Positions 1-64,000 of a stretch of DNA of 64,000 bases are shown here, piece after piece (position 1 is the first letter of the stretch; the number at the start of each line of letters is the position of its first letter). Position numbers and translations under genes: made by a program. The notes below the pieces were generated by a model. That model did not search any database and was not told the DNA's origin. It was given only the letters and a program-made list of their open reading frames with translations. The stretch comes from Lactobacillus sp. ESL0679 (GTDB lineage: Bacteria; Bacillota; Bacilli; Lactobacillales; Lactobacillaceae), in assembly GCF_029433515.1 (NCBI RefSeq), contig NZ_JAQTIG010000004.1:1-64000 (forward strand), in the 5' to 3' direction.

Positions 1-74
1 ACACAGTAGTTAAGCTTCTTCACGCCGAGAGTAGTTGGTGGGAGACTGCCTGCGAGGGTAGGACGCTGCCGTGC
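1..74 (+). rRNA. rrf: 5S ribosomal RNA, 3' part (5' end outside window)
   Basis: The first 74 bases match the 3' two thirds of a Firmicutes 5S rRNA (conserved ACACAGTAGTTAAGC near the start and GGGAGACTGCC further on), followed by a T-run. It marks the end of an rRNA operon that begins upstream of the window. The tRNA-Asn and tRNA-Ser genes follow directly, as in many Lactobacillus rRNA operons. The exact 3' end is approximate. Confidence 0.9.
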
Positions 75-85
75 TTTTTTAATAT

Positions 86-158
86 TCCGGCTTAGCTCAG
101 TTGGTAGAGCGCTTGACTGTTAATCAAGATGTCGTCAGTTCGAGTCTGACAGCCGGAG
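86..158 (+). tRNA. tRNA-Asn (GTT)
   Basis: A 73-nt cloverleaf with acceptor arms TCCGGCT/AGCCGGA, a D-arm with AGCTCAGTTGGTAGAGC and a TTCGAGTC T-loop. The anticodon loop CTGTTAA gives anticodon GTT (119-121), reading AAC/AAU. No CCA is encoded. It lies 11 nt after the 5S gene and is probably part of the rRNA operon transcript. Confidence 0.95.
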
Positions 159-164
159 TATATT

Positions 165-256
165 GGAGCGTTGTCCGAGTGGCTTAAGGAGCATGATTGG
201 AAATCATGTATATGGGTTTTAATCCTGTATCGAGAGTTCAAATCTCTCACGCTCCG
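165..256 (+). tRNA. tRNA-Ser (GGA)
   Basis: A 92-nt class II tRNA with a long variable arm, acceptor arms GGAGCGT/ACGCTCC and discriminator G. The anticodon loop TTGGAAA gives GGA, reading UCC/UCU. CCA is not encoded. It lies 6 nt after tRNA-Asn and is probably the last gene of the rRNA operon. Confidence 0.95.
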
Positions 257-269
257 TAATAAATAATTG

Positions 270-306
270 AAAGCTTGTTAAACCAATGTTTAACAGGCTT
301 TTATTT
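270..306 (+). terminator. terminator of the rRNA-tRNA operon
   Basis: Inverted repeat AAGCTTGTTAAAC...GTTTAACAGGCTT followed by a T-rich run, 14 nt after tRNA-Ser. It fits a Rho-independent terminator with one mismatch in the stem. Confidence 0.8.
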
Positions 307-350
307 TGTTTGCGATATAAAATTGAAACAATAAAGTCAAAAATAATTTT

Positions 351-405
351 ATACTCCGCAGTAAATAATTAAATGCATGTTAAACTGTGGTTTTGCAGGC
401 GTTTA
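351..405 (+). repeat. degenerate second copy of tRNA-Ser 3' tail plus terminator stem
   Basis: Bases 351-405 resemble 249-303, the last bases of tRNA-Ser and the terminator behind it. Shared pieces include ACTCCG/GCTCCG, GTAAATAATT/ATAAATAATT and GCATGTTAAAC/GCTTGTTAAAC. The second copy has decayed and no longer forms the hairpin. It may be a remnant of a duplicated tRNA tail or of an old integration at tRNA-Ser. The rest of 307-513 holds nothing I can identify. Confidence 0.5.
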
Positions 406-513
406 ATTCAGCTTTTAATACAAAAATTAATAGGTAAAGAAATTAATGATAGTTTAACCTTAATCTTGCTTAACCGCATGGACTAATTATGAACTAAATA
501 AAGCGATTTTAAA

Positions 514-1143
514 TTATTTCATCTCATTCTTAGTTTGGAAGTATTTACTTTCCTCAATTAGCCAAAAGACATGTTCTTTTTTACCGAGGTGTTTAATCAA
601 ATGATCGGGATTGCCACCTACTAAGGTATTAGCGACTACATTTTTAGTTACCACTGCTCCAGCTGCAATAATTGCATTCTCGCCAATGGTAATTCCTGGC
701 AAGATCACGGCGTAACCACCAATCCAAACATTGTCGCTGACAACAATTCTTTTTCCAAATTCAAGGCCAGTTTGGCGAATTTGCGCATCAGTAGGATGTC
801 CAGCAGTGTAGAAGCTGACACGTGGACCAACTAAAACATTATTACCAATGATAATTTGGTTAACATCCAAAAAAATGCAGTCCATGTTGGCGTAAAAATT
901 ATTGCCTATTGTTGTATGACGTCCGTAATCGACATGAAGAGGGGGAACTACATAACTATTTTTACCAAAATTACCAAAGAGTTGCCGTTCCAGTGATATT
1001 ATTTTTTCTTTATTAGAGATTTTTTCTCGGTTAATTTTTTGCGCAATTATTTTACCATGAATTGACGTATTTTCTGGTTTAATATTTGCAGCTTGGTATA
1101 AACTTCCTTTTAACATCTGCTGATAATCAAAATCTTCGGCCAT
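514..1143 (-). CDS. maltose/galactoside-type O-acetyltransferase
   Basis: Left-handed beta-helix (hexapeptide repeat) acyltransferase of the LacA/Maa/NodL group, which moves acetyl from acetyl-CoA to a sugar hydroxyl. The N-terminus carries the family's maltose acetyltransferase domain (MLKGSLYQA). Hexapeptide turns run from about residue 75 to 185, and the catalytic His is H116 in YTAGHP. At 209 residues it is slightly longer than usual, because of a charged C-terminal tail. The start is supported by an AGGGAGTG ribosome binding site just upstream. It is a lone gene on the minus strand between tRNA clusters. The acceptor sugar cannot be told from sequence. Confidence 0.85.
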   Translation of the reverse strand: MAEDFDYQQMLKGSLYQAANIKPENTSIHGKIIAQKINREKISNKEKIISLERQLFGNFGKNSYVVPPLHVDYGRHTTIGNNFYANMDCIFLDVNQIIIGNNVLVGPRVSFYTAGHPTDAQIRQTGLEFGKRIVVSDNVWIGGYAVILPGITIGENAIIAAGAVVTKNVVANTLVGGNPDHLIKHLGKKEHVFWLIEESKYFQTKNEMK

Positions 1144-1247
1144 AATTTCACTCCCTAAAATCTTTTTAAATTAATTTTATTTTACTAGATTTTTAATTAT
1201 AGTTCAGTAAAAAATTACGAATTTTGCAAAAAAAAACGAAAAAAAGA

Positions 1248-1276
1248 TAGACAAGACCGCGACCTTTTGCTATAGT
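1248..1276 (+). promoter_or_regulatory. promoter of tRNA-Val
   Basis: A -35 box TAGACA (1248-1253), a 17-bp spacer and a -10 box TATAGT (1271-1276) end 32 nt before the tRNA-Val gene. The sequence upstream is an A-rich tract that could act as an UP element, fitting a strong stable-RNA promoter. Confidence 0.65.
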
Positions 1277-1308
1277 ATTAAGAGTAGTCATGAGATGACA
1301 ACGACCTC

Positions 1309-1381
1309 GGAGGATTAGCTCAGCTGGGAGAGCATCTGCCTTACAAGCAGGAGGTCACAGGTTCGAGCCCTGTATCCTCCA
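1309..1381 (+). tRNA. tRNA-Val (TAC), first copy
   Basis: A 73-nt cloverleaf with acceptor arms GGAGGAT/ATCCTCC and anticodon loop CTTACAA giving TAC. It is identical over its whole length to the copy at 1594-1666. CCA is not encoded. Confidence 0.95.
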
Positions 1382-1463
1382 TAATAATGGTGGTGTGAAA
1401 ATTTGCACCGCCATTATTTATGGAAATAATTAAATATTATTTTTCAGAATTGAGAAAGAATTC

Positions 1464-1491
1464 TTGCATTTTTCCAAGTATCTAGTATACT
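1464..1491 (+). promoter_or_regulatory. promoter of tRNA-Glu/tRNA-Val
   Basis: A -35 box TTGCAT (1464-1469), a 16-bp spacer and a -10 box TATACT (1486-1491) lie 26 nt before tRNA-Glu. This suggests the Glu-Val pair is transcribed separately from the first tRNA-Val. Confidence 0.6.
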
Positions 1492-1517
1492 GGTTAAAGT
1501 GCTTTGATTCAGGCTAT

Positions 1518-1589
1518 GACCCGTTGGTCAAGTGGTTAAGACATCGCCCTTTCACGGCGGTAACATGGGTTCAAATCCCGTACGGGTCA
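1518..1589 (+). tRNA. tRNA-Glu (TTC)
   Basis: A 72-nt cloverleaf with acceptor arms GACCCGT/ACGGGTC and anticodon loop CTTTCAC giving TTC. The T-arm GGGTTCAAATCCC is canonical. CCA is not encoded. Confidence 0.95.
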
Positions 1590-1593
1590 CTTT

Positions 1594-1666
1594 GGAGGAT
1601 TAGCTCAGCTGGGAGAGCATCTGCCTTACAAGCAGGAGGTCACAGGTTCGAGCCCTGTATCCTCCA
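1594..1666 (+). tRNA. tRNA-Val (TAC), second copy
   Basis: Identical 73-nt sequence to 1309-1381, starting 4 nt after tRNA-Glu. Anticodon TAC. The two copies enclose tRNA-Glu and its promoter, so recombination between them could delete that tRNA. Confidence 0.95.
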
Positions 1667-1673
1667 TCGTTCT

Positions 1674-1704
1674 AAGACTACCGAATCTACGGTAGTCTTT
1701 TTTT
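1674..1704 (+). terminator. terminator of the tRNA-Glu/Val unit
   Basis: Perfect stem AAGACTACCG/CGGTAGTCTT with a short loop, followed by a run of seven T. It lies 7 nt after the second tRNA-Val. Confidence 0.9.
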
Positions 1705-1736
1705 ATACAAAAGGAACGAAACAATTTAATATTTAT

Positions 1737-1815
1737 CGGTTCAAGTCCTGAGAGGATCCGCTAAGTAAGTGGAGATGCCTTGTAACCGAATAGCTGTTGT
1801 CTATATAGGGGGACT
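1737..1815 (+). promoter_or_regulatory. SMK box (SAM-III) riboswitch
   Basis: The leader of metK has the signature of the S-adenosylmethionine SMK box known from Lactobacillales. The outer stem is CGGTTCAAG with CTTGTAACCG. The conserved core is CTAAGTAAG...GAGATGCC. The metK Shine-Dalgarno (AGGGGGAC, 1808-1814) is complementary to the GTCCT at 1745-1749. In this class SAM binding makes that pairing form and blocks ribosome access, so the control is translational. There is no intrinsic terminator here, in agreement. Confidence 0.92.
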
Positions 1816-1818
1816 ATT

Positions 1819-3018
1819 GTGGAAAAACGTTTATTTACTTCAGAATCTGTTTCTGAAGGACATCCAGATAAGATTGCTGACCAAATTTCTGATGCGATTT
1901 TAGATGCGATTATTGCTCAAGACTCAGATGCACACGTTGCCTGTGAAACCATTGTTACCACTGGAATTGTGTATGTATTTGGCGAAATATCGACTAGTGC
2001 TTACGTTGATATTCAGTCAATTGTTCGTAAGACAGTTTTACGAATTGGTTATGACAAGCCAGAACTTGGCTTTGACGGCAATAATTGTACTGTACTAGTC
2101 GATATTGATGAGCAATCACCTGATATTGCTGATGGTGTTGATCATTCGCTAGAAACTCGTGAAAATCAGTCTGACGAAGATAATTTGGATCAAATTGGTG
2201 CAGGTGACCAAGGTTTAATGTTTGGCTTTGCGATTAAAGAAACGCCAGAGTTAATGCCGCTGCCAATTTCACTTGCGCACCGGTTAATGCGTCAAGTTGC
2301 GCAATTGCGCAAAGATGGGACTTTAACATGGTTGCGTCCGGATTCTAAAGCACAAGTTACCGTTGAATATGATGAAACCGGTAAGCCTAAGCGGGTTGAT
2401 ACGGTTGTCATTTCAACGCAAACTGATGATCAAGTTACTAATGAAGAAATCCGTCAGGCAATGATTGATTTAGTCATTAACAAGGTTATTCCAGCTAAGT
2501 ATTTGGATGAGAAAACAAAATACCTGATTAACCCTTCTGGTCGCTTTGTCATCGGGGGACCTAAAGGTGATTCAGGGTTAACTGGCCGTAAGATTATCGT
2601 TGATACCTATGGTGGTTATGCTCGCCATGGTGGTGGCGCCTTTTCCGGTAAGGATCCGACAAAGGTTGACCGCAGCGCTAGTTATGCGGCACGTTATGTT
2701 GCCAAAAACATCGTGGCTGCTGGTCTAGCATACCGCTGTGAAGTGCAGCTAGCTTATGCGATTGGTGTAGCTCATCCAGTATCAGTAATGATTGATACTG
2801 CCGGCACTGGAAAGGTTAGTGATGAGCTCTTAACGAAGGCGGTTCGGGAAATCTTTGATTTACGTCCAGCTGGCATTATCAAGATGCTTGACTTGCGCCG
2901 GCCAATATATGAGCAAACGGCAGCCTACGGTCATTTTGGTCGCACTGATATTGATTTGCCATGGGAAAAGACCGATAAGGTTCAAGAAATCTTAGATTTT
3001 GTAAAGAAAAATAAATAA
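1819..3018 (+). CDS. metK: S-adenosylmethionine synthetase
   Basis: Makes S-adenosylmethionine from methionine and ATP in the cytoplasm. At 399 residues it has the usual length. The N-terminal signature [19 protein letters not shown] and the ATP-binding [10 protein letters not shown] and [22 protein letters not shown]-like segments are present. The start codon is GTG, placed just after the AGGGGGAC site that belongs to the SMK box, so synthesis is expected to fall when SAM is plentiful. An MFS gene follows after 18 nt and is probably on the same transcript. Confidence 0.97.
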
Positions 3019-3036
3019 TTTTAAGGAGGAGCAATT

Positions 3037-4488
3037 ATGAAAAAAACAAACGTACCTGTTGTTACGCTTGCGATTTTTATGACAACTTTTATGGCTGCGA
3101 TTGAAGGAACGATTGTTTCAACTGCAATGCCAACCATTGTTTCTGATCTGAATGGATTGGAAATTATGAACTGGGTTGTTTCAATTTTCTTATTTATGAC
3201 AGCTGTATCGACTCCTTTATACGGAAAACTGGCAGACAGCATTGGTCGCAAGCCAGTTTTTTTGTTTGGTATTGCGTTGTTTGTTGTTGGGTCAGCCCTC
3301 TGCGGACAAGCACACAATATGATGGAGTTAATCTTGTTTCGGGTTGTGCAGGGCCTCGGCTCTGGTGCAGTTCAGCCTGTAGCAATGACAATTATCGCGG
3401 ACTTGTATACTTTAAAAAAGCGCACCAAGATGCTTGGACTTAATTCTGGCTTCTGGGGAGTTGCTTCTGTTATTGCACCACTTCTGGGTGGCTTTATTGT
3501 TCAAAGCCTGTCTTGGCACTGGGTCTTTTACATCAATGTGCCGATTGGTTTAATTGCCTTTTTATTAGTTGTATTCTTTTTGCATGAACCTAAGGAAAAG
3601 GTAGCAGTTAAGTTAGATGTTAAGGGTACGTGCTGGCTAATTGTCCTATTATTAACCTTGATGTATGTACTGCAAGAATTAGGTTCGCTTAATTGGCTGA
3701 TAACAGTCGCTCTAGTGATTTTAATTATTATTAGTGCAGTTGCCTTTTATCATGTTGAAAAGAACGCAGATGACCCGATAATGCCACTCTCAATGCTTAA
3801 AGGTAGAGAGTTCCTCGCATTAAACCTGATTACCCTGTTTATTTCAGGTGTTGTAATCGGTTTTGAATTCTATATTCCGACCTGGATGCAGGGAATTAAG
3901 GGTACAAGTGCTACGATTGCAGGCTTTGCCGTTACGCCAAGTTCTGTAATGTGGGTTGTTGGTTCGTTCTTAATTGGTGGCATGCTTGGTCACTTTGGCG
4001 TTCGCAAAACTTTCTTCGGCATGCTAGGATTACTAGTAATTGCAGACATACTATTGCTAATTGTGCCAATGCAAACACCATTTTGGGTATTTTGTGTCAT
4101 TGCAACAATGAATGGTTTGGCTTTTGGGGCAATTATCACTGCGTCTCAAGTTCGCTCACAAGTCTTAGTGGAACCAGAAAACGTTGGGGTCGCTACGTCA
4201 TTTAATACACTAATGCGTTATTTAGGACAGACGATGTTAGTTTCAATTTACGGTATTACATTTAATACGATTGTTGCTGGACAAATTGCTAAGCATCCAG
4301 CTCTAACACAGGCAATGATGAACAAAATTGTGTCATCAGTTAAAGCCAAGGAATTGGCTGCTAACTTGGTTCCACAATTGCGGCAGGTATTGTTTAGCGC
4401 CCTAAAGGGTGTCTACGTTGTCTCAATGGTTGCCATTGTGATTTCAATTTTGATTAACGCTAGTTATAAAAAGCAAAAAGAGAATTAA
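3037..4488 (+). CDS. MFS drug exporter, DHA2 (EmrB/QacA) family
   Basis: A 483-residue proton-driven membrane transporter predicted to have 14 transmembrane helices. MFS motif A is seen as GKLADSIGRKP between helices 2 and 3, and motif C-like GFWGVASVIAPLLGG in helix 5. The family mostly exports lipophilic cations and drugs. An AAGGAGGAG site precedes ATG, and the gene is 18 nt behind metK with a terminator after it. It therefore probably shares the metK transcript, although the SMK box acts on metK translation and need not regulate this gene. The substrate is unknown. Confidence 0.88.
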   Translation: MKKTNVPVVTLAIFMTTFMAAIEGTIVSTAMPTIVSDLNGLEIMNWVVSIFLFMTAVSTPLYGKLADSIGRKPVFLFGIALFVVGSALCGQAHNMMELILFRVVQGLGSGAVQPVAMTIIADLYTLKKRTKMLGLNSGFWGVASVIAPLLGGFIVQSLSWHWVFYINVPIGLIAFLLVVFFLHEPKEKVAVKLDVKGTCWLIVLLLTLMYVLQELGSLNWLITVALVILIIISAVAFYHVEKNADDPIMPLSMLKGREFLALNLITLFISGVVIGFEFYIPTWMQGIKGTSATIAGFAVTPSSVMWVVGSFLIGGMLGHFGVRKTFFGMLGLLVIADILLLIVPMQTPFWVFCVIATMNGLAFGAIITASQVRSQVLVEPENVGVATSFNTLMRYLGQTMLVSIYGITFNTIVAGQIAKHPALTQAMMNKIVSSVKAKELAANLVPQLRQVLFSALKGVYVVSMVAIVISILINASYKKQKEN

Positions 4489-4498
4489 ACAGTTTTAT

Positions 4499-4542
4499 TT
4501 AAAAAGGCCAATAATTTAGTTATAAGTTGTTGGCCCTTTTTT
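4499..4542 (+). terminator. terminator of metK-MFS
   Basis: Stem AAAAGGCCAA...TTGGCCCTTTT with one bulged base, followed by TTTTTTG, 12 nt after the MFS stop. Confidence 0.8.
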
Positions 4543-4614
4543 GCTTAAATTTGGTATTGCTTTAGGAATAAATTGCACATATAATTGTTGCCAATTTAGT
4601 GAGAAAATAATTAT

Positions 4615-5051
4615 ATGGATAAAAACACAAAACAGCCTATTGAAAAATTAGCTGGGCAAAATTCAACCAACAATACGGTGAGTGATGTAGCAATGACCGA
4701 TGATGATTGGCTAGATAAAGCTGCTAAAAAGGTAAATGTGGTTTTTTCTGGGGACATATATGTCAAATTAAAATCTGGCAAAAAGAAAATTGCTAAAATT
4801 CCGATGCTAACCAATAAGCATGATGAATATTTTGTTCATGCTATTGCGGCGTATACAATAGTGACGGCGAGTACAGGGGAGTTAACGAATAAGTCTTTGA
4901 TATGAAGCCACTAGTTGATGGGTATCTTAAAAATACAAACCAGAAAATCATTAAGGATCCTGATGCCAAGGTTAACACTTTTACTGGAGCAACGTCACAA
5001 AAATCTAAAGATGATATTATTGATGCAATTTCTGAAGCATCACCTAAATAA
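4615..5051 (+). pseudogene. FMN-binding-like protein, split by a frameshift
   Basis: Two adjacent reading frames appear to be halves of one gene. The first (4615-4905, 96 residues) has no signal peptide and contains DIYVKLKSGKKKIAKIP. The second (4902-5051, 49 residues) begins at an ATG overlapping the stop of the first (ATGA) and contains NTFTGATSQKSKDDIIDAI. The TGAT element followed by a helix is like the C-terminal part of FMN-binding domains (RnfG/NqrC type). A single -1 shift near 4900 would join them. Either the gene is broken or these are two translationally coupled small genes. The FMN-binding assignment is tentative. Confidence 0.45.
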
Positions 5052-5078
5052 AAAGCCGACGTTAGTCGACTTTTTTGT
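5050..5078. terminator. bidirectional terminator between convergent genes
   Basis: Stem AAAAGCCGAC/GTCGACTTTTTT with loop GTTA, with A-run on one side and T-run on the other. It can serve the plus-strand FMN-like gene and the minus-strand PAP2 gene. Confidence 0.8.
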
Positions 5079-5085
5079 TAGCAGT

Positions 5086-5724
5086 TTATTCTTTTAAGTA
5101 GTAATGATACAAGAAGGAATAACCAATCAGAACAAAGGTAATTCCTTCTAAAAAGCCACCGAGAACATCTGACGGATAGTGAACATGTGTGAAGATTCTG
5201 GTGTAGCCAATCAGTAATGGGAAACAAGCCCAGATAATACACAAAATTGTTTTAGCAGCCTTGTTCTTAATTAATAAAATAGTTAGTACGATTAAAATCC
5301 CGAATAAAGTAGCACTTCCGACAGAATGACCAGATGGGAAACTGTAACCGTGGGCAGCAACCAAGTGGTGCACATATGGTCGGTGCCGAGCAATTGCGTG
5401 TTTGATAATCCAGTTATAGCCATTGGCTGTAATCATGGTTCCCGCCGTGAAGAAGGCATAAGCGTATTTTTTAAAGACTAGCAGAATGATGAATAGGATA
5501 AGTGTCTCAACCACAATGACACTCGTATTACCTAAATTGGTAAAAGTTGTTGCGAATTTAACATTGGCTAGGTTTGTGTTACAGATAATTCCAATTATTG
5601 CATTGTCAAATTGATGAATAATTTGATTGCTTGAAGAAACTAGGATGGCCCAGACTGCATAAATGACCAAAAAGATTGTTGCGGGCACGATTGTGTCTCT
5701 TTTAGCGTGTGTTGTATTATTCAA
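5086..5724 (-). CDS. PAP2-family membrane phosphatase
   Basis: A membrane phosphatase of the type-2 phosphatidic acid phosphatase family. Members dephosphorylate undecaprenyl pyrophosphate or phosphatidyl-glycerol phosphate. The three motifs are seen in order: KHAIARHRP, SFPSGHS and RIFTHVHYPSDVLGG, with about six hydrophobic helices. I place the start at a TTG (5722-5724), because GGGGAG lies 8 nt upstream. A longer frame reaching 5811 has no such site and would run into the divergent leuS leader. This gives 212 residues. UppP-like activity is possible but not provable from sequence. Confidence 0.85.
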   Translation of the reverse strand: MNNTTHAKRDTIVPATIFLVIYAVWAILVSSSNQIIHQFDNAIIGIICNTNLANVKFATTFTNLGNTSVIVVETLILFIILLVFKKYAYAFFTAGTMITANGYNWIIKHAIARHRPYVHHLVAAHGYSFPSGHSVGSATLFGILIVLTILLIKNKAAKTILCIIWACFPLLIGYTRIFTHVHYPSDVLGGFLEGITFVLIGYSFLYHYYLKE

Positions 5725-5794
5725 ATGTTTTTCTCCCCTTGTTTTTTTTAGTATTTGTGGTAAATTATAATCATTATTGATAAAAAAATAAAGG

Positions 5795-5998
5795 TCAGGA
5801 ACTAGTAGCAATGTTGTTTTTCCTTAGAGAAAAGTCGGTTGGTGCAAGACTAAAAAAACTAATTGTGAACTGAGCCTGAGAAAGAACCTTTCGTTGTGCT
5901 GCCGCGTTAAGGAGCGATAGAGGGTCATGCTACGGCATGAAACTTAGGTGGTACCGCGATTATTCGTCCTATGATTAGTTTCATAGGACTTTTTTTAT
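5795..5998 (+). promoter_or_regulatory. T-box leader of leuS
   Basis: A tRNA-sensing leader with an AGTA motif (5804-5807), TTAGAGA and the distal GGTTGGTG loop of stem I. The T-box sequence AGGTGGTACCGCG (5945-5957) follows, then a terminator stem GTCCTATGA/TCATAGGAC with eight T (5966-5997). A candidate specifier codon is CTG (5870-5872) in the context GAACTGA, which fits leucine. A TATAAT at 5766-5771 may be the -10 box. Uncharged tRNA-Leu is expected to stabilise the antiterminator and allow leuS transcription. Confidence 0.9.
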
Positions 5999-6010
5999 GA
6001 GGTGAAGCAG

Positions 6011-8425
6011 ATGTACAATCACAAAGTTGTCGAAAAAAAATGGCAAGATTATTGGGCCAAAAATAAAACTTTCAAAACGGGTAATGATCCGAAGAAGAAA
6101 AATTATTATGTCATGGACATGTTCCCATTTCCATCTGGTAAGGGATTGCACGTTGGTCACCCAGAAGGCTATACAGCAACTGATATTACTGCCAGAATGA
6201 AGCGGGCACAGGGCTATAATGTTCTTTATCCAATGGGATGGGATGCCTTCGGTTTGCCAACAGAACAATATGCGTTAAAGACGGGTAAGGATCCGGCTGT
6301 TGTTACTAAAGAAAATATTGCTACTTTTAAAAAACAATTGCACAAGCTTGGTTTTTCTTATGATTGGGACCGCGAGATTGCAACTTGTGATCCAAAATAT
6401 TATAAGTGGACCCAATGGACATTTGAACAAATGTACAAGCATGGCTTGGCTTATGAAGCTGAAGTACCGGTTAACTGGTCACCAGATTTAGGGACAGTTG
6501 TTGCGAATGAAGACATTGTTGACGGTAAGACAGAACGGGGCGGCTTTCCAATTTATCGTCGTAATATGAAGCAATGGATGCTGAAGATTACGGCTTATGC
6601 TGATCGGTTACTTGCTGGTCTTGATAAGCTTGATTGGCCGGAAAACGTTAAGGAAATGCAAAGGAACTGGATTGGTCGTTCAGTTGGTGCCCAAGTTACG
6701 TTCAAAATTAAGAATTCTGATCAGACCTTTGACATTTTTACCACTCGTCCTGATACCTTATTTGGTGCCAGCTATGCAGTTTTGGCGCCAGAAAACAAAC
6801 TAGTTGAAAAAATCACAACAGCTGACTACAAGGCAAATGTTGAAGCATATGTTAAGGAAATCGAGTCCAAGTCTGACTTGGAAAGAACTGATCTGAACAA
6901 GAATAAGACTGGTGTCTTCACTGGTGCATACGCAATCAATCCGGTTAATGATGAAGAAATTCCAATTTGGATTTCTGATTACGTTTTAGCGACTTATGGT
7001 ACTGGTGCGGTAATGGCCGTTCCAGCACATGATGACCGTGATTATGAATTTGCTAAAAAGTTTGACTTACCAATTAAGCCAGTTATTAAGGGCGGCGACA
7101 TCACTAAGGAAGCTTATACTGGTGATGGTGTCCACTTTGATTCCGAATTTTTAAACGGCTTAAAGATTGAAGATGCGAAGAAGAAAATTGTAGCTTGGCT
7201 AGAAGAACACAATGTTGGTGAAAAGAAGGTCAACTACAAGCTGCGTGATTGGGAATTCAGTCGCCAGCGCTACTGGGGTGAACCAATTCCTGTTATTCAT
7301 TGGGAAGATGGCGAAACAACTTTGGTTCCAGAAGACCAATTACCATTAGTTTTGCCACACGCAACTGATATTAAACCTTCAGGAACACCTGAAAGTCCAC
7401 TTGTTAACTTGACAGATTGGGTTAACGTTGTTGATGAAAATGGCCGCAAGGGTAAACGAGAGACAAACACGATGCCTAACTGGGCTGGCTCATCATGGTA
7501 CTTTATCCGTTACGTTGATCCGCATAATGACCAAAAGCTAGCTGACTATGACTTGCTTAAGAAGTGGTTGCCAGTTGACTTGTACATTGGTGGGGCAGAG
7601 CACGCAGTGCGGCACTTGCTCTACGCACGTTTCTGGAACATGGTTCTCTACGACTTGGGTGTTGTACCAAATGAGGAACCGTTCCAGCGTCTATACAATC
7701 AAGGTTTGATTTTAAAGAACCACGAAAAGATGTCTAAGTCTAAAGGCAACGTTGTTAATCCAGACGATGTGATTGATGAATACGGCGCAGACAGCCTGAG
7801 AACTTACGAAATGTTCATGGGCCCATTAGATGCCTCAATTGATTGGGATGACAATGGTCCTGCTTCGACCAAGAAGTTCTTGGATCGCGTTTGGCGTCTA
7901 TTTGTAAACGATTTGGACTTGAAGGCAATTCCACAAGAAAACATTGTTGCCGAAAATGATGGTGCGCTGGATAAGGTATATGCCGAAACTGTTAAGAAGG
8001 TAACCGAAGACTTTAAAGCTTTGCACTTTAATACCGCGATTTCACAAATGATGGTCTTTGTTAATGCAGCCCAAAAGGTTAAGACAATTCCACGGGAATA
8101 TGCAGAAGGCTTTATTACTCTGATGGCACCAGTTGCACCACACATGATGGAAGAAATTTGGCAAATCATGGGTCATGACCAATCAGTTACCTTTGCTAAA
8201 TGGCCAACTTATGATCCAGCTAAATTAGTTGAATCAACGGTAGAGATTATGGTTCAAGTAAACGGCAAGTTGCGCGGCAATTTCAACGCTGCTAAGGATA
8301 CAGCTAAGGATGAGCTGCAAGAGCAGGCTTTGGCATTGCCACATGTTCAAAAATTCTTAGCTGGTAAAGATGTCAAAAAGGTCATCGTTGTACCGAATAA
8401 GATTGTTAACATTGTTGCAAAATAA
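6011..8425 (+). CDS. leuS: leucyl-tRNA synthetase
   Basis: Class I synthetase that charges tRNA-Leu. The HIGH element is HVGH in [12 protein letters not shown], the KMSKS loop is KMSKSKGN near residue 575, and the CP1 editing domain lies between about residues 220 and 410 ([12 protein letters not shown], the T-rich editing motif). I start it at ATG 6011, 5-6 nt after GAGGTGA. An upstream in-frame GTG at 6002 overlaps that ribosome site. This gives 804 residues, the normal length. Control is by the T-box. Confidence 0.97.
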
Positions 8426-8522
8426 AATTTAATTTTTCCTAAAATGAATAGCTATGTGATTGAGAATTATTAGCTTTGCTTGCAAAATAGGATAGTTAGT
8501 ACACTAGATTTAGGAAAAATTA

Positions 8523-10166
8523 ATGAAAGAAAATAATTTAAAAGAGCAAAACACGCAGGATACCTTCATTAAGGGTAGTGCGTGGATGACTTTTGGCTCG
8601 ATTACATCACGACTTTTGGGTGCATTGTACATCATTCCGTGGTTCATCTGGATGCAGCCGTATGGCAATATTGCTAACGCTCTGACGGCTAGAAGTTATA
8701 ACATTTATAGTATTTTTATCTTGATTTCAACAGCTGGGATTCCCGGAGCAGTAGCTAAGCAGGTCGCCAAATATAACGCCCTTAATGAATATGGCGTTGG
8801 TCGTAAATTATTTCGTAAAGGTTTAATTTTGATGGTGGTCTTAGGCATTGTTTCAGCTGCTGTGATGTATTTTGCCTCACCACTTTTAGCTTCGAATGGG
8901 TCACGTAGTGATCCGCGACAAGTGGCGGTAATGCGCAGTCTGTCTTACGCCATCTTGATTATTCCGATTTTGAGTATCATGCGGGGATATTTCCAAGGGT
9001 ATGCAGATATGATGCCATCGGCAGTTTCACAATTTGTGGAACAGCTTGCGCGTGTCGTGTGGATGCTGCTAACTGCATATATTATTATGCAGGTGCAGCA
9101 CGGTTTTTTTGTTAACGCAGTTGTCCAGTCAAACTTAGCAGCGGCCATTGGAGCAGTTTTTGGAATTGCAATTTTAGTCTGGTTTTTGTTTACGCGGCGG
9201 CACAAGTTGAATAACCTTGTTGCTAATTCAAATAATGAAGTTGAAGTTTCAACAATGGGGCTGTTTGGCGAAATCATCGCTCAGGCAATTCCGTTCATTA
9301 TTATTGATGCGGGAATTCAGCTATTTTACTTAGTTGACCAATATACTTTCCACCCAATGATTGCAAGCTTAGTGCAGGCTCATTACAACACAATTGAGAC
9401 TTGGTATGCCTTGTTCGCGCTTAATGCGAATAAGTTAATCATGATTATTGTGTCCCTAGCTAGTGCAATGGCAGTTACGGCAATTCCATTATTGTCAGCA
9501 GCCCATGCTAAGCACGATTTTCGTGGTATTTCAAAGCAAATTGGTAATACGCTAGACTTATTTTTGTTCGTGATGATCCCAGCAGCATTTGGGATGGCAG
9601 CGATAGCGACACCGATTTACACCATCTTTTATGGTTATGACAAGTTGGGCGCAGATGTTTTATATTTATCATCCTTTACGGCGATTTCGCTAGGGTTGTT
9701 TACCGTTTTAATGGCTATCCTGCAAGGATTATCAGAAAATGGTCTGGCAATAAAATATCTTGTGCTCGGGCTGATAATTAAAATTATCACGCAGTACCCA
9801 ATGGTGTATGTCTTTAAAATCTATGGCCCGTTAGTAGCGACTAATTTGGGGATGCTGGTTATTATTTTCTTGGCGTTGAAGCATCTTCAGGTAAGTTATG
9901 ACTTTAATAGCAGCCGAACCAGCCGGCGGTTTATCGGCATTACTTCATTTTCCGTAATTATGTTTCTACTTGTGATAGCAGTTGAAAAGGCTATGGAACT
10001 TGTATTAAACCCAACAGTTCGTTGGCAAGCACTATTGATTGTTGCTGTTTCTGTTCTTGTTGGTGGCGTCTTCTACGTCTTTGCGGCAATTAAGTCTGAC
10101 TTGGCGCAAAAGATTTTAGGTGACAAGATTGTTCCTATTTTAAGAAAGTTACATATTCGAGCATAA
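8523..10166 (+). CDS. MurJ/SpoVB-like lipid II flippase (polysaccharide biosynthesis family)
   Basis: A 547-residue multidrug/oligosaccharidyl-lipid/polysaccharide (MOP) superfamily protein with about 14 membrane helices. The N-terminal FIKGSAWMTFGSITSRLLGALY segment is typical of the YtgP/SpoVB branch. In Bacillus subtilis YtgP acts as a lipid II flippase, so a role in exporting lipid II for peptidoglycan synthesis is likely. Polysaccharide subunit export is the alternative. It is a single gene between leuS and a terminator. Confidence 0.85.
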   Translation: MKENNLKEQNTQDTFIKGSAWMTFGSITSRLLGALYIIPWFIWMQPYGNIANALTARSYNIYSIFILISTAGIPGAVAKQVAKYNALNEYGVGRKLFRKGLILMVVLGIVSAAVMYFASPLLASNGSRSDPRQVAVMRSLSYAILIIPILSIMRGYFQGYADMMPSAVSQFVEQLARVVWMLLTAYIIMQVQHGFFVNAVVQSNLAAAIGAVFGIAILVWFLFTRRHKLNNLVANSNNEVEVSTMGLFGEIIAQAIPFIIIDAGIQLFYLVDQYTFHPMIASLVQAHYNTIETWYALFALNANKLIMIIVSLASAMAVTAIPLLSAAHAKHDFRGISKQIGNTLDLFLFVMIPAAFGMAAIATPIYTIFYGYDKLGADVLYLSSFTAISLGLFTVLMAILQGLSENGLAIKYLVLGLIIKIITQYPMVYVFKIYGPLVATNLGMLVIIFLALKHLQVSYDFNSSRTSRRFIGITSFSVIMFLLVIAVEKAMELVLNPTVRWQALLIVAVSVLVGGVFYVFAAIKSDLAQKILGDKIVPILRKLHIRA

Positions 10167-10167
10167 A

Positions 10168-10206
10168 AAAAGACGTTATCACGTAATTGTGATAGCGCCT
10201 TTTTTG
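10168..10206 (+). terminator. terminator of the flippase gene
   Basis: Stem AGACGTTATCAC/GTGATAGCGCCT with a short AT loop, preceded by A-run and followed by six T. It sits directly at the stop codon. Confidence 0.85.
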
Positions 10207-10287
10207 GTTACAAAATAGCGTCAAAGCTGCTTTGTACGCCCCTGCCAAGGAATTCTATTATACCATAATACTTAGATAGCTAATAAC

Positions 10288-10509
10288 TCAATGCTTATGA
10301 TATTCCCCATTAAGAATATTATCACGATGGCCGTGCTCTGGAATTGCAAAGGCAGCAATAATGTAAAGTATTAACCCCCAACCAGTAAAGCAAATTAGGG
10401 CACCGCCGGCAATTCTTGTCCAAGCCTTGTCCCAATCGAAATATTCAGCGATGCCACCTAGAACGCCAGTCAAAATTTTGTCGTGCGATTTTGTTAAATG
10501 TTTTTGCAT
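10288..10509 (-). CDS. small PspC-domain membrane protein
   Basis: A 73-residue protein with the PspC domain: KILTGVLGGIAEYFDWDKAWTRI, then a hydrophobic helix (GALICFTGWGLILYIIAAFAIP). In proteobacteria PspC takes part in the phage shock envelope response. In Lactobacillus such short copies usually stand alone and are thought to sense envelope stress. No other psp genes are seen here. The His-rich tail (EHGHRDNILNGEYHKH) is unremarkable. The gene is preceded by AAAGGAGCAG. Confidence 0.85.
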   Translation of the reverse strand: MQKHLTKSHDKILTGVLGGIAEYFDWDKAWTRIAGGALICFTGWGLILYIIAAFAIPEHGHRDNILNGEYHKH

Positions 10510-10540
10510 TACTCTGCTCCTTTACCATGATTTAGGTTAT

Positions 10541-10571
10541 AAAAAAAGCCAATCATCACAGATCAGCTTTT
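10541..10571 (-). terminator. terminator of tRNA-Leu
   Basis: On the minus strand, AAGCTGAT pairs with ATTGGCTT (with G-U pairs), followed by seven T, 5 nt beyond the tRNA-Leu 3' end. It separates the tRNA from the PspC gene downstream. Confidence 0.7.
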
Positions 10572-10575
10572 ACAA

Positions 10576-10659
10576 TGCCCCGAAAAAGATTCGAACTTTC
10601 ACTTAGTTACCTAAACAGCGACCTGAACGCTGCGCGTCTGCCAATTCCGCCATCGGGGC
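10576..10659 (-). tRNA. tRNA-Leu (CAG)
   Basis: An 84-nt class II tRNA on the minus strand with acceptor arms GCCCCGA/TCGGGGC, D-arm GGCGGAATTGGCAGACGC and anticodon loop TTCAGGT giving CAG, reading CUG. A long variable arm is present and CCA is not encoded. Confidence 0.94.
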
Positions 10660-10758
10660 TTAAATATTTTTAGCACAGTAATAATAATACCAAAAATTTG
10701 GTAAAATGTAAGCATAAAACAGAAAATATCTAAAATTTTTTCTAATTAAGGAGGATTT

Positions 10759-12048
10759 ATGACTTTTAAGCATAAATTTAACAGAATTATTGTTGCTTTG
10801 GTGGCAATTGTGTTACTAATGTTGCCGGCAGTTCCAATTTCTGCAGCAACTCAAGTGCCAAATGATTATAATACTAACCAGTTGAATTTAAATGTTAAGT
10901 CGGCGATTGCAATTGACAGCAAGACCGGTCAGTTATTGTACGGCAAGAATATTAATCAGCCACTACCAATCGCCTCGATGACCAAGTTGATTACGGTTTA
11001 TTTGACTTTGACGGCAATTAAAGAGGGAAAATTAACGTGGCAAACTAAGGTGAAGCCAACTGATGCGATTATCCGGGTGGCCAACAACAAGGATTTTTCT
11101 AACGTGCCACTGCATGTGGGCCACGAATATAGCATTAAGCAGCTATATCAGGCGACTTTAATTGAGTCGGCTAATGGTGCTGCGATGTTATTAGGACAAG
11201 CTGTCAGCGGCGCTCAAGTGCCGTTTGTCAAAAAGATGCGGCAGCAACTGACCAGATGGCAGATTAATGATGCCCAAATTTATACAAGTTGTGGCTTGCC
11301 GAATAAGGATGTGGGTGCTGATGCTTATCCGGGTGCCGCAAGTCAGGCTGAAAATGAACTCTCAGCTAAGGATATGGCAATTGTTGGGCAGCATTTACTC
11401 ACTGATTTTCCGCAAGTTATTAAGACGGCGAAGATTGCTCGCTTGGATTTTATAGATCAAAACACGCGAACAGCAATGGTGAACTTTAACTGGATGCTTA
11501 AGGGACTATCGCAGTATAATCCTCAGTTAAAAGTTGACGGCTTAAAGACTGGAACAACCGATGCGGCCGGTGCCTGTTTTATCGCAACGGCCGAGCATAA
11601 CGGTGCCCGAATTATTACCGTTGTAATGGGTGCTGCCCACCGCGATGGCAGCGACCCGTCGCGTTTTATTCAGACCAAAGAGCTGTTAAGCTATCTTTAC
11701 CGCACCTATCGGCCGATTATTTTTACTAAAAACGAAGTAATCACAGGTCTAACCAGTATGAAAGTTCATAACGGTAAAGCGCGACAGATTAATATTGGCA
11801 TAAAAGAAAATAGTGAGGTGTGGGCGCCGATTAACGGTGCAAAGTTGCACGTTGAATTAGCTGATGATCAGGTTGAAGCACCCGTAAAAGTTGGACAGAC
11901 AGCAACGAATTATTTATTTAAAGCGGGCAGTGCTCCGTTAATTTCGCTGACAAACCCTAGTGGGGTTCGCTTGCCAGCCAAGGCATTTCAAAGGACGACA
12001 AAGGTTAACTTTTTAGTTCGCTTTTGGCGTTGGCTTTTTGGAGGTTAA
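10759..12048 (+). CDS. dacA: D-alanyl-D-alanine carboxypeptidase (PBP5 type)
   Basis: A secreted, membrane-anchored enzyme that trims the terminal D-Ala from peptidoglycan stem peptides. A signal peptide covers about residues 1-30. The active-site serine is in S73-M-T-K76, the second motif is S137-A-N139, and the KTG box is in GLKTGTT. A PBP5 C-terminal beta domain and an amphipathic anchor (VNFLVRFWRWLFGG) follow. At 429 residues it has family length. An AAGGAGG site precedes ATG, and nnrD starts 3 nt after its stop. An inverted repeat ACCAAA-AA-TTTGGT at 10688-10701 lies in its upstream region, role unknown. Confidence 0.95.
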   Translation: MTFKHKFNRIIVALVAIVLLMLPAVPISAATQVPNDYNTNQLNLNVKSAIAIDSKTGQLLYGKNINQPLPIASMTKLITVYLTLTAIKEGKLTWQTKVKPTDAIIRVANNKDFSNVPLHVGHEYSIKQLYQATLIESANGAAMLLGQAVSGAQVPFVKKMRQQLTRWQINDAQIYTSCGLPNKDVGADAYPGAASQAENELSAKDMAIVGQHLLTDFPQVIKTAKIARLDFIDQNTRTAMVNFNWMLKGLSQYNPQLKVDGLKTGTTDAAGACFIATAEHNGARIITVVMGAAHRDGSDPSRFIQTKELLSYLYRTYRPIIFTKNEVITGLTSMKVHNGKARQINIGIKENSEVWAPINGAKLHVELADDQVEAPVKVGQTATNYLFKAGSAPLISLTNPSGVRLPAKAFQRTTKVNFLVRFWRWLFGG

Positions 12049-12051
12049 AAA

Positions 12052-12894
12052 GTGACAGCAATTTCAGCAGATATTTTAACTAAAGTAATCAAAAAAAGAC
12101 GCAGCGACACCCATAAAGGCGATTATGGGCGCGTATTATTAATCGGCGGCTGTGAAAATTATGGCGGAGCAATAATTATGAGTGCCGAGGGCGCTTTAAA
12201 CAGCGGTGCGGGGCTTGTGGCGGTGGCGACACACTCGCTTAATCTGTCAGCCTTGCACGCGCGTGACCCCGAAGTGATGTACATTGATTGGCGCGACCAT
12301 GATTTGCCCGCGTTAATTAAAAAAATGGACGTTATTGTCTGCGGTCCGGGACTGGGACTCAGTAATTTTGCTCAAGAATTAATGCAGTTTTTGTGCGCTA
12401 ATTTAACTGTCAAGCAGACGTTGGTTTTAGATGCCAGCGGTCTTGATTTGATTGCCAAACAGCATAGTTTAATTCCGCAGCATGTTGGTAAAATCATTTT
12501 GACACCGCACCAAATGGAGTGGCAGCGGTTAAGCCAAATAAAGATTGCCTTTCAAACAGACAGTGCTAATTTAACAGTATTAAATGAACTATTTCCGCAG
12601 CAAAACGCAATTTTGGTTCTGAAATCGAACCATACGCATGTTTATTGCGCTAATGGGACAGTTTACGTCAACCCATTAGGCAATCCTGGAATGGCAACGG
12701 GCGGAATGGGCGACACACTTGCCGGGATAATTGGCGGCTTTTGCGCACAATTTGGTAATGAAATTGATACAGTCTTAGCTGCTGTTTATCTTCATTCGCT
12801 GGCTGGCGATAGGATTGCCCAAACGGATTACGTGGTTAGGCCAACTAAAGTCAGTGCATTATTGCCGCAAATAATGAAAGAATACGCAGGTTAA
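12052..12894 (+). CDS. nnrD: ADP-dependent (S)-NAD(P)H-hydrate dehydratase
   Basis: Repairs hydrated NADH and NADPH in the cytoplasm, using ADP. The 280-residue protein is the stand-alone C-terminal half of the YjeF family. GDYGRVLLIGG, CGPGLG and the signature GNPGMATGGMGDTLAGIIGG are present. The start is GTG, with GGAGG of the site inside the end of dacA, so the two are probably translated from one transcript. The epimerase half (NnrE) is not encoded nearby. Confidence 0.93.
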   Translation: MTAISADILTKVIKKRRSDTHKGDYGRVLLIGGCENYGGAIIMSAEGALNSGAGLVAVATHSLNLSALHARDPEVMYIDWRDHDLPALIKKMDVIVCGPGLGLSNFAQELMQFLCANLTVKQTLVLDASGLDLIAKQHSLIPQHVGKIILTPHQMEWQRLSQIKIAFQTDSANLTVLNELFPQQNAILVLKSNHTHVYCANGTVYVNPLGNPGMATGGMGDTLAGIIGGFCAQFGNEIDTVLAAVYLHSLAGDRIAQTDYVVRPTKVSALLPQIMKEYAG

Positions 12895-12956
12895 ATAGTT
12901 AAATGAATTAAGTTTTGTTGTAGAATAAGGCTACGTGCCAGAAAGAAAGGATGAGA

Positions 12957-13601
12957 ATGAAAAAAAGTCTATTAAAGCCACTTACTTTTTGTTTTGTCAT
13001 TTTAATATGTGTCATCAGCTTGGCGCGAATTTCAATGCCACAAACACAAGAAAAAGCAAGCAGGCCTACTAAAAAAGAAACTATAGTTAAAAAGACAGCC
13101 GCTTCTTTTCGTCCTTATCAAGATCCTAGCGATTTGCGCCAGCCATATAATTGGTGTAAGTCGAGCGAACGTAAGCCGTATCCTAAGATTAAATCGCTAG
13201 AAAATGACATTACAATTCGGGTTTCGCTTAAAGGTAACCGGGTTTACATTTTGCGTAATAATCAGCGCATTTATACGATGCTAGCCAGTGGTGGCGTCTT
13301 CAAAAACGGCAAATCGTTAACTCCGACTGGTACGTTTCACATTCAGGATAATCGTGGTGAGTCCTTTTACAATCCGAATTTAAATGAGGGTGCTAATAAC
13401 TGGACGAGCTGGGATAAAAAAGATGTCTATCTGTTCCATTCAGTACCAACTAAAGATAACGGCAAATATAATTTAAAAGAAGCTAAAAAATTGGGTAAAC
13501 AATCTGGGTCGCATGGTTGCATTCGTTTGAGCGTGCCAGATTCGGCGTGGATAATGAACAATATCAGGACTGGCACTAAGGTGATTATTAAGAATAATTA
13601 G
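12957..13601 (+). CDS. L,D-transpeptidase (YkuD domain)
   Basis: An exported enzyme with one N-terminal membrane helix and a C-terminal YkuD domain (about residues 80-214). The catalytic motif HGx14-17SHGCIR ends with SHGCIRL, including the nucleophilic Cys. Such enzymes make 3-3 cross-links or attach proteins to peptidoglycan. I start it at the second ATG (12957), 6 nt after GAAAGG. The first ATG at 12951 touches the ribosome site. The linker (residues 25-60) is rich in Lys and Thr. Confidence 0.9.
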   Translation: MKKSLLKPLTFCFVILICVISLARISMPQTQEKASRPTKKETIVKKTAASFRPYQDPSDLRQPYNWCKSSERKPYPKIKSLENDITIRVSLKGNRVYILRNNQRIYTMLASGGVFKNGKSLTPTGTFHIQDNRGESFYNPNLNEGANNWTSWDKKDVYLFHSVPTKDNGKYNLKEAKKLGKQSGSHGCIRLSVPDSAWIMNNIRTGTKVIIKNN

Positions 13602-13603
13602 GT

Positions 13604-13629
13604 AAAAAGAGTTGGCGAGGACTCTTTTT
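13604..13629 (+). terminator. terminator of the L,D-transpeptidase gene
   Basis: Perfect stem AAAAAGAGT/ACTCTTTTT, 2 nt after the stop codon. It overlaps the -35 box of the argS promoter. Confidence 0.8.
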
Positions 13630-13640
13630 CCTGTTATAAT
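13612..13640 (+). promoter_or_regulatory. promoter of the argS T-box transcript
   Basis: A -35 box TTGGCG (13612-13617), a 17-bp spacer and a perfect -10 box TATAAT (13635-13640), just before the T-box leader. Confidence 0.75.
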
Positions 13641-13649
13641 CGTGTTTTG

Positions 13650-13841
13650 AGAAGTTAGAAGTAGTAAGCAATTTCCTAATTAGCGAGTCTGCGAGTGGTG
13701 TAAGGCAGGCTAGAAAAATTGTGTGAAGGCGTGTCTAACCGATAATTTAGTAAATTTAATAAGCGGATACTTTGTATCAAATAGAGTGGTACCGCGGGTA
13801 AAAACTCGTCTCTTTCTGCATGGCAGGAAGGGACTTTTTTC
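13650..13841 (+). promoter_or_regulatory. T-box leader of argS
   Basis: Stem I elements AGTAGTAAG and GTGGTG are followed by the T-box GAGTGGTACCGCG (13784-13796) and a terminator GTCTCTTTCTGC/GCAGGAAGGGAC plus six T (13808-13840). A possible specifier is CGT (13730-13732), an arginine codon, but its placement is uncertain. Uncharged tRNA-Arg should allow read-through into argS. Confidence 0.88.
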
Positions 13842-13857
13842 GTAAAGTGAGGTAAAA

Positions 13858-15543
13858 ATGGATTTTAAAAATGAAGTAGTTGCGCTACTAGCACCGCAAG
13901 TTGACTTACCAAAAGAAAAAATTGCGGCTTTAATTGAGCGGCCAAAAAATGAAAAAATGGGTGATTATGCCTTTCCAGCATTTGCGTTAGCTAAAGTAAT
14001 GCACAAAAATCCGGCTGAAATCGCTAAGAAAATTGCAGCGCAATTGTCCAGTCCGAATTTTGCCAGCATTCAAGCAGTTGGCCCATATGTTAACTTTGCC
14101 ATTAATCATGAAAAGCTGATTGCACAAACATTAACCGATGTTTTAACGCAAAAAGAACACTATGGTGACCAAGAACTTGGCTCGGGCAACGTTCCAATTG
14201 ATATGTCCAGCCCGAACATTGCTAAGCCAATGTCAATGGGTCATTTGCGGTCAACAGTGATTGGTAATTCAATTGCTAAAACGCTGCAAAAGGTTGGCTA
14301 TACACCAATTAAGATTAACTATTTAGGTGACTATGGCACGCAATTTGGTAAGCTGATTGCGGCTTATAAGCATTGGGGCGTTGAAGAAGACGTTAAAAAA
14401 GACCCAATCATGAACTTGTTTAAGTATTACGTTAAGTTCCATCAGGAAGCTGAGAAGCATCCAGAGCTTGATGATGAGGGCCGTGCTTGGTTTAAAAAGC
14501 TGGAAGATGGCGACCCAGAAGCAGTTGAATTGTGGCAATGGTTCCGTGAAGTTTCACTTGTCGACTTTAAGCGCATTTACAAGGAATTAGGCGTTGAGTT
14601 TGATTCTTATAAGGGTGAGGCTTTCTTCAATGATAAGATGCAGCCGGTAATTGATGAGTTAAAGCAAAAGGGGCTATTGCATGAGTCTCAGGGTGCCCAA
14701 GTCGTTGACATGGGTGAAGGTGAAAATCCGGCCTTGATTGTGAAGTCAGACGGTACCAGTATTTATTTGACACGTGACTTAGCCGCAGCTATTTACCGGA
14801 TGAAAACCTACAACTTTGTCAAAATGTTGTACGTTGTTGGTAATGAGCAGTCACAACACTTTGTGGAACTGAAGACTGTCTTGAAGAAGATGGGCTATGA
14901 CTGGGCTGATGAAATTCACCACGTACCATTTGGCTTAATTACGCAAAACGGCAAGAAACTATCAACGCGTAAGGGTAACGTTGTTTTCTTAGACAAGGTC
15001 TTAAAAGATGCTGTAGCACTTGCGCAGAAGCAAATTGAACAAAAGAACCCAGACTTAGCTGAGCAAAAGCAAGTTGCTCATGATGTTGGTGTTGGGGCTG
15101 TCATCTTCCACGATTTAAAGAATGACCGGACAGATAACTTTGACTTCGACTTAGAAGAAGTTGTCCGTTTTGAAGGGGATACTGGTCCTTATGTGCAATA
15201 CACTAATGCCCGCGCCCAGAGTGTATTGCGTAAAGCCGCAAAGATGGATCAAAAACCAGATATAACTAACATGAGTTTGGCAGATGACTGGTCCTTTAGT
15301 GTGGCTAAAGCCTTAGCTGATTTCCCTAGAATTATTGCCCGCAGCAGTGAAAAATTTGAGCCATCAGTTATTGCCAAGTATGCACTGGATTTAGCTAAAA
15401 AATTCAACAAGTATTATGCCAATGTCAAGATTTTGACCACTGATGAGCAAATTGCTTCCCGCCTTGCGCTAGTTGAAGCAACATCAATTGTGTTAACAGA
15501 ATCCCTTCGCCTTCTAGGAGTTAACGCACCAAAGGAAATGTAA
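13858..15543 (+). CDS. argS: arginyl-tRNA synthetase
   Basis: Class I synthetase charging tRNA-Arg. The HIGH-type signature is SPNIAKPMSMGHLRST, and the KMSKS position is replaced by LSTRKG, as is normal for this synthetase group. The N-terminal additional domain (residues 1-110) and C-terminal DALR anticodon-binding domain (about 440-561, YVQYTNARAQSVLRKA) are present. The 561 residues match the family. The start ATG follows GTGAGGT. Control is by the T-box. Confidence 0.97.
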   Translation: MDFKNEVVALLAPQVDLPKEKIAALIERPKNEKMGDYAFPAFALAKVMHKNPAEIAKKIAAQLSSPNFASIQAVGPYVNFAINHEKLIAQTLTDVLTQKEHYGDQELGSGNVPIDMSSPNIAKPMSMGHLRSTVIGNSIAKTLQKVGYTPIKINYLGDYGTQFGKLIAAYKHWGVEEDVKKDPIMNLFKYYVKFHQEAEKHPELDDEGRAWFKKLEDGDPEAVELWQWFREVSLVDFKRIYKELGVEFDSYKGEAFFNDKMQPVIDELKQKGLLHESQGAQVVDMGEGENPALIVKSDGTSIYLTRDLAAAIYRMKTYNFVKMLYVVGNEQSQHFVELKTVLKKMGYDWADEIHHVPFGLITQNGKKLSTRKGNVVFLDKVLKDAVALAQKQIEQKNPDLAEQKQVAHDVGVGAVIFHDLKNDRTDNFDFDLEEVVRFEGDTGPYVQYTNARAQSVLRKAAKMDQKPDITNMSLADDWSFSVAKALADFPRIIARSSEKFEPSVIAKYALDLAKKFNKYYANVKILTTDEQIASRLALVEATSIVLTESLRLLGVNAPKEM

Positions 15544-15562
15544 TTGAAAAATATTTTTCTAA

Positions 15563-15576
15563 AACAAGCGCTTACA
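15563..15576 (+). promoter_or_regulatory. candidate CcpA (cre) site upstream of fba
   Basis: AACAAGCGCTTACA matches the catabolite-responsive element consensus TGWAANCGNTNWCA at all positions except the first three. It lies 13 bp upstream of the -35 box of fba, a position usual for CcpA activation of glycolytic genes. Inference from pattern only. Confidence 0.45.
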
Positions 15577-15588
15577 TGAAATAAAAGA

Positions 15589-15618
15589 TTGTTCACTGAT
15601 TAATTATTACGGTACAAT
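15589..15618 (+). promoter_or_regulatory. promoter of fba
   Basis: A -35 box TTGTTC (15589-15594), an 18-bp spacer and a -10 box TACAAT (15613-15618). An AGGAGGT ribosome site follows at about 15638. Confidence 0.6.
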
Positions 15619-15650
15619 ATCAATGTAAGTTTATATAGGAGGTATTTTTA

Positions 15651-16565
15651 ATGGCTTATTTAGATAATGGTAATCAGATCTTTAAAGACGCTCGTAAAAA
15701 CCATTATGCAGTAGGTGCATATAACACTAACAACTTAGAATGGACCCGTGCAATTTTGCGTGCTGCTGAAGAAACTAGAACTCCAGTTTTAATTCAAGTT
15801 TCAACTGGTGCTGCTAAGTACATGGGTGGCTATAAGATTGTTAAGGACATTGTTGAAGATACAATGGACTCGATGAATATTTCTGTTCCAGTTGTCTTGA
15901 ACTTGGACCACGGTGATTTTGAATCAGCTAAGGAATGTATCGCACTTGGATACTCCTCAGTTATGTTTGATGGTCATGCACTTCCAACTGATGAGAACTT
16001 GGCTAAGACTAAGGAAATCATTAAGTTAGCTCATGAACGTGGCATTTCTGTTGAAGCTGAAATTGGTAAAATTGGTGAGAACCAAGGTGCCGATGGTGGT
16101 GAATTAGCATCTGTTGAAGACGCTAAGACTTTCGTTGCTGCTGGTGTTGACAAGCTTGCTTGTGGTATTGGTAATATCCACGGCGTTTATCCAGAAGGCT
16201 GGAAGGGTTTGAACTTTGACCGTTTGAAGGAAATTGCTGACGCTGTTCCTGTACCACTTGTTTTGCACGGTGGTTCAGGTATTCCTGAAGATCAAGTTAA
16301 GAAAGCTATCTCACTTGGTATTTCTAAGGTTAACATCAATACTGAATTCCAATTGGCCTTTCAAGGTGCTACTCGGAAGTACTTCGAAGCTCATAAGGAT
16401 GAAGATAAAGCTAACAAGGGTTATGACCCACGTAAGCTGTTATTGCCAGGTACTGAAGCCATTACTGATGCCATGAAAGAAATGATTGGCTGGCTTGGAA
16501 CTCCTTCAATCGACGAAGAGCTTAAAAATGCTGCTTTTGACAGAAGCTCATTGAACGAAGAATAA
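15651..16565 (+). CDS. fba: class II fructose-1,6-bisphosphate aldolase
   Basis: Zinc-dependent aldolase that splits fructose-1,6-bisphosphate into dihydroxyacetone phosphate and glyceraldehyde-3-phosphate. Zinc and substrate elements are visible: LDHGD (about residue 84), EAEIGKIGENQG, GIGNIHGVYP and LHGGSGIP. The 304 residues fit the family. The gene stands alone, with its own promoter and terminator. Codon use is strongly biased toward the set used in highly expressed genes (for example AAG, GAA and CCA), fitting high expression. Confidence 0.96.
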   Translation: MAYLDNGNQIFKDARKNHYAVGAYNTNNLEWTRAILRAAEETRTPVLIQVSTGAAKYMGGYKIVKDIVEDTMDSMNISVPVVLNLDHGDFESAKECIALGYSSVMFDGHALPTDENLAKTKEIIKLAHERGISVEAEIGKIGENQGADGGELASVEDAKTFVAAGVDKLACGIGNIHGVYPEGWKGLNFDRLKEIADAVPVPLVLHGGSGIPEDQVKKAISLGISKVNINTEFQLAFQGATRKYFEAHKDEDKANKGYDPRKLLLPGTEAITDAMKEMIGWLGTPSIDEELKNAAFDRSSLNEE

Positions 16566-16580
16566 TTTTTAATAACCAAT

Positions 16581-16623
16581 AAAAGTCCTATTTGACTAAT
16601 TGAAGTCAGGTAGGGCTTTTTTG
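16581..16623 (+). terminator. terminator of fba
   Basis: Stem AAAAGTCCTA...GACT with AGTC...TAGGGCTTTTTT, 16 nt after the stop codon. Confidence 0.85.
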
Positions 16624-16707
16624 ATATAAAAACATATCTAGCAAATTTTGAAAATGATTTTTTTTGGTGCTATATTAATAAAATATTAAAAAGAGGTGAT
16701 TAATAAA

Positions 16708-17892
16708 ATGAAAGCTAGAACTGTTGCCGATAAAATTGCGATAACTTTTTTAACATTTACCGCATTTTTCACTTTGTTTCGTTCTTCAATGGCCGGGATA
16801 TTTTCTTTATTTTATGCAAATAGTGGTATTCCTGATGCTCAAATTTCTGCAATTAAGTCTTGGCAAAGTGTGGGAATTTTAGTAGGGATGCTGCCATCAG
16901 GATTCTTAGCTGATAAAATTGGTCGACTTAAGGTGCTTAATCTGTCTGCAATAATAATTAGTTTTAGTTTCTTTTTATTAATAATAAATCCGTGTTTTAT
17001 CATATTTTCTCTGGCGGAATTTTTGTATGGCATTGGCTTGGCATTTAATTCTGGAACTTTGCTATCGTACATTACAGATTTACAAGAAATAAATCGAATT
17101 AAGCCTAGTAGTAGATTGATGGGTCAGCAAGCAGCTCTTTTGAATATTGCCACGCTAATTGGCGGCAACATTGGAACGTGGCTTTTTGGTTTTAAAATAA
17201 CGGCGCCTGTTTGGTTCGGACTGCTTGGTCTTGCTGTGTATCCATTGTTTGTCTTAATTTTTATTAAAGTCATGGGTTTTCACGATAATCGAGCACAAAT
17301 TACTACTAAGCACGTTAATTTTCTTAAAGCGATAACAATAATCATCAAGAAAAAATCATTTTGGATTCTGTTTTTGGTTAATATTGGTTACGATTGCGGG
17401 ACTCAATTTTTAATGATTTATTGGTCAATCATTTATGTTAAACAGTTGGGATTTAACTTGTCGTTAGTCTATACGGCCTTTATGTGTGCGACGATCGGTG
17501 GAGCGTGGGTATTTCAGCAAATGTCTGGACAAAATTTTACGAAATTAACGATTACCAGTACATTGTGTATGATGTTGCTGCTATGTAGTAATTCTGTTTT
17601 CAGCAACCGGTATATATTCTTAGTTATCTTTTTACTTGTTGAATTATTAATGGGCCTAATATCTGGGCAAATTTCTGCTCTTAGCAATCGGGCGATTTAT
17701 GGTGAAAATAACAAGTCGTTGATGTTATCTGTCGTTTCATTCTTGGTAGAAATTGTTGTCAGTTTATCGTTAATTATTGATGACAAAATTATCGCTGCAA
17801 ATAGCAATTTAACCGTTATGTACTGGGTTTCAGCTGCATACTTTGCCTTAATTTTATTAGCTGTACCATTATTGCAAAAAAGCGAGAACTAA
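16708..17892 (+). CDS. MFS transporter of unknown substrate
   Basis: A 394-residue major facilitator with about 12 membrane helices. Motif A is seen as GFLADKIGRLKVL after helix 2. I start it at ATG 16708, because AAGAGGTG lies 9 nt upstream. An in-frame GTG at 16696 overlaps that site. The next gene begins 1 nt after the stop, so both are probably one operon. The sequence is AT-rich and has many Ile and rare ATA codons, unlike the fba gene before it. The substrate cannot be named. Confidence 0.8.
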   Translation: MKARTVADKIAITFLTFTAFFTLFRSSMAGIFSLFYANSGIPDAQISAIKSWQSVGILVGMLPSGFLADKIGRLKVLNLSAIIISFSFFLLIINPCFIIFSLAEFLYGIGLAFNSGTLLSYITDLQEINRIKPSSRLMGQQAALLNIATLIGGNIGTWLFGFKITAPVWFGLLGLAVYPLFVLIFIKVMGFHDNRAQITTKHVNFLKAITIIIKKKSFWILFLVNIGYDCGTQFLMIYWSIIYVKQLGFNLSLVYTAFMCATIGGAWVFQQMSGQNFTKLTITSTLCMMLLLCSNSVFSNRYIFLVIFLLVELLMGLISGQISALSNRAIYGENNKSLMLSVVSFLVEIVVSLSLIIDDKIIAANSNLTVMYWVSAAYFALILLAVPLLQKSEN

Positions 17893-17893
17893 A

Positions 17894-18439
17894 ATGACTA
17901 CAATTTATTTAATCAGGCATGGTGAGCCTGATACAGGCGTGCACGATGATTGGGCAAGACCGTTAACCAAACTGGGACGACAGCAAGCAATAGAAGTTGC
18001 TGATAAATTTAAAAACTTAACATTGACTGCCATTTATTCAAGTCCGTTTGCTAGAGCTGTGGCAACAGTAACACCGCTATCGCGGCAACAAAATTTGGCA
18101 ATCCAAACCAGCAATTCATTAATTGAGCGCAGAATGCCAGAGTGGTTCAGTGATGCAAAATCTTTTCGTGAATACATTCAAAAGCAGTGGCAGGACTTCA
18201 CTTATACTGCAAAGGGTGGCGAATCCTTGGCAGAAGCGCAGACAAGATATCTTGATTTTTTAAAGAAAATACCTGAGTCGGGTACTGTTGCAATTGGTAC
18301 TCACGGAACAGTAATGAGTTTGGTCTATGATTATTTACATTACGGCCAGGGCTTTAGTGCTTGGCAAAATTTATCGTATGTAGCGATTTTGCGCTTGAAA
18401 GTGATCAAGAAGCACCTGATTGCAGCAAATTTTATTTAA
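17894..18439 (+). CDS. histidine phosphatase family protein (phosphoglycerate mutase-like)
   Basis: A 181-residue branch 1 histidine phosphatase with the N-terminal phospho-His motif LIRHGEPD, the SSPFARA arginine segment and a second histidine in GTHGTV. Members include cofactor-dependent mutases and broad phosphatases. The length favours a small phosphatase rather than glycolytic mutase. It begins 1 nt after the MFS gene and probably shares its transcript. Confidence 0.85.
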   Translation: MTTIYLIRHGEPDTGVHDDWARPLTKLGRQQAIEVADKFKNLTLTAIYSSPFARAVATVTPLSRQQNLAIQTSNSLIERRMPEWFSDAKSFREYIQKQWQDFTYTAKGGESLAEAQTRYLDFLKKIPESGTVAIGTHGTVMSLVYDYLHYGQGFSAWQNLSYVAILRLKVIKKHLIAANFI

Positions 18440-18453
18440 TTATGATCATTCTC

Positions 18454-18484
18454 TTGACCCTGACCTTGCGTCAACCTCTATAGT
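18454..18484 (+). promoter_or_regulatory. MerR-type promoter with 19-bp spacer
   Basis: A -35 box TTGACC (18454-18459), a 19-bp spacer and a -10 box TATAGT (18479-18484). Within the spacer is a dyad TGAC-CTTGC-GTCA (18461-18473). The overlong spacer with a central dyad is the hallmark of promoters twisted open by MerR-family activators. It lies just before the MerR gene, so autoregulation is likely. Confidence 0.75.
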
Positions 18485-18505
18485 TGTTAATAGGAGGTAC
18501 CAATA

Positions 18506-19261
18506 TTGATTACTAGCAAAAAAATTCAGGAGCTAACGGGTTTATCTGCACGCACTTTGCGCTATTATGAGCAACTTGGACTGATTAGGCCTGAGCGGGA
18601 TGCTTCATCAAATTATCGCGTATATCGGGAAAATGATGTCACTACTTTACAACAAATTCTTATTTTCAAAAAGATGGGCTTTAAATTGAGTGTCATTAAG
18701 GATATTTTACAAAATCCAGAATTTAATCTTGATGCGGCGCTAGAGTTGCAAATGAAAATGCTGAATAAGCAAAAGCAAGAATTGGAGCAAGTAATCAATA
18801 ATGTTAAACATACGATTCAGGCAAGAAAAGGAGAAATCACAATGACAGATACAGAAAAATTTGCCGGACTGAAAGAAACATTATTGCAAGAAAACGAAGC
18901 AAATTATGGTGACGAGGTTAGGCATAAATACGGTGAAGATATTTATGAAGCAGCTCAAGAAAAATTCACCAAAATCTCAGAGAGCTCATATCGCGATTTA
19001 GTTAATAATGAAACAAAATTAATTCAAAATTTGCATATTGTGCTACTCAATCCAGAAAAAGAAATAGAACTAAAACAAAGTATTTTTACAGAACATCAGG
19101 CTTGGCTTAAACAGTTATTGCCGCAATATTCAACTAAAATTCATTTAGGAATTATTCAGCTCTACCAATGTGACAGCCGCTTTAGTGCGTATTATGATAA
19201 GCGAGCTGGGGCAGGTGCAACTAACTTACTAGTGAAGATTTGTCGATTATTTTTATCATAA
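18506..19261 (+). CDS. MerR-family regulator with TipAS ligand domain
   Basis: A 251-residue activator. The N-terminal MerR winged helix (residues 1-70: KIQELTGLSARTLRYYEQLGLI) and coiled coil (about 75-110) are followed by a TipAS-like all-helical domain (about 120-251) that in Streptomyces TipA binds thiopeptide antibiotics. The start is TTG, 7 nt after TAGGAGGT. An internal ATG (residue 113, position 18842) has its own AAAAGGAG 8 nt upstream, as in tipA, where it yields the free ligand-binding domain. No drug exporter is adjacent, apart from the MFS gene two genes upstream. Confidence 0.85.
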   Translation: MITSKKIQELTGLSARTLRYYEQLGLIRPERDASSNYRVYRENDVTTLQQILIFKKMGFKLSVIKDILQNPEFNLDAALELQMKMLNKQKQELEQVINNVKHTIQARKGEITMTDTEKFAGLKETLLQENEANYGDEVRHKYGEDIYEAAQEKFTKISESSYRDLVNNETKLIQNLHIVLLNPEKEIELKQSIFTEHQAWLKQLLPQYSTKIHLGIIQLYQCDSRFSAYYDKRAGAGATNLLVKICRLFLS

Positions 19262-19298
19262 AAAAATCTCCTTTTCTGAAGTGGAAAAGGAGTTTTTT
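19262..19298 (+). terminator. terminator of the MerR gene
   Basis: Stem AATCTCCTTTTC/GAAAAGGAGTTTTTT starting at the stop codon. The A-run on the left makes it usable for the convergent RluA gene as well. Confidence 0.85.
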
Positions 19299-19310
19299 AG
19301 TTTGCGTATT

Positions 19311-20165
19311 TTAAAATTTGATTTCTTGTGGCAGTTTAACCTGAACTTGATCAAAGGAAAAAGGTTTATTGAACGACATTTGGTAGGCAGTTAAATGCAA
19401 GAATTCGTCTGGGACACAATCCGGATTATAGAGTGGATCGCCAACAATTGGGCAGCCAATAGCGGCTAAATGGACACGGATTTGGTGTGTTCGGCCAGTT
19501 TTAAGCTGCAATTTAATTAGGGCCTCGTTAGATGTTTGGTTTAAAACTTGATAATGGGTAATTGACGATAAGCCGTCTACACGAACCATTCTCTTGCGTT
19601 GATCACTTGGATCCTGACCAATTGGCAGATTGATTGTACCACTTGCTTGCAATTTTTCCGGGTGATTAACGACGGCAATGTACTCACGATGAAAAATTTT
19701 GGTAGTTAATTCGCGGTTAAGAATCGGCACAACCGCCGGATTTTTGGCAACTAGCAATAAGCCAGTAGTTAACATATCTAGGCGGTGGACGACAAAGGGG
19801 CTTAATCCTAAGTAGGTGGCGCAATCATTCAGTGCCGTATCGGTTTCAGCTAAGTTGGGATGTGTCTTTTGCCCAGCGGGCTTATTAATCACGAGTACAT
19901 CCTGGTCTTCATAAATAACATCGGGCAGCTTGCCACTAGCTGGATAAGTGCCTTGCTCAGATTCAACGCAGTCCAGTTCTAATTCGATTTTGTCATTTGG
20001 GTAAACCAATTGGTTAAAATACCGATAATGGCCATTGACGCGGATTTTTTGTTCAATTCGTAAGAAATGACGCCACTTGCGTGGCACTAGCAGCTGGCGT
20101 AACAAGTCGCCAACAGAACATGGTTTGAGATTTTTGGGATAATTAAGTGTAAAATAATAGCTCAT
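19311..20165 (-). CDS. RluA-family pseudouridine synthase
   Basis: Converts uridines to pseudouridine in rRNA or tRNA. The RluA catalytic motif is FVVHRLDMLTTGLLL, with Asp of HRLD as nucleophile. GRTHQIRVHLAAIGCPIVGDPLY is the second signature. An S4-like N-terminal region covers about residues 1-75. The length (284) fits the RluD/YjbO/YhcT group. The target site cannot be assigned. It is divergent from the PBP1A gene. Confidence 0.9.
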   Translation of the reverse strand: MSYYFTLNYPKNLKPCSVGDLLRQLLVPRKWRHFLRIEQKIRVNGHYRYFNQLVYPNDKIELELDCVESEQGTYPASGKLPDVIYEDQDVLVINKPAGQKTHPNLAETDTALNDCATYLGLSPFVVHRLDMLTTGLLLVAKNPAVVPILNRELTTKIFHREYIAVVNHPEKLQASGTINLPIGQDPSDQRKRMVRVDGLSSITHYQVLNQTSNEALIKLQLKTGRTHQIRVHLAAIGCPIVGDPLYNPDCVPDEFLHLTAYQMSFNKPFSFDQVQVKLPQEIKF

Positions 20166-20251
20166 AAATATTTATTAAGTCTTTTTGTAAATAAAACTAA
20201 TCCTCTTCTAATATGATACAATTTTAGGTGTTTCTAAAAGGAGCAGAATTT

Positions 20252-22309
20252 ATGGACAATAATGAACCAAAGAAAAACGGTTTGAGTAGGGCGTGGCGTC
20301 GCTTTGATAACCGTTTTTATATCGGTCGCTGGATTATTTTAATCCTGCTTAGCGTGATCCTTTTGGTTTGTACGTATTATACCGTTAAAGTAAAAACTTC
20401 GAATATATCTAATTTAAAGGCCTCTTTGTCAACAACGACTGCCATTTATGATTATAAAGGTCAAAAGGCAGGGGCGCTGTATTCACAAAAAGGTTCCTTT
20501 GTCGAATATAATAAAATTTCACCAAATGTCAAGAATGCTGTCATTTCGACTGAGGACCGGACATTTTGGACTAATCCCGGCTTTAGTATCAAGGGGATGG
20601 CTCGGGCTGGTTTAGGCATTGTTATTCATCATGGGCAAATTTCTGGTGGGGGGTCAACGATTACCCAGCAGCTCGCCAAGAACGCGCTGTTAACGCAGCG
20701 GCAAACATTTTCGCGTAAATTAGAAGAATTGTTTTTTGCTATTGAGATTACGCACGTTTATTCTAAAAAAGATATTTTGACAATGTATCTTAATAATGCT
20801 TATTTTGGCAATGGTGTTTGGGGCGTGCAAGATGCTAGTAAAAAGTACTTTGGCAAGGATGCTAGTCAGCTAACTGTCAGTGAGGGTGCCACTTTGGCCG
20901 GGATTTTACGTAATCCGAGCCAGTATAATCCGATTGACCACATGTCTTATGCACTTTCGCGGCGAAATTTAATTTTAAAGCTAATGGTTGAAAATAAAAA
21001 GCTCTCTCAATCAGAAGCTAAGATTGCCCAAAAGCAAGGCTTAACGCTGGTCGATGCATATCATAACCAAGATGGGTACCGTTATCCGTACTTTTTTGAT
21101 GCAGTGGTTGATGAGGCCATTAACCGTTATGGCTTAAAAGAAGAAGATGTAATGAACAAGGGTTTGAAAATTTATACGACATTGAATCAAAATTATCAGG
21201 GACAATTGCAGGATAAATTTAGTCAGGACTGGCTCTTTCCACAAAATGCGGCAGATGGTGTCCAAACTCAGGGGGCCAGTGTCGTGATGGACCCAGCAAC
21301 TGGTGCTGTGCGGGCAGTTATTGGTGGTCGCGGCAAGCACGTCTTTCGCGGTTATAATCGGGCAACGCAAATGAAGCGGCAGCCAGGCTCATCGATTAAG
21401 CCACTAGTTACGTATGCCCCAGCGCTGCAAGAGGGTTATCATTATGACTCACAACTCTCAAATAAGCTGCAACGCTTTGGTAAGAATGGTTATGAGCCGC
21501 ATAATGTTGATAATGGTTATTCTGATAAAATCCCGATGTACACGGCCTTAGCCCAGAGTAAGAATGTGCCTGCGGTTTGGTTGCTTGATAAAATTGGCGT
21601 TGCCAAGGGTGTACAGTCTGCTAGTAACTTTGGCCTCAAGGTGCCTAAGTCCGACCAAAACTTAGCTTTGGCTCTTGGTGGTTTATCAAGTGGTGTGTCA
21701 CCATTGCAAATGGCCAGAGCCTACTCTGCCTTTGCCAATAAGGGTAATCTGCCAAATAGCTCGTACTTTATTACGAAGATAACTGATGCCAGTGGCAATG
21801 TCTTGGCTGAAAATCATAATCCAGGCACTCACAGGATAATTTCAACTAATACTGCCAAAGAAATGACGACAATGCTATTAGGCGTTTTCAGTGGTGGGAC
21901 AGCAACTTCGGCGCAGCCAAATGGCTATCGCGTTGCTGGAAAGACGGGATCAACAGAAGTACCTAACTCGTATGGCTTTGGTACCAAGGATCAATGGATT
22001 GTTGGCTATACGCCGGATGTTGTCGTGGCAACCTGGGTTGGCTTTGACAAGACTAACAGGGAGCATTACATGCATGGCGTTTCAGAAACTGGCATTACGC
22101 GGCTTTATAAGGCTGAAATGGAGGGCGTTTTACCGTATACCGCGCAAAATCAGTTTACTGAAAAAGCCCCTAACCAAATTATTAAGCAAAATGGTGCCGG
22201 TTCGGATTGGACTAGTGGTCTTGGCGATAAAATTGAAAAAGGTTTTGGTTCGGCGAGTCAAAAGCTTAATGAATGGTATAATGATGTTAAGGGCCTAATT
22301 GGCCATTAA
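20252..22309 (+). CDS. pbp1A: bifunctional penicillin-binding protein 1A
   Basis: Membrane-anchored peptidoglycan synthase. After a short cytoplasmic tail and one membrane helix (about residues 30-50) comes a glycosyltransferase domain (EDRTFW, GGSTITQQLAKN, RKLEELFFAIEI). The transpeptidase domain has SxxK in GSSIKP, SxN in AQSKN and KTG in GKTGST. I start it at ATG 20252, 7-8 nt after AAAGGAG. An in-frame GTG at 20228 has no site. This gives 685 residues. ylbF follows after 18 nt. Confidence 0.95.
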   Translation: MDNNEPKKNGLSRAWRRFDNRFYIGRWIILILLSVILLVCTYYTVKVKTSNISNLKASLSTTTAIYDYKGQKAGALYSQKGSFVEYNKISPNVKNAVISTEDRTFWTNPGFSIKGMARAGLGIVIHHGQISGGGSTITQQLAKNALLTQRQTFSRKLEELFFAIEITHVYSKKDILTMYLNNAYFGNGVWGVQDASKKYFGKDASQLTVSEGATLAGILRNPSQYNPIDHMSYALSRRNLILKLMVENKKLSQSEAKIAQKQGLTLVDAYHNQDGYRYPYFFDAVVDEAINRYGLKEEDVMNKGLKIYTTLNQNYQGQLQDKFSQDWLFPQNAADGVQTQGASVVMDPATGAVRAVIGGRGKHVFRGYNRATQMKRQPGSSIKPLVTYAPALQEGYHYDSQLSNKLQRFGKNGYEPHNVDNGYSDKIPMYTALAQSKNVPAVWLLDKIGVAKGVQSASNFGLKVPKSDQNLALALGGLSSGVSPLQMARAYSAFANKGNLPNSSYFITKITDASGNVLAENHNPGTHRIISTNTAKEMTTMLLGVFSGGTATSAQPNGYRVAGKTGSTEVPNSYGFGTKDQWIVGYTPDVVVATWVGFDKTNREHYMHGVSETGITRLYKAEMEGVLPYTAQNQFTEKAPNQIIKQNGAGSDWTSGLGDKIEKGFGSASQKLNEWYNDVKGLIGH

Positions 22310-22327
22310 TTTAGGAGGACTTTTTAT

Positions 22328-22678
22328 ATGGTAAACATCTACGACTCAGCTAATCAATTAGCTTCTGACTTGCAGAAAATCGAAGAATACAAGGCTTTAG
22401 AAGAAGCAATTGACGGCGTTAAGAAGAATGCTGACAGTTCAGCCTTGTTTAAGGAAATGGACAAGATGCAAGCGCAAATTATGCAAGCCCAAGCTCAAGG
22501 TCAGGATATTGGAAAAGATATTCAAGACGAATATAAGCAATTAAACGAAAAAGTACAAAAAGATCCAGAGATTTTAAAACTTTTGCAAGCAGAACAAGGT
22601 TTGTATAAGACAATTGATGATGTTCAAAAGGCAATTACCAAGCCAATCAATGATCTTTATGAAGGTCTTAGAAACTAG
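22328..22678 (+). CDS. YlbF/YmcA family protein
   Basis: A 116-residue helical protein of the YlbF/YmcA (Com_YlbF) family, with heptad-like Glu/Lys/Gln repeats from about residue 10 to 100. In Bacillus, YlbF, YmcA and YaaT form a complex that affects RNase Y and competence. Here it sits in front of the YhaO/YhaN/YhaM nuclease genes, a common arrangement in Lactobacillus. Ribosome site AGGAGG precedes ATG. Confidence 0.85.
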   Translation: MVNIYDSANQLASDLQKIEEYKALEEAIDGVKKNADSSALFKEMDKMQAQIMQAQAQGQDIGKDIQDEYKQLNEKVQKDPEILKLLQAEQGLYKTIDDVQKAITKPINDLYEGLRN

Positions 22679-22686
22679 AAGAAATT

Positions 22687-23898
22687 ATGAAATTTATCCA
22701 CTTTGCGGATGCACATTTAGATAGTCCATTTTTGGGGCTATCTTTTTTGCCATCTAAGCGATTTTCTCAAATCCAACAAGCACCCAATCAGTCTTTAAGT
22801 AAGATTGTCGACCTTGCCTTAGCAGAACAGGTTGACCTAGTGTTAATTGCTGGCGACACCTTTGATAGTAGTCGGCCTAATCCCGGCAGTCAGCTATTTT
22901 TAGCTGACCAAATTAAACGCCTGACAGATGCTCAAATTCAGGTAGTGATGATTTTTGGTAATCATGATCACATGTGGGCAGCGGATTTATTGGTGCCAGA
23001 TAGTCCGTACTTTAAACTGCTGGGTGATGGTGAGCAGGTTGAAACCGTGTCTTGCCAAACTAGAAGCGGTTTTGACTACGATGTTAGCGGTTTTTCTTAT
23101 CTTAACAATCACATTACTTCTGATCTCGTGCCGAATTTTCCTGCAAAAACTGTGCACTATACCTTCGGGATGATGCACGCTCAAGAAAGGGCTGGGCAAG
23201 TTAGTCAAAATGTTTATGCACCGTTTAATTTGAGCGAATTAAAAAGTCTTAATTATGATTATTTTGCCCTTGGTCATATTCACTTGCGGCAAATTTTGTC
23301 AGAAACACCGCTAATTGTTTACCCTGGCAACATTCAGGGCCGCCACATTAACGAATTGGGCGTTAAGGGCTGTTATCTGGGAATAATTAACGAGCAGACA
23401 AAGAAGACGCAAATTAAATTCATGCCAACTAGTCCAATTGTTTGGGCAAAAGCTACGCTGACTTTAACTGCTGAAATTACGCCCAATGATTTGCGGATGC
23501 ATGTTTTAGCAAGTCTCAAACCAGAATCGACGACTTATTATAGCTTGCAAATTATTGGCGCCGAGTATCTGAACGATCAAGAGCGGGAACTGGTGCAAGA
23601 TACCAATTATTGGCAGGGAATTTCACGAGAACTAGCTTTTGAGTCGCAATTAGTGGATGTGCGTTTTACTACTAACAGTCGCTTAGAAATTGCTGCTAAC
23701 GACCAGGCTTACTTCACGCAAGCCGCGGAAGAACTTTTTGATCCAGAAACATTTGCCAAGTTAGGTCAAGATTGGATTAAAAAGGATGAATTGGCTGCTA
23801 TACTCGCACAGGATCCGCAATTTTTACAAGAGGTGAAGGAGTTAGCTGCAGTTAAGCTGAACAATAATTTAAAGGGGATTAACGATGAAACTGATTAA
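22687..23898 (+). CDS. yhaO: DNA repair exonuclease, SbcD/YhaO-like
   Basis: A 403-residue calcineurin-like metallophosphoesterase. The metal-binding motifs are in order: HFADAHLDSP, LIAGDTFDSS, FGNHDH and GHIHLR. It is the SbcD/Mre11-type nuclease subunit expected to work with the ATPase encoded by the next gene, which it overlaps by 14 nt. The pair resembles yhaO-yhaN of Bacillus. Its exact DNA substrate is not known. Confidence 0.9.
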   Translation: MKFIHFADAHLDSPFLGLSFLPSKRFSQIQQAPNQSLSKIVDLALAEQVDLVLIAGDTFDSSRPNPGSQLFLADQIKRLTDAQIQVVMIFGNHDHMWAADLLVPDSPYFKLLGDGEQVETVSCQTRSGFDYDVSGFSYLNNHITSDLVPNFPAKTVHYTFGMMHAQERAGQVSQNVYAPFNLSELKSLNYDYFALGHIHLRQILSETPLIVYPGNIQGRHINELGVKGCYLGIINEQTKKTQIKFMPTSPIVWAKATLTLTAEITPNDLRMHVLASLKPESTTYYSLQIIGAEYLNDQERELVQDTNYWQGISRELAFESQLVDVRFTTNSRLEIAANDQAYFTQAAEELFDPETFAKLGQDWIKKDELAAILAQDPQFLQEVKELAAVKLNNNLKGINDETD

Positions 23899-26383
23899 GA
23901 TAAAAATTATTAATTTTGGCCAGTTTTCAAATTTTACCTTTGATTTAGCGGATAAGAATCTGAATGTCTTTTTTGGTGCCAATGAAGCGGGCAAGAGCAC
24001 GGTTGTGGCCTTTATTAAGCAGATTTTGTTTGGCTTTCATTTGGGTAAACGCACCAGCGATTTTTTTGAAGATTATAAACCGTTGGCTCGTGTCAGTCCG
24101 ATGGGGGGCTCGCTATTTTTTACAGCGGAAAATGGTCAACAGTTTGAAGTAGAGCGGTTGTATGCCAGCGGCAAGGGGTCAAAATTGGGAACGTTAACTG
24201 TTAAGTGTGACGGGCAAGTTGTTCCCGAAAGTGTCTTTTTTGACCAAATTAAAAATATTGACGGCGATTTTTATACCGCAAGTTTTATTTTTAACCAAGA
24301 CATGTTAGCTAAAGTAATTGACATTAGTCAGACAGATCTCTTAGAGCGGATTTATTATTTGGGAGCAGCCAACAGCGACCAGCTCATTGATTTGCGTGAC
24401 AAGTTTGCCAAAGCGGCGGATAAATTATTTAAGAATCGAGGTTCACTACCGCCAGTAAATAAGCTGCTGACAAAGATGCAGGAGCAAAGAGCGCAGTTAG
24501 ATGAAACCGAGGGTGAATTTACTGATTATCAGACCTTGGAGTCTAGCGCACTTGAGCAGAAAAATTTGCAAAAAAACAGTGAAACTGAATTACATAACCT
24601 GCAAGGTGAATTGAATCAGATTGAGCAGTTGCGTAAGCAGTTGCCGAATTATCAAAAACTGCTAGAGTTGAAGCAACAGTTAAAAGAGGTTAAGTTTGAT
24701 CCTGCGCAGTATCAACTTGCACAAAAATTAGCCGTGCAGCAGCAAAATTTACAACAGACGATTGCGGGCTTAAGAAAGCGACTAACGCAGTTTACTGATA
24801 TTGCTGAAAATGCTAGAGCAGCCAAATTGGTTCAGAAAAAGCCAGAATTACTGCAGTGGAAAGCAGAATATTCTTCATGTGTGCAAAAGGCGCAACAGAT
24901 TACGCAGGCTGAGCAACAATTATTGGCGCTAACGCCAGATTTGCAACAGATTATTGGGCTTAATCAAGAGGCAATTATTAAGTTGCAGCAAGATTATCAA
25001 GCATTATCATCTAAGCAGCCGATAGTTCAAAGTGATAATTCAAATAATCGAATTTGGCTGGTAGCAGCTGGTATTTTGCCACTCATTGGTGTGATTTTAT
25101 TAGTTACTGGTCCACGAATTGTTGGTGGTCTTTTACTAATTTTCGGAATTATTGGCGCTTGCTGGGCTGTTAAGCAGCAAAAACTGCAGGAAAATAGGCA
25201 GGCAGCTGTGCGTGCAAAACAAGCTAAAGTTAAGCAAATGCAAACTGCTTTTGGTCAAAAGTATCACCTTAATCCGGAAACCTTAGACTTGCCTAATTTG
25301 CTCAATCAGTGGCGGCAATATCAACTGCAGAAGCAAAATGAGCAGGCCAATCGCGAGCAGTTAGCAAATTTACAAGAGCAAGTTGACCAATTAGCACACG
25401 AACTGAGCATGGTTTTGAACCACAATGTGCCGACAGATTTTGCTGGAGTAATTGCCGCACTTGATTCGCTAGCTGAACAAGAAAAGCAAAAGCAGCATCA
25501 AGAGGAAACTAAGGCAACAGTGGAAAGTAGCTTAGCAGAAAATAATGCCGAGTTGCAGCAGGTTAATTTAAAATTGAAAGCTGTGTTGGCCGAAGCTGGG
25601 GTTAAAACTTTAGCTGATTATGGGCAATTGCAGATTGTCAAGCAGCAGCAGGAAACAATTAAAACCCAGATTGCAGCATTGACGGCCAATCTGCAAGATG
25701 ACTTGCCACAATTAGCTCAATTTTTACAAGATGAACCTAAGGTGCAGGCAAAAGAAACTGCTTTACGGCAGAAAATTGCTGCAGTTGAAGAGCAAAATCA
25801 TACCCTTCAGGGTCAAGTAGCCGAAACCAATGTTAAAATGGCTCATCTCGCTAGTTCAACAGCCGTCTTTACGGCTAAACAAGAATTGGCCAACACGCAA
25901 ACGCTATTTCGCAACCAAAGTGCTGAATATTTAGCTAACTTATTTGCCAGCAAGTGGATTAGCCGCGCGTTAGACCTTGCATCCAATGAACGTTTTCCAA
26001 AAATGTTAACTGATGCAAAAGAATATTTGCGACTGTTAACAAATAACCGGTATAATAATATTAAAATTGATAAAAAATTATCTGTCACACGAGCTGATGG
26101 TAAAACTATCAAGGTGAAATACCTCTCGCGCGGTACGCAGGAACAACTTTACTTTGCCTTAAAGCTGGCATTTGTTCAGCAGGTTAAGGAACAAATTAAT
26201 TTGCCAATCCTAATTGATGATTCATTTGTTAATTTTGACGATCAAAGAACGGGTCAAATTGAACAGCTTTTAAAGCAAATTGCACAAACTACTCAAGTTT
26301 TGATTTTTACGGCACAAAAGAAATTAGTTGAGCAATTAAAGCTGCAACCGCTGACTTTTACGAAAGGAACCGAAAATGTTTAG
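23885..26383 (+). CDS. yhaN: SMC-like AAA ATPase, YhaN type
   Basis: An 832-residue ABC-type ATPase like SbcC/Rad50. Walker A is GANEAGKST (residues 31-39). Long Gln/Glu-rich coiled coils cover about 190-370 and 430-700. The C-terminal half carries the signature YLSRGTQEQLYFALKLA and Walker B LPILIDDSFVNFDD. In the middle, at about 389-428, is a hydrophobic pair of helices, typical of YhaN and suggesting membrane attachment. It overlaps the nuclease gene before it and the yhaM gene after it by 8 nt. Confidence 0.9.
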   Translation: MKLIKIKIINFGQFSNFTFDLADKNLNVFFGANEAGKSTVVAFIKQILFGFHLGKRTSDFFEDYKPLARVSPMGGSLFFTAENGQQFEVERLYASGKGSKLGTLTVKCDGQVVPESVFFDQIKNIDGDFYTASFIFNQDMLAKVIDISQTDLLERIYYLGAANSDQLIDLRDKFAKAADKLFKNRGSLPPVNKLLTKMQEQRAQLDETEGEFTDYQTLESSALEQKNLQKNSETELHNLQGELNQIEQLRKQLPNYQKLLELKQQLKEVKFDPAQYQLAQKLAVQQQNLQQTIAGLRKRLTQFTDIAENARAAKLVQKKPELLQWKAEYSSCVQKAQQITQAEQQLLALTPDLQQIIGLNQEAIIKLQQDYQALSSKQPIVQSDNSNNRIWLVAAGILPLIGVILLVTGPRIVGGLLLIFGIIGACWAVKQQKLQENRQAAVRAKQAKVKQMQTAFGQKYHLNPETLDLPNLLNQWRQYQLQKQNEQANREQLANLQEQVDQLAHELSMVLNHNVPTDFAGVIAALDSLAEQEKQKQHQEETKATVESSLAENNAELQQVNLKLKAVLAEAGVKTLADYGQLQIVKQQQETIKTQIAALTANLQDDLPQLAQFLQDEPKVQAKETALRQKIAAVEEQNHTLQGQVAETNVKMAHLASSTAVFTAKQELANTQTLFRNQSAEYLANLFASKWISRALDLASNERFPKMLTDAKEYLRLLTNNRYNNIKIDKKLSVTRADGKTIKVKYLSRGTQEQLYFALKLAFVQQVKEQINLPILIDDSFVNFDDQRTGQIEQLLKQIAQTTQVLIFTAQKKLVEQLKLQPLTFTKGTENV

Positions 26384-27353
26384 ACGCCTATTGGATTACA
26401 ATGATGGTGAAGAATTAGAGTTAGTAGTTTTAATTAAGAATTCTCAGTTGCGTCATACAAAAAAGGGCAAGTTATATTTAGCGATGTCTTTTGGTGATAG
26501 CTCTGGAGAAATTCGTGGTAATTTTTGGGATGCCAATAATCAAGATGCGGCAACTTTTAGTGCTGGGACACTTGTTGAGCTCAATGGGAGACGCGAAGAA
26601 TATCAAGATCAGCCGCAGATTAAGATTTATAGTTTACGGGTAGTTGGGCCAGAGGAGGGCTATGATTTGAAAGAATTTATCAAGTCAGCCCCCGAAAAGA
26701 TTGCGGACATGAAGGAAGAAATCAACCAGTATGTGTTTGAAATCTTAAACCCGACTTGGAATCGCATTGTACGTTATTTGCTGAAAAAGTGGGATCAGCG
26801 TTTCTTTGATTATCCCGCAGGTAAAAGCAACCACCATGCTGTCCGCGGCGGCTTGGCCTTCCACACAGTTTCAATGCTGCGGGATGCCAAGGGAATTGTG
26901 GATAATTACCAGCAGGTTAATCGGTCACTATTATACGCTGGTTGCATTTTGCATGACATGGGCAAGGTCTTAGAATTAACTGGTCCTGCAGCTACGCAAT
27001 ACACAACAGAAGGCAATCTTATTGGTCACTTGGTATTGATTGATGAGCAAATTATGATGGCTGCACAAGACATGAAGATTGATACTGAATCAGAAGACTT
27101 GTTATTGCTGCGGCACATGGTCTTGTCGCACCACGGCAAGTTTGAATATGGTTCGCCAAAATTGCCAGCTCTGCTTGAAGCGGAATTACTGCACCGGATT
27201 GATGATATGGATGCGGCAGTTTATGCGATTACTAATGCATTGCAACATACGCGACCCGGCAGTTTTACTGACAATATTATGAGTCAAGGTGGAAGGAAAT
27301 TTTATCGTCCCAAGGTTGATGAACCGTTAACTAAGTCACATAAGTTAGAATAA
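26376..27353 (+). CDS. yhaM: 3'-5' exoribonuclease YhaM
   Basis: A 325-residue nuclease with an N-terminal OB-fold (residues 15-95, KKGKLYLAMSFGDSSGEIRGNFWDA) and a C-terminal HD phosphohydrolase domain with H-HD-D residues (GGLAFHTVSML, ILHDMGKV, LSHHGKFEYG). YhaM degrades RNA and single-stranded DNA from the 3' end. It ends the ylbF-yhaO-yhaN-yhaM operon, ahead of a strong terminator. Confidence 0.93.
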   Translation: MFRRLLDYNDGEELELVVLIKNSQLRHTKKGKLYLAMSFGDSSGEIRGNFWDANNQDAATFSAGTLVELNGRREEYQDQPQIKIYSLRVVGPEEGYDLKEFIKSAPEKIADMKEEINQYVFEILNPTWNRIVRYLLKKWDQRFFDYPAGKSNHHAVRGGLAFHTVSMLRDAKGIVDNYQQVNRSLLYAGCILHDMGKVLELTGPAATQYTTEGNLIGHLVLIDEQIMMAAQDMKIDTESEDLLLLRHMVLSHHGKFEYGSPKLPALLEAELLHRIDDMDAAVYAITNALQHTRPGSFTDNIMSQGGRKFYRPKVDEPLTKSHKLE

Positions 27354-27354
27354 A

Positions 27355-27387
27355 CAAAAAAGAAGTTCGCTGACGAACTTCTTTTTT
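27355..27387. terminator. bidirectional terminator between yhaM and prsA
   Basis: Perfect stem AAAAAAGAAGTTCG/CGAACTTCTTTTTT with loop CTGA, between convergent genes. Confidence 0.92.
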
Positions 27388-27401
27388 ATTGCTAATTCAA
27401 A

Positions 27402-28295
27402 TTAATTCTTTGAAGTAGAAACGTATGATGCTAAAACGTTCTTTAAGTCATTATCCTTGATAGAAACGTCAGCCTTCTTCAAAACAGTTGCGATAACATC
27501 GCGCATTGTTTCTTGGTCTTGTGACATTGATTGGTAAATTTGGTTGTCAATTTCCTTCTTATGTGAAGCAAATGAACCTTTGGCTGGGTGGTTAATCATC
27601 TTGATAATATGGTAACCATATTGTGATTTAACCGGAGTCTTAGTAATTTCACCAGTCTTCAATTGGAATGCTGCCTTCTTGAAGCCAGCATCTAAACTTG
27701 TGTCGGTTGAATCAAAGGCAGGCAACTTACCAGCTTTTGATTTAGTACCAGTATCTGTTGAGTACTTCTTAGCCAAAGCCTTGAAACTTTTACCGGCTTT
27801 TAATTGGCTGATAATGTCTTCAGCAGTTGACTTCTTAGCAACTAAGATATGTTGAACAGTAACTTTAGGTTGGTATGACTTCCAAGCCTTGTCTTCTTGG
27901 CTCTTTGAAATCTTCTTGATGTCTTTCAAAGCTGCTTCGGAAAGCAAAGTAGTCTTCAAATTATCCTTAAAGCTTGATTCCGTCATGCCTTGTTGTTGTA
28001 AAACAGCGCTAAATTGAGAACCGTATTGCTTCTTGTAGTTATCAAATTGCTTGTTGACTTGGCTCTTGGAAACTTTACTGCCGTATTGTTGATCCAAAAC
28101 ATGGTTGATAATCATGTTAGCCAAAGCTGATTGACCAGCTTGGGACTTCTTCATTTCGTTGTAGTAATCATTTTGAGTAATCTTACCACCCTTATATGAA
28201 GCAACAGTTTTACCACCATTAGAACAAGCAGCAGTTGATAATGCAATTCCAGCTACAGCGATCACTGCGGCTGCCTTTTTCAAATATTTTTTCAT
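27402..28295 (-). CDS. prsA: PrsA foldase lipoprotein
   Basis: Extracellular peptidyl-prolyl isomerase that folds exported proteins. A lipoprotein signal ends in LSTAAC with the lipid-bearing Cys at residue 24. An N-terminal chaperone region, the parvulin domain (about 135-235, VQHILVAKKSTAEDI...YGYHIIKM) and a C-terminal helix follow. I start it at ATG 28295, 9 nt after GGAG. A longer frame adds six residues without a site. Codon use suggests high expression. It has no operon partners on either side. Confidence 0.95.
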   Translation of the reverse strand: MKKYLKKAAAVIAVAGIALSTAACSNGGKTVASYKGGKITQNDYYNEMKKSQAGQSALANMIINHVLDQQYGSKVSKSQVNKQFDNYKKQYGSQFSAVLQQQGMTESSFKDNLKTTLLSEAALKDIKKISKSQEDKAWKSYQPKVTVQHILVAKKSTAEDIISQLKAGKSFKALAKKYSTDTGTKSKAGKLPAFDSTDTSLDAGFKKAAFQLKTGEITKTPVKSQYGYHIIKMINHPAKGSFASHKKEIDNQIYQSMSQDQETMRDVIATVLKKADVSIKDNDLKNVLASYVSTSKN

Positions 28296-28409
28296 AAAAT
28301 AGATTCTCCACATCCTTAATAAATTAAGTCATCGACAACTAATATAACATAAATTAGCTGGCAGCGTTTTTAATTTTTCTATTTTCACAGAAAATTCAAA
28401 CTTTCTTTA

Positions 28410-28742
28410 CTATTTTTTGGCTTTAGTGGCCAAATCGTCAGTTAATTCGTCATTTTGGCCCTTTAAATCCTCGACTAAGCGGACCAATTTTGCTTGATAA
28501 TATTCAATATCATTTTGCAAGGAGATAATTGCCTGTTGCGTCTCAGGAATAACCTCAGTTAATTTTTGCTTAGCTTCCTTTAAATTAGCGACAGACGAAA
28601 CAAGACTATTGGTGTCTTCTACAGTACCATCAACTTCACGTTTAATTGGTGCGCCGTACCTAGTGCCTTCATCATCAGTCAATATTGATAAGATCATGCC
28701 AAGAGCTGCACCAGCAGCAATGCCTAAACTAAAATGTTTCAT
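28410..28742 (-). CDS. YtxH-like membrane-associated protein
   Basis: A 110-residue protein with an N-terminal membrane segment carrying a Gly/Ala zipper (GIAAGAALGMILSIL), then a helical domain rich in Glu, Lys and Gln that probably forms coiled coil. It belongs to the YtxH-like general stress proteins. It lies 10 nt after the HIT gene and is in the same operon. Confidence 0.75.
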   Translation of the reverse strand: MKHFSLGIAAGAALGMILSILTDDEGTRYGAPIKREVDGTVEDTNSLVSSVANLKEAKQKLTEVIPETQQAIISLQNDIEYYQAKLVRLVEDLKGQNDELTDDLATKAKK

Positions 28743-28752
28743 AATTTACTCC

Positions 28753-29184
28753 TTAAAATTGGGCTTTAATTTCGTCAGCAATCTTTTGGTAATCAGCTTC
28801 ACTATATTTATCTGCATTGTTGCGTGTGGCAAGCTTAAGACCGTCGCCTTCAAACCGGGGAACAAAGTGAATGTGTGAGTGCATCACAACTTGGTTGGCG
28901 CTACTGCCATTATTGGTATTAATATTCATGCCAGTAATTTTAGGGTCAAACTTTTTGATTGCATTGGCAATTTCTGGGATATATTGCAAAAAGCGCCGCG
29001 CATCTTCTGATGTGTAATCAAAAAAGTTGGTAATGTGCTTTTTAGGAACCATCAGGGTGTGACCCGGGTTTACTTGTGATAGGTCAAGGAAAGCCTTGAC
29101 ATCATCATTTTCAAAAACAGTGTAACTAGGAACGTCACCACGGATAATTTTACAAAATAAACAGTCTTCGTCTAATTGATTCAT
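28753..29184 (-). CDS. hit: HIT-family nucleotide hydrolase
   Basis: A 143-residue histidine triad protein. The active-site motif is HSHIHFVPR, and the N-terminal CLFCKIIRGDVPSY may bind zinc. HIT enzymes hydrolyse AMP-linked compounds. In many Firmicutes the hit gene is divergent from ecsA, as here, and is followed by the YtxH-like gene. The start has AAAAGAGGT upstream. Confidence 0.93.
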   Translation of the reverse strand: MNQLDEDCLFCKIIRGDVPSYTVFENDDVKAFLDLSQVNPGHTLMVPKKHITNFFDYTSEDARRFLQYIPEIANAIKKFDPKITGMNINTNNGSSANQVVMHSHIHFVPRFEGDGLKLATRNNADKYSEADYQKIADEIKAQF

Positions 29185-29275
29185 TTTTATACCTCTTTTA
29201 TTTCAAAATTTAGTTTCTTTTAATATCATGCTATCATATAAAATGAGTAAATTCATTAAAAGAAAGACAGGAAAT

Positions 29276-30016
29276 ATGGTTCTGAAAATTGAGCACTTAA
29301 CTGGTGGCTACACGGGCGTGCCAGTAATTAGAAATATTAACTTAGAGATTAAACCGGGCGAGGCCTTGGGATTAATTGGACTAAATGGTGCGGGAAAGTC
29401 CACAACAATCAAGCATCTTTTGGGTTTATTAAGACCGCAAAAGGGGACAATCCGTCTTAATGGCGTGGAACTAACTAAGCAGCCGACGGAGTTTAAGCAA
29501 GAGGTTGCGTATATTCCAGAGACACCGGTTTTATATCCAGAATTAACCTTGGCGGAACATTTGGAATTGACGATGCTGGCTTACCAACTAATTCCGCAAA
29601 CAGCTTGGGAGCGAGCAGAGAAATTATTAAAATTATTCCGCTTAGATGACAAGTTGGATTGGCTGCCGATCCACTTTTCAAAAGGAATGAAACAAAAAGT
29701 AATGATTGTGACAGCCTTTTTAGCCGATACCAGCTTATTGGTAATTGATGAGCCATTCACTGGACTTGACCCGTTAGCAGTTGCCAATTTGATTGATTTA
29801 ATTAAGCAGGCAATCGCTGACGACAAGATGGTCTTGATGACGACCCACGTTTTAGCAGACGCTGAGCAGGCAATCTCTAACTATGCGGTTTTAAATAACG
29901 GCACAATTGAGGTAATCGGCAGCCTTGATGAAATTCGGGCACATTATGGTTTGAAGCCAAGCGATGCTTTTGACAAGCTTTATCAAGTTTTGAATCAGGA
30001 GCAGCACCATGCGTAG
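29276..30016 (+). CDS. ecsA: ABC transporter ATPase EcsA
   Basis: Cytoplasmic ATPase of the Ecs transporter, which in Firmicutes affects protein secretion, intramembrane proteolysis and peptide pheromone export. Walker A GLNGAGKST, the signature FSKGMKQKV and Walker B LLVIDEPFTGLD are present. I start it at ATG 29276, giving the usual 246 residues (MVLKIEHLTGGY). Upstream in-frame ATGs lack ribosome sites. It overlaps ecsB by 8 nt. The link to pheromone processing may matter for the peptide system at 33.9 kb (inference). Confidence 0.93.
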   Translation: MVLKIEHLTGGYTGVPVIRNINLEIKPGEALGLIGLNGAGKSTTIKHLLGLLRPQKGTIRLNGVELTKQPTEFKQEVAYIPETPVLYPELTLAEHLELTMLAYQLIPQTAWERAEKLLKLFRLDDKLDWLPIHFSKGMKQKVMIVTAFLADTSLLVIDEPFTGLDPLAVANLIDLIKQAIADDKMVLMTTHVLADAEQAISNYAVLNNGTIEVIGSLDEIRAHYGLKPSDAFDKLYQVLNQEQHHA

Positions 30017-31208
30017 ATTGGCTCAAATTCGACTTCAGCATAATTTACGGCAGTCGCTCAAATATTTAATGTTAGTTTTCAACGACTTTTTTATCCTAGC
30101 GTTAATTTTTCTCTTTGGTGCCTTGATGTATTGGTATGCACAAAGCATGAAGACGATTCCGCAAGGATTATGGTTTTATCGACCACTAGTTGCGGCATTA
30201 TTATGGCTGCCATTATTAACGGGCAACCTAGTTACGCTCCTGCAAGAAGCAGACCTGCAATTTTTATTGCCGCAAGATGAGCAGATGAACTTGTATTTAA
30301 GTCCTTTAGTCAAGTACAGTATGGCACTGCCGACATTATTAATTGTATTGTTAGCCGGTATTTTATTTCCGTTTGCAACGATTAAGGCGGGCCTAGCGCC
30401 AGTAAGTTATTGGGAATTTGCAGTTGCCATATGGCTTGGTAAGATTTTACAATTAAAAATCACCCAGCAAAATCTGTATTTTGGTCGGAAAATTTCATTA
30501 GTTTTAGTTAACTTAGCATTATTAATTGTTCTGTGTTTAGCAATAATGCAGCCGATATTAATTTGGCTGTTACTGGTCTTATTAGTAGCCGGTATTGTTG
30601 CGATGTACTTATTTTTGGAACGGAAAACATTATTTGATTGGCGTTATGCTGTAGCTCTAGAAGAAAAACGTAAAAATCGGGTCTACACTGCCTTTAGCAT
30701 GTTTACTGACGTCAAAGAAAAGCAAGTCACTATCAAGCGGCGGAAGTATCTAGACTTTTTGTTGCCGCGGTCACTTGAACGCGAAAATCCTAACCGCTTT
30801 TTGTATCGGCGGTCGCTATTGCGTAATCCGGAAAATTTAAATTTATTGGTGCGAATGACCGCTTTTGCAATTCTTATCTCATGGCTTGTCCAAAATTGGG
30901 CGTGGGCACTTGGATTATCTTGCCTAGTAATCTTTTTGACAGCTTATCAGTTGCTACCCATGGCTGACGAGTTTGATGATAATATTATGTATCGTGTTGC
31001 GCCAATTTTGCGTCAAAATCGGGGCCACGACTTAATTGTTGCCTTAAGGTTGCCAATGTTATTACAATGGTTGTTGATTAGCGCGTCATGGCTGCTATTA
31101 TTGCCATTTAACATACAGTTGCTGGAGGCAATTGGGTTGCTAATTTGCTTTAGTGGCTTGATTGTGCAGCTGTATCTACCATATAAAATTAAGAAGAGGA
31201 AGATTTAA
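30009..31208 (+). CDS. ecsB: ABC transporter permease EcsB
   Basis: A 399-residue membrane subunit with hydrophobic helices grouped at about residues 25-130, 165-200 and 275-395, and a cytoplasmic basic loop near 210-260. It is the partner of EcsA, whose gene it overlaps. trmB follows after 3 nt. No third ecsC gene is present. Confidence 0.9.
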   Translation: MRRLAQIRLQHNLRQSLKYLMLVFNDFFILALIFLFGALMYWYAQSMKTIPQGLWFYRPLVAALLWLPLLTGNLVTLLQEADLQFLLPQDEQMNLYLSPLVKYSMALPTLLIVLLAGILFPFATIKAGLAPVSYWEFAVAIWLGKILQLKITQQNLYFGRKISLVLVNLALLIVLCLAIMQPILIWLLLVLLVAGIVAMYLFLERKTLFDWRYAVALEEKRKNRVYTAFSMFTDVKEKQVTIKRRKYLDFLLPRSLERENPNRFLYRRSLLRNPENLNLLVRMTAFAILISWLVQNWAWALGLSCLVIFLTAYQLLPMADEFDDNIMYRVAPILRQNRGHDLIVALRLPMLLQWLLISASWLLLLPFNIQLLEAIGLLICFSGLIVQLYLPYKIKKRKI

Positions 31209-31211
31209 TAA

Positions 31212-31871
31212 ATGAGATTACGAAATAAGCCGTGGGCCGTGGAGTTAGTGAAGAACCATCCAGAGAGTGTTCTTGATCGACCAGATCCAGAAGTAAAGAT
31301 TGACTGGGCACAGCGGTTCCCTAAGCCTGAGCAGCCATTAGAAATTGAAGTAGGTTCAGGAAAAGGGCATTTTATTACCACCTTGGCCGAGATGCACCCA
31401 GAAAAAAACTTTGTGGCGGTTGAATTGCAGATTACGGCTGCTGGCATTATCTTGCGCACAAAGCTTGATAAACAATTAGATAATTTGCAAATTTTGTGTG
31501 CCGATGCGGCAGCAATTGATGCGTTTTTTGCACCAAATTCAACTGATGTCATTTACCTTAACTTTAGCGATCCGTGGCCAAAGACGCGGCATGAAAAACG
31601 CCGCTTGACTTACCAATCATTTTTAAGTAAATATGAAAAGGTCTTAACTGATGCAGGTCAGATTGAGTTTAAAACGGATAATGCTGGGTTATTTGCGTAT
31701 TCATTGCAGAGTATGAATAATTACGGGATGCATTTTGACTTTGCATCCGTTGATTTACACCATGAGGCTGAAGAGATTGTGGCACAAAACGTGGAAACAG
31801 AATATGAACACAAATTTGCTGCTAAAGGTAATCCAATTTATGCTCTTCATGCTGATTTTGGAGTAAAATAG
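31212..31871 (+). CDS. trmB: tRNA (guanine-N7)-methyltransferase
   Basis: Methylates G46 of tRNA with S-adenosylmethionine. The SAM-binding loop EVGSGKGHFITTLA (about residues 42-55), and the family motif DPWPKTRHEKRRL are present. The 219 residues fit. The gene lies 3 nt behind ecsB. Confidence 0.95.
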   Translation: MRLRNKPWAVELVKNHPESVLDRPDPEVKIDWAQRFPKPEQPLEIEVGSGKGHFITTLAEMHPEKNFVAVELQITAAGIILRTKLDKQLDNLQILCADAAAIDAFFAPNSTDVIYLNFSDPWPKTRHEKRRLTYQSFLSKYEKVLTDAGQIEFKTDNAGLFAYSLQSMNNYGMHFDFASVDLHHEAEEIVAQNVETEYEHKFAAKGNPIYALHADFGVK

Positions 31872-31906
31872 TTAAGTATTGAATAACAATAAAAGAGGTT
31901 ATACCG

Positions 31907-32227
31907 ATGGAACAAATTAAAGAATTAACTCAAGAAAAATTAACTGAAATTACCAAAAATGGACGGACTGTTTTGGAATTTTCGGCTGATTGGTGCCCAG
32001 ACTGCCGCTTCTTAGACCCATTTATGCCTGCGATTGAGCAAGATTTTGCCGATAGTAAGTTCTATCAAATTGACCGTGATGGCTCAATTGATTTGGCTAA
32101 AGAATTAGATATTATGGGAATTCCTTCATTTGTTGTCTACCAAGATGGCGCAGAAATTGGTAGACTAGTAAATAAGGATCGCAAGACTAAAGATGAAGTT
32201 GAGGACTTTTTGCGGTCACTCGACTAA
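31907..32227 (+). CDS. thioredoxin-family protein
   Basis: A 106-residue thioredoxin fold with the active-site sequence WCPDCRFLDP, so CPDC in place of the usual CGPC. It also has the cis-proline segment GIPSFVVY. It probably acts as a cytoplasmic thiol reductant. The order trmB, thioredoxin-like, ytpR is common in Lactobacillus and Bacillus (YtpP). Confidence 0.9.
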   Translation: MEQIKELTQEKLTEITKNGRTVLEFSADWCPDCRFLDPFMPAIEQDFADSKFYQIDRDGSIDLAKELDIMGIPSFVVYQDGAEIGRLVNKDRKTKDEVEDFLRSLD

Positions 32228-32243
32228 TGAAGGAGATAATTTA

Positions 32244-32891
32244 ATGATTACTAGTATTAATAAACGCAGTTACCCTAACACCTTAATCGTGATTTTGGGT
32301 CAAGATAACGGTAAGAGTGAATACGTCCAAAAGGGTGACATTACCCAAGTTATTGATGAAAAGGGCAATGTTACTGGTTATAACTTTTTTAACGTTGACC
32401 AAATAATTGACTACGATCAATTGCCAGATGGTCAAGTTAAATTAACCGCTGATGACTTAACTGCTTTAAACCAAAAATTGGCAGAAGCGGGCTTTGACAC
32501 CGAATTAGCTTATGGCAAGCCAACACTTGTCTACGGCTTTGTTAAGACTTGTGATAAGCATCCAGATTCTGACCATTTGCACGTCACAACAATTGAAGTT
32601 GGCGATGGTGAGGAACACCAAATCGTTTGTGGTGCCCCTAATATTGCTCAAGGTCAAAAAGTTGTTATTGCCCTTCCTGGTACTTTAATGCCTAATGGTC
32701 AACAAATCTGGCCTGGCGACTTACGCGGCGTTGCTTCATACGGGATGATTTGTTCAGCTCGCGAATTAGGCTTAGAGCATGCTGAACAAAAGCGCGGGAT
32801 TATGGTTGTCCCTGATGACTTTATAGTCGGTGCTGCTTTTGAACCAGAAAAATGTGATGAATTGTTAGCTAGCGGCAAGATTAAGCTATAA
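32244..32891 (+). CDS. ytpR: YtpR family tRNA-binding protein
   Basis: A 215-residue protein with a C-terminal tRNA-binding OB-fold (about residues 90-195: KTCDKHPDSDHLHVTTIEVGDG, QIVCGAPNI, MICSARELGL), like the N-terminal domain of PheT, and an N-terminal DUF4479 domain. I start it at ATG 32244, after AAGGAGAT. A longer frame overlapping the thioredoxin gene lacks a site. Its cellular role is not settled. Confidence 0.88.
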   Translation: MITSINKRSYPNTLIVILGQDNGKSEYVQKGDITQVIDEKGNVTGYNFFNVDQIIDYDQLPDGQVKLTADDLTALNQKLAEAGFDTELAYGKPTLVYGFVKTCDKHPDSDHLHVTTIEVGDGEEHQIVCGAPNIAQGQKVVIALPGTLMPNGQQIWPGDLRGVASYGMICSARELGLEHAEQKRGIMVVPDDFIVGAAFEPEKCDELLASGKIKL

Positions 32892-32938
32892 GTCATATGA
32901 AAAATTTGGATTTTACTTGATAAAGCTAAATAGTAATT

Positions 32939-32971
32939 AAAGAGGCTGTCACGATTGTGACAGCCTCTTTA
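32939..32971. terminator. terminator between ytpR and the regulator gene
   Basis: Stem AAAGAGGCTGTCAC/GTGACAGCCTCTTT with loop GATT, usable from both strands. It closes the housekeeping operon and marks the left edge of the lanthipeptide island. Confidence 0.9.
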
Positions 32972-32982
32972 CGTATACTTTT

Positions 32983-33816
32983 TTAAAATTGATTATTGAA
33001 TTTGGTTATTTCTTCGTTTAATGCTTGGTGGACACTGGTAGCCCCCATTTCCTTTAGAACACTTAAACAATGTAGAGCTTCTTTTTGATTATGATGACAG
33101 ATAGCTAGTCTGCCTTTGGCTAAAAACAGTTTGTCATAACGAAAAGAGTGCTCAATAAGTGGTAATGCTCTATTTAAACTAGTAATTGCGGTGCTGAAAT
33201 CTTGTCGCTCCATATAAAGAATGGCTTGATTAAGAAGAAAACTAGATTCTAATGACTTTAAAAATTGATAATTATTTTCAATTGTTTGAATTGCCTGGTC
33301 TGATATGCTGGCCATAGTTTCTTCATCAAAAGCAAAAAAAATCAAATTAATAATGCAGAGGTCTAATATTGTCCAAGTTTCATTCTTAGATAAATAATCA
33401 TGCCAAACAGGCAAAATAAGCTTTCTTGCTAAGGCTAAATTATTTGTATTGGCTGCCTTAAAGCCTTTCAAAATAGGTATTAGTCTGGTAATTACTGGAT
33501 CAGAAGATAATAAAGTACTTTGCTCAATTATCTTGTCAATCTTATTTGTTTCTGTGTTGTAAGCGATATTGAGAATATCATAAATTATCTTGTCATGTGT
33601 ATCAAGCTGATAATTATTGCGAATATAAGAAAATTCATCTGGAGTAATTCCTAAGGTTCTGATTAAGCTAACTGCCATTTCGTAAGCAGGTTCTTCAGCT
33701 GAATGTTCAATCTTAGAGATAGTAGACCTATTTATTCGGGTATTACTCGATAACTGACGTTGGGTAATGTTTCGTGACTTACGAATTTTCTGTAGGGTTT
33801 CACCAAAAGTTTTCAT
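32983..33816 (-). CDS. Rgg/GadR/MutR-type transcriptional regulator
   Basis: A 277-residue regulator with an XRE-type helix-turn-helix (residues 5-60, LQKIRKSRNITQRQLSSNTRINRSTISKIE is the core) and a C-terminal array of TPR-like helices (about 75-277). This layout is that of Rgg proteins of the RRNPP group, which bind short hydrophobic peptides imported by the oligopeptide permease. It is divergent from a 14-residue hydrophobic peptide gene and the lanthipeptide genes, which it most likely controls. No Opp genes lie in the window. Its promoter seems to share a -10 box with the divergent promoter. Confidence 0.82.
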   Translation of the reverse strand: MKTFGETLQKIRKSRNITQRQLSSNTRINRSTISKIEHSAEEPAYEMAVSLIRTLGITPDEFSYIRNNYQLDTHDKIIYDILNIAYNTETNKIDKIIEQSTLLSSDPVITRLIPILKGFKAANTNNLALARKLILPVWHDYLSKNETWTILDLCIINLIFFAFDEETMASISDQAIQTIENNYQFLKSLESSFLLNQAILYMERQDFSTAITSLNRALPLIEHSFRYDKLFLAKGRLAICHHNQKEALHCLSVLKEMGATSVHQALNEEITKFNNQF

Positions 33817-33850
33817 AGCTTCTCTTTCTAAAAATATATAAATGTGAAAT

Positions 33851-33903
33851 TTGACAACAAATTGCTACTTCTATTTATAACTTTGATTTAATAATGGTGT
33901 CAA
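33851..33903. promoter_or_regulatory. overlapping divergent promoters sharing one -10 box
   Basis: Plus strand: -35 TTGACA (33851-33856), 17-bp spacer, -10 TTTATA (33874-33879). Minus strand: -35 TTGACA (33898-33903 read in reverse), 18-bp spacer, -10 TATAAA on the same six base pairs (33874-33879). The two promoters face each other, so polymerase could not occupy both. Expected starts are near 33886 (peptide) and 33867 (regulator), giving leaders of about 50 nt each. The TTGACA/TGTCAA pair may also form the regulator's binding site. Confidence 0.65.
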
Positions 33904-33933
33904 CAAAATTAATTGAATTGAAAGGAAAAAATT

Positions 33934-33978
33934 ATGTTGAAAATATTTTTAGTGGGTTTTTCGTTACTTATCGGTTGA
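33934..33978 (+). CDS. SHP-like short hydrophobic peptide (candidate pheromone)
   Basis: ATG with AAAGGA 7 nt upstream and a 14-codon frame: MLKIFLVGFSLLIG. The composition (one Lys, then Leu/Ile/Phe/Val and a Gly at the end) is that of SHP pheromones, which are encoded divergently from their rgg. Most SHPs are 20-30 residues, so this one is short and may need no cleavage, or may not be functional. The promoter at 33851-33879 is well placed for it. Pheromone role is inferred from position and composition. Confidence 0.6.
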   Translation: MLKIFLVGFSLLIG

Positions 33979-34010
33979 TTTCATTAATGGTTGAAGGGAA
34001 GTGATATGAA

Positions 34011-34148
34011 TTGAATCAAATTATAGATAACTTTATTCATGAGATAGAAAAATTAGCTCATGATAGTAGTAAAAAGAAAAGCGGTATTCATGGAATAAAG
34101 GATAAGAATAGAACTTATATTTGTTATCATGATTTTAAAATTATTTAG
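34011..34148 (+). CDS. candidate peptide precursor with TYIC motif, unrelated leader
   Basis: A TTG start about 12 nt after AGGG opens a 45-codon frame. The N-terminal part is helical and acidic (NQIIDNFIHEIEKLAHD), followed by a basic linker (SSKKKSGIHGIKDK) and the end NRTYICYHDFKII. TYIC is shared with the two lanthipeptide precursors that follow, but the LNLQ leader motif is missing. It may be a diverged precursor, an immunity or regulatory peptide, or a decaying copy. The next precursor starts 12 nt after its stop. Confidence 0.5.
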   Translation: MNQIIDNFIHEIEKLAHDSSKKKSGIHGIKDKNRTYICYHDFKII

Positions 34149-34160
34149 ATAGAAGTTGAT

Positions 34161-34280
34161 ATGATGAAAGAAAATCCATCGTTGAATCTGCAAACTGAAG
34201 ATTTGTTGAAAAGAAAGTCATCAAAATCAAAAAAACGTAAAACATACATATGTTTAAATGTAAGCGTTATATTCATTTGA
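34161..34280 (+). CDS. class III lanthipeptide precursor, copy 1
   Basis: A 39-residue peptide starting at ATG 34161 (or 34164), after a weak AGAAG site. The leader holds SLNLQTEDLLKRK; LNLQ corresponds to the conserved (L/I)xLQ helix motif that LanKC enzymes recognise. A basic Ser/Lys linker (SSKSKKRK) leads to the core TYICLNVSVIFI. Thr28 and Cys31 can form a T-x-x-C methyllanthionine ring. Ser35 comes after the Cys, so no canonical labionin (S-x2-S-x3-C) is possible in the core. It is paralogous to copy 2 and precedes the exporter and synthetase genes. Confidence 0.78.
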   Translation: MMKENPSLNLQTEDLLKRKSSKSKKRKTYICLNVSVIFI

Positions 34281-34309
34281 TTGATTAAAATTTAGTTTTA
34301 CATTATAGA
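34281..34309 (+). promoter_or_regulatory. candidate promoter of lanthipeptide precursor 2
   Basis: A -35 box TTGATT (34281-34286), a 17-bp spacer and a -10 box TATAGA (34304-34309), right after the stop of precursor 1. In this AT-rich region chance matches are common, so this is tentative. Confidence 0.35.
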
Positions 34310-34362
34310 AAAAGTTTAAGATATCTACGTAAATCATTTTTATAATACGAGGAGATAAGAAT

Positions 34363-34482
34363 ATGGATAATAATGAAGTATTAAATCTGCAAACTGAAGA
34401 CTTGTTAAGGAAAAAGCATCATAAATCAAAGCCACAAGTAACATACATTTGTATTGGTGGTCTTATTATTCTTGCTGGATAG
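34363..34482 (+). CDS. class III lanthipeptide precursor, copy 2
   Basis: A 39-residue peptide with a good AGGAGA site 7 nt before ATG. The leader contains VLNLQTEDLLRKK, matching copy 1 at LNLQTEDLL. The core side reads VTYICIGGLIILAG. Thr27 and Cys30 are the only Thr/Cys pair after the leader, and Ser22 lies in the basic linker, so one T-x-x-C ring is the simplest product. The Gly-rich hydrophobic tail is like the C-terminus of SHP pheromones. DNA encoding the leader motif shares 17 identical bases with copy 1 (34185-34201 and 34384-34400), showing duplication. Confidence 0.82.
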   Translation: MDNNEVLNLQTEDLLRKKHHKSKPQVTYICIGGLIILAG

Positions 34483-34571
34483 TGAATAAGCTTTAAAGGG
34501 ATTTCTTTAAATAAAGATTGTATCAGAATTTATTAGTTGAAAAATGTTTAATAAATTTCCATCAAGTTTTA

Positions 34572-34608
34572 AGGGCACATCTTTAGGCTATTTTAAGATG
34601 TGCCTTTA
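34572..34608 (+). terminator. hairpin between precursor and exporter genes
   Basis: Stem AAGGGCACATCTTTA/TAAGATGTGCCTTT with an 8-nt loop, followed only by a short T stretch. It is placed so as to let partial read-through set high precursor and low enzyme expression, or to protect the precursor mRNA. The stretch from 34483 to 34571 contains nothing else I recognise. Confidence 0.65.
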
Positions 34609-34636
34609 CTAGTTGAAATAGAATGAGAGTCTACTT

Positions 34637-36361
34637 ATGGAAAAGAAGATAACTTTATATACCTTATCGTGGGGATTTGTTTTTGGGATATTGCTTAGTG
34701 TTTGTGGGACCTTTGTTAATATTTGGGTACCATTAGTTATTAAGCAGTTAGTAGATGCCAAGACTAAGATTGTTAATCATTTAAATATCAATCTAGCGTT
34801 AGTAGTTGCCGTGGCAATTATTCTAAGTGCTATTGTGAGTGCAATTAGTGAGTATCTCATCAGTGTAGCAGGTGATCGCAAGATTGCTGCTGTGCGGATG
34901 CAGGTTGAGCAGCATTTACTTACACTGCCAATGAGTTTTTTTGCTGATAAAAGAAGTGGTCAACTCTCAAGTCGAGTAATTAATGATGCTGAGGTTGTAC
35001 AGGATTTTATGACTGGCAGTATTCCAACGAGTATTAATAGTTTGATCACGATTGTTGGTTCATTTTTGATTCTCTTTAGTCTTGATTGGCGATTAACGTT
35101 ATTTATTATTTTGTCTTTTTCATTAATTATTTTTATTGCCATTCCTATTGGGAAGATTAGCGAAAAGCTGTCAGTAATTACGCAGAATAAGCTGAGTGAA
35201 CTGTCGGGTCAAAGCACAGAAAATCTCTATAATATTCGCAGTATTAAGTTAAATAATGCTTATCGGCCAGTTTTAGCTAATTTTAAAGACGTTGTTAATA
35301 ATCTCTTTAAGGTATCTAAGAGAACTGACAAGATTTTTTCAATTGTTGGGCCAATCCAAACCGTTTTCACTCTTGGCATCATTTTAATGATTATTATTTA
35401 TGGTGGTATTCGTGTTCAGCAGCAGAGTTTGAGTATTGGAACGTTGGTTTCTTTTTTAATATATCTTTTCCAAGTAATTGATCCCATTAATTCCTTAGGC
35501 AATTTTTATGCGGGATATAAGCAAGCTAAAGGTGCGACTGTTAAGCTTAATAAGATTCTAAATACGCAAGGTGAACAGGATGTTTATACCAAGCAAATAT
35601 CACAATTACCTGTATGTGGTGATTTGATTTTGCAAAATGTGTCTTTTTCTTATAACGATCAGGAACCGGTTTTACAAAATGTGTCACTTAAGTTTGCGGC
35701 AGGTAAGAAGACGGCAATTGTTGGTCCGTCTGGTGCAGGGAAAACGACAATTATTAATTTGTTAGCAAGACTGTATGAAATAGAGCATGGAAAATTACTT
35801 TTGGGTCAAGAACAGGCATCAGAATATAAGTTAAGTACTTGGCGGGATATGTTTGCTGTTGTGACACAAGAAAATACAATTATTTCGGGAACAATTTATT
35901 TGAATTTAACCTTTGGTTTAGCCCAAAAACCAAAAGACAGTGCAATTTGGTCGGCACTTGAAAAGGCTAACTTAGCTGCTGAGATCAAAAAATTACCGCA
36001 AGGATTGCAAACTGTTGTCGGGGAGCAAGGTGTAGGTCTATCTGGTGGTCAGAGGCAGCGTCTGCAATTAGCACGTGCATATTTAAGAAACGCAAACTTT
36101 TTAATTTTAGATGAAGCAACATCCAACTTAGATCCTGATTCCGAAAAAATTGTCTCGGATGCTTTGAATAAAATTATGATGGGGCAGAAGACAACCTTAA
36201 TTGTGATCGCACACAGACTGTCAACAATTGTTGATTCAGACAAAATCTACTTTTTGGATCAACATCGCGTTATTGGCAGTGGCACGCATAAAGACTTAAT
36301 GCAAAAAGTTCCTAAGTATCAGCAGTTTGTTAAGGAACAAATTTTAGCAGTTAATGAATAG
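34637..36361 (+). CDS. ABC exporter of the lanthipeptide cluster (LanT-like)
   Basis: A 574-residue half-transporter with six membrane helices (about residues 10-285) fused to an ATPase: Walker A GPSGAGKTT (363-371), signature LSGGQRQR (468-475) and Walker B LILDEATSNLD (489-499). There is no C39 peptidase domain, so leader removal must be done elsewhere, as is usual for class III clusters. It starts 28 nt after the hairpin and is 14 nt before the synthetase gene. Export of the modified peptides is inferred from context, with multidrug-type export as alternative. Confidence 0.85.
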   Translation: MEKKITLYTLSWGFVFGILLSVCGTFVNIWVPLVIKQLVDAKTKIVNHLNINLALVVAVAIILSAIVSAISEYLISVAGDRKIAAVRMQVEQHLLTLPMSFFADKRSGQLSSRVINDAEVVQDFMTGSIPTSINSLITIVGSFLILFSLDWRLTLFIILSFSLIIFIAIPIGKISEKLSVITQNKLSELSGQSTENLYNIRSIKLNNAYRPVLANFKDVVNNLFKVSKRTDKIFSIVGPIQTVFTLGIILMIIIYGGIRVQQQSLSIGTLVSFLIYLFQVIDPINSLGNFYAGYKQAKGATVKLNKILNTQGEQDVYTKQISQLPVCGDLILQNVSFSYNDQEPVLQNVSLKFAAGKKTAIVGPSGAGKTTIINLLARLYEIEHGKLLLGQEQASEYKLSTWRDMFAVVTQENTIISGTIYLNLTFGLAQKPKDSAIWSALEKANLAAEIKKLPQGLQTVVGEQGVGLSGGQRQRLQLARAYLRNANFLILDEATSNLDPDSEKIVSDALNKIMMGQKTTLIVIAHRLSTIVDSDKIYFLDQHRVIGSGTHKDLMQKVPKYQQFVKEQILAVNE

Positions 36362-36375
36362 AAAGTAGGGCAATA

Positions 36376-38985
36376 ATGGAATTAACAGGTAATGACTACC
36401 TTGGATTTATTAAAGATGACAAGACATTATTTTATCAACCTAACAATAATCAGCAGGATGGTTTTAAATATATTAAGCCAACTGGCAAGTTTTATGATTA
36501 TAGTGATAATTATTGGCATTACATTTTGTTTGATCATCAATTGCCTGAACAAGGTTGGAAAATCCATATTTCAGCAAATATTAAGGATGCTCAGCAGTTG
36601 CTACTTGCTGTTAGTAAATATTTGACGGTTAAACAGGTAACGTATAAATTTGTGAATACTCTTGATGAGCTGGTTTTAAGTAATTCAAAGTATGGCGATC
36701 GTGCAGGCTCAGGAAAGTTCATTACGATTTATCCAAGAACTGACAAAGAATTTGTTCAGCTACTTGATGAACTAGCGCAAGTTACAAGCAATTTTTTAGA
36801 AGGTCCATATATTCTAAGCGATAAGGAATGGCACGATACCCATATTTTTTATCGCTATGGTGCATTTAAAGAAATCAAAGCAAAAATTAATGGTAAAGAA
36901 GTATATTGCATCAGGGATAATCATGGAAATCTAATTGAAGATAAAAGAGTACCATACTATCAAGTGCCTGAGTTCATTGTGGAACCTGCTGAATTGCAAT
37001 CTAACGTTCAACAATATAACCAATCTGAATTTAAACAATTAATGAAGTATCAAATTGACTCAGCACTGCATTTTAGTAATGCTGGTGGAGTTTATCATGC
37101 AACTTTAAATGGTAATGAGTGCGTCTTAAAAGAAGGTCGTGCTCATGCCGGTCTTGATGCTAATGGCTTGGATGGTTTTGAGCGAGTAGAACGCGAATAT
37201 AAGGCTTTGGCAAAGTTGCATGATGTTCCAGAGACAGTTAATGTCTTTGAAAAATTTAAGGCATGGAAGCATTTATACTTGGTAGAAGAATATCTTGAAG
37301 GAGATACATTGGCTGACTTTATTGATAGTCAGTATCCGTTTACTGCAAGTAAAGCTGAAAAAAAGAAGTATGCAAAAAAATGTGTTGCAATTATTAATGC
37401 ATTGACAGTGGCAGTTGAGCATATCCATAGTTATGGCTTAGCGATTGGCGATTTACAGCCAGACAATGTTATTTTACTTAATTTAACAGACAATATCATT
37501 AAATTAATTGACTTTGAAAACTCGCAAAAATTGACTGCTAAATATCAGCCGGGGATGGCAACACCAGGTTATGCTGATGTTAATGCTCATACCTTTGGGG
37601 AGGCTGATAATATTGCTTTATATAAGATTGCGCGTTATATGATTTTGCCAATAGCCAGTGGTTTTGATTGGGCTCCTGAAATCGAGCAAGAACAGGATAA
37701 AAATATTGCTAATGAATTTGGTCCTGAAATTGTAGACTTTTTTCATTGCTTGAAAAATAAGTTGAGCCTAGATTTTAATACTTCTGCACGCCACCCACAA
37801 CATTATCAAGCAAATTTGTCTAAGCCAAAAACAAGTTTTGATATTGATAACCTTGATAAAAATATTGCAGAAGTAGCACAGGGGATTATCCAACATCTTA
37901 ATTTTGATTTTAGGGGCTTAATTCGTGGTGATATTGCAGAATATGATTCTCAAACTAGTTATTACTCAGTAGCTAAAGGTGCTTTTGGTGCAATTATGGC
38001 ATTGACAAGGTCTAATTGCTTAAATAACAAAATCAATCACCAGATTCATAATTGGATTGACAATCAGATTACTAATATTAAAAAATTGCTAGATCATCAG
38101 GATAATAATAGCGGGTTATTTACAGGACTTACAGGTATTGCGGTAGTTTTAGCTGAACAGGGCTATCAAGAGTTGAGCAAATTAATTATGGACAAATTGT
38201 TGTCTTGTAAATTAAACCAAGATATTTCAATTTATTCTGGAATTTCTGGTGTAGGTCTAGCCTACTTAACGTTTTATATGCAGAATAATGATGAAAAATA
38301 TTTGCGCCAAGCGCAATTATTAGCTAAAAAAGTTAGTGAACTTACTCAATCAAGAAATTATACTAAAGAATGTGATAGTGGCTTGTTAACGGGCTGGTTA
38401 GGTGCAGCTCTGTTTTTGTGGAAAATGTATATTGCTACTAAGTTTGAAAAATATCGCATAGAAGCATTAAGAATATTGCATTTAGTATTGAGCAATTCAC
38501 TCGAAATTGAGCAAACTGTTGCTTATATTAAAGACAATACATTATCTTATGAACGGTTGATGCCGTATGTAAATCATGGTAGTGCAGGTTTGGCGTTATT
38601 ATTAATAGAATTTATTCAAGATAGCCCCGAAAGTGTTAGTCAGGATGAAAAAGCTATATTACAAAAATTAATTAAAACCAATGATGTTTTTGTAACATAC
38701 TTAGATGGCTTATTTGATGGCTTTATTAGCTTAATAGTTTTGGATACTGCAGTTGCCAATTTAACTGATGATAACCGATTAGCACACAAGCTAAAATTGC
38801 TTAATAATTATATTGTAGGTCAAGGAGATGCGGCTTTCGTTCAGGGAAGATTCGGCTATAAACTATCACTTGATTTGACAACTGGTAATAGTGGCTTATT
38901 ACTAGTACTTAATGATATTAAGCAGCATAAGTGGGGATCATGGATGCCACTTTTTAAAAGTGATCAATTTAAATTATTCTGTTAA
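36376..38985 (+). CDS. class III lanthipeptide synthetase (LanKC)
   Basis: An 869-residue three-domain enzyme that phosphorylates Ser/Thr of precursor peptides, eliminates phosphate and forms thioether rings. The lyase domain covers about 1-210 (YGDRAGSGKFITIYP at 106-120 and GPYILSD at 143-149). The kinase covers about 225-460 (Lys252 in VLKEG, catalytic D359 in GDLQPDNV, DFEN at 379-382 in place of DFG). The LanC-like cyclase covers about 500-869, with glycine motifs at 579, 618, 668, 733 and 836. The zinc ligands of LanC are missing: NHG stands where CHG would be, and SGLLTG where a WCYG-type Cys would be. That places it in class III rather than IV. Confidence 0.9.
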   Translation: MELTGNDYLGFIKDDKTLFYQPNNNQQDGFKYIKPTGKFYDYSDNYWHYILFDHQLPEQGWKIHISANIKDAQQLLLAVSKYLTVKQVTYKFVNTLDELVLSNSKYGDRAGSGKFITIYPRTDKEFVQLLDELAQVTSNFLEGPYILSDKEWHDTHIFYRYGAFKEIKAKINGKEVYCIRDNHGNLIEDKRVPYYQVPEFIVEPAELQSNVQQYNQSEFKQLMKYQIDSALHFSNAGGVYHATLNGNECVLKEGRAHAGLDANGLDGFERVEREYKALAKLHDVPETVNVFEKFKAWKHLYLVEEYLEGDTLADFIDSQYPFTASKAEKKKYAKKCVAIINALTVAVEHIHSYGLAIGDLQPDNVILLNLTDNIIKLIDFENSQKLTAKYQPGMATPGYADVNAHTFGEADNIALYKIARYMILPIASGFDWAPEIEQEQDKNIANEFGPEIVDFFHCLKNKLSLDFNTSARHPQHYQANLSKPKTSFDIDNLDKNIAEVAQGIIQHLNFDFRGLIRGDIAEYDSQTSYYSVAKGAFGAIMALTRSNCLNNKINHQIHNWIDNQITNIKKLLDHQDNNSGLFTGLTGIAVVLAEQGYQELSKLIMDKLLSCKLNQDISIYSGISGVGLAYLTFYMQNNDEKYLRQAQLLAKKVSELTQSRNYTKECDSGLLTGWLGAALFLWKMYIATKFEKYRIEALRILHLVLSNSLEIEQTVAYIKDNTLSYERLMPYVNHGSAGLALLLIEFIQDSPESVSQDEKAILQKLIKTNDVFVTYLDGLFDGFISLIVLDTAVANLTDDNRLAHKLKLLNNYIVGQGDAAFVQGRFGYKLSLDLTTGNSGLLLVLNDIKQHKWGSWMPLFKSDQFKLFC

Positions 38986-39117
38986 ATAAAGTGAAATGGC
39001 AAATCAAATTTCATAGTTCCTGCTGCTTTATTGATTATATTCGGCACTTGTTACTCTTTTGTCTGCAATAATGGTAAAATAATAAACGATTATTGAATAA
39101 AATTTGGAGCAAATGAA

Positions 39118-40434
39118 ATGTTAAATAAGAACAAACAAATTTGGTTTATTGGAATTAAGGGTACAGGAATGGCCTCCTTAGCATTATTGCTGCACGACTT
39201 GGGCTACAATGTGGCCGGCAGTGACATTACAAAGTACACTTTTACTCAAGTGCCTCTGGAAAAAGCTGGGATTGAGGTTGTTGACTTTGCGGCAGCGAAT
39301 ATTAAGCCTAGTGGTCAAGTAATTGTTAAAGGTAATGCTTTTAAAAATGATAATGTGGAAGTTAAAGCATGTGAAGACCAGGGGATTGCTTGGCAGAGTT
39401 ACCCAGATACAGTTGAAGAACTTGTTGCTATGCACACCAGTATCGGTATTTCTGGAACGCATGGTAAAACTTCAACTACTGGATTATTAGCTCATGTGCT
39501 TGGTGAAGCTGCACCGACATCTTATTTAATTGGTGATGGCGAGGGTAAAGGAGTGCAGGACTCGCGTTTCTTTGTTTATGAGGCCGATGAATACCGCCGC
39601 CACTTCTTGGCATACCACCCAGATTACCAAATTATGACTAACATTGACTTCGATCACCCTGATTATTTTAAAGATCAGGATGATTACACCTCTGCCTTCC
39701 AAACGGCAGCCGATCAAACTAAGAAGGGACTCTTTGTCTGGGGTGGCAACAGCCGTCTGCAAGCATTAAAGACCAGCATTCCTAAGTATACTTATGGTTT
39801 TGATGATCGTGATGACTTTCAAGCTGTTAATATCGAGCGGTCAACTACTGGTTCAACCTTTGATGTTTTGGCTCATGGTGAAAATATTGGTCGCTTTACT
39901 GTTCATTTGTTTGGTGACCATAATATTTTGAATACAACGGCAGTTGTTGCGGTTGCGCATACTGAAAATATTCCGTTAAAGGATATTCAAGAGGGTTTGT
40001 TAACTTATCATGGTGCTAAGCGTCGCTTTACCGAAACTGATTATGGCGACATTAATGTAATTGATGATTATGCCCATCACCCAACAGAGATGCGGGCCAC
40101 CATTCAAGCTGCTCGCCAAAAGTTCCCGGGTAAACGTCTTGTTGTTGTTTTTCAACCGCACACATTTTCTCGGACTAAAAAATATGCTAAGGATTTTGAA
40201 GAAATCTTACATGGCGTCGACAAGGCTTACGTAACACCAATTTATGCTTCAGCTCGTGAAAGTGCCGGTGATATTTCTAGTGAAGACTTAACCGCACAAA
40301 TTCCTGGTTCTGAAGTGATTGATTTAGCGAATATCGCTGATTTAACCCAAAATCATGACAGCGTCATTATCTTTATGGGTGCTGGCGACATTCCAAAATA
40401 CGAGGACGCTTTCGCAAAATTATTGCAAAAATAA
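39118..40434 (+). CDS. murC: UDP-N-acetylmuramate-L-alanine ligase
   Basis: Adds L-Ala to UDP-MurNAc, the first step of the peptidoglycan stem peptide. The N-terminal Rossmann segment (FIGIKGTGMASLALLL), the ATP loop GISGTHGKTSTTGLLAHVL (P-loop) and the C-terminal domain (DDYAHHPTEMRATI) are all present. The 438 residues are typical. It stands alone, with a terminator behind it. The 132 nt before it hold no clear promoter. Confidence 0.96.
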   Translation: MLNKNKQIWFIGIKGTGMASLALLLHDLGYNVAGSDITKYTFTQVPLEKAGIEVVDFAAANIKPSGQVIVKGNAFKNDNVEVKACEDQGIAWQSYPDTVEELVAMHTSIGISGTHGKTSTTGLLAHVLGEAAPTSYLIGDGEGKGVQDSRFFVYEADEYRRHFLAYHPDYQIMTNIDFDHPDYFKDQDDYTSAFQTAADQTKKGLFVWGGNSRLQALKTSIPKYTYGFDDRDDFQAVNIERSTTGSTFDVLAHGENIGRFTVHLFGDHNILNTTAVVAVAHTENIPLKDIQEGLLTYHGAKRRFTETDYGDINVIDDYAHHPTEMRATIQAARQKFPGKRLVVVFQPHTFSRTKKYAKDFEEILHGVDKAYVTPIYASARESAGDISSEDLTAQIPGSEVIDLANIADLTQNHDSVIIFMGAGDIPKYEDAFAKLLQK

Positions 40435-40444
40435 AATTAACTAA

Positions 40445-40475
40445 GAAACTAGTTGCAACGCGACTAGTTTTTTTA
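40445..40475 (+). terminator. terminator of murC
   Basis: Stem AAACTAGT/ACTAGTTT with a loop of about nine bases, followed by seven T. Confidence 0.85.
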
Positions 40476-40565
40476 AACCATAATTAAGTCAGTAACCTGC
40501 TAGAAGCCGTTAAAACTGTTAGAATGGTATGTGAATTAACTGACGATTTAATAATGAGGAGAACT

Positions 40566-43232
40566 ATGGCTGATCAAAAATTACTTTTAATTGATGGTAA
40601 CTCTGTTGCCTTTCGTGCGTTTTATGCACTTTATCGGCAGCTCGAAAACTTCAAAAACGCTGAAGGTCTGCACACTAATGCCATTTATGCTTTTAAAAAT
40701 ATGCTGGATGTTTTGTTAAAAGACGTTAAGCCAGATTATGTCTTGGTTGCCTTTGATGCCGGCAAGACAACTTTTAGAAATAAAATGTATGGTGATTACA
40801 AAGGCGGCCGGCAAAAGACACCACCAGAATTATTGGAGCAGCTGCCATATATTCAGGAACTGCTGCATGATTTGGGGATTGCCACCTACGAATTGAAAGA
40901 TTATGAAGCCGATGATATTATTGGTACTTTTGCGCGTCTTGGTGAAGAACAAAACATGACGGTGACGATTGTTACTGGGGACAAGGACTTGACTCAGCTG
41001 GCTTCAGAAAAGACGACAGTCATGGTAACTAAGTCTGGAGTTTCAGACCTAGAAGCCTACACTCCTGAACACATGAAGGAAGTTAATGGTGTTACACCAA
41101 CTGAGTTCATTGATATGAAGGCATTAATGGGTGATAATTCTGATAATTATCCTGGTGTAACCAAGGTTGGACCAAAGACGGCTTCACGCTTAATCCAGCA
41201 ATATGGTTCGGTTGAAAGTCTTTACGAGCATGTTGCTGATATGAAGAAGTCCAAGTTAAAGGAAAACCTGATTAATGATCAGGACAAGGCATTTTTGGCT
41301 AAAAAATTGGCAACAATTGATCGTAAAAGTCCAGTGACCATTAATTTGGCAGATGTTAAGTGGCAAAAGGTTGATCAGGATAAGTTGCGGCAGTTTTACG
41401 AGAAGATGAATTTTCGCAAATTTTTAAGTCAACTGGATGCCGCTGCTACTGGCGAAGATGCCCCTAAAGAAGAAATTAAGATTGACTATGTTGAACTGAC
41501 TAAGGAGCAGTTAGAACAAATTAAGGTTGACGAGCAATCGACTGTTAGCTTTTATTTAGGGATGCTGGGCGCTAATTATCACTTGGCTGACTTTGTTGGT
41601 TTTGCTCTTAAAATCGGTGAGCAAACTTATGTCAGTCGCGATATTGAGCTCTTGCAAACCCAGCCGTTAAAGCAAATTTTGGAAAATGCTCAAATTAAGA
41701 AGGATGTCTTTGACCTTAAACGGACAATGGTTGGTCTTAATCGGCTAGATATTCATGTTCGCGGGATAGATTACGACATGCTTCTAGCCTCGTATTTGGT
41801 AAACAATGAAAACAACTCCAACGACATGGGTGAAGTTTGCCATTTGTATGGTGATTATTCTGTTAAGAGTGACTTTGAAGTTTATGGTAAGGGCAAAAAG
41901 GAACACATTCCTGATGATGACCAGATTTTGTTCAGTCACCTGGCCAGCAAGGCTCAGTCAATTGTTAGGTTGAAGGACGAATTGCTCAAGCGCCTTAAGG
42001 ACCATGAGCAAGATGACCTGTATGCGAGCATTGAAATTCCGGTAGCGCGCGTTTTAGCGGTGATGGAAATGAACGGCATTAAGGTGCAAGCTGGCACTTT
42101 AATTCAATTACAAAACGAATTTGCCGTGGAATTACAGGAACTTGAGAACAAAATTTACCAAGAGGCTGGAGAACGCTTCAATCTCAACTCACCTAAGCAA
42201 TTAGGGCACATTTTGTTTGAAAAGATGGGCTTGCCACCAATTAAAAAGACTAAAACTGGTTATTCCACTTCAGTTGATGTTTTAAACCAGTTAAAAGAGC
42301 AAAGCCCGATTATTGACGAAATTTTGACTTATCGGCAACTTGCCAAAATTCAGTCAACTTACGTTAAGGGATTGCTGGATGTAATTCAAAAAGACGGCCG
42401 CGTTCATACGCGGTACTTACAAACGTTAACGGCAACAGGTCGGCTATCTTCAGTTGATCCCAACTTGCAAAATATTCCAACGAGAACCGAAGAAGGCAAG
42501 CAAATTCGCAAGGCATTTGTGCCGAGTACTCCTGATGGCTATATCTTCTCCTGCGATTATTCGCAAATTGAATTACGTGTGTTGGCGCAGGTTTCCGGTG
42601 ATGAGCATATGCAGGAAGCCTTTAAGACGGGGTATGATATTCACTCACACACCGCGATGAAGATTTTCCATTTAGATTCTCCAAATGAAGTAACACCGCT
42701 GATGCGTCGCCGGGCTAAGGCCGTTAACTTTGGGATTGTTTATGGCATTTCCGATTATGGCCTGTCTAAGAATTTGAATATTAGTCGCAAGCAAGCTAAA
42801 GAATTTATTGATAATTACTTTGAGCAATATCCGCAAATTCGCGATTATATGGACAAGGCTGTCCAGGAAGCTCGCGAAAAGGGCTACGCCGAAACAATTA
42901 TGCACCGCCGCCGCTATTTGCCTGACATTCATGCCAAGAACTTTAATGTGCGGTCATTTGCGGAAAGAACCGCGATTAATTCGCCAATTCAGGGGTCAGC
43001 TGCCGATATTATTAAGATTGCCATGATTAACATGCAACAGAAGTTAGACGAGTTGCACCTCAAGACCAAGATGGTGGTGCAAGTGCACGATGAGTTGATT
43101 TTTGATGTTCCGAAGGATGAATTAGAAACGATTAAGAAGATTGTTCCAGAAGTGATGCAGTCAGCGGTGCGACTTGATATTCCGCTGATTGCTGACTCAG
43201 GTTGGGGCCATAATTGGTACGATGCAAAGTAA
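40566..43232 (+). CDS. polA: DNA polymerase I
   Basis: Repair and Okazaki-fragment polymerase. The 5' nuclease (about 1-290: VTGDKDLTQLA, MGDNSDNYPGV) and the polymerase domain (about 480-887: TATGRLSSVDPNLQNIP, DYSQIELRVLA, RRRAKAVNFGIVYG, QVHDELIFD) are intact. The middle domain lacks the acidic D-x-E of proofreading nucleases (VSFYLGMLG at that place), so 3'-5' exonuclease activity is probably absent, as in Bacillus Pol I. I start it at ATG 40566 after GAGGAGA, giving 887 residues. mutM follows after 12 nt. Confidence 0.95.
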   Translation: MADQKLLLIDGNSVAFRAFYALYRQLENFKNAEGLHTNAIYAFKNMLDVLLKDVKPDYVLVAFDAGKTTFRNKMYGDYKGGRQKTPPELLEQLPYIQELLHDLGIATYELKDYEADDIIGTFARLGEEQNMTVTIVTGDKDLTQLASEKTTVMVTKSGVSDLEAYTPEHMKEVNGVTPTEFIDMKALMGDNSDNYPGVTKVGPKTASRLIQQYGSVESLYEHVADMKKSKLKENLINDQDKAFLAKKLATIDRKSPVTINLADVKWQKVDQDKLRQFYEKMNFRKFLSQLDAAATGEDAPKEEIKIDYVELTKEQLEQIKVDEQSTVSFYLGMLGANYHLADFVGFALKIGEQTYVSRDIELLQTQPLKQILENAQIKKDVFDLKRTMVGLNRLDIHVRGIDYDMLLASYLVNNENNSNDMGEVCHLYGDYSVKSDFEVYGKGKKEHIPDDDQILFSHLASKAQSIVRLKDELLKRLKDHEQDDLYASIEIPVARVLAVMEMNGIKVQAGTLIQLQNEFAVELQELENKIYQEAGERFNLNSPKQLGHILFEKMGLPPIKKTKTGYSTSVDVLNQLKEQSPIIDEILTYRQLAKIQSTYVKGLLDVIQKDGRVHTRYLQTLTATGRLSSVDPNLQNIPTRTEEGKQIRKAFVPSTPDGYIFSCDYSQIELRVLAQVSGDEHMQEAFKTGYDIHSHTAMKIFHLDSPNEVTPLMRRRAKAVNFGIVYGISDYGLSKNLNISRKQAKEFIDNYFEQYPQIRDYMDKAVQEAREKGYAETIMHRRRYLPDIHAKNFNVRSFAERTAINSPIQGSAADIIKIAMINMQQKLDELHLKTKMVVQVHDELIFDVPKDELETIKKIVPEVMQSAVRLDIPLIADSGWGHNWYDAK

Positions 43233-43244
43233 GGAGATAGATTA

Positions 43245-44075
43245 ATGCCAGAGATGCCAGAAGTTGAGACAGTACGCCGCACTTTGCTTCCCTTAATTAA
43301 AGGAAAAACAATTAAACAGGTAACACTGTGGTATCCCAAAATTATTGCTAGTGATCCCGATGAATTTGCTAAGCAGGTTGCAGGGCGGCAGGTTTTGACG
43401 ATTGATCGTTATGCCAAGTATTTATTAATTCGCCTAAGTGGTGATCTGACAATTGTGTCGCATTTGCGCATGGAAGGTAAATATCGGTTGACAATGGTTG
43501 CTGCAGCTAAGGATAAACATGATCACGTGCAGTTTGCCTTCACTGATGATACGGCGTTGCGCTATAATGACGTGCGCAAGTTTGGACGGATGCAGTTAGT
43601 AGCAACTGGGACTGAACAGGTAGTTACTGGAATTAGCAAGTTAGGCTTTGAGCCGAATTCTGCTGCTTTTACCACAGAGTTTTTAGCAGCAGGTCTTAGC
43701 CGTAAGAAGAAAAATATTAAAAGCACCTTGCTTGATCAAACCATTGTGGCGGGTTTAGGCAATATTTATGTCGATGAAGTTTTGTGGGAAACCAAAATTC
43801 ATCCGTTAAGTAGCGCTAACAAAATTCCTAAAAAGAAAGTGGCCGAGCTGCATGATAACATTAATAAGCTGATTGCCTTGGCGATTACAAGACACGGTAC
43901 TACTGTACATACTTATCTTGATGCCAATGGCGAAACCGGTGGTTTTCAAAAAATGCTGCGGGTTTACGGTCATCAGGGTGAGCCGTGTGCACGTTGCGGC
44001 AGTCCGCTCGAAAAAATCAAGGTTAATGGTCGCGGTACTACTTTTTGTCCTAAGTGTCAGGTGGTCTACAAATGA
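43245..44075 (+). CDS. mutM: formamidopyrimidine-DNA glycosylase
   Basis: Removes 8-oxoguanine and formamidopyrimidines and cuts the strand at the gap. The N-terminal PEMPEVET, with catalytic Pro2 and Glu3 after Met removal, and the C-terminal zinc finger (CARCGSPLEKIKVNGRGTTFCPKC) are present. The 276 residues fit. It overlaps coaE (ATGA) and is in one operon with polA, a repair-linked pairing common in Firmicutes. Confidence 0.96.
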   Translation: MPEMPEVETVRRTLLPLIKGKTIKQVTLWYPKIIASDPDEFAKQVAGRQVLTIDRYAKYLLIRLSGDLTIVSHLRMEGKYRLTMVAAAKDKHDHVQFAFTDDTALRYNDVRKFGRMQLVATGTEQVVTGISKLGFEPNSAAFTTEFLAAGLSRKKKNIKSTLLDQTIVAGLGNIYVDEVLWETKIHPLSSANKIPKKKVAELHDNINKLIALAITRHGTTVHTYLDANGETGGFQKMLRVYGHQGEPCARCGSPLEKIKVNGRGTTFCPKCQVVYK

Positions 44076-44686
44076 CACTAGTGTTGGGCCTGACTGGTGG
44101 TATTGCTAGTGGTAAAAGCACGGCAGATGCCTTTTTTAGAAAACAGGGGCTGCCAATTATCGATAGCGACTTAATTGCTCATCAAATTTTAAATGTTGGC
44201 GAAGATGGCTATCTGCAAGTTGTACAACATTTTGGTAAAAAGTTTTTAAATCCAGATCAAACAATTAATCGGCATCAGCTTGGCAAAGTGGTGTTTAGCA
44301 ATCCTAAGCAGTTAGAAAGCTTGAATAAAATTACTCATCCATTGATTTTTCAAACAATCCAGGCTAAAATTACGCAAAATAAGCGAACTGGCAGGCAATT
44401 AATTATTGTTGATGCTCCGGTCTTATTTGAATCAGGCGGTCAAAAATACTGCGATAAGACATTGCTAATTGCAATTCCCGAAGAAATGCAGATTGAGCGG
44501 TTAATGCAGCGTGATCAGTTGTCGCGCCAGGCGGCACTAAATCGGATTAAAAATCAGATGCCACTTGCACAAAAAATCAAGTTGGCCGATTATGTAGTTA
44601 CAAATACTGGTACAATAGAAGAACTAGAAGCCAAATTGGCTGAGTTGTTACTTAAGTTAAAAGGAGAGAAGAATGGAATGTCCTAA
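44072..44686 (+). CDS. coaE: dephospho-CoA kinase
   Basis: Last step of coenzyme A synthesis. The P-loop GLTGGIASGKST at the N-terminus, DSDLIAH and the lid segment RLMQRDQLSRQAALNRIKNQM are present. I start it at ATG 44072, which overlaps the mutM stop (ATGA), giving 204 residues. A longer frame from 44054 lies inside mutM. It overlaps nrdR by 14 nt. Confidence 0.94.
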   Translation: MTLVLGLTGGIASGKSTADAFFRKQGLPIIDSDLIAHQILNVGEDGYLQVVQHFGKKFLNPDQTINRHQLGKVVFSNPKQLESLNKITHPLIFQTIQAKITQNKRTGRQLIIVDAPVLFESGGQKYCDKTLLIAIPEEMQIERLMQRDQLSRQAALNRIKNQMPLAQKIKLADYVVTNTGTIEELEAKLAELLLKLKGEKNGMS

Positions 44687-45152
44687 TTGTCGGCAAAATG
44701 CCTCACGTGTCATTGATTCTCGGCCCAGCGATGAAAACCGGGCGATTAGACGTAGACGTGAATGTGAAAATTGTGGCTTTCGTTTTACAACTTTTGAACG
44801 TGTTGAAACGACCCCGTTGTTAGTTATTAAAAATGATGGTACAAGAGAGCCATTCAGTCGTAAAAAGATTTTGCATGGTGTAATGGCTGCTGGTCAAAAG
44901 CGCCCGATTACTAGCGCGCAGTTTGAACAGCTGGTTGACCATGTTGAAAATAAGGTAAGAAAACAGGGTATTAGTGAGATTTCCTCAAAGAAAATCGGCC
45001 AAATTGTGATGGATGAACTGGCTGATATTGACGATGTTGCTTACATTCGCTTTGCTTCCATTTACCGGGAATTTAAAGATATGTCCAGCTTTATGAAGAC
45101 CATGGAAGACATGATTGCTAAACGTGAGGAGAAGGGAACTACTAATGTTTGA
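44673..45152 (+). CDS. nrdR: transcriptional repressor NrdR
   Basis: Zinc-finger/ATP-cone repressor of ribonucleotide reductase genes. The zinc ribbon has CPNC (residues 3-6) and CENC (about 31-34), and the ATP cone follows from about 45 to 140 (VIKNDGTREPFSRKKI). The 159 residues fit the family. It is inside the polA-mutM-coaE-nrdR-dnaB-dnaI operon. Confidence 0.96.
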   Translation: MECPNCRQNASRVIDSRPSDENRAIRRRRECENCGFRFTTFERVETTPLLVIKNDGTREPFSRKKILHGVMAAGQKRPITSAQFEQLVDHVENKVRKQGISEISSKKIGQIVMDELADIDDVAYIRFASIYREFKDMSSFMKTMEDMIAKREEKGTTNV

Positions 45153-46494
45153 GACTTCTAATCCCAAACAGCCCTTTTTCATCATTAATCGAGTGACGGT
45201 TTTTCCGCAGGATTTGCAAGTTTTGATTAAGCTTTACCAGCCGCTAGTTGGTGCTAGTGGGGTTGCTCTTTATTTGACGCTAATGGCAGACTACGATGCT
45301 GCGGCGATTTTGTCAGATAGCAAGGGCATCTATCATTTGCAGGAGCAACTTGATTGCAGTTTGAAAGAATTGTTTCAGGCGCTGCATAAGCTAGAGGCAG
45401 TAGGATTGGTTAAGACCCGCATTATCAAAAATGAGATCATGGGGCAAGTGCTGCTGTTTTCTTTAAACCGCGTACCTGGCAGCAGTGAGTTTTTCGCAAC
45501 CGCGTTACTAGCGAGTTTGCTAAAAGAAAAAGTTGGTGTGACAACTTTTCAGCGACTGAGCCATGCGTTTGCGCAAGAAAATAAGCGCAGTGAGAACCAG
45601 GTCAACGGCATGCAAACCGCTAAGGATGTTTCTGCCTCATTTATGGATGTTTTTCGCTTGCCAGATGAGGAAGCAATTAGTCCGTCACCTGATGTTCAGC
45701 AAGCTGCACAGGAAAATCAGGTCAAGCAGGCTGCGACAGCCAGTGTCAACGAGCAAGATCAGATTGACTGGCAGTTTATGAAAGAGCAGTTTGAAATTTA
45801 CCAGATTGCCGCTAGCGAAATTGATAAAAATCGTCCGGCTATCCGAGGAATAATGCGCACTTATGGCTTGTCGGAACAGGAATTTGTGGATGAAACTTTG
45901 CCGTGTCTGCATGATAGTTATCAGCTTGATATGCCGTTAATTAAGCGGACTATTGCGGAAAATATTCATGCAGAGGGCACACGGAAAAACCTGCAGCAAG
46001 CGCAGGATCCACAGGCGACAATTCAGGATAATTCTAGTTTGAGCTTGCGTGACCAGCGAATTTTGCAGGTGGCGCAGACTAAGTCGCCAGCCCAATTTTT
46101 GTACCGCTTAAAAACCGATAAGCATGATTATGTTGATGCCAGCGAGTATAAGGTGCTAGATAATTTGTATAACCAAAAGGATATTCCAGCAGAATTGCTC
46201 AATATCTTGACGTATGCCTGCTTGAATAGTGGGCCATCTGTGTCTTACCGTTTGGCAAATACGATCTTGCATGATTGGCTGCAGCATGGCGTTAAGACTG
46301 GTAGCCAGGCTTTGGAATATATGGAGAAGCGCCAGCAAAAGAAGAGTTATTACCCTCGATATTCGACAAAACCTAAGCGGGTCGAGAAGGGGACTGACTG
46401 GAGTAAAAAAACGGCAACACAAAATACTGATGTTTCTTCCGCTGACTTGAAGAAGTTCTTTAAGGATTTAGAAGATAAAAATGGCATGAAGTAG
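45145..46494 (+). CDS. dnaB: replication initiation and membrane attachment protein DnaB
   Basis: Primosome protein of Firmicutes that helps load the replicative helicase with DnaI and DnaD. The 449-residue protein has an N-terminal winged-helix-like domain (PQDLQVLIKLYQPLVGASGVALYLTL) and a C-terminal DnaD/DnaB2 domain (about 310-400, SPAQFLYRLKTDKHDYV). Residues 160-200 are low-complexity, rich in Gln. I start it at ATG 45145 (MFETSNP), which overlaps the end of nrdR. This is not the DnaB helicase of E. coli. Confidence 0.9.
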   Translation: MFETSNPKQPFFIINRVTVFPQDLQVLIKLYQPLVGASGVALYLTLMADYDAAAILSDSKGIYHLQEQLDCSLKELFQALHKLEAVGLVKTRIIKNEIMGQVLLFSLNRVPGSSEFFATALLASLLKEKVGVTTFQRLSHAFAQENKRSENQVNGMQTAKDVSASFMDVFRLPDEEAISPSPDVQQAAQENQVKQAATASVNEQDQIDWQFMKEQFEIYQIAASEIDKNRPAIRGIMRTYGLSEQEFVDETLPCLHDSYQLDMPLIKRTIAENIHAEGTRKNLQQAQDPQATIQDNSSLSLRDQRILQVAQTKSPAQFLYRLKTDKHDYVDASEYKVLDNLYNQKDIPAELLNILTYACLNSGPSVSYRLANTILHDWLQHGVKTGSQALEYMEKRQQKKSYYPRYSTKPKRVEKGTDWSKKTATQNTDVSSADLKKFFKDLEDKNGMK

Positions 46495-46502
46495 GTGAGA
46501 TT

Positions 46503-47405
46503 ATGCAATCAATCGGTGATATTATTAATAATTTAAATCCAGAAATTGCTAAAAAGCACAATTTGGCGCAAATTTACCAGCAGGTTTTGGCGGATAGAAA
46601 TGTACAACAGTTTTTGAACCAGCACAAGGATCAAATTACATCTGAAATGATTAAAAAGAGCTGGTCGAATTTATACGAATATTATTTGGCACAACACAAG
46701 CAAGATCCTGTAACAGCTGGTTATCGGCCAGAATTGTTCTTAAATCATCATGCAATTGATTTGCGTTATGTACCTGATGAAAGCAAAATTGAACAAAATT
46801 TGCGTGCTAATACCAAGAAGCATTTGCACCTGATTAGTTTGCCGGAAACGTTGCATGATGTGCGTCTTAGTCAAGTGGATGGTACAGCTGCGGGACGTGT
46901 AGAAGCGTTAGCAGCTATTCAGCAATTCTTGGCTGGCTATCCCCAAAATCCTCATCAGCAAGGGCTGTATTTATCGGGAAGCTTCGGCGTTGGTAAGACA
47001 TACTTACTAGCTGGAGTAGCCAATTCGGTTGCGGCGATGGGGAAGCAAGTGGTCTTTTTACACGTGCCAACGTTTATTGCTGGTTTGTCCAGTCATTTTG
47101 AAGATAACAGTTTGCAGAAAGAAATTGACCGCGTGAGCCAAGCTGACGTATTACTGCTAGATGATATTGGTGCAGAAACTCTGAGCCAATGGTCGCGTGA
47201 TGATGTCCTAGGTGTAATTTTGCAAGCGCGGATGGACAATGTTCTGCCGACATTTTTCTCGTCGAATTTTGCGATGGCTGACTTGGAAGACCATTTTAAA
47301 GAAACCAAGAATGCTCTGGATCCAATTAAGGCCAAACGCCTGATGGAACGGGTGCGGACACTGGCTAAAGAAGTAGTCGTGTCGGGGCCCAATCGCCGTC
47401 ATTAA
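46503..47405 (+). CDS. dnaI: primosomal protein DnaI (helicase loader)
   Basis: A 300-residue AAA+ helicase loader. The N-terminal helicase-binding region (residues 1-110) is followed by Walker A GSFGVGKTYL (about 158-167), Walker B VLLLDDIGAE and the arginine segment AKRLMERVRTLAKE. It starts 8 nt after dnaB and ends the operon. Confidence 0.94.
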   Translation: MQSIGDIINNLNPEIAKKHNLAQIYQQVLADRNVQQFLNQHKDQITSEMIKKSWSNLYEYYLAQHKQDPVTAGYRPELFLNHHAIDLRYVPDESKIEQNLRANTKKHLHLISLPETLHDVRLSQVDGTAAGRVEALAAIQQFLAGYPQNPHQQGLYLSGSFGVGKTYLLAGVANSVAAMGKQVVFLHVPTFIAGLSSHFEDNSLQKEIDRVSQADVLLLDDIGAETLSQWSRDDVLGVILQARMDNVLPTFFSSNFAMADLEDHFKETKNALDPIKAKRLMERVRTLAKEVVVSGPNRRH

Positions 47406-47437
47406 TTTATTTTTAATCAAATTCTATTAGAAAGTTC

Positions 47438-47465
47438 TTGCATTTAATCGTCGTTTGCGTATAAT
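47438..47465 (+). promoter_or_regulatory. promoter of the thrS T-box transcript
   Basis: A -35 box TTGCAT (47438-47443), a 16-bp spacer and a perfect -10 box TATAAT (47460-47465). Confidence 0.65.
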
Positions 47466-47474
47466 AAAGTGCAA

Positions 47475-47684
47475 TGAATGAACATGATGTTGCTCAACTC
47501 AGAGAGAAGGACGCTTTTCTGGAAGTCCTTCATGAGCAAGACCCCACTCATTCTACTAATAAGGGTTTTAACAAAGGCTGGATTCCATTATCAATCTTAA
47601 GAGAGGGTTAGAGATACTCTAATCTATTTGGGTGGAACCGCGCTAATATACGTCCCAGTGCTTAATTGCACTGGGGCTTTTTTG
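47475..47684 (+). promoter_or_regulatory. T-box leader of thrS
   Basis: Stem I contains AGAGAGAAGGAC; the T-box GGGTGGAACCGCG is at 47630-47642. A terminator CCCAGTGC/GCACTGGGGC with a T-run follows (47654-47683). A possible Thr specifier is ACT (47555-47557), but its placement is uncertain. Read-through should depend on uncharged tRNA-Thr. Confidence 0.9.
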
Positions 47685-47699
47685 TTTATGGAGGTAAAC

Positions 47700-49634
47700 A
47701 TGAGTTTTTCAATTACTTTGCCTGATGGGTCAAACCGTGACTATGACCAAGCTATTTCAATTGCTGATTTAGCACATGATATTTCAACTTCACTTGGTAA
47801 GGCTGCAATGGCCGGAAAAGTTAACGGCGAATTGAAGTCAGTTGATTACGAATTAAATGACGATGCAGAAGTAGCAATTATTACTGATAAAGATGAAGAC
47901 GGCCTGAACGTTTTACGTGCAACTGTTGCCTTTGTCTTTGAAGCAGTTGCTAAAAAGGCTTATCCAGAATTGCGCTTAGGTGAGCACGCTGCAGATAACG
48001 ACGGTTTTTTTGTTGATACTGACAAGGCAAACCAAATCAAGATTAGTGAATTACCACAATTAGAAAAGGCTATCCAAAAGGCTGTTAAGAGTGGCGCTAA
48101 GATTGAACAAGTAGAGATGTCTAAGAGTGAATTAGAAAATATTTTCAAAGATGACAAGTTCAAGTTGGAATTACTTCAGGCTGAACCAAACGACACTGTT
48201 GCAGCATATAAATTAGGCGACTTTGTTGACTTTGGCTTCGATGCACTTTTGCCAAATACTGGTAAGATTAAGCAGTTTAAATTGCTCAGTGTTGCCGGTG
48301 CTTATTGGCAAGGACAATCTTCCAACCCAATGTTGCAAAGAATTTCAGGAACTGCCTTTTTCAAGAAGGCTGACCTTGATGCCGACATTAAACGCCGCGA
48401 AGAAATTAAGGAACGCGACCACCGGACAATCGGCCGTGACCTTGACTTATTCTTCGTTGACCCTAAGGTTGGTGCTGGTCTTCCTTACTGGATGCCAAAG
48501 GGTGCAACCATTCGCCGTGTGATTGAACGCTACATCATTGATAAAGAAGTTGCTCGCGGTTACCAACACGTTTACACACCCGTATTGATGAACTTGGATG
48601 CTTACAAGACTTCAGGTCACTGGGCACACTACCGCGATGACATGTTCCCACCAATGGACATGGGCGATGGCGAAATGCTTGAATTGCGGCCGATGAACTG
48701 TCCATCACATATTCAAATTTACAAGCATCACATTCGTTCATACCGTGAACTGCCAGTTCGAATTGCTGAATTGGGCATGATGCACAGATATGAAAAATCC
48801 GGTGCTCTGTCAGGTTTGCAACGAGTTCGGGAAATGACATTGAATGATGGTCACACTTTTGTTACCTTAGACCAAGTCAAAGATGAATTTGCTAGAACTT
48901 TGCAATTAATCATGGATGTCTACAAGGACTTTGACATTACTGATTACTACTTCCGTCTTTCATACCGTGATCCAAAGAACACCAAGAAGTACTTTGCTAA
49001 CGATGAAATGTGGGAGAGAAGTCAATCAATGCTTAAGGGTGCCATGGATGACATGGGTCTTGACTACGTGGAAGCTGAAGGCGAAGCTGCTTTCTATGGT
49101 CCTAAGCTTGATATTCAAACTAAGACTGCCTTAGGTAATGATGAAACTATGTCAACGATCCAACTTGACTTCATGTTGCCAGAACAATTTGACTTAACTT
49201 ATGTTGGTCAAGATGGTGAAGAACACCGTCCAGTTATGATTCACCGCGGAATTGTAGGGACAATGGAAAGATTTATCGCCTACTTAATCGAAATTTACAA
49301 GGGTGCCTTTCCAACTTGGCTTGCACCAGTTCAAGCAGAAATTATTCCAGTTAACCTTGATGCTCACGGCGATTACGCTAAGAAGGTTCGCGATGAATTA
49401 AACAAGCGTGGCTTCAGAGCAGAAGTTGACTTTAGAAACGAAAAATTGGGTTACAAGATTCGTGAAGCCCAAACCCAAAAGGTTCCTTACACTCTTGTTT
49501 TGGGTGATAAGGAAATGGCAGATAACAGCGTTAATGTTCGTCCTTACGGTACTGACAAGGAAATTGCCAAGAGTTTAGACGAATTTATTAAAGAAATTGA
49601 CGCTGACGTTAAGTCATATTCACGTGAAAAATAA
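47700..49634 (+). CDS. thrS: threonyl-tRNA synthetase
   Basis: Class II synthetase charging tRNA-Thr. It has the N-terminal TGS domain (residues 1-62), the editing domain, the class II core with the zinc ligand in MNCPSH (about residue 336), and the C-terminal anticodon domain (PVQAEIIPV onward). I start it at ATG 47700 after GGAGGT, giving 644 residues. A longer frame runs back through the T-box terminator and is not credible. Confidence 0.97.
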
Positions 49635-49810
49635 TCAGCAATAATAAGAATTAGAAAACGTATTAATAATTTCGGCACTTTTAAATTTAAAAAATCTGAA
49701 AATATTGCCCGTTGAGTTACAAAAGTTGTGTAGACGATTGGCTTTATTGGATTTTAGCTAGCTGAGTGTTCAATTTGATACTTAAATTTTCTACTAACAA
49801 GGAGAAATTT

Positions 49811-50548
49811 ATGTCGATGATCGAATTCAACAATGTGCAGAAATTTTATGGTAAGTTTCATGCTTTACGCAATATTAATTTAAAAATTGATAAGGGCGAG
49901 ACTGTCGTTCTCATTGGGCCTTCTGGTTCTGGTAAAAGTACGTTAATTCGCACGATTAATCAGTTGGAATCAATTGAAGGTGGTCAATTAATCGTCAATA
50001 ATCACGATTTATCGGATTCCAAGACAGATGCAAATATCTTGCGGCGGGATGTTGGGATGGTCTTTCAGCACTTTAATCTTTATGCTAATAAAAATGTGCT
50101 GGAGAATATTATGCTGGCGCCAAGGATTGTCAGTCATGTGCCAGAAGCTGAAAACAAACAGCGCGCGATGAACTTACTAGAGATGGTTGGCTTAGCTGAT
50201 AAGGCGCAAAATATGCCGCGCCAACTATCAGGTGGGCAAAAGCAACGGGTGGCAATTGCCCGGTCGCTAGCCATGCGTCCGAAGCTGCTACTATTTGATG
50301 AGCCAACTTCAGCGCTTGACCCCGAAATGATTGATGAGGTTTTGCAGGTCATTAAAAAGGTGACAATGGCTAGCGAAATGACGTCATTGATCGTGACGCA
50401 TGAGATGGGCTTTGCTAAGGAAGTTGCCGATCGCGTGATTTTTATGGATCAAGGTCATATCGTCGAAGATGATGACAGTCAAGCTTTCTTTAACCAACCT
50501 CAGACTGAACGTGCACAACAGTTTTTAAGCAAAATCATTGCGCATTAA
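49811..50548 (+). CDS. polar amino acid ABC transporter ATPase
   Basis: A 245-residue importer ATPase of the GlnQ/PAAT family. Walker A GPSGSGKST, signature LSGGQKQRVAIARSLA and Walker B LLLFDEPTSALDPE are present. I start it at ATG 49811, 5-6 nt after AAGGAG. An extended frame from 49766 lacks a site. It is first in a four-gene importer operon and lies 12 nt before the binding-protein gene. The 131 nt between thrS and the first longer frame hold no T-box or other leader I recognise. Confidence 0.92.
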   Translation: MSMIEFNNVQKFYGKFHALRNINLKIDKGETVVLIGPSGSGKSTLIRTINQLESIEGGQLIVNNHDLSDSKTDANILRRDVGMVFQHFNLYANKNVLENIMLAPRIVSHVPEAENKQRAMNLLEMVGLADKAQNMPRQLSGGQKQRVAIARSLAMRPKLLLFDEPTSALDPEMIDEVLQVIKKVTMASEMTSLIVTHEMGFAKEVADRVIFMDQGHIVEDDDSQAFFNQPQTERAQQFLSKIIAH

Positions 50549-50560
50549 GAGGTGACCATG

Positions 50561-51376
50561 ATGAAAAAGAAATTTTGGTTAGTCCCGCTGCTGTTTTGCA
50601 TGCTGTTTCTATCAGGCTGTGGTCAAAAGGTAGCAGATCAAGCGGTTTTAAAAAATGCGCAGAGTTCTAAGACGATTACTTGGGGCGTGGAAGCAGATAT
50701 GAAGCTGTTTAGTCTGATTGATGTGCGTGATGACGTCCACAAAGGCTTTGAAATTGACCTTGCTAAAGCAATTACTAAGCAAATTTTGGGACCAAATGGT
50801 CATGCCAAGTTCGTAACAGCAACCGCACAATCGCGTATTCCATTACTAAAAAACGGTAATGTGGACGCGGTAATTGCGACAATGTCAATCACGCCTGAGC
50901 GAAAAAAAGTAATTGCATTTTCTAATTCGTATTTCAATGCGGGCGAGTCGCTGCTCGTACCAGTTCATTCTCGTGTTAAAAACGTGCATGATTTGAATGG
51001 TAAAACTGTTATTGGAATTGTTGGTGATAATTCTTCTGAAGTAGTTAAGAAGTTTGCACCCAAGGCAAAAGTAATTGGGATGCAGAATTATGGTCAAGCA
51101 GTTAGTGCTCTGAAGTCGCACCAAGGTGATGCTTTGGTTTCAGATAATGGGGTGCTTTACGGCTTGGCAGTCGAAAATCCTAGCCTTGTTGTAACTGGTG
51201 GTACTTTTACTAAAGAGCCTTATGGCATTGCGATTAATAAGCAGCAAAAGCCCTTTGAGCGAGCTGTCAATCGCGCAATTGTCCAGTTAGAGCATAGTGG
51301 GGAATACAATCATTTAATTAAAAAATGGTTTGGTAAAGTTCCCGGATTTAACTACAAGGAGATGGATCAACGATGA
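50561..51376 (+). CDS. amino acid ABC transporter substrate-binding lipoprotein
   Basis: A type II binding protein anchored by lipid: signal LLFCMLFLSGC with lipobox LSGC at about residues 17-20. The mature part has the two-lobe pattern (TWGVEADMKLFSLID, FEIDLAKAI, AVIATMSITPERKKVIAFS, VVTGGTFTKEPYGIAINK). It is probably specific for glutamine, glutamate or a related polar amino acid, but the specificity cannot be fixed. I favour ATG 50561, 8 nt after AGAGG, over ATG 50558 or GTG 50552. It overlaps the permease gene by 4 nt. Confidence 0.88.
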   Translation: MKKKFWLVPLLFCMLFLSGCGQKVADQAVLKNAQSSKTITWGVEADMKLFSLIDVRDDVHKGFEIDLAKAITKQILGPNGHAKFVTATAQSRIPLLKNGNVDAVIATMSITPERKKVIAFSNSYFNAGESLLVPVHSRVKNVHDLNGKTVIGIVGDNSSEVVKKFAPKAKVIGMQNYGQAVSALKSHQGDALVSDNGVLYGLAVENPSLVVTGGTFTKEPYGIAINKQQKPFERAVNRAIVQLEHSGEYNHLIKKWFGKVPGFNYKEMDQR

Positions 51377-52011
51377 TTAACATTTTTATGCATTTTGGTA
51401 ATCAGCTGTTAGTTGGTCTGGGTTGGACGTTATTGTGCAGCTTGATTACCCTAGTTTTCAGTTTAATAATTGGTACCTCACTTGCGCTATTGCAAATGCT
51501 GCCAAGTAAACTAGTTCACTTTTTGTGCCGAATTTATATTGAAGTTTTTCGTAATATTCCTTTGCTGGTAATTGTGATGTTCTTCTATCTGATTATCCCG
51601 CTGTACTTTTTCAAAATTAACGGTTTTACCGCGGGCACAATTGGATTAACTCTCTACACATCAGCGTTTATTGCAGAAATTATTCGCTCGGGAATCCAAT
51701 CAGTGGAAGCTGGACAATTAGAAGGCTCGCGCTCAACTGGGATGACCTATTGGCAGGCAATGCGTTATGTTGTATTGCCCCAGGCATTTAAAATCGTTAT
51801 TCCGTCTCTTGGAAATCAATTTGTCAATTTGATCAAGGATTCCTCTATTTTGGCCTTTGTGGCCGGCTTTGATTTGCTTTATCAAGCCAATGCGATTGCA
51901 TCAACAACCTTTGATACAATCAATAGTTATTTGGTGGTTGGCATTTTATACTTGCTATTAACAATGCCACTAAGTTATTACATGCATTATTTAGAGAAAA
52001 GATTGAGCTAG
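51373..52011 (+). CDS. amino acid ABC transporter permease, first
   Basis: A 212-residue permease of the HisM/GlnP type with about five helices and the EAA loop SGIQSVEAGQLEGSRSTGM. It overlaps the binding-protein gene by 4 nt. The second permease follows after 14 nt, so the membrane part is a heterodimer. Confidence 0.9.
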   Translation: MINIFMHFGNQLLVGLGWTLLCSLITLVFSLIIGTSLALLQMLPSKLVHFLCRIYIEVFRNIPLLVIVMFFYLIIPLYFFKINGFTAGTIGLTLYTSAFIAEIIRSGIQSVEAGQLEGSRSTGMTYWQAMRYVVLPQAFKIVIPSLGNQFVNLIKDSSILAFVAGFDLLYQANAIASTTFDTINSYLVVGILYLLLTMPLSYYMHYLEKRLS

Positions 52012-52025
52012 GGAGGTGCAAAACG

Positions 52026-52679
52026 ATGCAAACTTGGATTAACGCCTTTTCCTGGATTAATATTAGATTTTTACTACTGGGATTAAAGGTTACACTTGGT
52101 ATTTCCGTAATTGTAATGGTTTTGAGCTTTGTGATTGGCTCATTAATGGGGATTTTACGGTTCGCTAAAATTAAATATGTTTCAGCGACTGTTGGCTTTA
52201 TTGTTGATGTTGTTCGCAACCTGCCGTTACTATTAATTATTTTCTTTACTTATTTTGGCCTGCCAAACTTTGGCTATAGACCTGATGTGATTCCAGCTGC
52301 AATTATTGCGATGACGGTTTTTGAGTCTGGGATGATTGCAGAAATCGTGCGCTCGGGGATTCAATCGGTTGCAACTGGACAAATGGAGGGCGCCCGTTCA
52401 ACGGGGATGAATTTTGCGCAGGCAATGTGGCACGTTGTATTGCCGCAAGCGTATAAGCACATGATTCCCACACTTGTTAGCCAGTTAGTATCACTAATCA
52501 AAGATACATCACTAGCAACTATTATCGTTGTTCCCGAAATGACTCAGCAAGCACAGATTGTTTATGGGCAGAATGCTAACTTTACATTGCCGATGTTTGT
52601 GGCTTTGGCATTACTTTATTTTGTAGTTTGCTTTGCCTTGTCATTAGTCGGCAGCTTAGTTGGTAAACAACTGAATTAA
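52026..52679 (+). CDS. amino acid ABC transporter permease, second
   Basis: A 217-residue HisM/GlnP-type permease, with about five helices and the EAA loop SGIQSVATGQMEGARSTGM. It pairs with the first permease. Ribosome site GGGAGGTG precedes ATG. A strong terminator follows. Confidence 0.9.
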   Translation: MQTWINAFSWINIRFLLLGLKVTLGISVIVMVLSFVIGSLMGILRFAKIKYVSATVGFIVDVVRNLPLLLIIFFTYFGLPNFGYRPDVIPAAIIAMTVFESGMIAEIVRSGIQSVATGQMEGARSTGMNFAQAMWHVVLPQAYKHMIPTLVSQLVSLIKDTSLATIIVVPEMTQQAQIVYGQNANFTLPMFVALALLYFVVCFALSLVGSLVGKQLN

Positions 52680-52685
52680 ATTTGC

Positions 52686-52738
52686 ATAACAATGCTTCCA
52701 GATAATTGGTTCAAGGACCAATTACTGGAAGCATTTTA
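52686..52738 (+). terminator. terminator of the amino acid importer operon
   Basis: A long stem AATGCTTCCAG-ATAATTGG / CCAATTA-CTGGAAGCATT with loop TTCAAGGA, followed by T-rich bases. Confidence 0.9.
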
Positions 52739-52831
52739 TTTGGCTAGTTAAAGATAATTTGATAAAATAAATTATTTTAATAATAAATTAAGAGCTGATT
52801 AAACCTGAATCAGATAAATGGATGATTGTTA

Positions 52832-52861
52832 TTGACAAAAGTATGTAGTTGGTACTATAAT
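52832..52861 (+). promoter_or_regulatory. promoter of infC-rpmI-rplT
   Basis: A perfect -35 box TTGACA (52832-52837), an 18-bp spacer and a perfect -10 box TATAAT (52856-52861). Confidence 0.8.
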
Positions 52862-52867
52862 TACTTA

Positions 52868-53006
52868 TTAGTTGAGAACAAGAAGAAGCTCCCGCTTCTC
52901 GCCTAAGTTAAGTTGACCTCTGGGCTAATCGATATTTTCTGTTGATTAAGAGCGGGTACTTAATACCCGCTCTTTTCTTGTCCTCAAATTAACACGGAGG
53001 TGAAGA
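52868..53006 (+). promoter_or_regulatory. L20-type autoregulatory leader of infC operon
   Basis: The leader ends in a strong hairpin AAGAGCGGGTA/TACCCGCTCTTTT (52948-52976). An upstream segment CCCGCTTCT (52891-52899) can pair with the AGAGCGGG of that hairpin, giving a competing structure. In Firmicutes, ribosomal protein L20 binds such leaders and represses infC-rpmI-rplT by premature termination. The region between the importer terminator and this promoter holds nothing else. Confidence 0.75.
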
Positions 53007-53531
53007 ATTATACCAAGGAATTTAATATTAAACGACCAAATTCGTTCACGCGAAGTTCGTTTAATTAATGCAGATGGTGATCAAGTTGGTGTTGTAACTA
53101 AGACTGAAGCATTACGGCAAGCAAGTGTTGCAAATTTAGATTTAGTTCTGATTTCGCCTAATGCCAAGCCACCAGTTGCTCGCATCATGGACTATGGTAA
53201 GTACCGTTTTGAACAACAGAAGAAACTCAAAGAGTCTCGTAAGAAGTCTAAATCAGTCAGCGTTAAAGAAATCCGTTTAAGTCCAACCATTGAAGGTAAT
53301 GACTTTAACACTAAGTTAAAGCACGCACAAAAGTTCCTCACTAAAGAGGGCGCTAAAGTTCGTGTTTCGATTCGGTTCAGAGGTCGTGCAATCACCCACA
53401 AGGAATTAGGACGTGAAGTGCTGGAGAAGATGGCTGAAGCCACTTCAGATATTGCTACTGTGATTAGCAAGCCGAAGATGGAAGGTCGTTCAATGTTCTT
53501 GATACTCGCTCCTAAGAGTGACAAAAAGTAA
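53007..53531 (+). CDS. infC: translation initiation factor IF-3
   Basis: Binds the 30S subunit and checks the start codon. The gene starts at ATT (53007-53009), 6 nt after GGAGG, and reads (M)[20 protein letters not shown] start at the internal ATG 53187 would remove 60 residues of the N-terminal domain. The AUU start is a known conserved feature of infC, through which IF-3 limits its own translation. The 174-residue product has both domains (N-terminal to about 75, then the linker [15 protein letters not shown] and C-terminal domain). Confidence 0.95.
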
Positions 53532-53559
53532 AAACTAGTTAATTTGGAGGAATTGAAAA

Positions 53560-53760
53560 ATGCCTAAAATGAAAACCCACCGCGCTTCTGCAAAGCGTTT
53601 TAAGAGAACTGCTTCTGGTGAATTAAAGCGTCATCACGCATTTACTGGCCACCGTTTCCACGGTAAGACCAAGAAGCAACGTCGTCATTTGAGAAAGGCT
53701 GCATTAGTTTCACGCAGCGACTTGAAGCGCATCAAACAGATGCTCTCTCAAATGCGTTAA
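53560..53760 (+). CDS. rpmI: 50S ribosomal protein L35
   Basis: A 66-residue basic protein with the family pattern [17 protein letters not shown]. It lies 28 nt after infC with a GGAGGAATT ribosome site, in the normal infC-rpmI-rplT order. Confidence 0.97.
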
Positions 53761-53804
53761 TTATCAAGTTAGACGAGAACAACGATATTTAGGAGGAATT
53801 TCAG

Positions 53805-54161
53805 ATGCCAAGAGTTAAAGGTGGAACAGTAACACGTAAACGTCGTAAGAAGGTTATGAAGCTTGCCAAGGGTTACCGTGGCGCAAAGCATATGCAATTT
53901 AAGGCTGCAAGTACACAATTATTTGTATCTTACAGATATGCATTCCGTGACCGTAGAAGACGTAAGAGCGAATTCAGAAAGTTATGGATTGCTAGAATCA
54001 ATGCTGCAGCAAGACAAAATGATATTTCATATTCTAAGTTAATGCACGGCTTGAAAGTAGCTGGTGTTGATATTAACCGTAAGATGTTAGCTGACATTGC
54101 TTATAACGATTCAAAGACTTTTGCACAATTAGCAGAAACTGCTAAGAAAGCTTTAAATTAA
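53805..54161 (+). CDS. rplT: 50S ribosomal protein L20
   Basis: A 118-residue basic protein with the pattern [26 protein letters not shown]. Besides its role in 50S assembly it is the likely repressor of its own operon through the leader at 52868-53006. AGGAGGAATT precedes ATG. Confidence 0.97.
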
Positions 54162-54169
54162 TTCAAAAA

Positions 54170-54194
54170 TGGCGCTTATGGCGCCGTTTTTTTA
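54170..54194 (+). terminator. terminator of infC-rpmI-rplT
   Basis: Stem GGCGC/GCGCC with a short loop (TTATG), followed by seven T. Confidence 0.8.
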
Positions 54195-54266
54195 TGTCAA
54201 AATTTATGACCTTGACGTCATTTTTTGATATATTAGACTAAGAAGATGGCAGAAAAGGGGAGCTAG

Positions 54267-54791
54267 ATGATATTCAGGCCACGTTACACAATTGATACAA
54301 TCTATCATTTAGATACTGATGTACTGCACCAGATGGGAATTAAGGCAGTATTCTCGGACTTAGACAATACTTTGCTTGCATGGAATGAGTTTGAAACGGC
54401 TAAGAAGATGGACCAGCTTAATCGGCGACTAGCAGCTGCTGGGGTAACACTTGTTGTTATTTCAAACAATAATGCACTCAGAGTGGGCAAAGTACTTAAT
54501 CCGTATCATATCGAGTTTGTCGCTAAAGCTAGGAAGCCATTGCCATTTGCAATTACAAAAAAGCGTGAGGAAATGGGCTTAACTAAGAAGCAGGTAATGA
54601 TGGTGGGTGACCAGTTAATCACGGACATTCAAGCGGGTAACCTAGCTGGCGTCGAGTCAGTATTGGTTAAGCCATTAATTGAAACAGATAAGTGGAATAC
54701 TCGGATTAACCGGTTTTTGGAAAAAATTATCTTTTTCTTTTTAGCAATTTCCCACCGGGTAAGTTTTAAGGAGACATTAAAAAATGGATGA
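54267..54791 (+). CDS. yqeG: YqeG family HAD phosphatase
   Basis: A 174-residue HAD IIIA hydrolase with motif I SDLDNTLLAW (nucleophile Asp), motif II ISNNN and motif III/IV KKQVMMVGDQLITDIQAG. It may act on a phosphatidylglycerophosphate-type or sugar phosphate substrate; the substrate is not settled. It overlaps yqeH by 8 nt and opens the yqeGH-nadD-yqeK-rsfS operon. Confidence 0.88.
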   Translation: MIFRPRYTIDTIYHLDTDVLHQMGIKAVFSDLDNTLLAWNEFETAKKMDQLNRRLAAAGVTLVVISNNNALRVGKVLNPYHIEFVAKARKPLPFAITKKREEMGLTKKQVMMVGDQLITDIQAGNLAGVESVLVKPLIETDKWNTRINRFLEKIIFFFLAISHRVSFKETLKNG

Positions 54792-55896
54792 TATTATTTG
54801 TATCGGTTGTGGCGCGCAGCTGCAATCCGACAATCCCAAGGAAGCAGGTTATTTGCCAGCTTCACGGCTTAAGAAGGCACTTGAGAGCGAAGACGAGGGC
54901 AACGATATTTATTGCCAGCGCTGTTTTCGCTTACGACATTATAATGAAATCATGCCGGTTGATGTTGATAATGATGACTTCTTGGCCCTACTCAACTCTT
55001 TAGCCGAGAAGAAGGCATTGGTGGTTAATGTCGTTGATTTGTTTGATTTCACCAATTCTCTTTTATCATCAATGAAACGGTTTGTTGGTGACAATGAGTT
55101 AATTTTAGTCGGCAACAAGTTTGACCTTTTCCCACTTAATTCACGCGAAAGCAAAATTAAGGATTGGATGCGGCAGGAAGCAAATCGTGTTGGGCTTTTT
55201 CCCAAGAAAATTTTCTTAGTTAGTGCGGCTAAAAAGAAAAATTTAACTAATTTAATTGCTTATTTGGATAAGAAGTCTCGCACGGAAGATGTATATTTTG
55301 TCGGAATGACCAATGTTGGTAAATCAACGCTGCTTAATGCAATCATTGACAAGATGGGTGACGTCAAGAACTTGATTACGACGTCACGCTTTCCGGGGAC
55401 AACACTTGACCGAATTGAAATTCCGTTAGAAAATGGCCACTTTTTGGTTGATACACCAGGAATTATGTCTGAAAATCAATTGGCAACACACCTTAAGCCG
55501 CAAGATTTGGCGGCAATTTCACCGCAAAAGCCACTTAAGCCGGCAACTTACCAGTTGAAACCAGGTAACACGCTCTTTTTGGCAGGATTAGGCCGGATAG
55601 ATTATTTAAAGGGCGAGCCAACCAGCTTTACGGTCTATGTTGCGCGAAATTTATATGTTCACCGGACAAAGACAGAAAATGCGGATGAATTTTACCAAAA
55701 GCATGTGGGTGACCTGCTAACACCGCCGTCAGAGGGGGAAGACCTGCCTGCACTCAAGGGTCAAGAAATGCATCCGACTTATAAGAGCGATCTATTATTT
55801 GGCGGCATTGGCTTTATCACGGTGCCTGCCGATTGTTTAGTCAAAATATACACGCCTGACAAGATTGGTTTAGGAATTAGACGCGCGTTAATTTAG
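54784..55896 (+). CDS. yqeH: ribosome biogenesis GTPase YqeH
   Basis: A 370-residue circularly permuted GTPase needed for 30S assembly. The N-terminal zinc finger (CIGCGAQL...CQRCFRL) precedes the G motifs in permuted order: G4 GNKFDL, G5 SAAK, G1 GMTNVGKSTL, G3 DTPGI. The C-terminal RNA-binding domain follows. In many Firmicutes yhbY (yqeI) and aroE lie behind yqeH; here nadD follows after only 9 nt. Confidence 0.94.
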   Translation: MDDIICIGCGAQLQSDNPKEAGYLPASRLKKALESEDEGNDIYCQRCFRLRHYNEIMPVDVDNDDFLALLNSLAEKKALVVNVVDLFDFTNSLLSSMKRFVGDNELILVGNKFDLFPLNSRESKIKDWMRQEANRVGLFPKKIFLVSAAKKKNLTNLIAYLDKKSRTEDVYFVGMTNVGKSTLLNAIIDKMGDVKNLITTSRFPGTTLDRIEIPLENGHFLVDTPGIMSENQLATHLKPQDLAAISPQKPLKPATYQLKPGNTLFLAGLGRIDYLKGEPTSFTVYVARNLYVHRTKTENADEFYQKHVGDLLTPPSEGEDLPALKGQEMHPTYKSDLLFGGIGFITVPADCLVKIYTPDKIGLGIRRALI

Positions 55897-55905
55897 AGGC
55901 GAAGA

Positions 55906-56544
55906 ATGACGTTTGCAAAAAGTATTGAAAAAAAGCCGGTAGTTCAGGTTAAAGAAGAAAAAATTCCGCAGTCCCAAGGATTGCAAATTGGGATAATGGG
56001 CGGCACTTTCAATCCTGTTCATTTAGCTCATTTGGTCGTAGCTGACCAAGTCCTAACTAAGCTGCATTTAGATGAAATCTGGTTTATTCCAACAAATATT
56101 CCACCTTTAAAAGATAAGCCCACTGTATCTGCAGAAGATCGGGCGAATATGCTCGAATTGGCAACGCAAGATAATCCGCATTTTCATGTAAAATTATTTG
56201 AACTGTTTCGTGGCGGTGTTTCGTACACTGTTGATACTCTGACTTATTTGCATGAAAAAGCACCACAAAATCATTATTATTTGATTATGGGCAGTGATCA
56301 GGTTAATAATTTAAGTGAATGGAAAGAGCCACTTAAATTAGCTCAATTGGCAACTTTGGTTGGTATTAGGCGTCCGGGATATGAGCAAAAGGCGCAACTG
56401 CCAATTATTTGGGTTGATGTTCCAGCAATTGACTTAAGTTCAAGCTCAATTAGGCAAACAATTGCAATGGGCGGCTCAATTAGATATTTAGTTCCAAAAC
56501 TGGTTAGCGATTATATTCATCGAAAGGGACTCTATTATGACTGA
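55906..56544 (+). CDS. nadD: nicotinate-nucleotide adenylyltransferase
   Basis: Makes deamido-NAD from nicotinate mononucleotide and ATP. The nucleotidyltransferase signature GIMGGTFNPVHLAHL begins at residue 28, and the C-terminal SSSIRQTIAMGGSIRYLVP is present. The 212 residues include about 25 extra N-terminal residues rich in Lys and Gln, frequently seen in Lactobacillus. It overlaps yqeK by 8 nt. Confidence 0.94.
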   Translation: MTFAKSIEKKPVVQVKEEKIPQSQGLQIGIMGGTFNPVHLAHLVVADQVLTKLHLDEIWFIPTNIPPLKDKPTVSAEDRANMLELATQDNPHFHVKLFELFRGGVSYTVDTLTYLHEKAPQNHYYLIMGSDQVNNLSEWKEPLKLAQLATLVGIRRPGYEQKAQLPIIWVDVPAIDLSSSSIRQTIAMGGSIRYLVPKLVSDYIHRKGLYYD

Positions 56545-57136
56545 TTTATTTTTTGCAAACACTTATTCACCTTTATCAAGCAAGGAAATTATCGCTAAAG
56601 AAAAAGCCAACATGGATGCATCTAGGTTTGCGCATTGTGTGCGTGTGAGCCAAACCGCGCAAAAATTGGCTCAGCTTAATCATTATGATGAAGATAAGGC
56701 TGCGTTAGCTGGTTTTGTCCATGATTATGCCAAACAGGTCCCAGTTGCAGAATATCGTGAAGTGATTAAGTCGCAGGGCTTTGATCAGGAACTCTTAAAT
56801 TGGAATCGTGCAATTTGGCACGGGATTGTTGGCACGTACTTTATTAAGCGCGATTTGCAAATCACTGATAGTGAAATTTTAACGGCTGTTGACCGGCATA
56901 CGACTGGTGATACTGAAATGACGACTTTAGATAAGATAGTCTTCATGGCTGATTTCATTGAGCCTGGCCGCGATTTTCCTGGAGTTGAAGAAGCGCGCGA
57001 GGTAACATTTGCCAATTTAGACGCTGGTGTGGGCTACCAGCTAGCACATAGCCTCAGCTTTTTAGCTGAAAAAAGAGATAAGATTTATCCGCGCACGTTT
57101 AAAGCATATAATGTGTGGAGTATTAAAAATAATTAA
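56537..57136 (+). CDS. yqeK: YqeK HD-domain nucleotide hydrolase
   Basis: A 199-residue HD phosphohydrolase with H in RFAHCVRVS, HD in GFVHDYAK and further metal ligands in WHGIVG and DRHTTGD. YqeK proteins cleave diadenosine tetraphosphate symmetrically. It sits between nadD, with which it overlaps, and rsfS. Confidence 0.92.
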   Translation: MTDLFFANTYSPLSSKEIIAKEKANMDASRFAHCVRVSQTAQKLAQLNHYDEDKAALAGFVHDYAKQVPVAEYREVIKSQGFDQELLNWNRAIWHGIVGTYFIKRDLQITDSEILTAVDRHTTGDTEMTTLDKIVFMADFIEPGRDFPGVEEAREVTFANLDAGVGYQLAHSLSFLAEKRDKIYPRTFKAYNVWSIKNN

Positions 57137-57146
57137 GGAGAAAAAT

Positions 57147-57494
57147 TTGACTAGTAAAGAAATTTTGACTTTTGTTTTAAAAGCCATCAGTGACCGCCAC
57201 GGTGAAGATACTATTGCCTATGACATGCAGGGAATTAGTATCTTGGCTGATTATTACGTAGCAACCAGTGCCGGTTCTAATCGGCAGCTGCACGCAATTG
57301 CCAATGCAATTGTTGATGAGGCGCATCAGGCTGACTACTATGACTATCGCATTGAAGGGTCAAGCGAGTCTAACTGGCTCTTGCTTGACTTGGGCGATGT
57401 CGTTGTCAATGTCTTTACCGAAGAGGCGCGCGATTTTTATAATGTAGAAAAATTGTGGTCAGAAGGTAAGCAACTAGAATTAAAGGAAGACTAG
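57147..57494 (+). CDS. rsfS: ribosome silencing factor RsfS
   Basis: Binds ribosomal protein L14 and keeps subunits apart in starvation. The 115-residue protein has the family pattern ISDRHGEDTIAYDMQGISILADYYVATSAGSNRQLHAIAN. I start it at TTG 57147, 6 nt after AAGGAG. A longer frame from 57111 lies within yqeK. Confidence 0.93.
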   Translation: MTSKEILTFVLKAISDRHGEDTIAYDMQGISILADYYVATSAGSNRQLHAIANAIVDEAHQADYYDYRIEGSSESNWLLLDLGDVVVNVFTEEARDFYNVEKLWSEGKQLELKED

Positions 57495-57500
57495 CTGACA

Positions 57501-58655
57501 ATGAGTGTAGTGGGAATCATTGCCGAATTTAATCCCTTGCACAGTGGCCACGAGTTTTTGTTAAATCAGGCAAGGCTGCTGGCTGGCAGTAAAGATCCGA
57601 TTGTGGTTTTGATGTCGGGAAATTATGTTCAGCGTGGTGAAATGGCAATCATGGATAAGTGGTCACGAGCACAGGCTGCGCTAAATAGTGGCGCCGACCT
57701 TGTTTTTGAGATGCCTTTTTCAACTTCGGTTGAGCCTGCTGACCTTTTTTCACTAGGGAGTATTAATCAGTTAGCTAAATTAGGTGTCAGCGATTTAGTG
57801 TTTGGTGTGGAAGATGCTACGCTTAACTTTGCCTATCTTGGCAGTAAGATTGCTGAAATTCCGCCTAATCACATGAATTTTAACGATTATAGTCAGACCT
57901 ATTCAACTCAATATAATGAGATGGTTGCACGCGAGGTGGGCTATGAAGTTAACCAGCCGAATGCAATTTTAGGGCTAGCTTATGCGGTTGCCAACCATAA
58001 TTTGTGGACGCCGCTTACTTTGCATCCAGTTAACCGAATTGGTGCAGGCCATGATGATTTACTGCAGCGTGAAGGTGTCGTGCAGAGTGCTAGTGCTATT
58101 CGGAATATTATTTTGCACCAAAAAACAGGCGCTGAACTAGAACAGTGGTTGCCTAAAACCGAAGTAGCGCAGCTGTATCAGCAATCAGCTTATCCTAACT
58201 GGAACTTGTTATTCCCGTTTTTGAAGTATCGCCTTGAGTCTTCGTCAGTTGAAGAATTGCGGCAAATTTACCAAATGAGTGAGGGACTTGAATACAAAAT
58301 GAAGCAGGAAATTCACCGTGCACGTAATTTTACGGAATTCTTGCGCTATATCAAGTCTAAGCGTTATACTTATTCACGCTTGCGCCGATTAAGTTTGTAT
58401 ACTTTATTAAACGTGACCCAGGATGACATGCTGGACAGTTTCAACAATGAGGCATTATTCTTGCTTGGTTATAGCAAATTAGGTCGTCGTTATCTGAAGA
58501 AAATCAGAAAAGAAACAACTGCTAACGTTATTTCAAAGGTTGACCAAAAGAATACGCGTTCGGGCTCAATGCACTTGCAATTGCGCGTGGATCGGCTGGT
58601 TGAGCAAATTTTGCAAGTTGACCAAAACTTTGGTCGCAGACCATTGGAGGTTTAA
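57501..58655 (+). CDS. tmcAL: tRNA(Met) cytidine acetate ligase
   Basis: Acetylates the wobble cytidine of elongator tRNA-Met, using acetate and ATP (established for the Bacillus YlbM/TmcAL protein). The nucleotidyltransferase motif [17 protein letters not shown] is at the N-terminus, and a NRIGAGHDD and IRN segment follow in the middle. The 384 residues fit. It lies 6 nt behind rsfS and 2 nt before the yceD gene. Confidence 0.92.
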
Positions 58656-58657
58656 GG

Positions 58658-59218
58658 ATGTTTACGATTAGTTTTTCGCAAGTAGAAAGCAGCAAGGCAC
58701 CGCTGACGCATATTGAGCGTGAAGTTGCAATGCGACCAGAATTTTTGGAGCGTAGTCAAAAGCTGCTGTACAAAGTTGAAAATGTTCGCTTAGACGGTGA
58801 TGCTTTTTATAATGAGCCATACGTTACTTGTGATCTGCACGTCACAGCTGATCTAGTTGTCCCGTCAAGTCGGAGCTTAGAGCCAGTGACTTATCATGAA
58901 GATTTTCGTTTTAGTGAAAATTATTCTGAAGATGTAGTTTCTAAAGAAGAACTGGAAGCTAGTGAAACGCCGATTGTGCAGGTTGAGGATGATCAAATTG
59001 ATTTGCAAACAGCAATCGAGGATAATCTACTCTTGCATATTCCAACAACGATATTAACGCCCGAAGAAGAAGACCAGGATATTTATCCAGAAGGTAATGG
59101 CTGGGCTGTTATTTCGGAAGCGGAATTTGACGAAGGCAAAAAGAATCAGGTTAATCCGGCGTTTGCCAAACTAAAGGAATTGCTAGACCATAAGGATGAC
59201 CAGCAAGATAAAGATTGA
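58658..59218 (+). CDS. YceD/DUF177 family protein
   Basis: A 186-residue acidic protein with the DUF177 pattern (NVRLDGDAFYNEPYVTCDLHVTADLVVPSSRSLEPV and the C-terminal NPAFAKLKELL). Members are usually cotranscribed with rpmF (L32) and linked to 23S rRNA or L32 metabolism. Here no rpmF follows, and a terminator comes instead. GGAGGT precedes ATG. Confidence 0.88.
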   Translation: MFTISFSQVESSKAPLTHIEREVAMRPEFLERSQKLLYKVENVRLDGDAFYNEPYVTCDLHVTADLVVPSSRSLEPVTYHEDFRFSENYSEDVVSKEELEASETPIVQVEDDQIDLQTAIEDNLLLHIPTTILTPEEEDQDIYPEGNGWAVISEAEFDEGKKNQVNPAFAKLKELLDHKDDQQDKD

Positions 59219-59261
59219 ATAAATTAAGTGTTTTTAAGATAATTAAAGTTAAGATAACTTG

Positions 59262-59292
59262 GAAGCTTAAGCTTGTTTTGCTTGCTTTTTTA
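59262..59292 (+). terminator. terminator after yceD
   Basis: AAGC-TT-AAGC pairs with GCTT-G-CTT, followed by six T. The stem is imperfect. Confidence 0.55.
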
Positions 59293-59373
59293 AAGTATCC
59301 TTTAGTTATTAAATTAAGTTTAAAAATATTTTAGTTTTTGGTGCGAACAATAATTTTAAAAGGGATGGATAAA

Positions 59374-60087
59374 ATGGCAAAGATACTAATTATTGAAGAT
59401 GAAAAGAATTTGGCTCGGTTTGTCGAGCTAGAATTAAAACACGAAAAATATGAAACAGTTGTTGAAGCAAACGGTCGTAAGGGACTGGAAACTGCATTGA
59501 ACGAAGATTTTGATGCAATTTTGCTTGACTTAATGTTGCCAGACTTGAACGGTTTAGAAATTGCTCGGCGAGTTCGTCAAGTTAAGACAACGCCGATTAT
59601 TATGATGACAGCTCGTGATTCCGTGATTGATCGGGTTTCTGGTCTTGACCATGGTGCCGACGATTACATTGTTAAGCCATTTGCAATTGAGGAGTTACTT
59701 GCCCGTTTACGCGCTGTTTTACGCCGGGTTAAAATTGAAAAAGAAGCTTCTGACGACACAATTGAAAAGAAAGTTATTAAGTTTAAGGACATGACAATTG
59801 AAACGGCTAACCGGATTGTTCGTCGCGGCGATGGTAAAACTGTCGACTTGACGAAGCGGGAATATAACTTGCTCATGACATTGATTAAGAATAAGAACAA
59901 TGTTGTTAGCCGTGATCAATTGCTTTCTAAAATTTGGGGACCAGGTTCAAACATTGAAACTAATGTTGTAGAAGTTTATGTTCGTTATCTTCGCAATAAA
60001 ATTGACGTTCCCGGGCAACCATCTTATATCAAGACCGTTCGCGGTACCGGATATATGGTAAGAGATGAAGATGATGAAAAGAACTAA
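59374..60087 (+). CDS. OmpR-family response regulator
   Basis: A 237-residue regulator with a receiver domain (phosphate-accepting Asp52 in LLDLMLPDLNG, Lys in VKPF) and a winged-helix DNA-binding domain (about 140-232, DLTKREYNLLMTLIKNKNNVVSR). It is of the ArlR/CsrR-like group. I start it at ATG 59374, 8 nt after AAAGGGA; ATG 59365 touches that site. The kinase gene overlaps its end by 23 nt. Confidence 0.93.
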   Translation: MAKILIIEDEKNLARFVELELKHEKYETVVEANGRKGLETALNEDFDAILLDLMLPDLNGLEIARRVRQVKTTPIIMMTARDSVIDRVSGLDHGADDYIVKPFAIEELLARLRAVLRRVKIEKEASDDTIEKKVIKFKDMTIETANRIVRRGDGKTVDLTKREYNLLMTLIKNKNNVVSRDQLLSKIWGPGSNIETNVVEVYVRYLRNKIDVPGQPSYIKTVRGTGYMVRDEDDEKN

Positions 60088-61639
60088 AAAGCATGAACAA
60101 AGTAAAAAGGGGACCAAACGCTCATCGTTAATTGTACGGTGGGTCAGTATCGTCAGTTTGACGATTATGGTCTCCTTTATTGTATTTTCAGTAGTTATTT
60201 ACACGTTTGTTGGTCAGCAATCAATTGGTCAGCAGAAGGAAACGTCTAACCAAATGGTCGTGCAGCTGAATGAAAATCTCAGTTCCATTTCGGGTGAATT
60301 ACAAATTGCGAATGTTGTCCCGGCGCTAACGCCTTCTGCTAAAAAGGTCTTGCAGGGCGATCCTGTGATTAGTCGCGACGATCGGGCAAGTAACGCCTTT
60401 AATGATAATTTGTTAGCATCATTGACCAATCCTGACTTAAATGTGGTTGTTTATAACTTACAGCAAGAAGATGTTTTTGATAATGGCAACGAAAATGAAA
60501 TTCCGACGTTTAAGAACTTTAAGGGTGAATATAAGCAGGAACAGACTTTTCAAGATAATCGCCAAGAATTAATTACATACCAAAAAGTACGTTCAATCAG
60601 GACTGGCAAATTGACCGGCTACATTGTGGTTGTTAACCGCATGACGTATTACAACGGTCTGATGAAAAACTTGCTTAAATGGATGGTGCGCATTTCAATC
60701 ATTGCAATTGTGTTGTTTACTTTGATTGCCTTTATTATTGTCCAAGACATTGTCAAGCCAATTAAGGAAATGTCGAAGGTGGCACGTGAGGTCAACGATG
60801 ACCCGAATAGTACGGCGCGAATTGCTGATTTTCATCGCAATGACGAATTGCAAGAATTAGCGGTGTCCTTTAACCAAATGCTGGACCGAATGCAGCGGTA
60901 TATTGACCAGCAGAAAGAGTTTGTCGGGGATGTTTCGCATGAGTTGCGCACTCCCGTGGCGGTAATCGAAGGTCATTTAAATATGCTTCAGCGGTGGGGC
61001 AAGGACGATCCTGAAATCTTGGATGAATCGATTAATGCATCACTGCAAGAAGCTAAGCGCATGCAGCACCTAATTCAAGAAATGTTGGATTTGACGCGTG
61101 CCGAGCAGATTAATGTTCAATATCCGAATGCTGTGACTAAGATTTCAGAGGTTTTAAAGCGCGTGGTTAGCGACATGTCGCTGGTTCATCAAGATTTTGA
61201 TATTAGTCTCGACATGGATGATTTGCCGCAAGATACGGAAGTCCAGATTTATCAAGGCCATCTAGAGCAATTACTCGTAATCTTGATTGATAATGGTATT
61301 AAATATTCAACTGACCGTAAGCAAATGAATGTCTCGGCTGGTCTTTCACAAGATGAAGTCAATATTATTGTCCAAGACTTTGGTGAAGGGATTTCCAAGG
61401 TCGAACAGGACAAGATTTTCAATCGCTTTTATCGCGTTGATAAGGCTCGCACACGTGAGAAGGGTGGCAATGGACTGGGCTTGTCGATTGCGCAAAAACT
61501 GGTTAACAGTTATCACGGCCAGATTAGCGTTGATTCTGTTGAGGGACAAGGCAGTCAGTTCAAAATTGTCTTTCCAGCTCTAACTAAGCAGCAGGCTGAC
61601 AAGTTGCGCAAGCGTGCAGAATCTGAAAGTAAAAAGTAA
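60065..61639 (+). CDS. sensor histidine kinase
   Basis: A 524-residue membrane kinase paired with the regulator before it. Two membrane helices (about residues 25-50 and 200-230) enclose an extracellular domain of about 150 residues. A HAMP linker, the phospho-acceptor His in VSHELRTPV and the ATPase domain (N in LVILIDNGIKYS, G boxes DFGEGI and GGNGLGLSIA) follow. It resembles ArlS. The signal is unknown. Several ATG codons lie close together at the start, so the exact N-terminus is uncertain by up to four residues. Confidence 0.93.
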   Translation: MKMMKRTKKHEQSKKGTKRSSLIVRWVSIVSLTIMVSFIVFSVVIYTFVGQQSIGQQKETSNQMVVQLNENLSSISGELQIANVVPALTPSAKKVLQGDPVISRDDRASNAFNDNLLASLTNPDLNVVVYNLQQEDVFDNGNENEIPTFKNFKGEYKQEQTFQDNRQELITYQKVRSIRTGKLTGYIVVVNRMTYYNGLMKNLLKWMVRISIIAIVLFTLIAFIIVQDIVKPIKEMSKVAREVNDDPNSTARIADFHRNDELQELAVSFNQMLDRMQRYIDQQKEFVGDVSHELRTPVAVIEGHLNMLQRWGKDDPEILDESINASLQEAKRMQHLIQEMLDLTRAEQINVQYPNAVTKISEVLKRVVSDMSLVHQDFDISLDMDDLPQDTEVQIYQGHLEQLLVILIDNGIKYSTDRKQMNVSAGLSQDEVNIIVQDFGEGISKVEQDKIFNRFYRVDKARTREKGGNGLGLSIAQKLVNSYHGQISVDSVEGQGSQFKIVFPALTKQQADKLRKRAESESKK

Positions 61640-61797
61640 CAGACAAATCTAACCCTTGAAGTTAACGCAATTAAGTTTAAAATCTGATAAATAGTACCAA
61701 TAATTAATTTTAATTTAATATTTTTGCAATTTTACTATTGTATACATTGAACTTTTATGTTTTAATAAACACTATCATTAAAGAAAGGACTATTCTC

Positions 61798-61863
61798 ATG
61801 CAACAATCACTACAAGCAATTCAGCGATATTATGCAGGCGTTTTTTATACCTATTATGGTTAA
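61798..61863 (+). CDS. Tyr-rich leader peptide
   Basis: A 21-codon frame with AAAGGA 9 nt before ATG. The second half reads RYYAGVFYTYYG: five Tyr and one Phe in the last 12 residues. The codons before it are ordinary. Such clustering of one amino acid's codons, ahead of overlapping hairpins and a terminator, is the pattern of transcription attenuation by ribosome stalling. A candidate promoter is TTGTAT (61738-61743), 17-bp spacer, TTTAAT (61761-61766). Its role in sensing Tyr or Phe is inferred. Confidence 0.65.
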   Translation: MQQSLQAIQRYYAGVFYTYYG

Positions 61864-61868
61864 ATAAC

Positions 61869-62035
61869 GTCCGTTGTATTAGATACGGACAAAATAAAGC
61901 CGTATCTAGCTCGCATATTGCAACCTGCTAGATTAATTAATACCTAGCAAGTGTGCGTTAGCATGATTATGTTCTAAATATCAAGTGCCAAAGTGGGCAT
62001 GTTAGGTTTTTTTAATCTAACATGCCCATTTTTTA
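61869..62035 (+). promoter_or_regulatory. attenuator-like leader RNA with exclusive hairpins and terminator
   Basis: A chain of overlapping stems lies behind the leader peptide. A: GTCCGT (61869-61874) with ACGGAC (61885-61890). B: AGATACGG (61881-61888) with CCGTATCT (61900-61907). C: TCTAGC (61905-61910) with GCTAGA (61927-61932). D: GCTAG (61927-61931) with CTAGC (61944-61948). Each excludes the next. The end is a strong terminator TGGGCATGTTAG/CTAACATGCCCA plus T6 (61994-62034), 25 nt before the permease gene. How D couples to the terminator is not resolved by eye. Confidence 0.7.
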
Positions 62036-62059
62036 TTATCAAATTAAGAGGAAAGATAA

Positions 62060-63457
62060 ATGAAGAACAAAAATATTGGCGATAAATTAGACTTTTGGTC
62101 TATTGTCTTTTTGGCAATTAATACTACGATTGGCTCGGGAATTTTCTTAACGCCAGCTAGTGTTGTCAATCAAGCTGGAAGCATGTCGTTATGGGTTTAC
62201 TTAATTGCTGCTATTTGTGCGGCAGCCTTTGGGATTTCATCAGCTTCAGCTGCTAAATATGTTATTAAGTCTGGGGCTTCATATGCATATTCGAAGGCGG
62301 CTTTTGGCGACAAGTTAGGCTTTTACATGGGGATTTTGCGCTACTTTGCCGCTAGTGTCACTTGGTCAGTAATGGCAACTGGCGTTGTTAAATCGACCAT
62401 TTCTATCTTTGGTGGCAATCCCAATAATAATATGTCATTAACCATTGGACTATTACTCTTGGTCGTTTTGATTACTATAATTAATCTTTTCGGTCAAAAA
62501 GTTGTCAAATACGTTATGAATATGGCAACCATTGGTAAGCTTGCTGCACTTATTTTAATTATTATAGCTGCAGTTGTTCTGATGCTGACTACTGGAGCAA
62601 CTCATCACCTTGCAGAAGTTGACCAAATTAGACAAAACGGTCATAAGATTGTTCCAGCATTAACTACTAGTGGTCTTGCAATGGCCGTGGTTTCTGCTTT
62701 TTATTCTTTCATGGGCTTTGAATCAGTTGCTTCGGGTGCAGAAGACATGGAACATCCTGAAAAGAACTTGCCGCGCGCAATTCCACTGTCTATTTTTATC
62801 ATTGCATTCATCTACATGGGGATTATCGCAGTTGCCCTAAAACTAGATCCACAGGCCTTAATGACAACTAAGCAGGTTGTCGCTATCAGTGCAATTTTCA
62901 AGAACGAGATTCTTCGTGACCTAATCCTAGTTGGCGCTTTAATTTCAATGCTAGGTGTTAATATTGCTGAAAGTTTCAGTATTCCGCGAGTTCTAGAAGC
63001 AATGGCTAAAGAAGGACAGTTATCCAGGAAACTAACTAAAAGAACAGCAAACAATTTTCCGATCAGAAGTTACTTCATTTCGATAATTCTAGTTATTTTA
63101 ATTCCGATGGCTTTTCAATTTAACATGACAAATCTGATTACATTAACTGCAATGGTCAGCTTCGTCGAGTTTATTGTTGTTCCACTCTCTGTTATGCGTT
63201 TTTACCGGGGAACTAACAGGGAGCAGGTCCTAGATGCTCCTAAAAATGTTTGGACAGACATCATTATTCCTATTATTTCAATCTTGCTCGTTGTCTTTTT
63301 ATTAGTCGAATACAATTGGAAAGTTCAATTTGGCGTAATCGTCAACGGCCAAGTTGTTGGCATAAATTGGTACGCAATTGCCATGATGGTTGTAGGCTTT
63401 TTGCTTTTACCGCTTGCAATGGCACTATTAAATAAATTTGAAAATAAACAAGCATAA
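62060..63457 (+). CDS. APC-family amino acid permease
   Basis: A 465-residue transporter with about 12 membrane helices. The helix 1 signature INTTIGSGIFLTPASVV (unwound GSG segment of APC carriers) and the helix 6 segment SFMGFESVASGAEDMEHPEKNLPRAI are visible. Substrate is probably an amino acid or amine. The Tyr-rich leader suggests an aromatic one, as inference. The arylsulfotransferase-like gene follows after 12 nt in the same operon. Confidence 0.88.
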   Translation: MKNKNIGDKLDFWSIVFLAINTTIGSGIFLTPASVVNQAGSMSLWVYLIAAICAAAFGISSASAAKYVIKSGASYAYSKAAFGDKLGFYMGILRYFAASVTWSVMATGVVKSTISIFGGNPNNNMSLTIGLLLLVVLITIINLFGQKVVKYVMNMATIGKLAALILIIIAAVVLMLTTGATHHLAEVDQIRQNGHKIVPALTTSGLAMAVVSAFYSFMGFESVASGAEDMEHPEKNLPRAIPLSIFIIAFIYMGIIAVALKLDPQALMTTKQVVAISAIFKNEILRDLILVGALISMLGVNIAESFSIPRVLEAMAKEGQLSRKLTKRTANNFPIRSYFISIILVILIPMAFQFNMTNLITLTAMVSFVEFIVVPLSVMRFYRGTNREQVLDAPKNVWTDIIIPIISILLVVFLLVEYNWKVQFGVIVNGQVVGINWYAIAMMVVGFLLLPLAMALLNKFENKQA

Positions 63458-63469
63458 GGAGGTTTTATC

Positions 63470-64000
63470 ATGGGTAGAAATGTTTTTCCAACAGGAACGG
63501 TGATGTTCGATCCTGCTAAGACGTGGAATGGCTATACTTTATTTAACGCTGGCGGCGTTGGTGCTGTGTTAATTGATATGTCTGGGAAGGTAGTCCATCA
63601 GTGGCGCGGGTTGCAGGGCTTTCCTAACAAAATGATTCCTGGTGGTAAAATCTTCGGTTCGCTCAGATGTCGCAATCGCTTGGATGCCTACCAAGATTAT
63701 GCTGATGTAACCGAGGTTGATTGGAATGGTAATGTAATCTGGAGTTTTAATCATAACCAAGAAGTAACGGATCGGGATTGCGGCAAAACTTGGGTCGCTA
63801 GGCAACACCATGACTATCAAATTGAAGGTAACTCAGTTGGCTATTTTGTCCCAGGTCAAACTGTTAAAGATGATTTCAACAAAGTATTATTGTTGACGCA
63901 TAACAATGTTAAAAAGCCTAAGATTTCACCACAACCCTTACTTGAAGAAGTTTTATTAGAAATTGACCGTAGTGGAAAAAAACTCTGGTCGTGGCACATA
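63470..64000 (+). CDS. arylsulfotransferase-like protein, 5' part (runs off the window)
   Basis: An open frame of 177 codons from ATG 63470, after AAGGAGG, continues past the window end. The start (GTVMFDPAKTWNGYTLFNAGGVGAVLIDMSGKVVHQW) followed by further beta-strand repeats such as LLEIDRSGKKLWSW is the pattern of the arylsulfotransferase (ASST) six-bladed propeller. Those enzymes move sulfate between phenolic compounds. There is no signal peptide. The catalytic His cannot be assigned from this part. It is cotranscribed with the permease. Confidence 0.7.
   Translation, partial: MGRNVFPTGTVMFDPAKTWNGYTLFNAGGVGAVLIDMSGKVVHQWRGLQGFPNKMIPGGKIFGSLRCRNRLDAYQDYADVTEVDWNGNVIWSFNHNQEVTDRDCGKTWVARQHHDYQIEGNSVGYFVPGQTVKDDFNKVLLLTHNNVKKPKISPQPLLEEVLLEIDRSGKKLWSWHI

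Follow-up and report, generated by a model that had tools for sequence, protein, structure and literature searches.

The window, the whole 64,000-nucleotide stretch analysed here, comes from a Lactobacillus related to bee-gut strains. Positions 32983-38985 hold a compact island in which an Rgg-like regulator on the minus strand faces a 14-residue open reading frame (ORF), accompanied by three small peptides with a TYIC motif, an ABC exporter and a LanKC. The positions that a first-pass annotation had given for the regulator, the 14-codon ORF, the three small ORFs, the exporter and the LanKC all hold. The features are listed below, together with a transporter that lies outside the island.

29228..31208, plus strand: EcsA/EcsB-type ABC transporter, kin of PptAB, outside the island (EcsB 2e-88, ABC_tran 8.6e-32)
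32983..33816, minus strand: Rgg/RRNPP-like regulator, 277 aa, HTH plus TPR-type C-terminal domain (HTH_3 2e-11)
33842..33859, no strand assigned: candidate Rgg operator ATGTGAAATTTGACAACA, pattern ATGTGAAATNNGNNAACA
33934..33978, plus strand: SHP-like pheromone ORF MLKIFLVGFSLLIG, 14 codons, preceded by AAAGGAAAAAATT, divergent from the regulator
34011..34148, plus strand: precursor 1, TTG start, diverged leader IIDNFIHEIEKLAH, core RTYICYHDFKII
34161..34280, plus strand: precursor 2, LNLQTEDLL leader, core TYICLNVSVIFI, ending in KTYICLNVSVIFI
34363..34482, plus strand: precursor 3, LNLQTEDLL leader, core TYICIGGLIILAG, ending in VTYICIGGLIILAG
34570..34608, plus strand: 14-bp hairpin without a T-run, between precursors and exporter (dG -25.3 for 34555-34640, z -3.6)
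34637..36361, plus strand: ABC exporter, membrane and ATPase domains, without a peptidase domain (ABC_membrane 3.9e-45, ABC_tran 1.5e-28)
36376..38985, plus strand: LanKC, a class III lanthipeptide synthetase (lyase-kinase-cyclase; RamC_N, Pkinase, LANC_like)

Synthetase, precursors and host equipment

The LanKC scores 679.2 bits against NF038151 (cut-off 575) but only 34 bits against the LanM model (cut-off 304), and it matches solved LanKC chains, for example 8sap. These scores and its domains uphold the class III assignment made at first from the letters. A domain search found no radical SAM enzyme among the island's three long proteins and no leader protease within the island.

All three window precursors carry TYIC, which is able to form a (methyl)lanthionine ring. 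The LNLQ leader, which had been noted together with TYIC for the small ORFs, is found in two of the three, precursor 1 having a diverged leader. By reading, a labionin-type Sx2Sx3C core is not present in the three peptides. Precursor 1 is conserved at the peptide level in the related clusters L034 and L036, with dN of 0.06-0.08 against dS of 0.26-0.31, and its core resembles the SLICFHDF of an L041 precursor. An estimate for a MLECILALQ peptide (L034 versus L035 or L036; dN 0.80, dS 0.52) was discarded because codons had been compared gap-free although the lengths differ. According to the passages available of PMC7268733, 55% of the class III precursors in the set studied there were unannotated.

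The cluster stands at the same place in three other genomes, giving four syntenic clusters including the window. Precursors are exchanged among them while the exporter and LanKC stay, and the check whether the small ORFs are unconserved beside a conserved synthetase gave a divided answer: the exact precursors and the pheromone ORF change, yet each of the four clusters encodes peptides that share the leader and ring signature. The hairpin region, possibly an attenuator or RNA-processing site, likewise has similar sequence in all four, with no terminator call. Across the genus, 14 of 16 LanKC loci come with peptides that combine an LxLQ-type leader with [ST]xxC; L038 and L039 gave no precursor, even when the intervals between the genes there were searched under relaxed criteria. 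L046 (G017) scores below the LanKC cut-off and is excluded from all counts. The description as an orphan LanKC is rejected, since precursors adjoin the enzyme here and at those 14 loci. An Rgg is present at six of the 16 loci and an AgrC/AgrA-like kinase/LytTR pair at seven (Pfam was run on two of these seven pairs), that is, a regulator of a peptide-sensing type at 13.

Peptidases of the Peptidase_M16_C type (PF05193) serve as leader protease in Bacillus; no such protein was found in the genome. EcsB is encoded about 2 kb upstream of the island, and the EcsAB/PptAB-like transporter could be the pheromone exporter. The genome also encodes six OppA-type proteins and one M50 protease, both common in control genomes (11/14 and 14/14, respectively). 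A PptAB/EcsAB exporter, an Opp importer and an Eep-like protease are thus all present, as general bacterial equipment recognised at the family level.

Regulator, short peptide and candidate operator

Kinship of the regulator with Rgg proteins, as first proposed, is supported by the profile of its group, which matches solved chains of Rgg, PlcR and ComR, with 3e-7 or better for 10lg (Rgg3) and 4yv6 (Rgg2). The single sequence stays below the curated cut-offs, with 31.6 to 31.7 bits (1.3e-7) against TIGR01716 (cut-off 36.9) and 23.3 (6e-5) against Rgg_C (cut-off 27). The AlphaFold model, built from two sequences only, is poor (pLDDT 63), and its best Foldseek matches are Rgg2 with a TM of about 0.3. 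At E 1e-10, homologues of this Rgg occur in 19 of the 75 genomes of the genus; at E 1e-40, a sample of 397 genomes from the family has three with a homologue, two of these within the genus.

The divergent hydrophobic peptide that had been read as pheromone-like is conserved at the peptide level. Between the window and L035, six of its 14 codons differ and all six changes are synonymous; simulation gives such a synonymous-only pattern a frequency of 5e-5, or 3.5e-4 with transition bias. Judging by its codons, the ORF looks translated, and a chance origin is rejected on this evidence. Hydrophobicity was left out of that judgement because AT-rich regions like this one often contain short hydrophobic ORFs. 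The core IFLVGFS recurs in a peptide at L165, beside an Rgg 54% identical to the window's regulator and with different downstream genes; four of its seven codons differ from those of the window, all synonymously. A pattern for the first nine residues was found in two of the 75 genus genomes.

The ORF is kept in two of the four syntenic clusters (the window and L035) and is absent from L034 and L036, although the Rgg, the motif and the cluster remain. Isolate ESL0701 has the form of the cluster with the pheromone. The remaining two Rgg-bearing LanKC loci, L031 and L032, gave no convincing pheromone ORF. Among more distant Rgg loci, 18 of the 20 fetched regions were examined, and in 13 of these at least one ATG ORF has a loosely matching RBS, but several of these peptides look spurious, and only the L165-L168 set is therefore taken as evidence.

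The candidate operator pattern ATGTGAAATNNGNNAACA occurs at eight distinct places among 191 loci, every one beside an Rgg, and once in the window against none in 100 shuffles. It is absent at L031 and L032 and present in four of the 20 Rgg regions of one fetched set. No sigma-70 promoter was called over it; the only promoter-like match of the scan is weak and lies elsewhere, against 6.4 expected by shuffling. Terminator prediction made no call.

A proposed switch and its rivals

Most likely the island is a class III lanthipeptide cluster whose small-ring products are controlled by a switch of the Rgg/SHP type. The 14-residue peptide would leave the cell, probably through the nearby EcsAB/PptAB-like transporter, and after trimming would return via an oligopeptide permease. 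It would then bind Rgg, which would use the conserved motif around position 33842 to turn on a rightward transcript comprising the pheromone, the three precursors, the exporter and LanKC. LanKC, we infer, would recognise the LxLQ-type leader helix, dehydrate the TYIC threonine and close one small methyllanthionine ring to the cysteine; a host protease would remove the leaders and the ABC exporter would release the peptides.

This reading is favoured by the LanKC family, the precursor signature, the synonymous-only pheromone change and the recurring IFLVGFS, and also by the motif at eight Rgg loci, the profile kinship, the presence of EcsB, OppA and M50 proteins and the frequency of peptide-sensing regulators at LanKC loci. 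It is weakened by the loss of the pheromone ORF in L034 and L036, by L031 and L032 with neither pheromone ORF nor motif, by the sparse motif in the fetched Rgg regions, by the curated scores and the poor model, by the lack of a sigma-70 call over the motif and of a Peptidase_M16_C protein, and by how common OppA and M50 are.

It is also conceivable, if rather improbable, that Rgg regulates the cluster in response to something other than the 14-residue peptide: a lanthipeptide, a peptide of other origin, or a ligand that is not a peptide. The ORF is indeed missing from two of the four syntenic clusters, both of which retain rgg and the motif, and most of the divergence between the Rgg of L034 and that of the window falls in alignment columns 99-170 (61% identity, against 87% and 94% on the flanks), as if the ligand had changed. 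Non-peptide metabolites can activate ComR, according to the available passages of PMC12998947. However, the strong constraint on the ORF at the peptide level and the recurrence of its core beside another Rgg argue for the peptide as the signal. That the ORF is a mere upstream leader coupling translation of the operon, with the regulator acting on something else, is very unlikely: it does stand first in the presumed rightward transcript, and such ORFs are frequent here, but its amino acids are conserved beyond an open frame and its core recurs at a locus with different downstream genes. A decayed or silent cluster without product, suggested by the fast precursor turnover between relatives and the pheromone missing in two of them, is likewise very unlikely, given the intact long frames of the window cluster, exporter and LanKC DNA 93-98% identical in the four genomes, and dN below dS in precursor 1.

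A more speculative idea, possible but unlikely, sees the island as a social cassette open to exchange. A near-constant maker and exporter would move among related species of Lactobacillus, with signal, receptor specificity and products being swapped, and the pheromone-less L034 and L036 would listen to their neighbours' pheromone or signal with a precursor-derived lanthipeptide.

With an Rgg/SHP-type switch of this kind, a peptide pheromone could be put to the test outside Streptococcus, and class III clusters that otherwise stay silent could be tried with a concrete inducer. It would also be a compact model of how lactobacilli might couple signalling with peptide production. At further loci, bacteriocin-like genes of other kinds stand behind regulators of the same group, and one inducer logic might therefore open several cryptic products.

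Relation to known systems

The component parts are of known kinds. The combination of Rgg/SHP with a class III lanthipeptide, which the first-pass annotation had called unusual, has no earlier match in the literature searched, although streptococcal Rgg/SHP RiPPs, TprA/PhrA and Rgg939 are precedents and the six Rgg-bearing LanKC loci make it less unusual within the genus. LasX, an Rgg-like protein, regulates the lactocin S cluster of Lactobacillus sakei, likewise a lanthipeptide cluster in a lactobacillus. Lactocin S is a class II lanthipeptide, and we know of no SHP described for it.

Class III clusters with LanKC have been found by antiSMASH in the same genus, in bumblebee Lactobacillus Firm5 (PMC10673953). 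The available text of that paper lacks the words Rgg and quorum, and its passages do not describe the class III precursors. They report no inhibition of Melissococcus plutonius by supernatants from Firm5 strains that carry lanthipeptide clusters, which disfavours an antibiotic role for the product; our guess would be narrow competition between closely related lactobacilli.

In the passages available on other Bacillota, andalusicin/ThurKC (PMC10604976) and family III 6 (PMC7268733) share LanKC and the LELQL/LxLQ leader helix, and the family III 6 clusters include an ABC transporter but lack a conserved protease, as here. The ThurA cores, as described there, undergo 11 dehydrations and carry labionin (PMC10604976), whereas the present peptides combine a single [ST]xxC ring site with a basic linker and a tail that varies.

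On the regulatory side, the passages available on TprA/PhrA and TprA2/PhrA2 of Streptococcus pneumoniae describe a cytoplasmic peptide receptor and an opposed peptide gene that likewise control a lanthionine peptide cluster, but with a PlcR-type receptor, a Sec-exported Phr and LanM-type enzymes (PMC7595303). The pneumococcal Rgg/SHP operon Rgg939/SHP939 encodes, among others, a protein of lanthionine biosynthesis; its 11-gene transcript influences polysaccharide production and is not described, in the excerpts available, as a multi-precursor class III cluster (PMC13361665). Streptide and the other radical SAM RiPPs of streptococci, as presented in the accessible part of PMC11002830, also have an Rgg and a short hydrophobic peptide by the RiPP operon. 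There a radical SAM enzyme makes the product in a Streptococcus; here the maker is a LanKC and the host a Lactobacillus.

Genes of the island

The island is real, its reading frames are intact, and its component parts are of known kinds. The gene list of the first-pass annotation was correct, as the regulator, the 14-codon ORF, the three TYIC ORFs, the exporter and the LanKC were all located.

Genes of the island (coordinates in the window, strand, description)
32983–33816, minus: XRE/Rgg-like regulator, divergent from the rightward gene series
33934–33978, plus: 14-codon pheromone-like ORF
34011–34148, plus: precursor 1, small ORF with TYIC, TTG start
34161–34280, plus: precursor 2, small ORF with TYIC
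34363–34482, plus: precursor 3, small ORF with TYIC
34637–36361, plus: ABC exporter; peptidase domain absent in a domain search
36376–38985, plus: LanKC with RamC_N, kinase and LanC-like domains

The LanKC scores 679.2 bits against NF038151 (cut-off 575), and residues 39–865 of its 869 align with LanKC chains of solved structure, 8sap among them. The island is flanked upstream by EcsAB-like, trmB, thioredoxin and tRNA-binding genes and downstream by murC, the names trmB and murC being presumptive. The genome also encodes six OppA-type proteins and one M50 protease, kinds of protein that are present in most bacteria, and no protein with Peptidase_M16_C was found in it. In B. thuringiensis, the leader is cleaved by an M16B pair (PMC10604976). 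An EcsB, kin to PptB, is encoded at 30009–31208; the SHPs of S. thermophilus are exported by PptAB, a relative of EcsAB (PMC7564271).

The pheromone-like ORF and the adjacent regulator

There is good evidence, in the pattern of codon changes, that the tiny pheromone-like ORF is translated. Between the window and L035, a relative with the cluster at the same place, 14 of 14 residues are identical and six codons differ, every change being at the third position; in simulation, six random substitutions keep the peptide at a frequency of 5e-5, or 3.5e-4 with transition bias. A second locus, L165, belongs to a different genome; its Rgg is 54% identical and lies opposite MSISNFFIFLVGFSAMH, which has IFLVGFS in common with the window peptide; four of the seven codons differ, all synonymously, and the Ser codon is TCG at one locus and AGT at the other. 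Three further loci (L166–L168) pair a 49% identical Rgg with MISNFIFLFGCLAALF or a shortened form of it. When the first nine residues were searched as a degenerate pattern, 2 of 75 genus genomes matched. The ORF is absent from L034 and L036, the other syntenic relatives examined here, despite the presence of rgg and the promoter region, and precursor 1 comes directly next. This speaks against a fixed partnership of regulator and ORF. No convincing pheromone ORF was found at the LanKC loci L031 and L032.

The regulator itself matches Rgg models with scores below cut-off. A profile built from nine members of its group matches solved chains that include Lmo0325, MutR-family, PlcR and ComR, and the best Foldseek matches are to the SHP receptor Rgg2 (E 2.6e-4, TM about 0.3, from a weak model with pLDDT 63). 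Between the L034 and window proteins, columns 99–170 are only 61% identical, against 87% and 94% on either side. A candidate operator, ATGTGAAATNNGNNAACA, adjoins rgg in the window (33842–33859), L034–L036 and L165–L168. Among 191 loci scanned, the remaining positives were extra copies of these same 8 places, and the pattern was absent from 172, including 16 of 20 fetched Rgg regions; it was not found in the L031 and L032 clusters.

Short peptides were also seen at other Rgg loci. At L171 (G051:C1:1450500–1457000), a same-group Rgg lies opposite MLWILRRLGLC and then METYSNAQWRDGNR, followed by a ThiF-family enzyme (E 4e-40) and by a protein of 402 aa, MFS exporter-like by eye and without a Pfam match; the locus resembles a microcin C-like cassette. 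Rgg genes at L174, L175 and L177 accompany the Trp/Leu-rich peptides MNYLWEKLLWFCSKKIN, MDYLWKKLLWACLKAIKEN and MNELLKTILFWLYRNSL, and at L177 there follow ABC transporter-like genes and a secreted-looking 135-aa protein, presumably lactococcin 972-like. At L182 (G000:C18:100000–106500) and L176, an Rgg with MDQLFRFVFLLFRKLS or MSELLKLFVWLILK precedes a near-identical 180-aa secreted-looking protein, which at L182 had no Pfam match.

LanKC loci across the genus

LanKC proteins above cut-off were found in 13 of 75 genus genomes (16 matches), and the loci compared are the window and the regions of the 15 other matches. Lactobacillus strains of the ESL series come from bees. Peptides that combine an LxLQ-type leader with [ST]xxC accompany 14 of the 16 loci; none was found at L038 and L039. 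All three window precursors contain T-Y-I-C preceded by a basic stretch, and the tail is strongly hydrophobic in precursors 2 and 3. Other cores include SLICFHDF (L041), SLICIGKI (L040), SLICGHTFFGIF (L033, L037), SLLCGNVVHGHK and SLICGHT (L034–L036), and additionally TYICNNSIGTVYFPAY in L035. Most genus cores have a single [ST]xxC ring site, and those of L031 and L032 could hold two; at Bacillus-like, Paenibacillus and Staphylococcus loci, cores often have several Ser/Thr or two ring sites. L052, from a record under the title Faecalicatena absiana, has the same LanKC precursor as G001 (L044, G001:C15), which is placed in the window's genus; the public name of the record may be wrong.

An Rgg is present at six of the 16 loci (window, L031, L032, L034–L036), and a sensor kinase paired with a LytTR-type regulator at seven (L038–L044). 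Judged from gene content, class III clusters in the genus are thus commonly under control of a peptide-sensing type, reached by two unrelated routes. The Rggs of L031 and L032 and the pairs of L038 and L041 were assigned by Pfam and the remaining pairs by tblastn similarity; the response regulator of L040 is cut off at the end of the stretch, and the L043 kinase is split over two ORFs in one frame. Neither system was found within the stretch examined at L033, L037 and L045, the last a 6-kb contig.

In the window and L034–L036, the cluster sits behind the same set of genes (the L035 stretch is N from the end of lanKC onward). These four clusters form a mosaic, with machinery shared or homogenised across species and precursors exchanged. 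Exporter and lanKC DNA is 92.8–97.9% identical in every pair, compared with 80.5–93.5% for trmB, 83.0–93.0% for murC (three genomes) and 80.6–91.2% for rgg. In 250-base steps, window and L036 are 78–91% identical over 31001–34000, 92% in precursor 1, 90–97% in exporter and lanKC, and 79–89% from 39001 onward. The contrast between machinery and flanks is clear in L036 and L035 and unclear in L034, where the flanks are at 90–99%. Window segment 34251–34500 did not align to L034, L035 or L036. Over 45–52 codons, precursor 1 (window, L034, L036) gave dN 0.06–0.08 and dS 0.26–0.31, and the MSNNILQLQ peptide (L034 versus L035 or L036) dN 0.05 and dS 0.39–0.45; no ortholog of precursors 2 and 3 was found for comparison. 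L034 also has a 465-aa ORF, possibly a mobile element, between LanKC and murC (oriented positions 9614–11011) that is absent from the window and L036.

Relation to known systems

Class III clusters have been described in Firmicutes (PMC7268733) and, by antiSMASH, in bumblebee Lactobacillus Firm5, where supernatants from strains carrying lanthipeptide clusters failed to inhibit M. plutonius (PMC10673953). The idea of RRNPP-controlled clusters is already in print, since 196 possible cases, 6 of them in Lactobacillaceae, have been listed (PMC10075063). No report linking Rgg/SHP to a Lactobacillus class III cluster was found in open-licence titles and abstract starts, among the matches listed. The parts are already known, and their joining is new within the literature searched. 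An Rgg939/SHP939 operon that includes a gene for a lanthionine biosynthesis protein has been described (PMC13361665).
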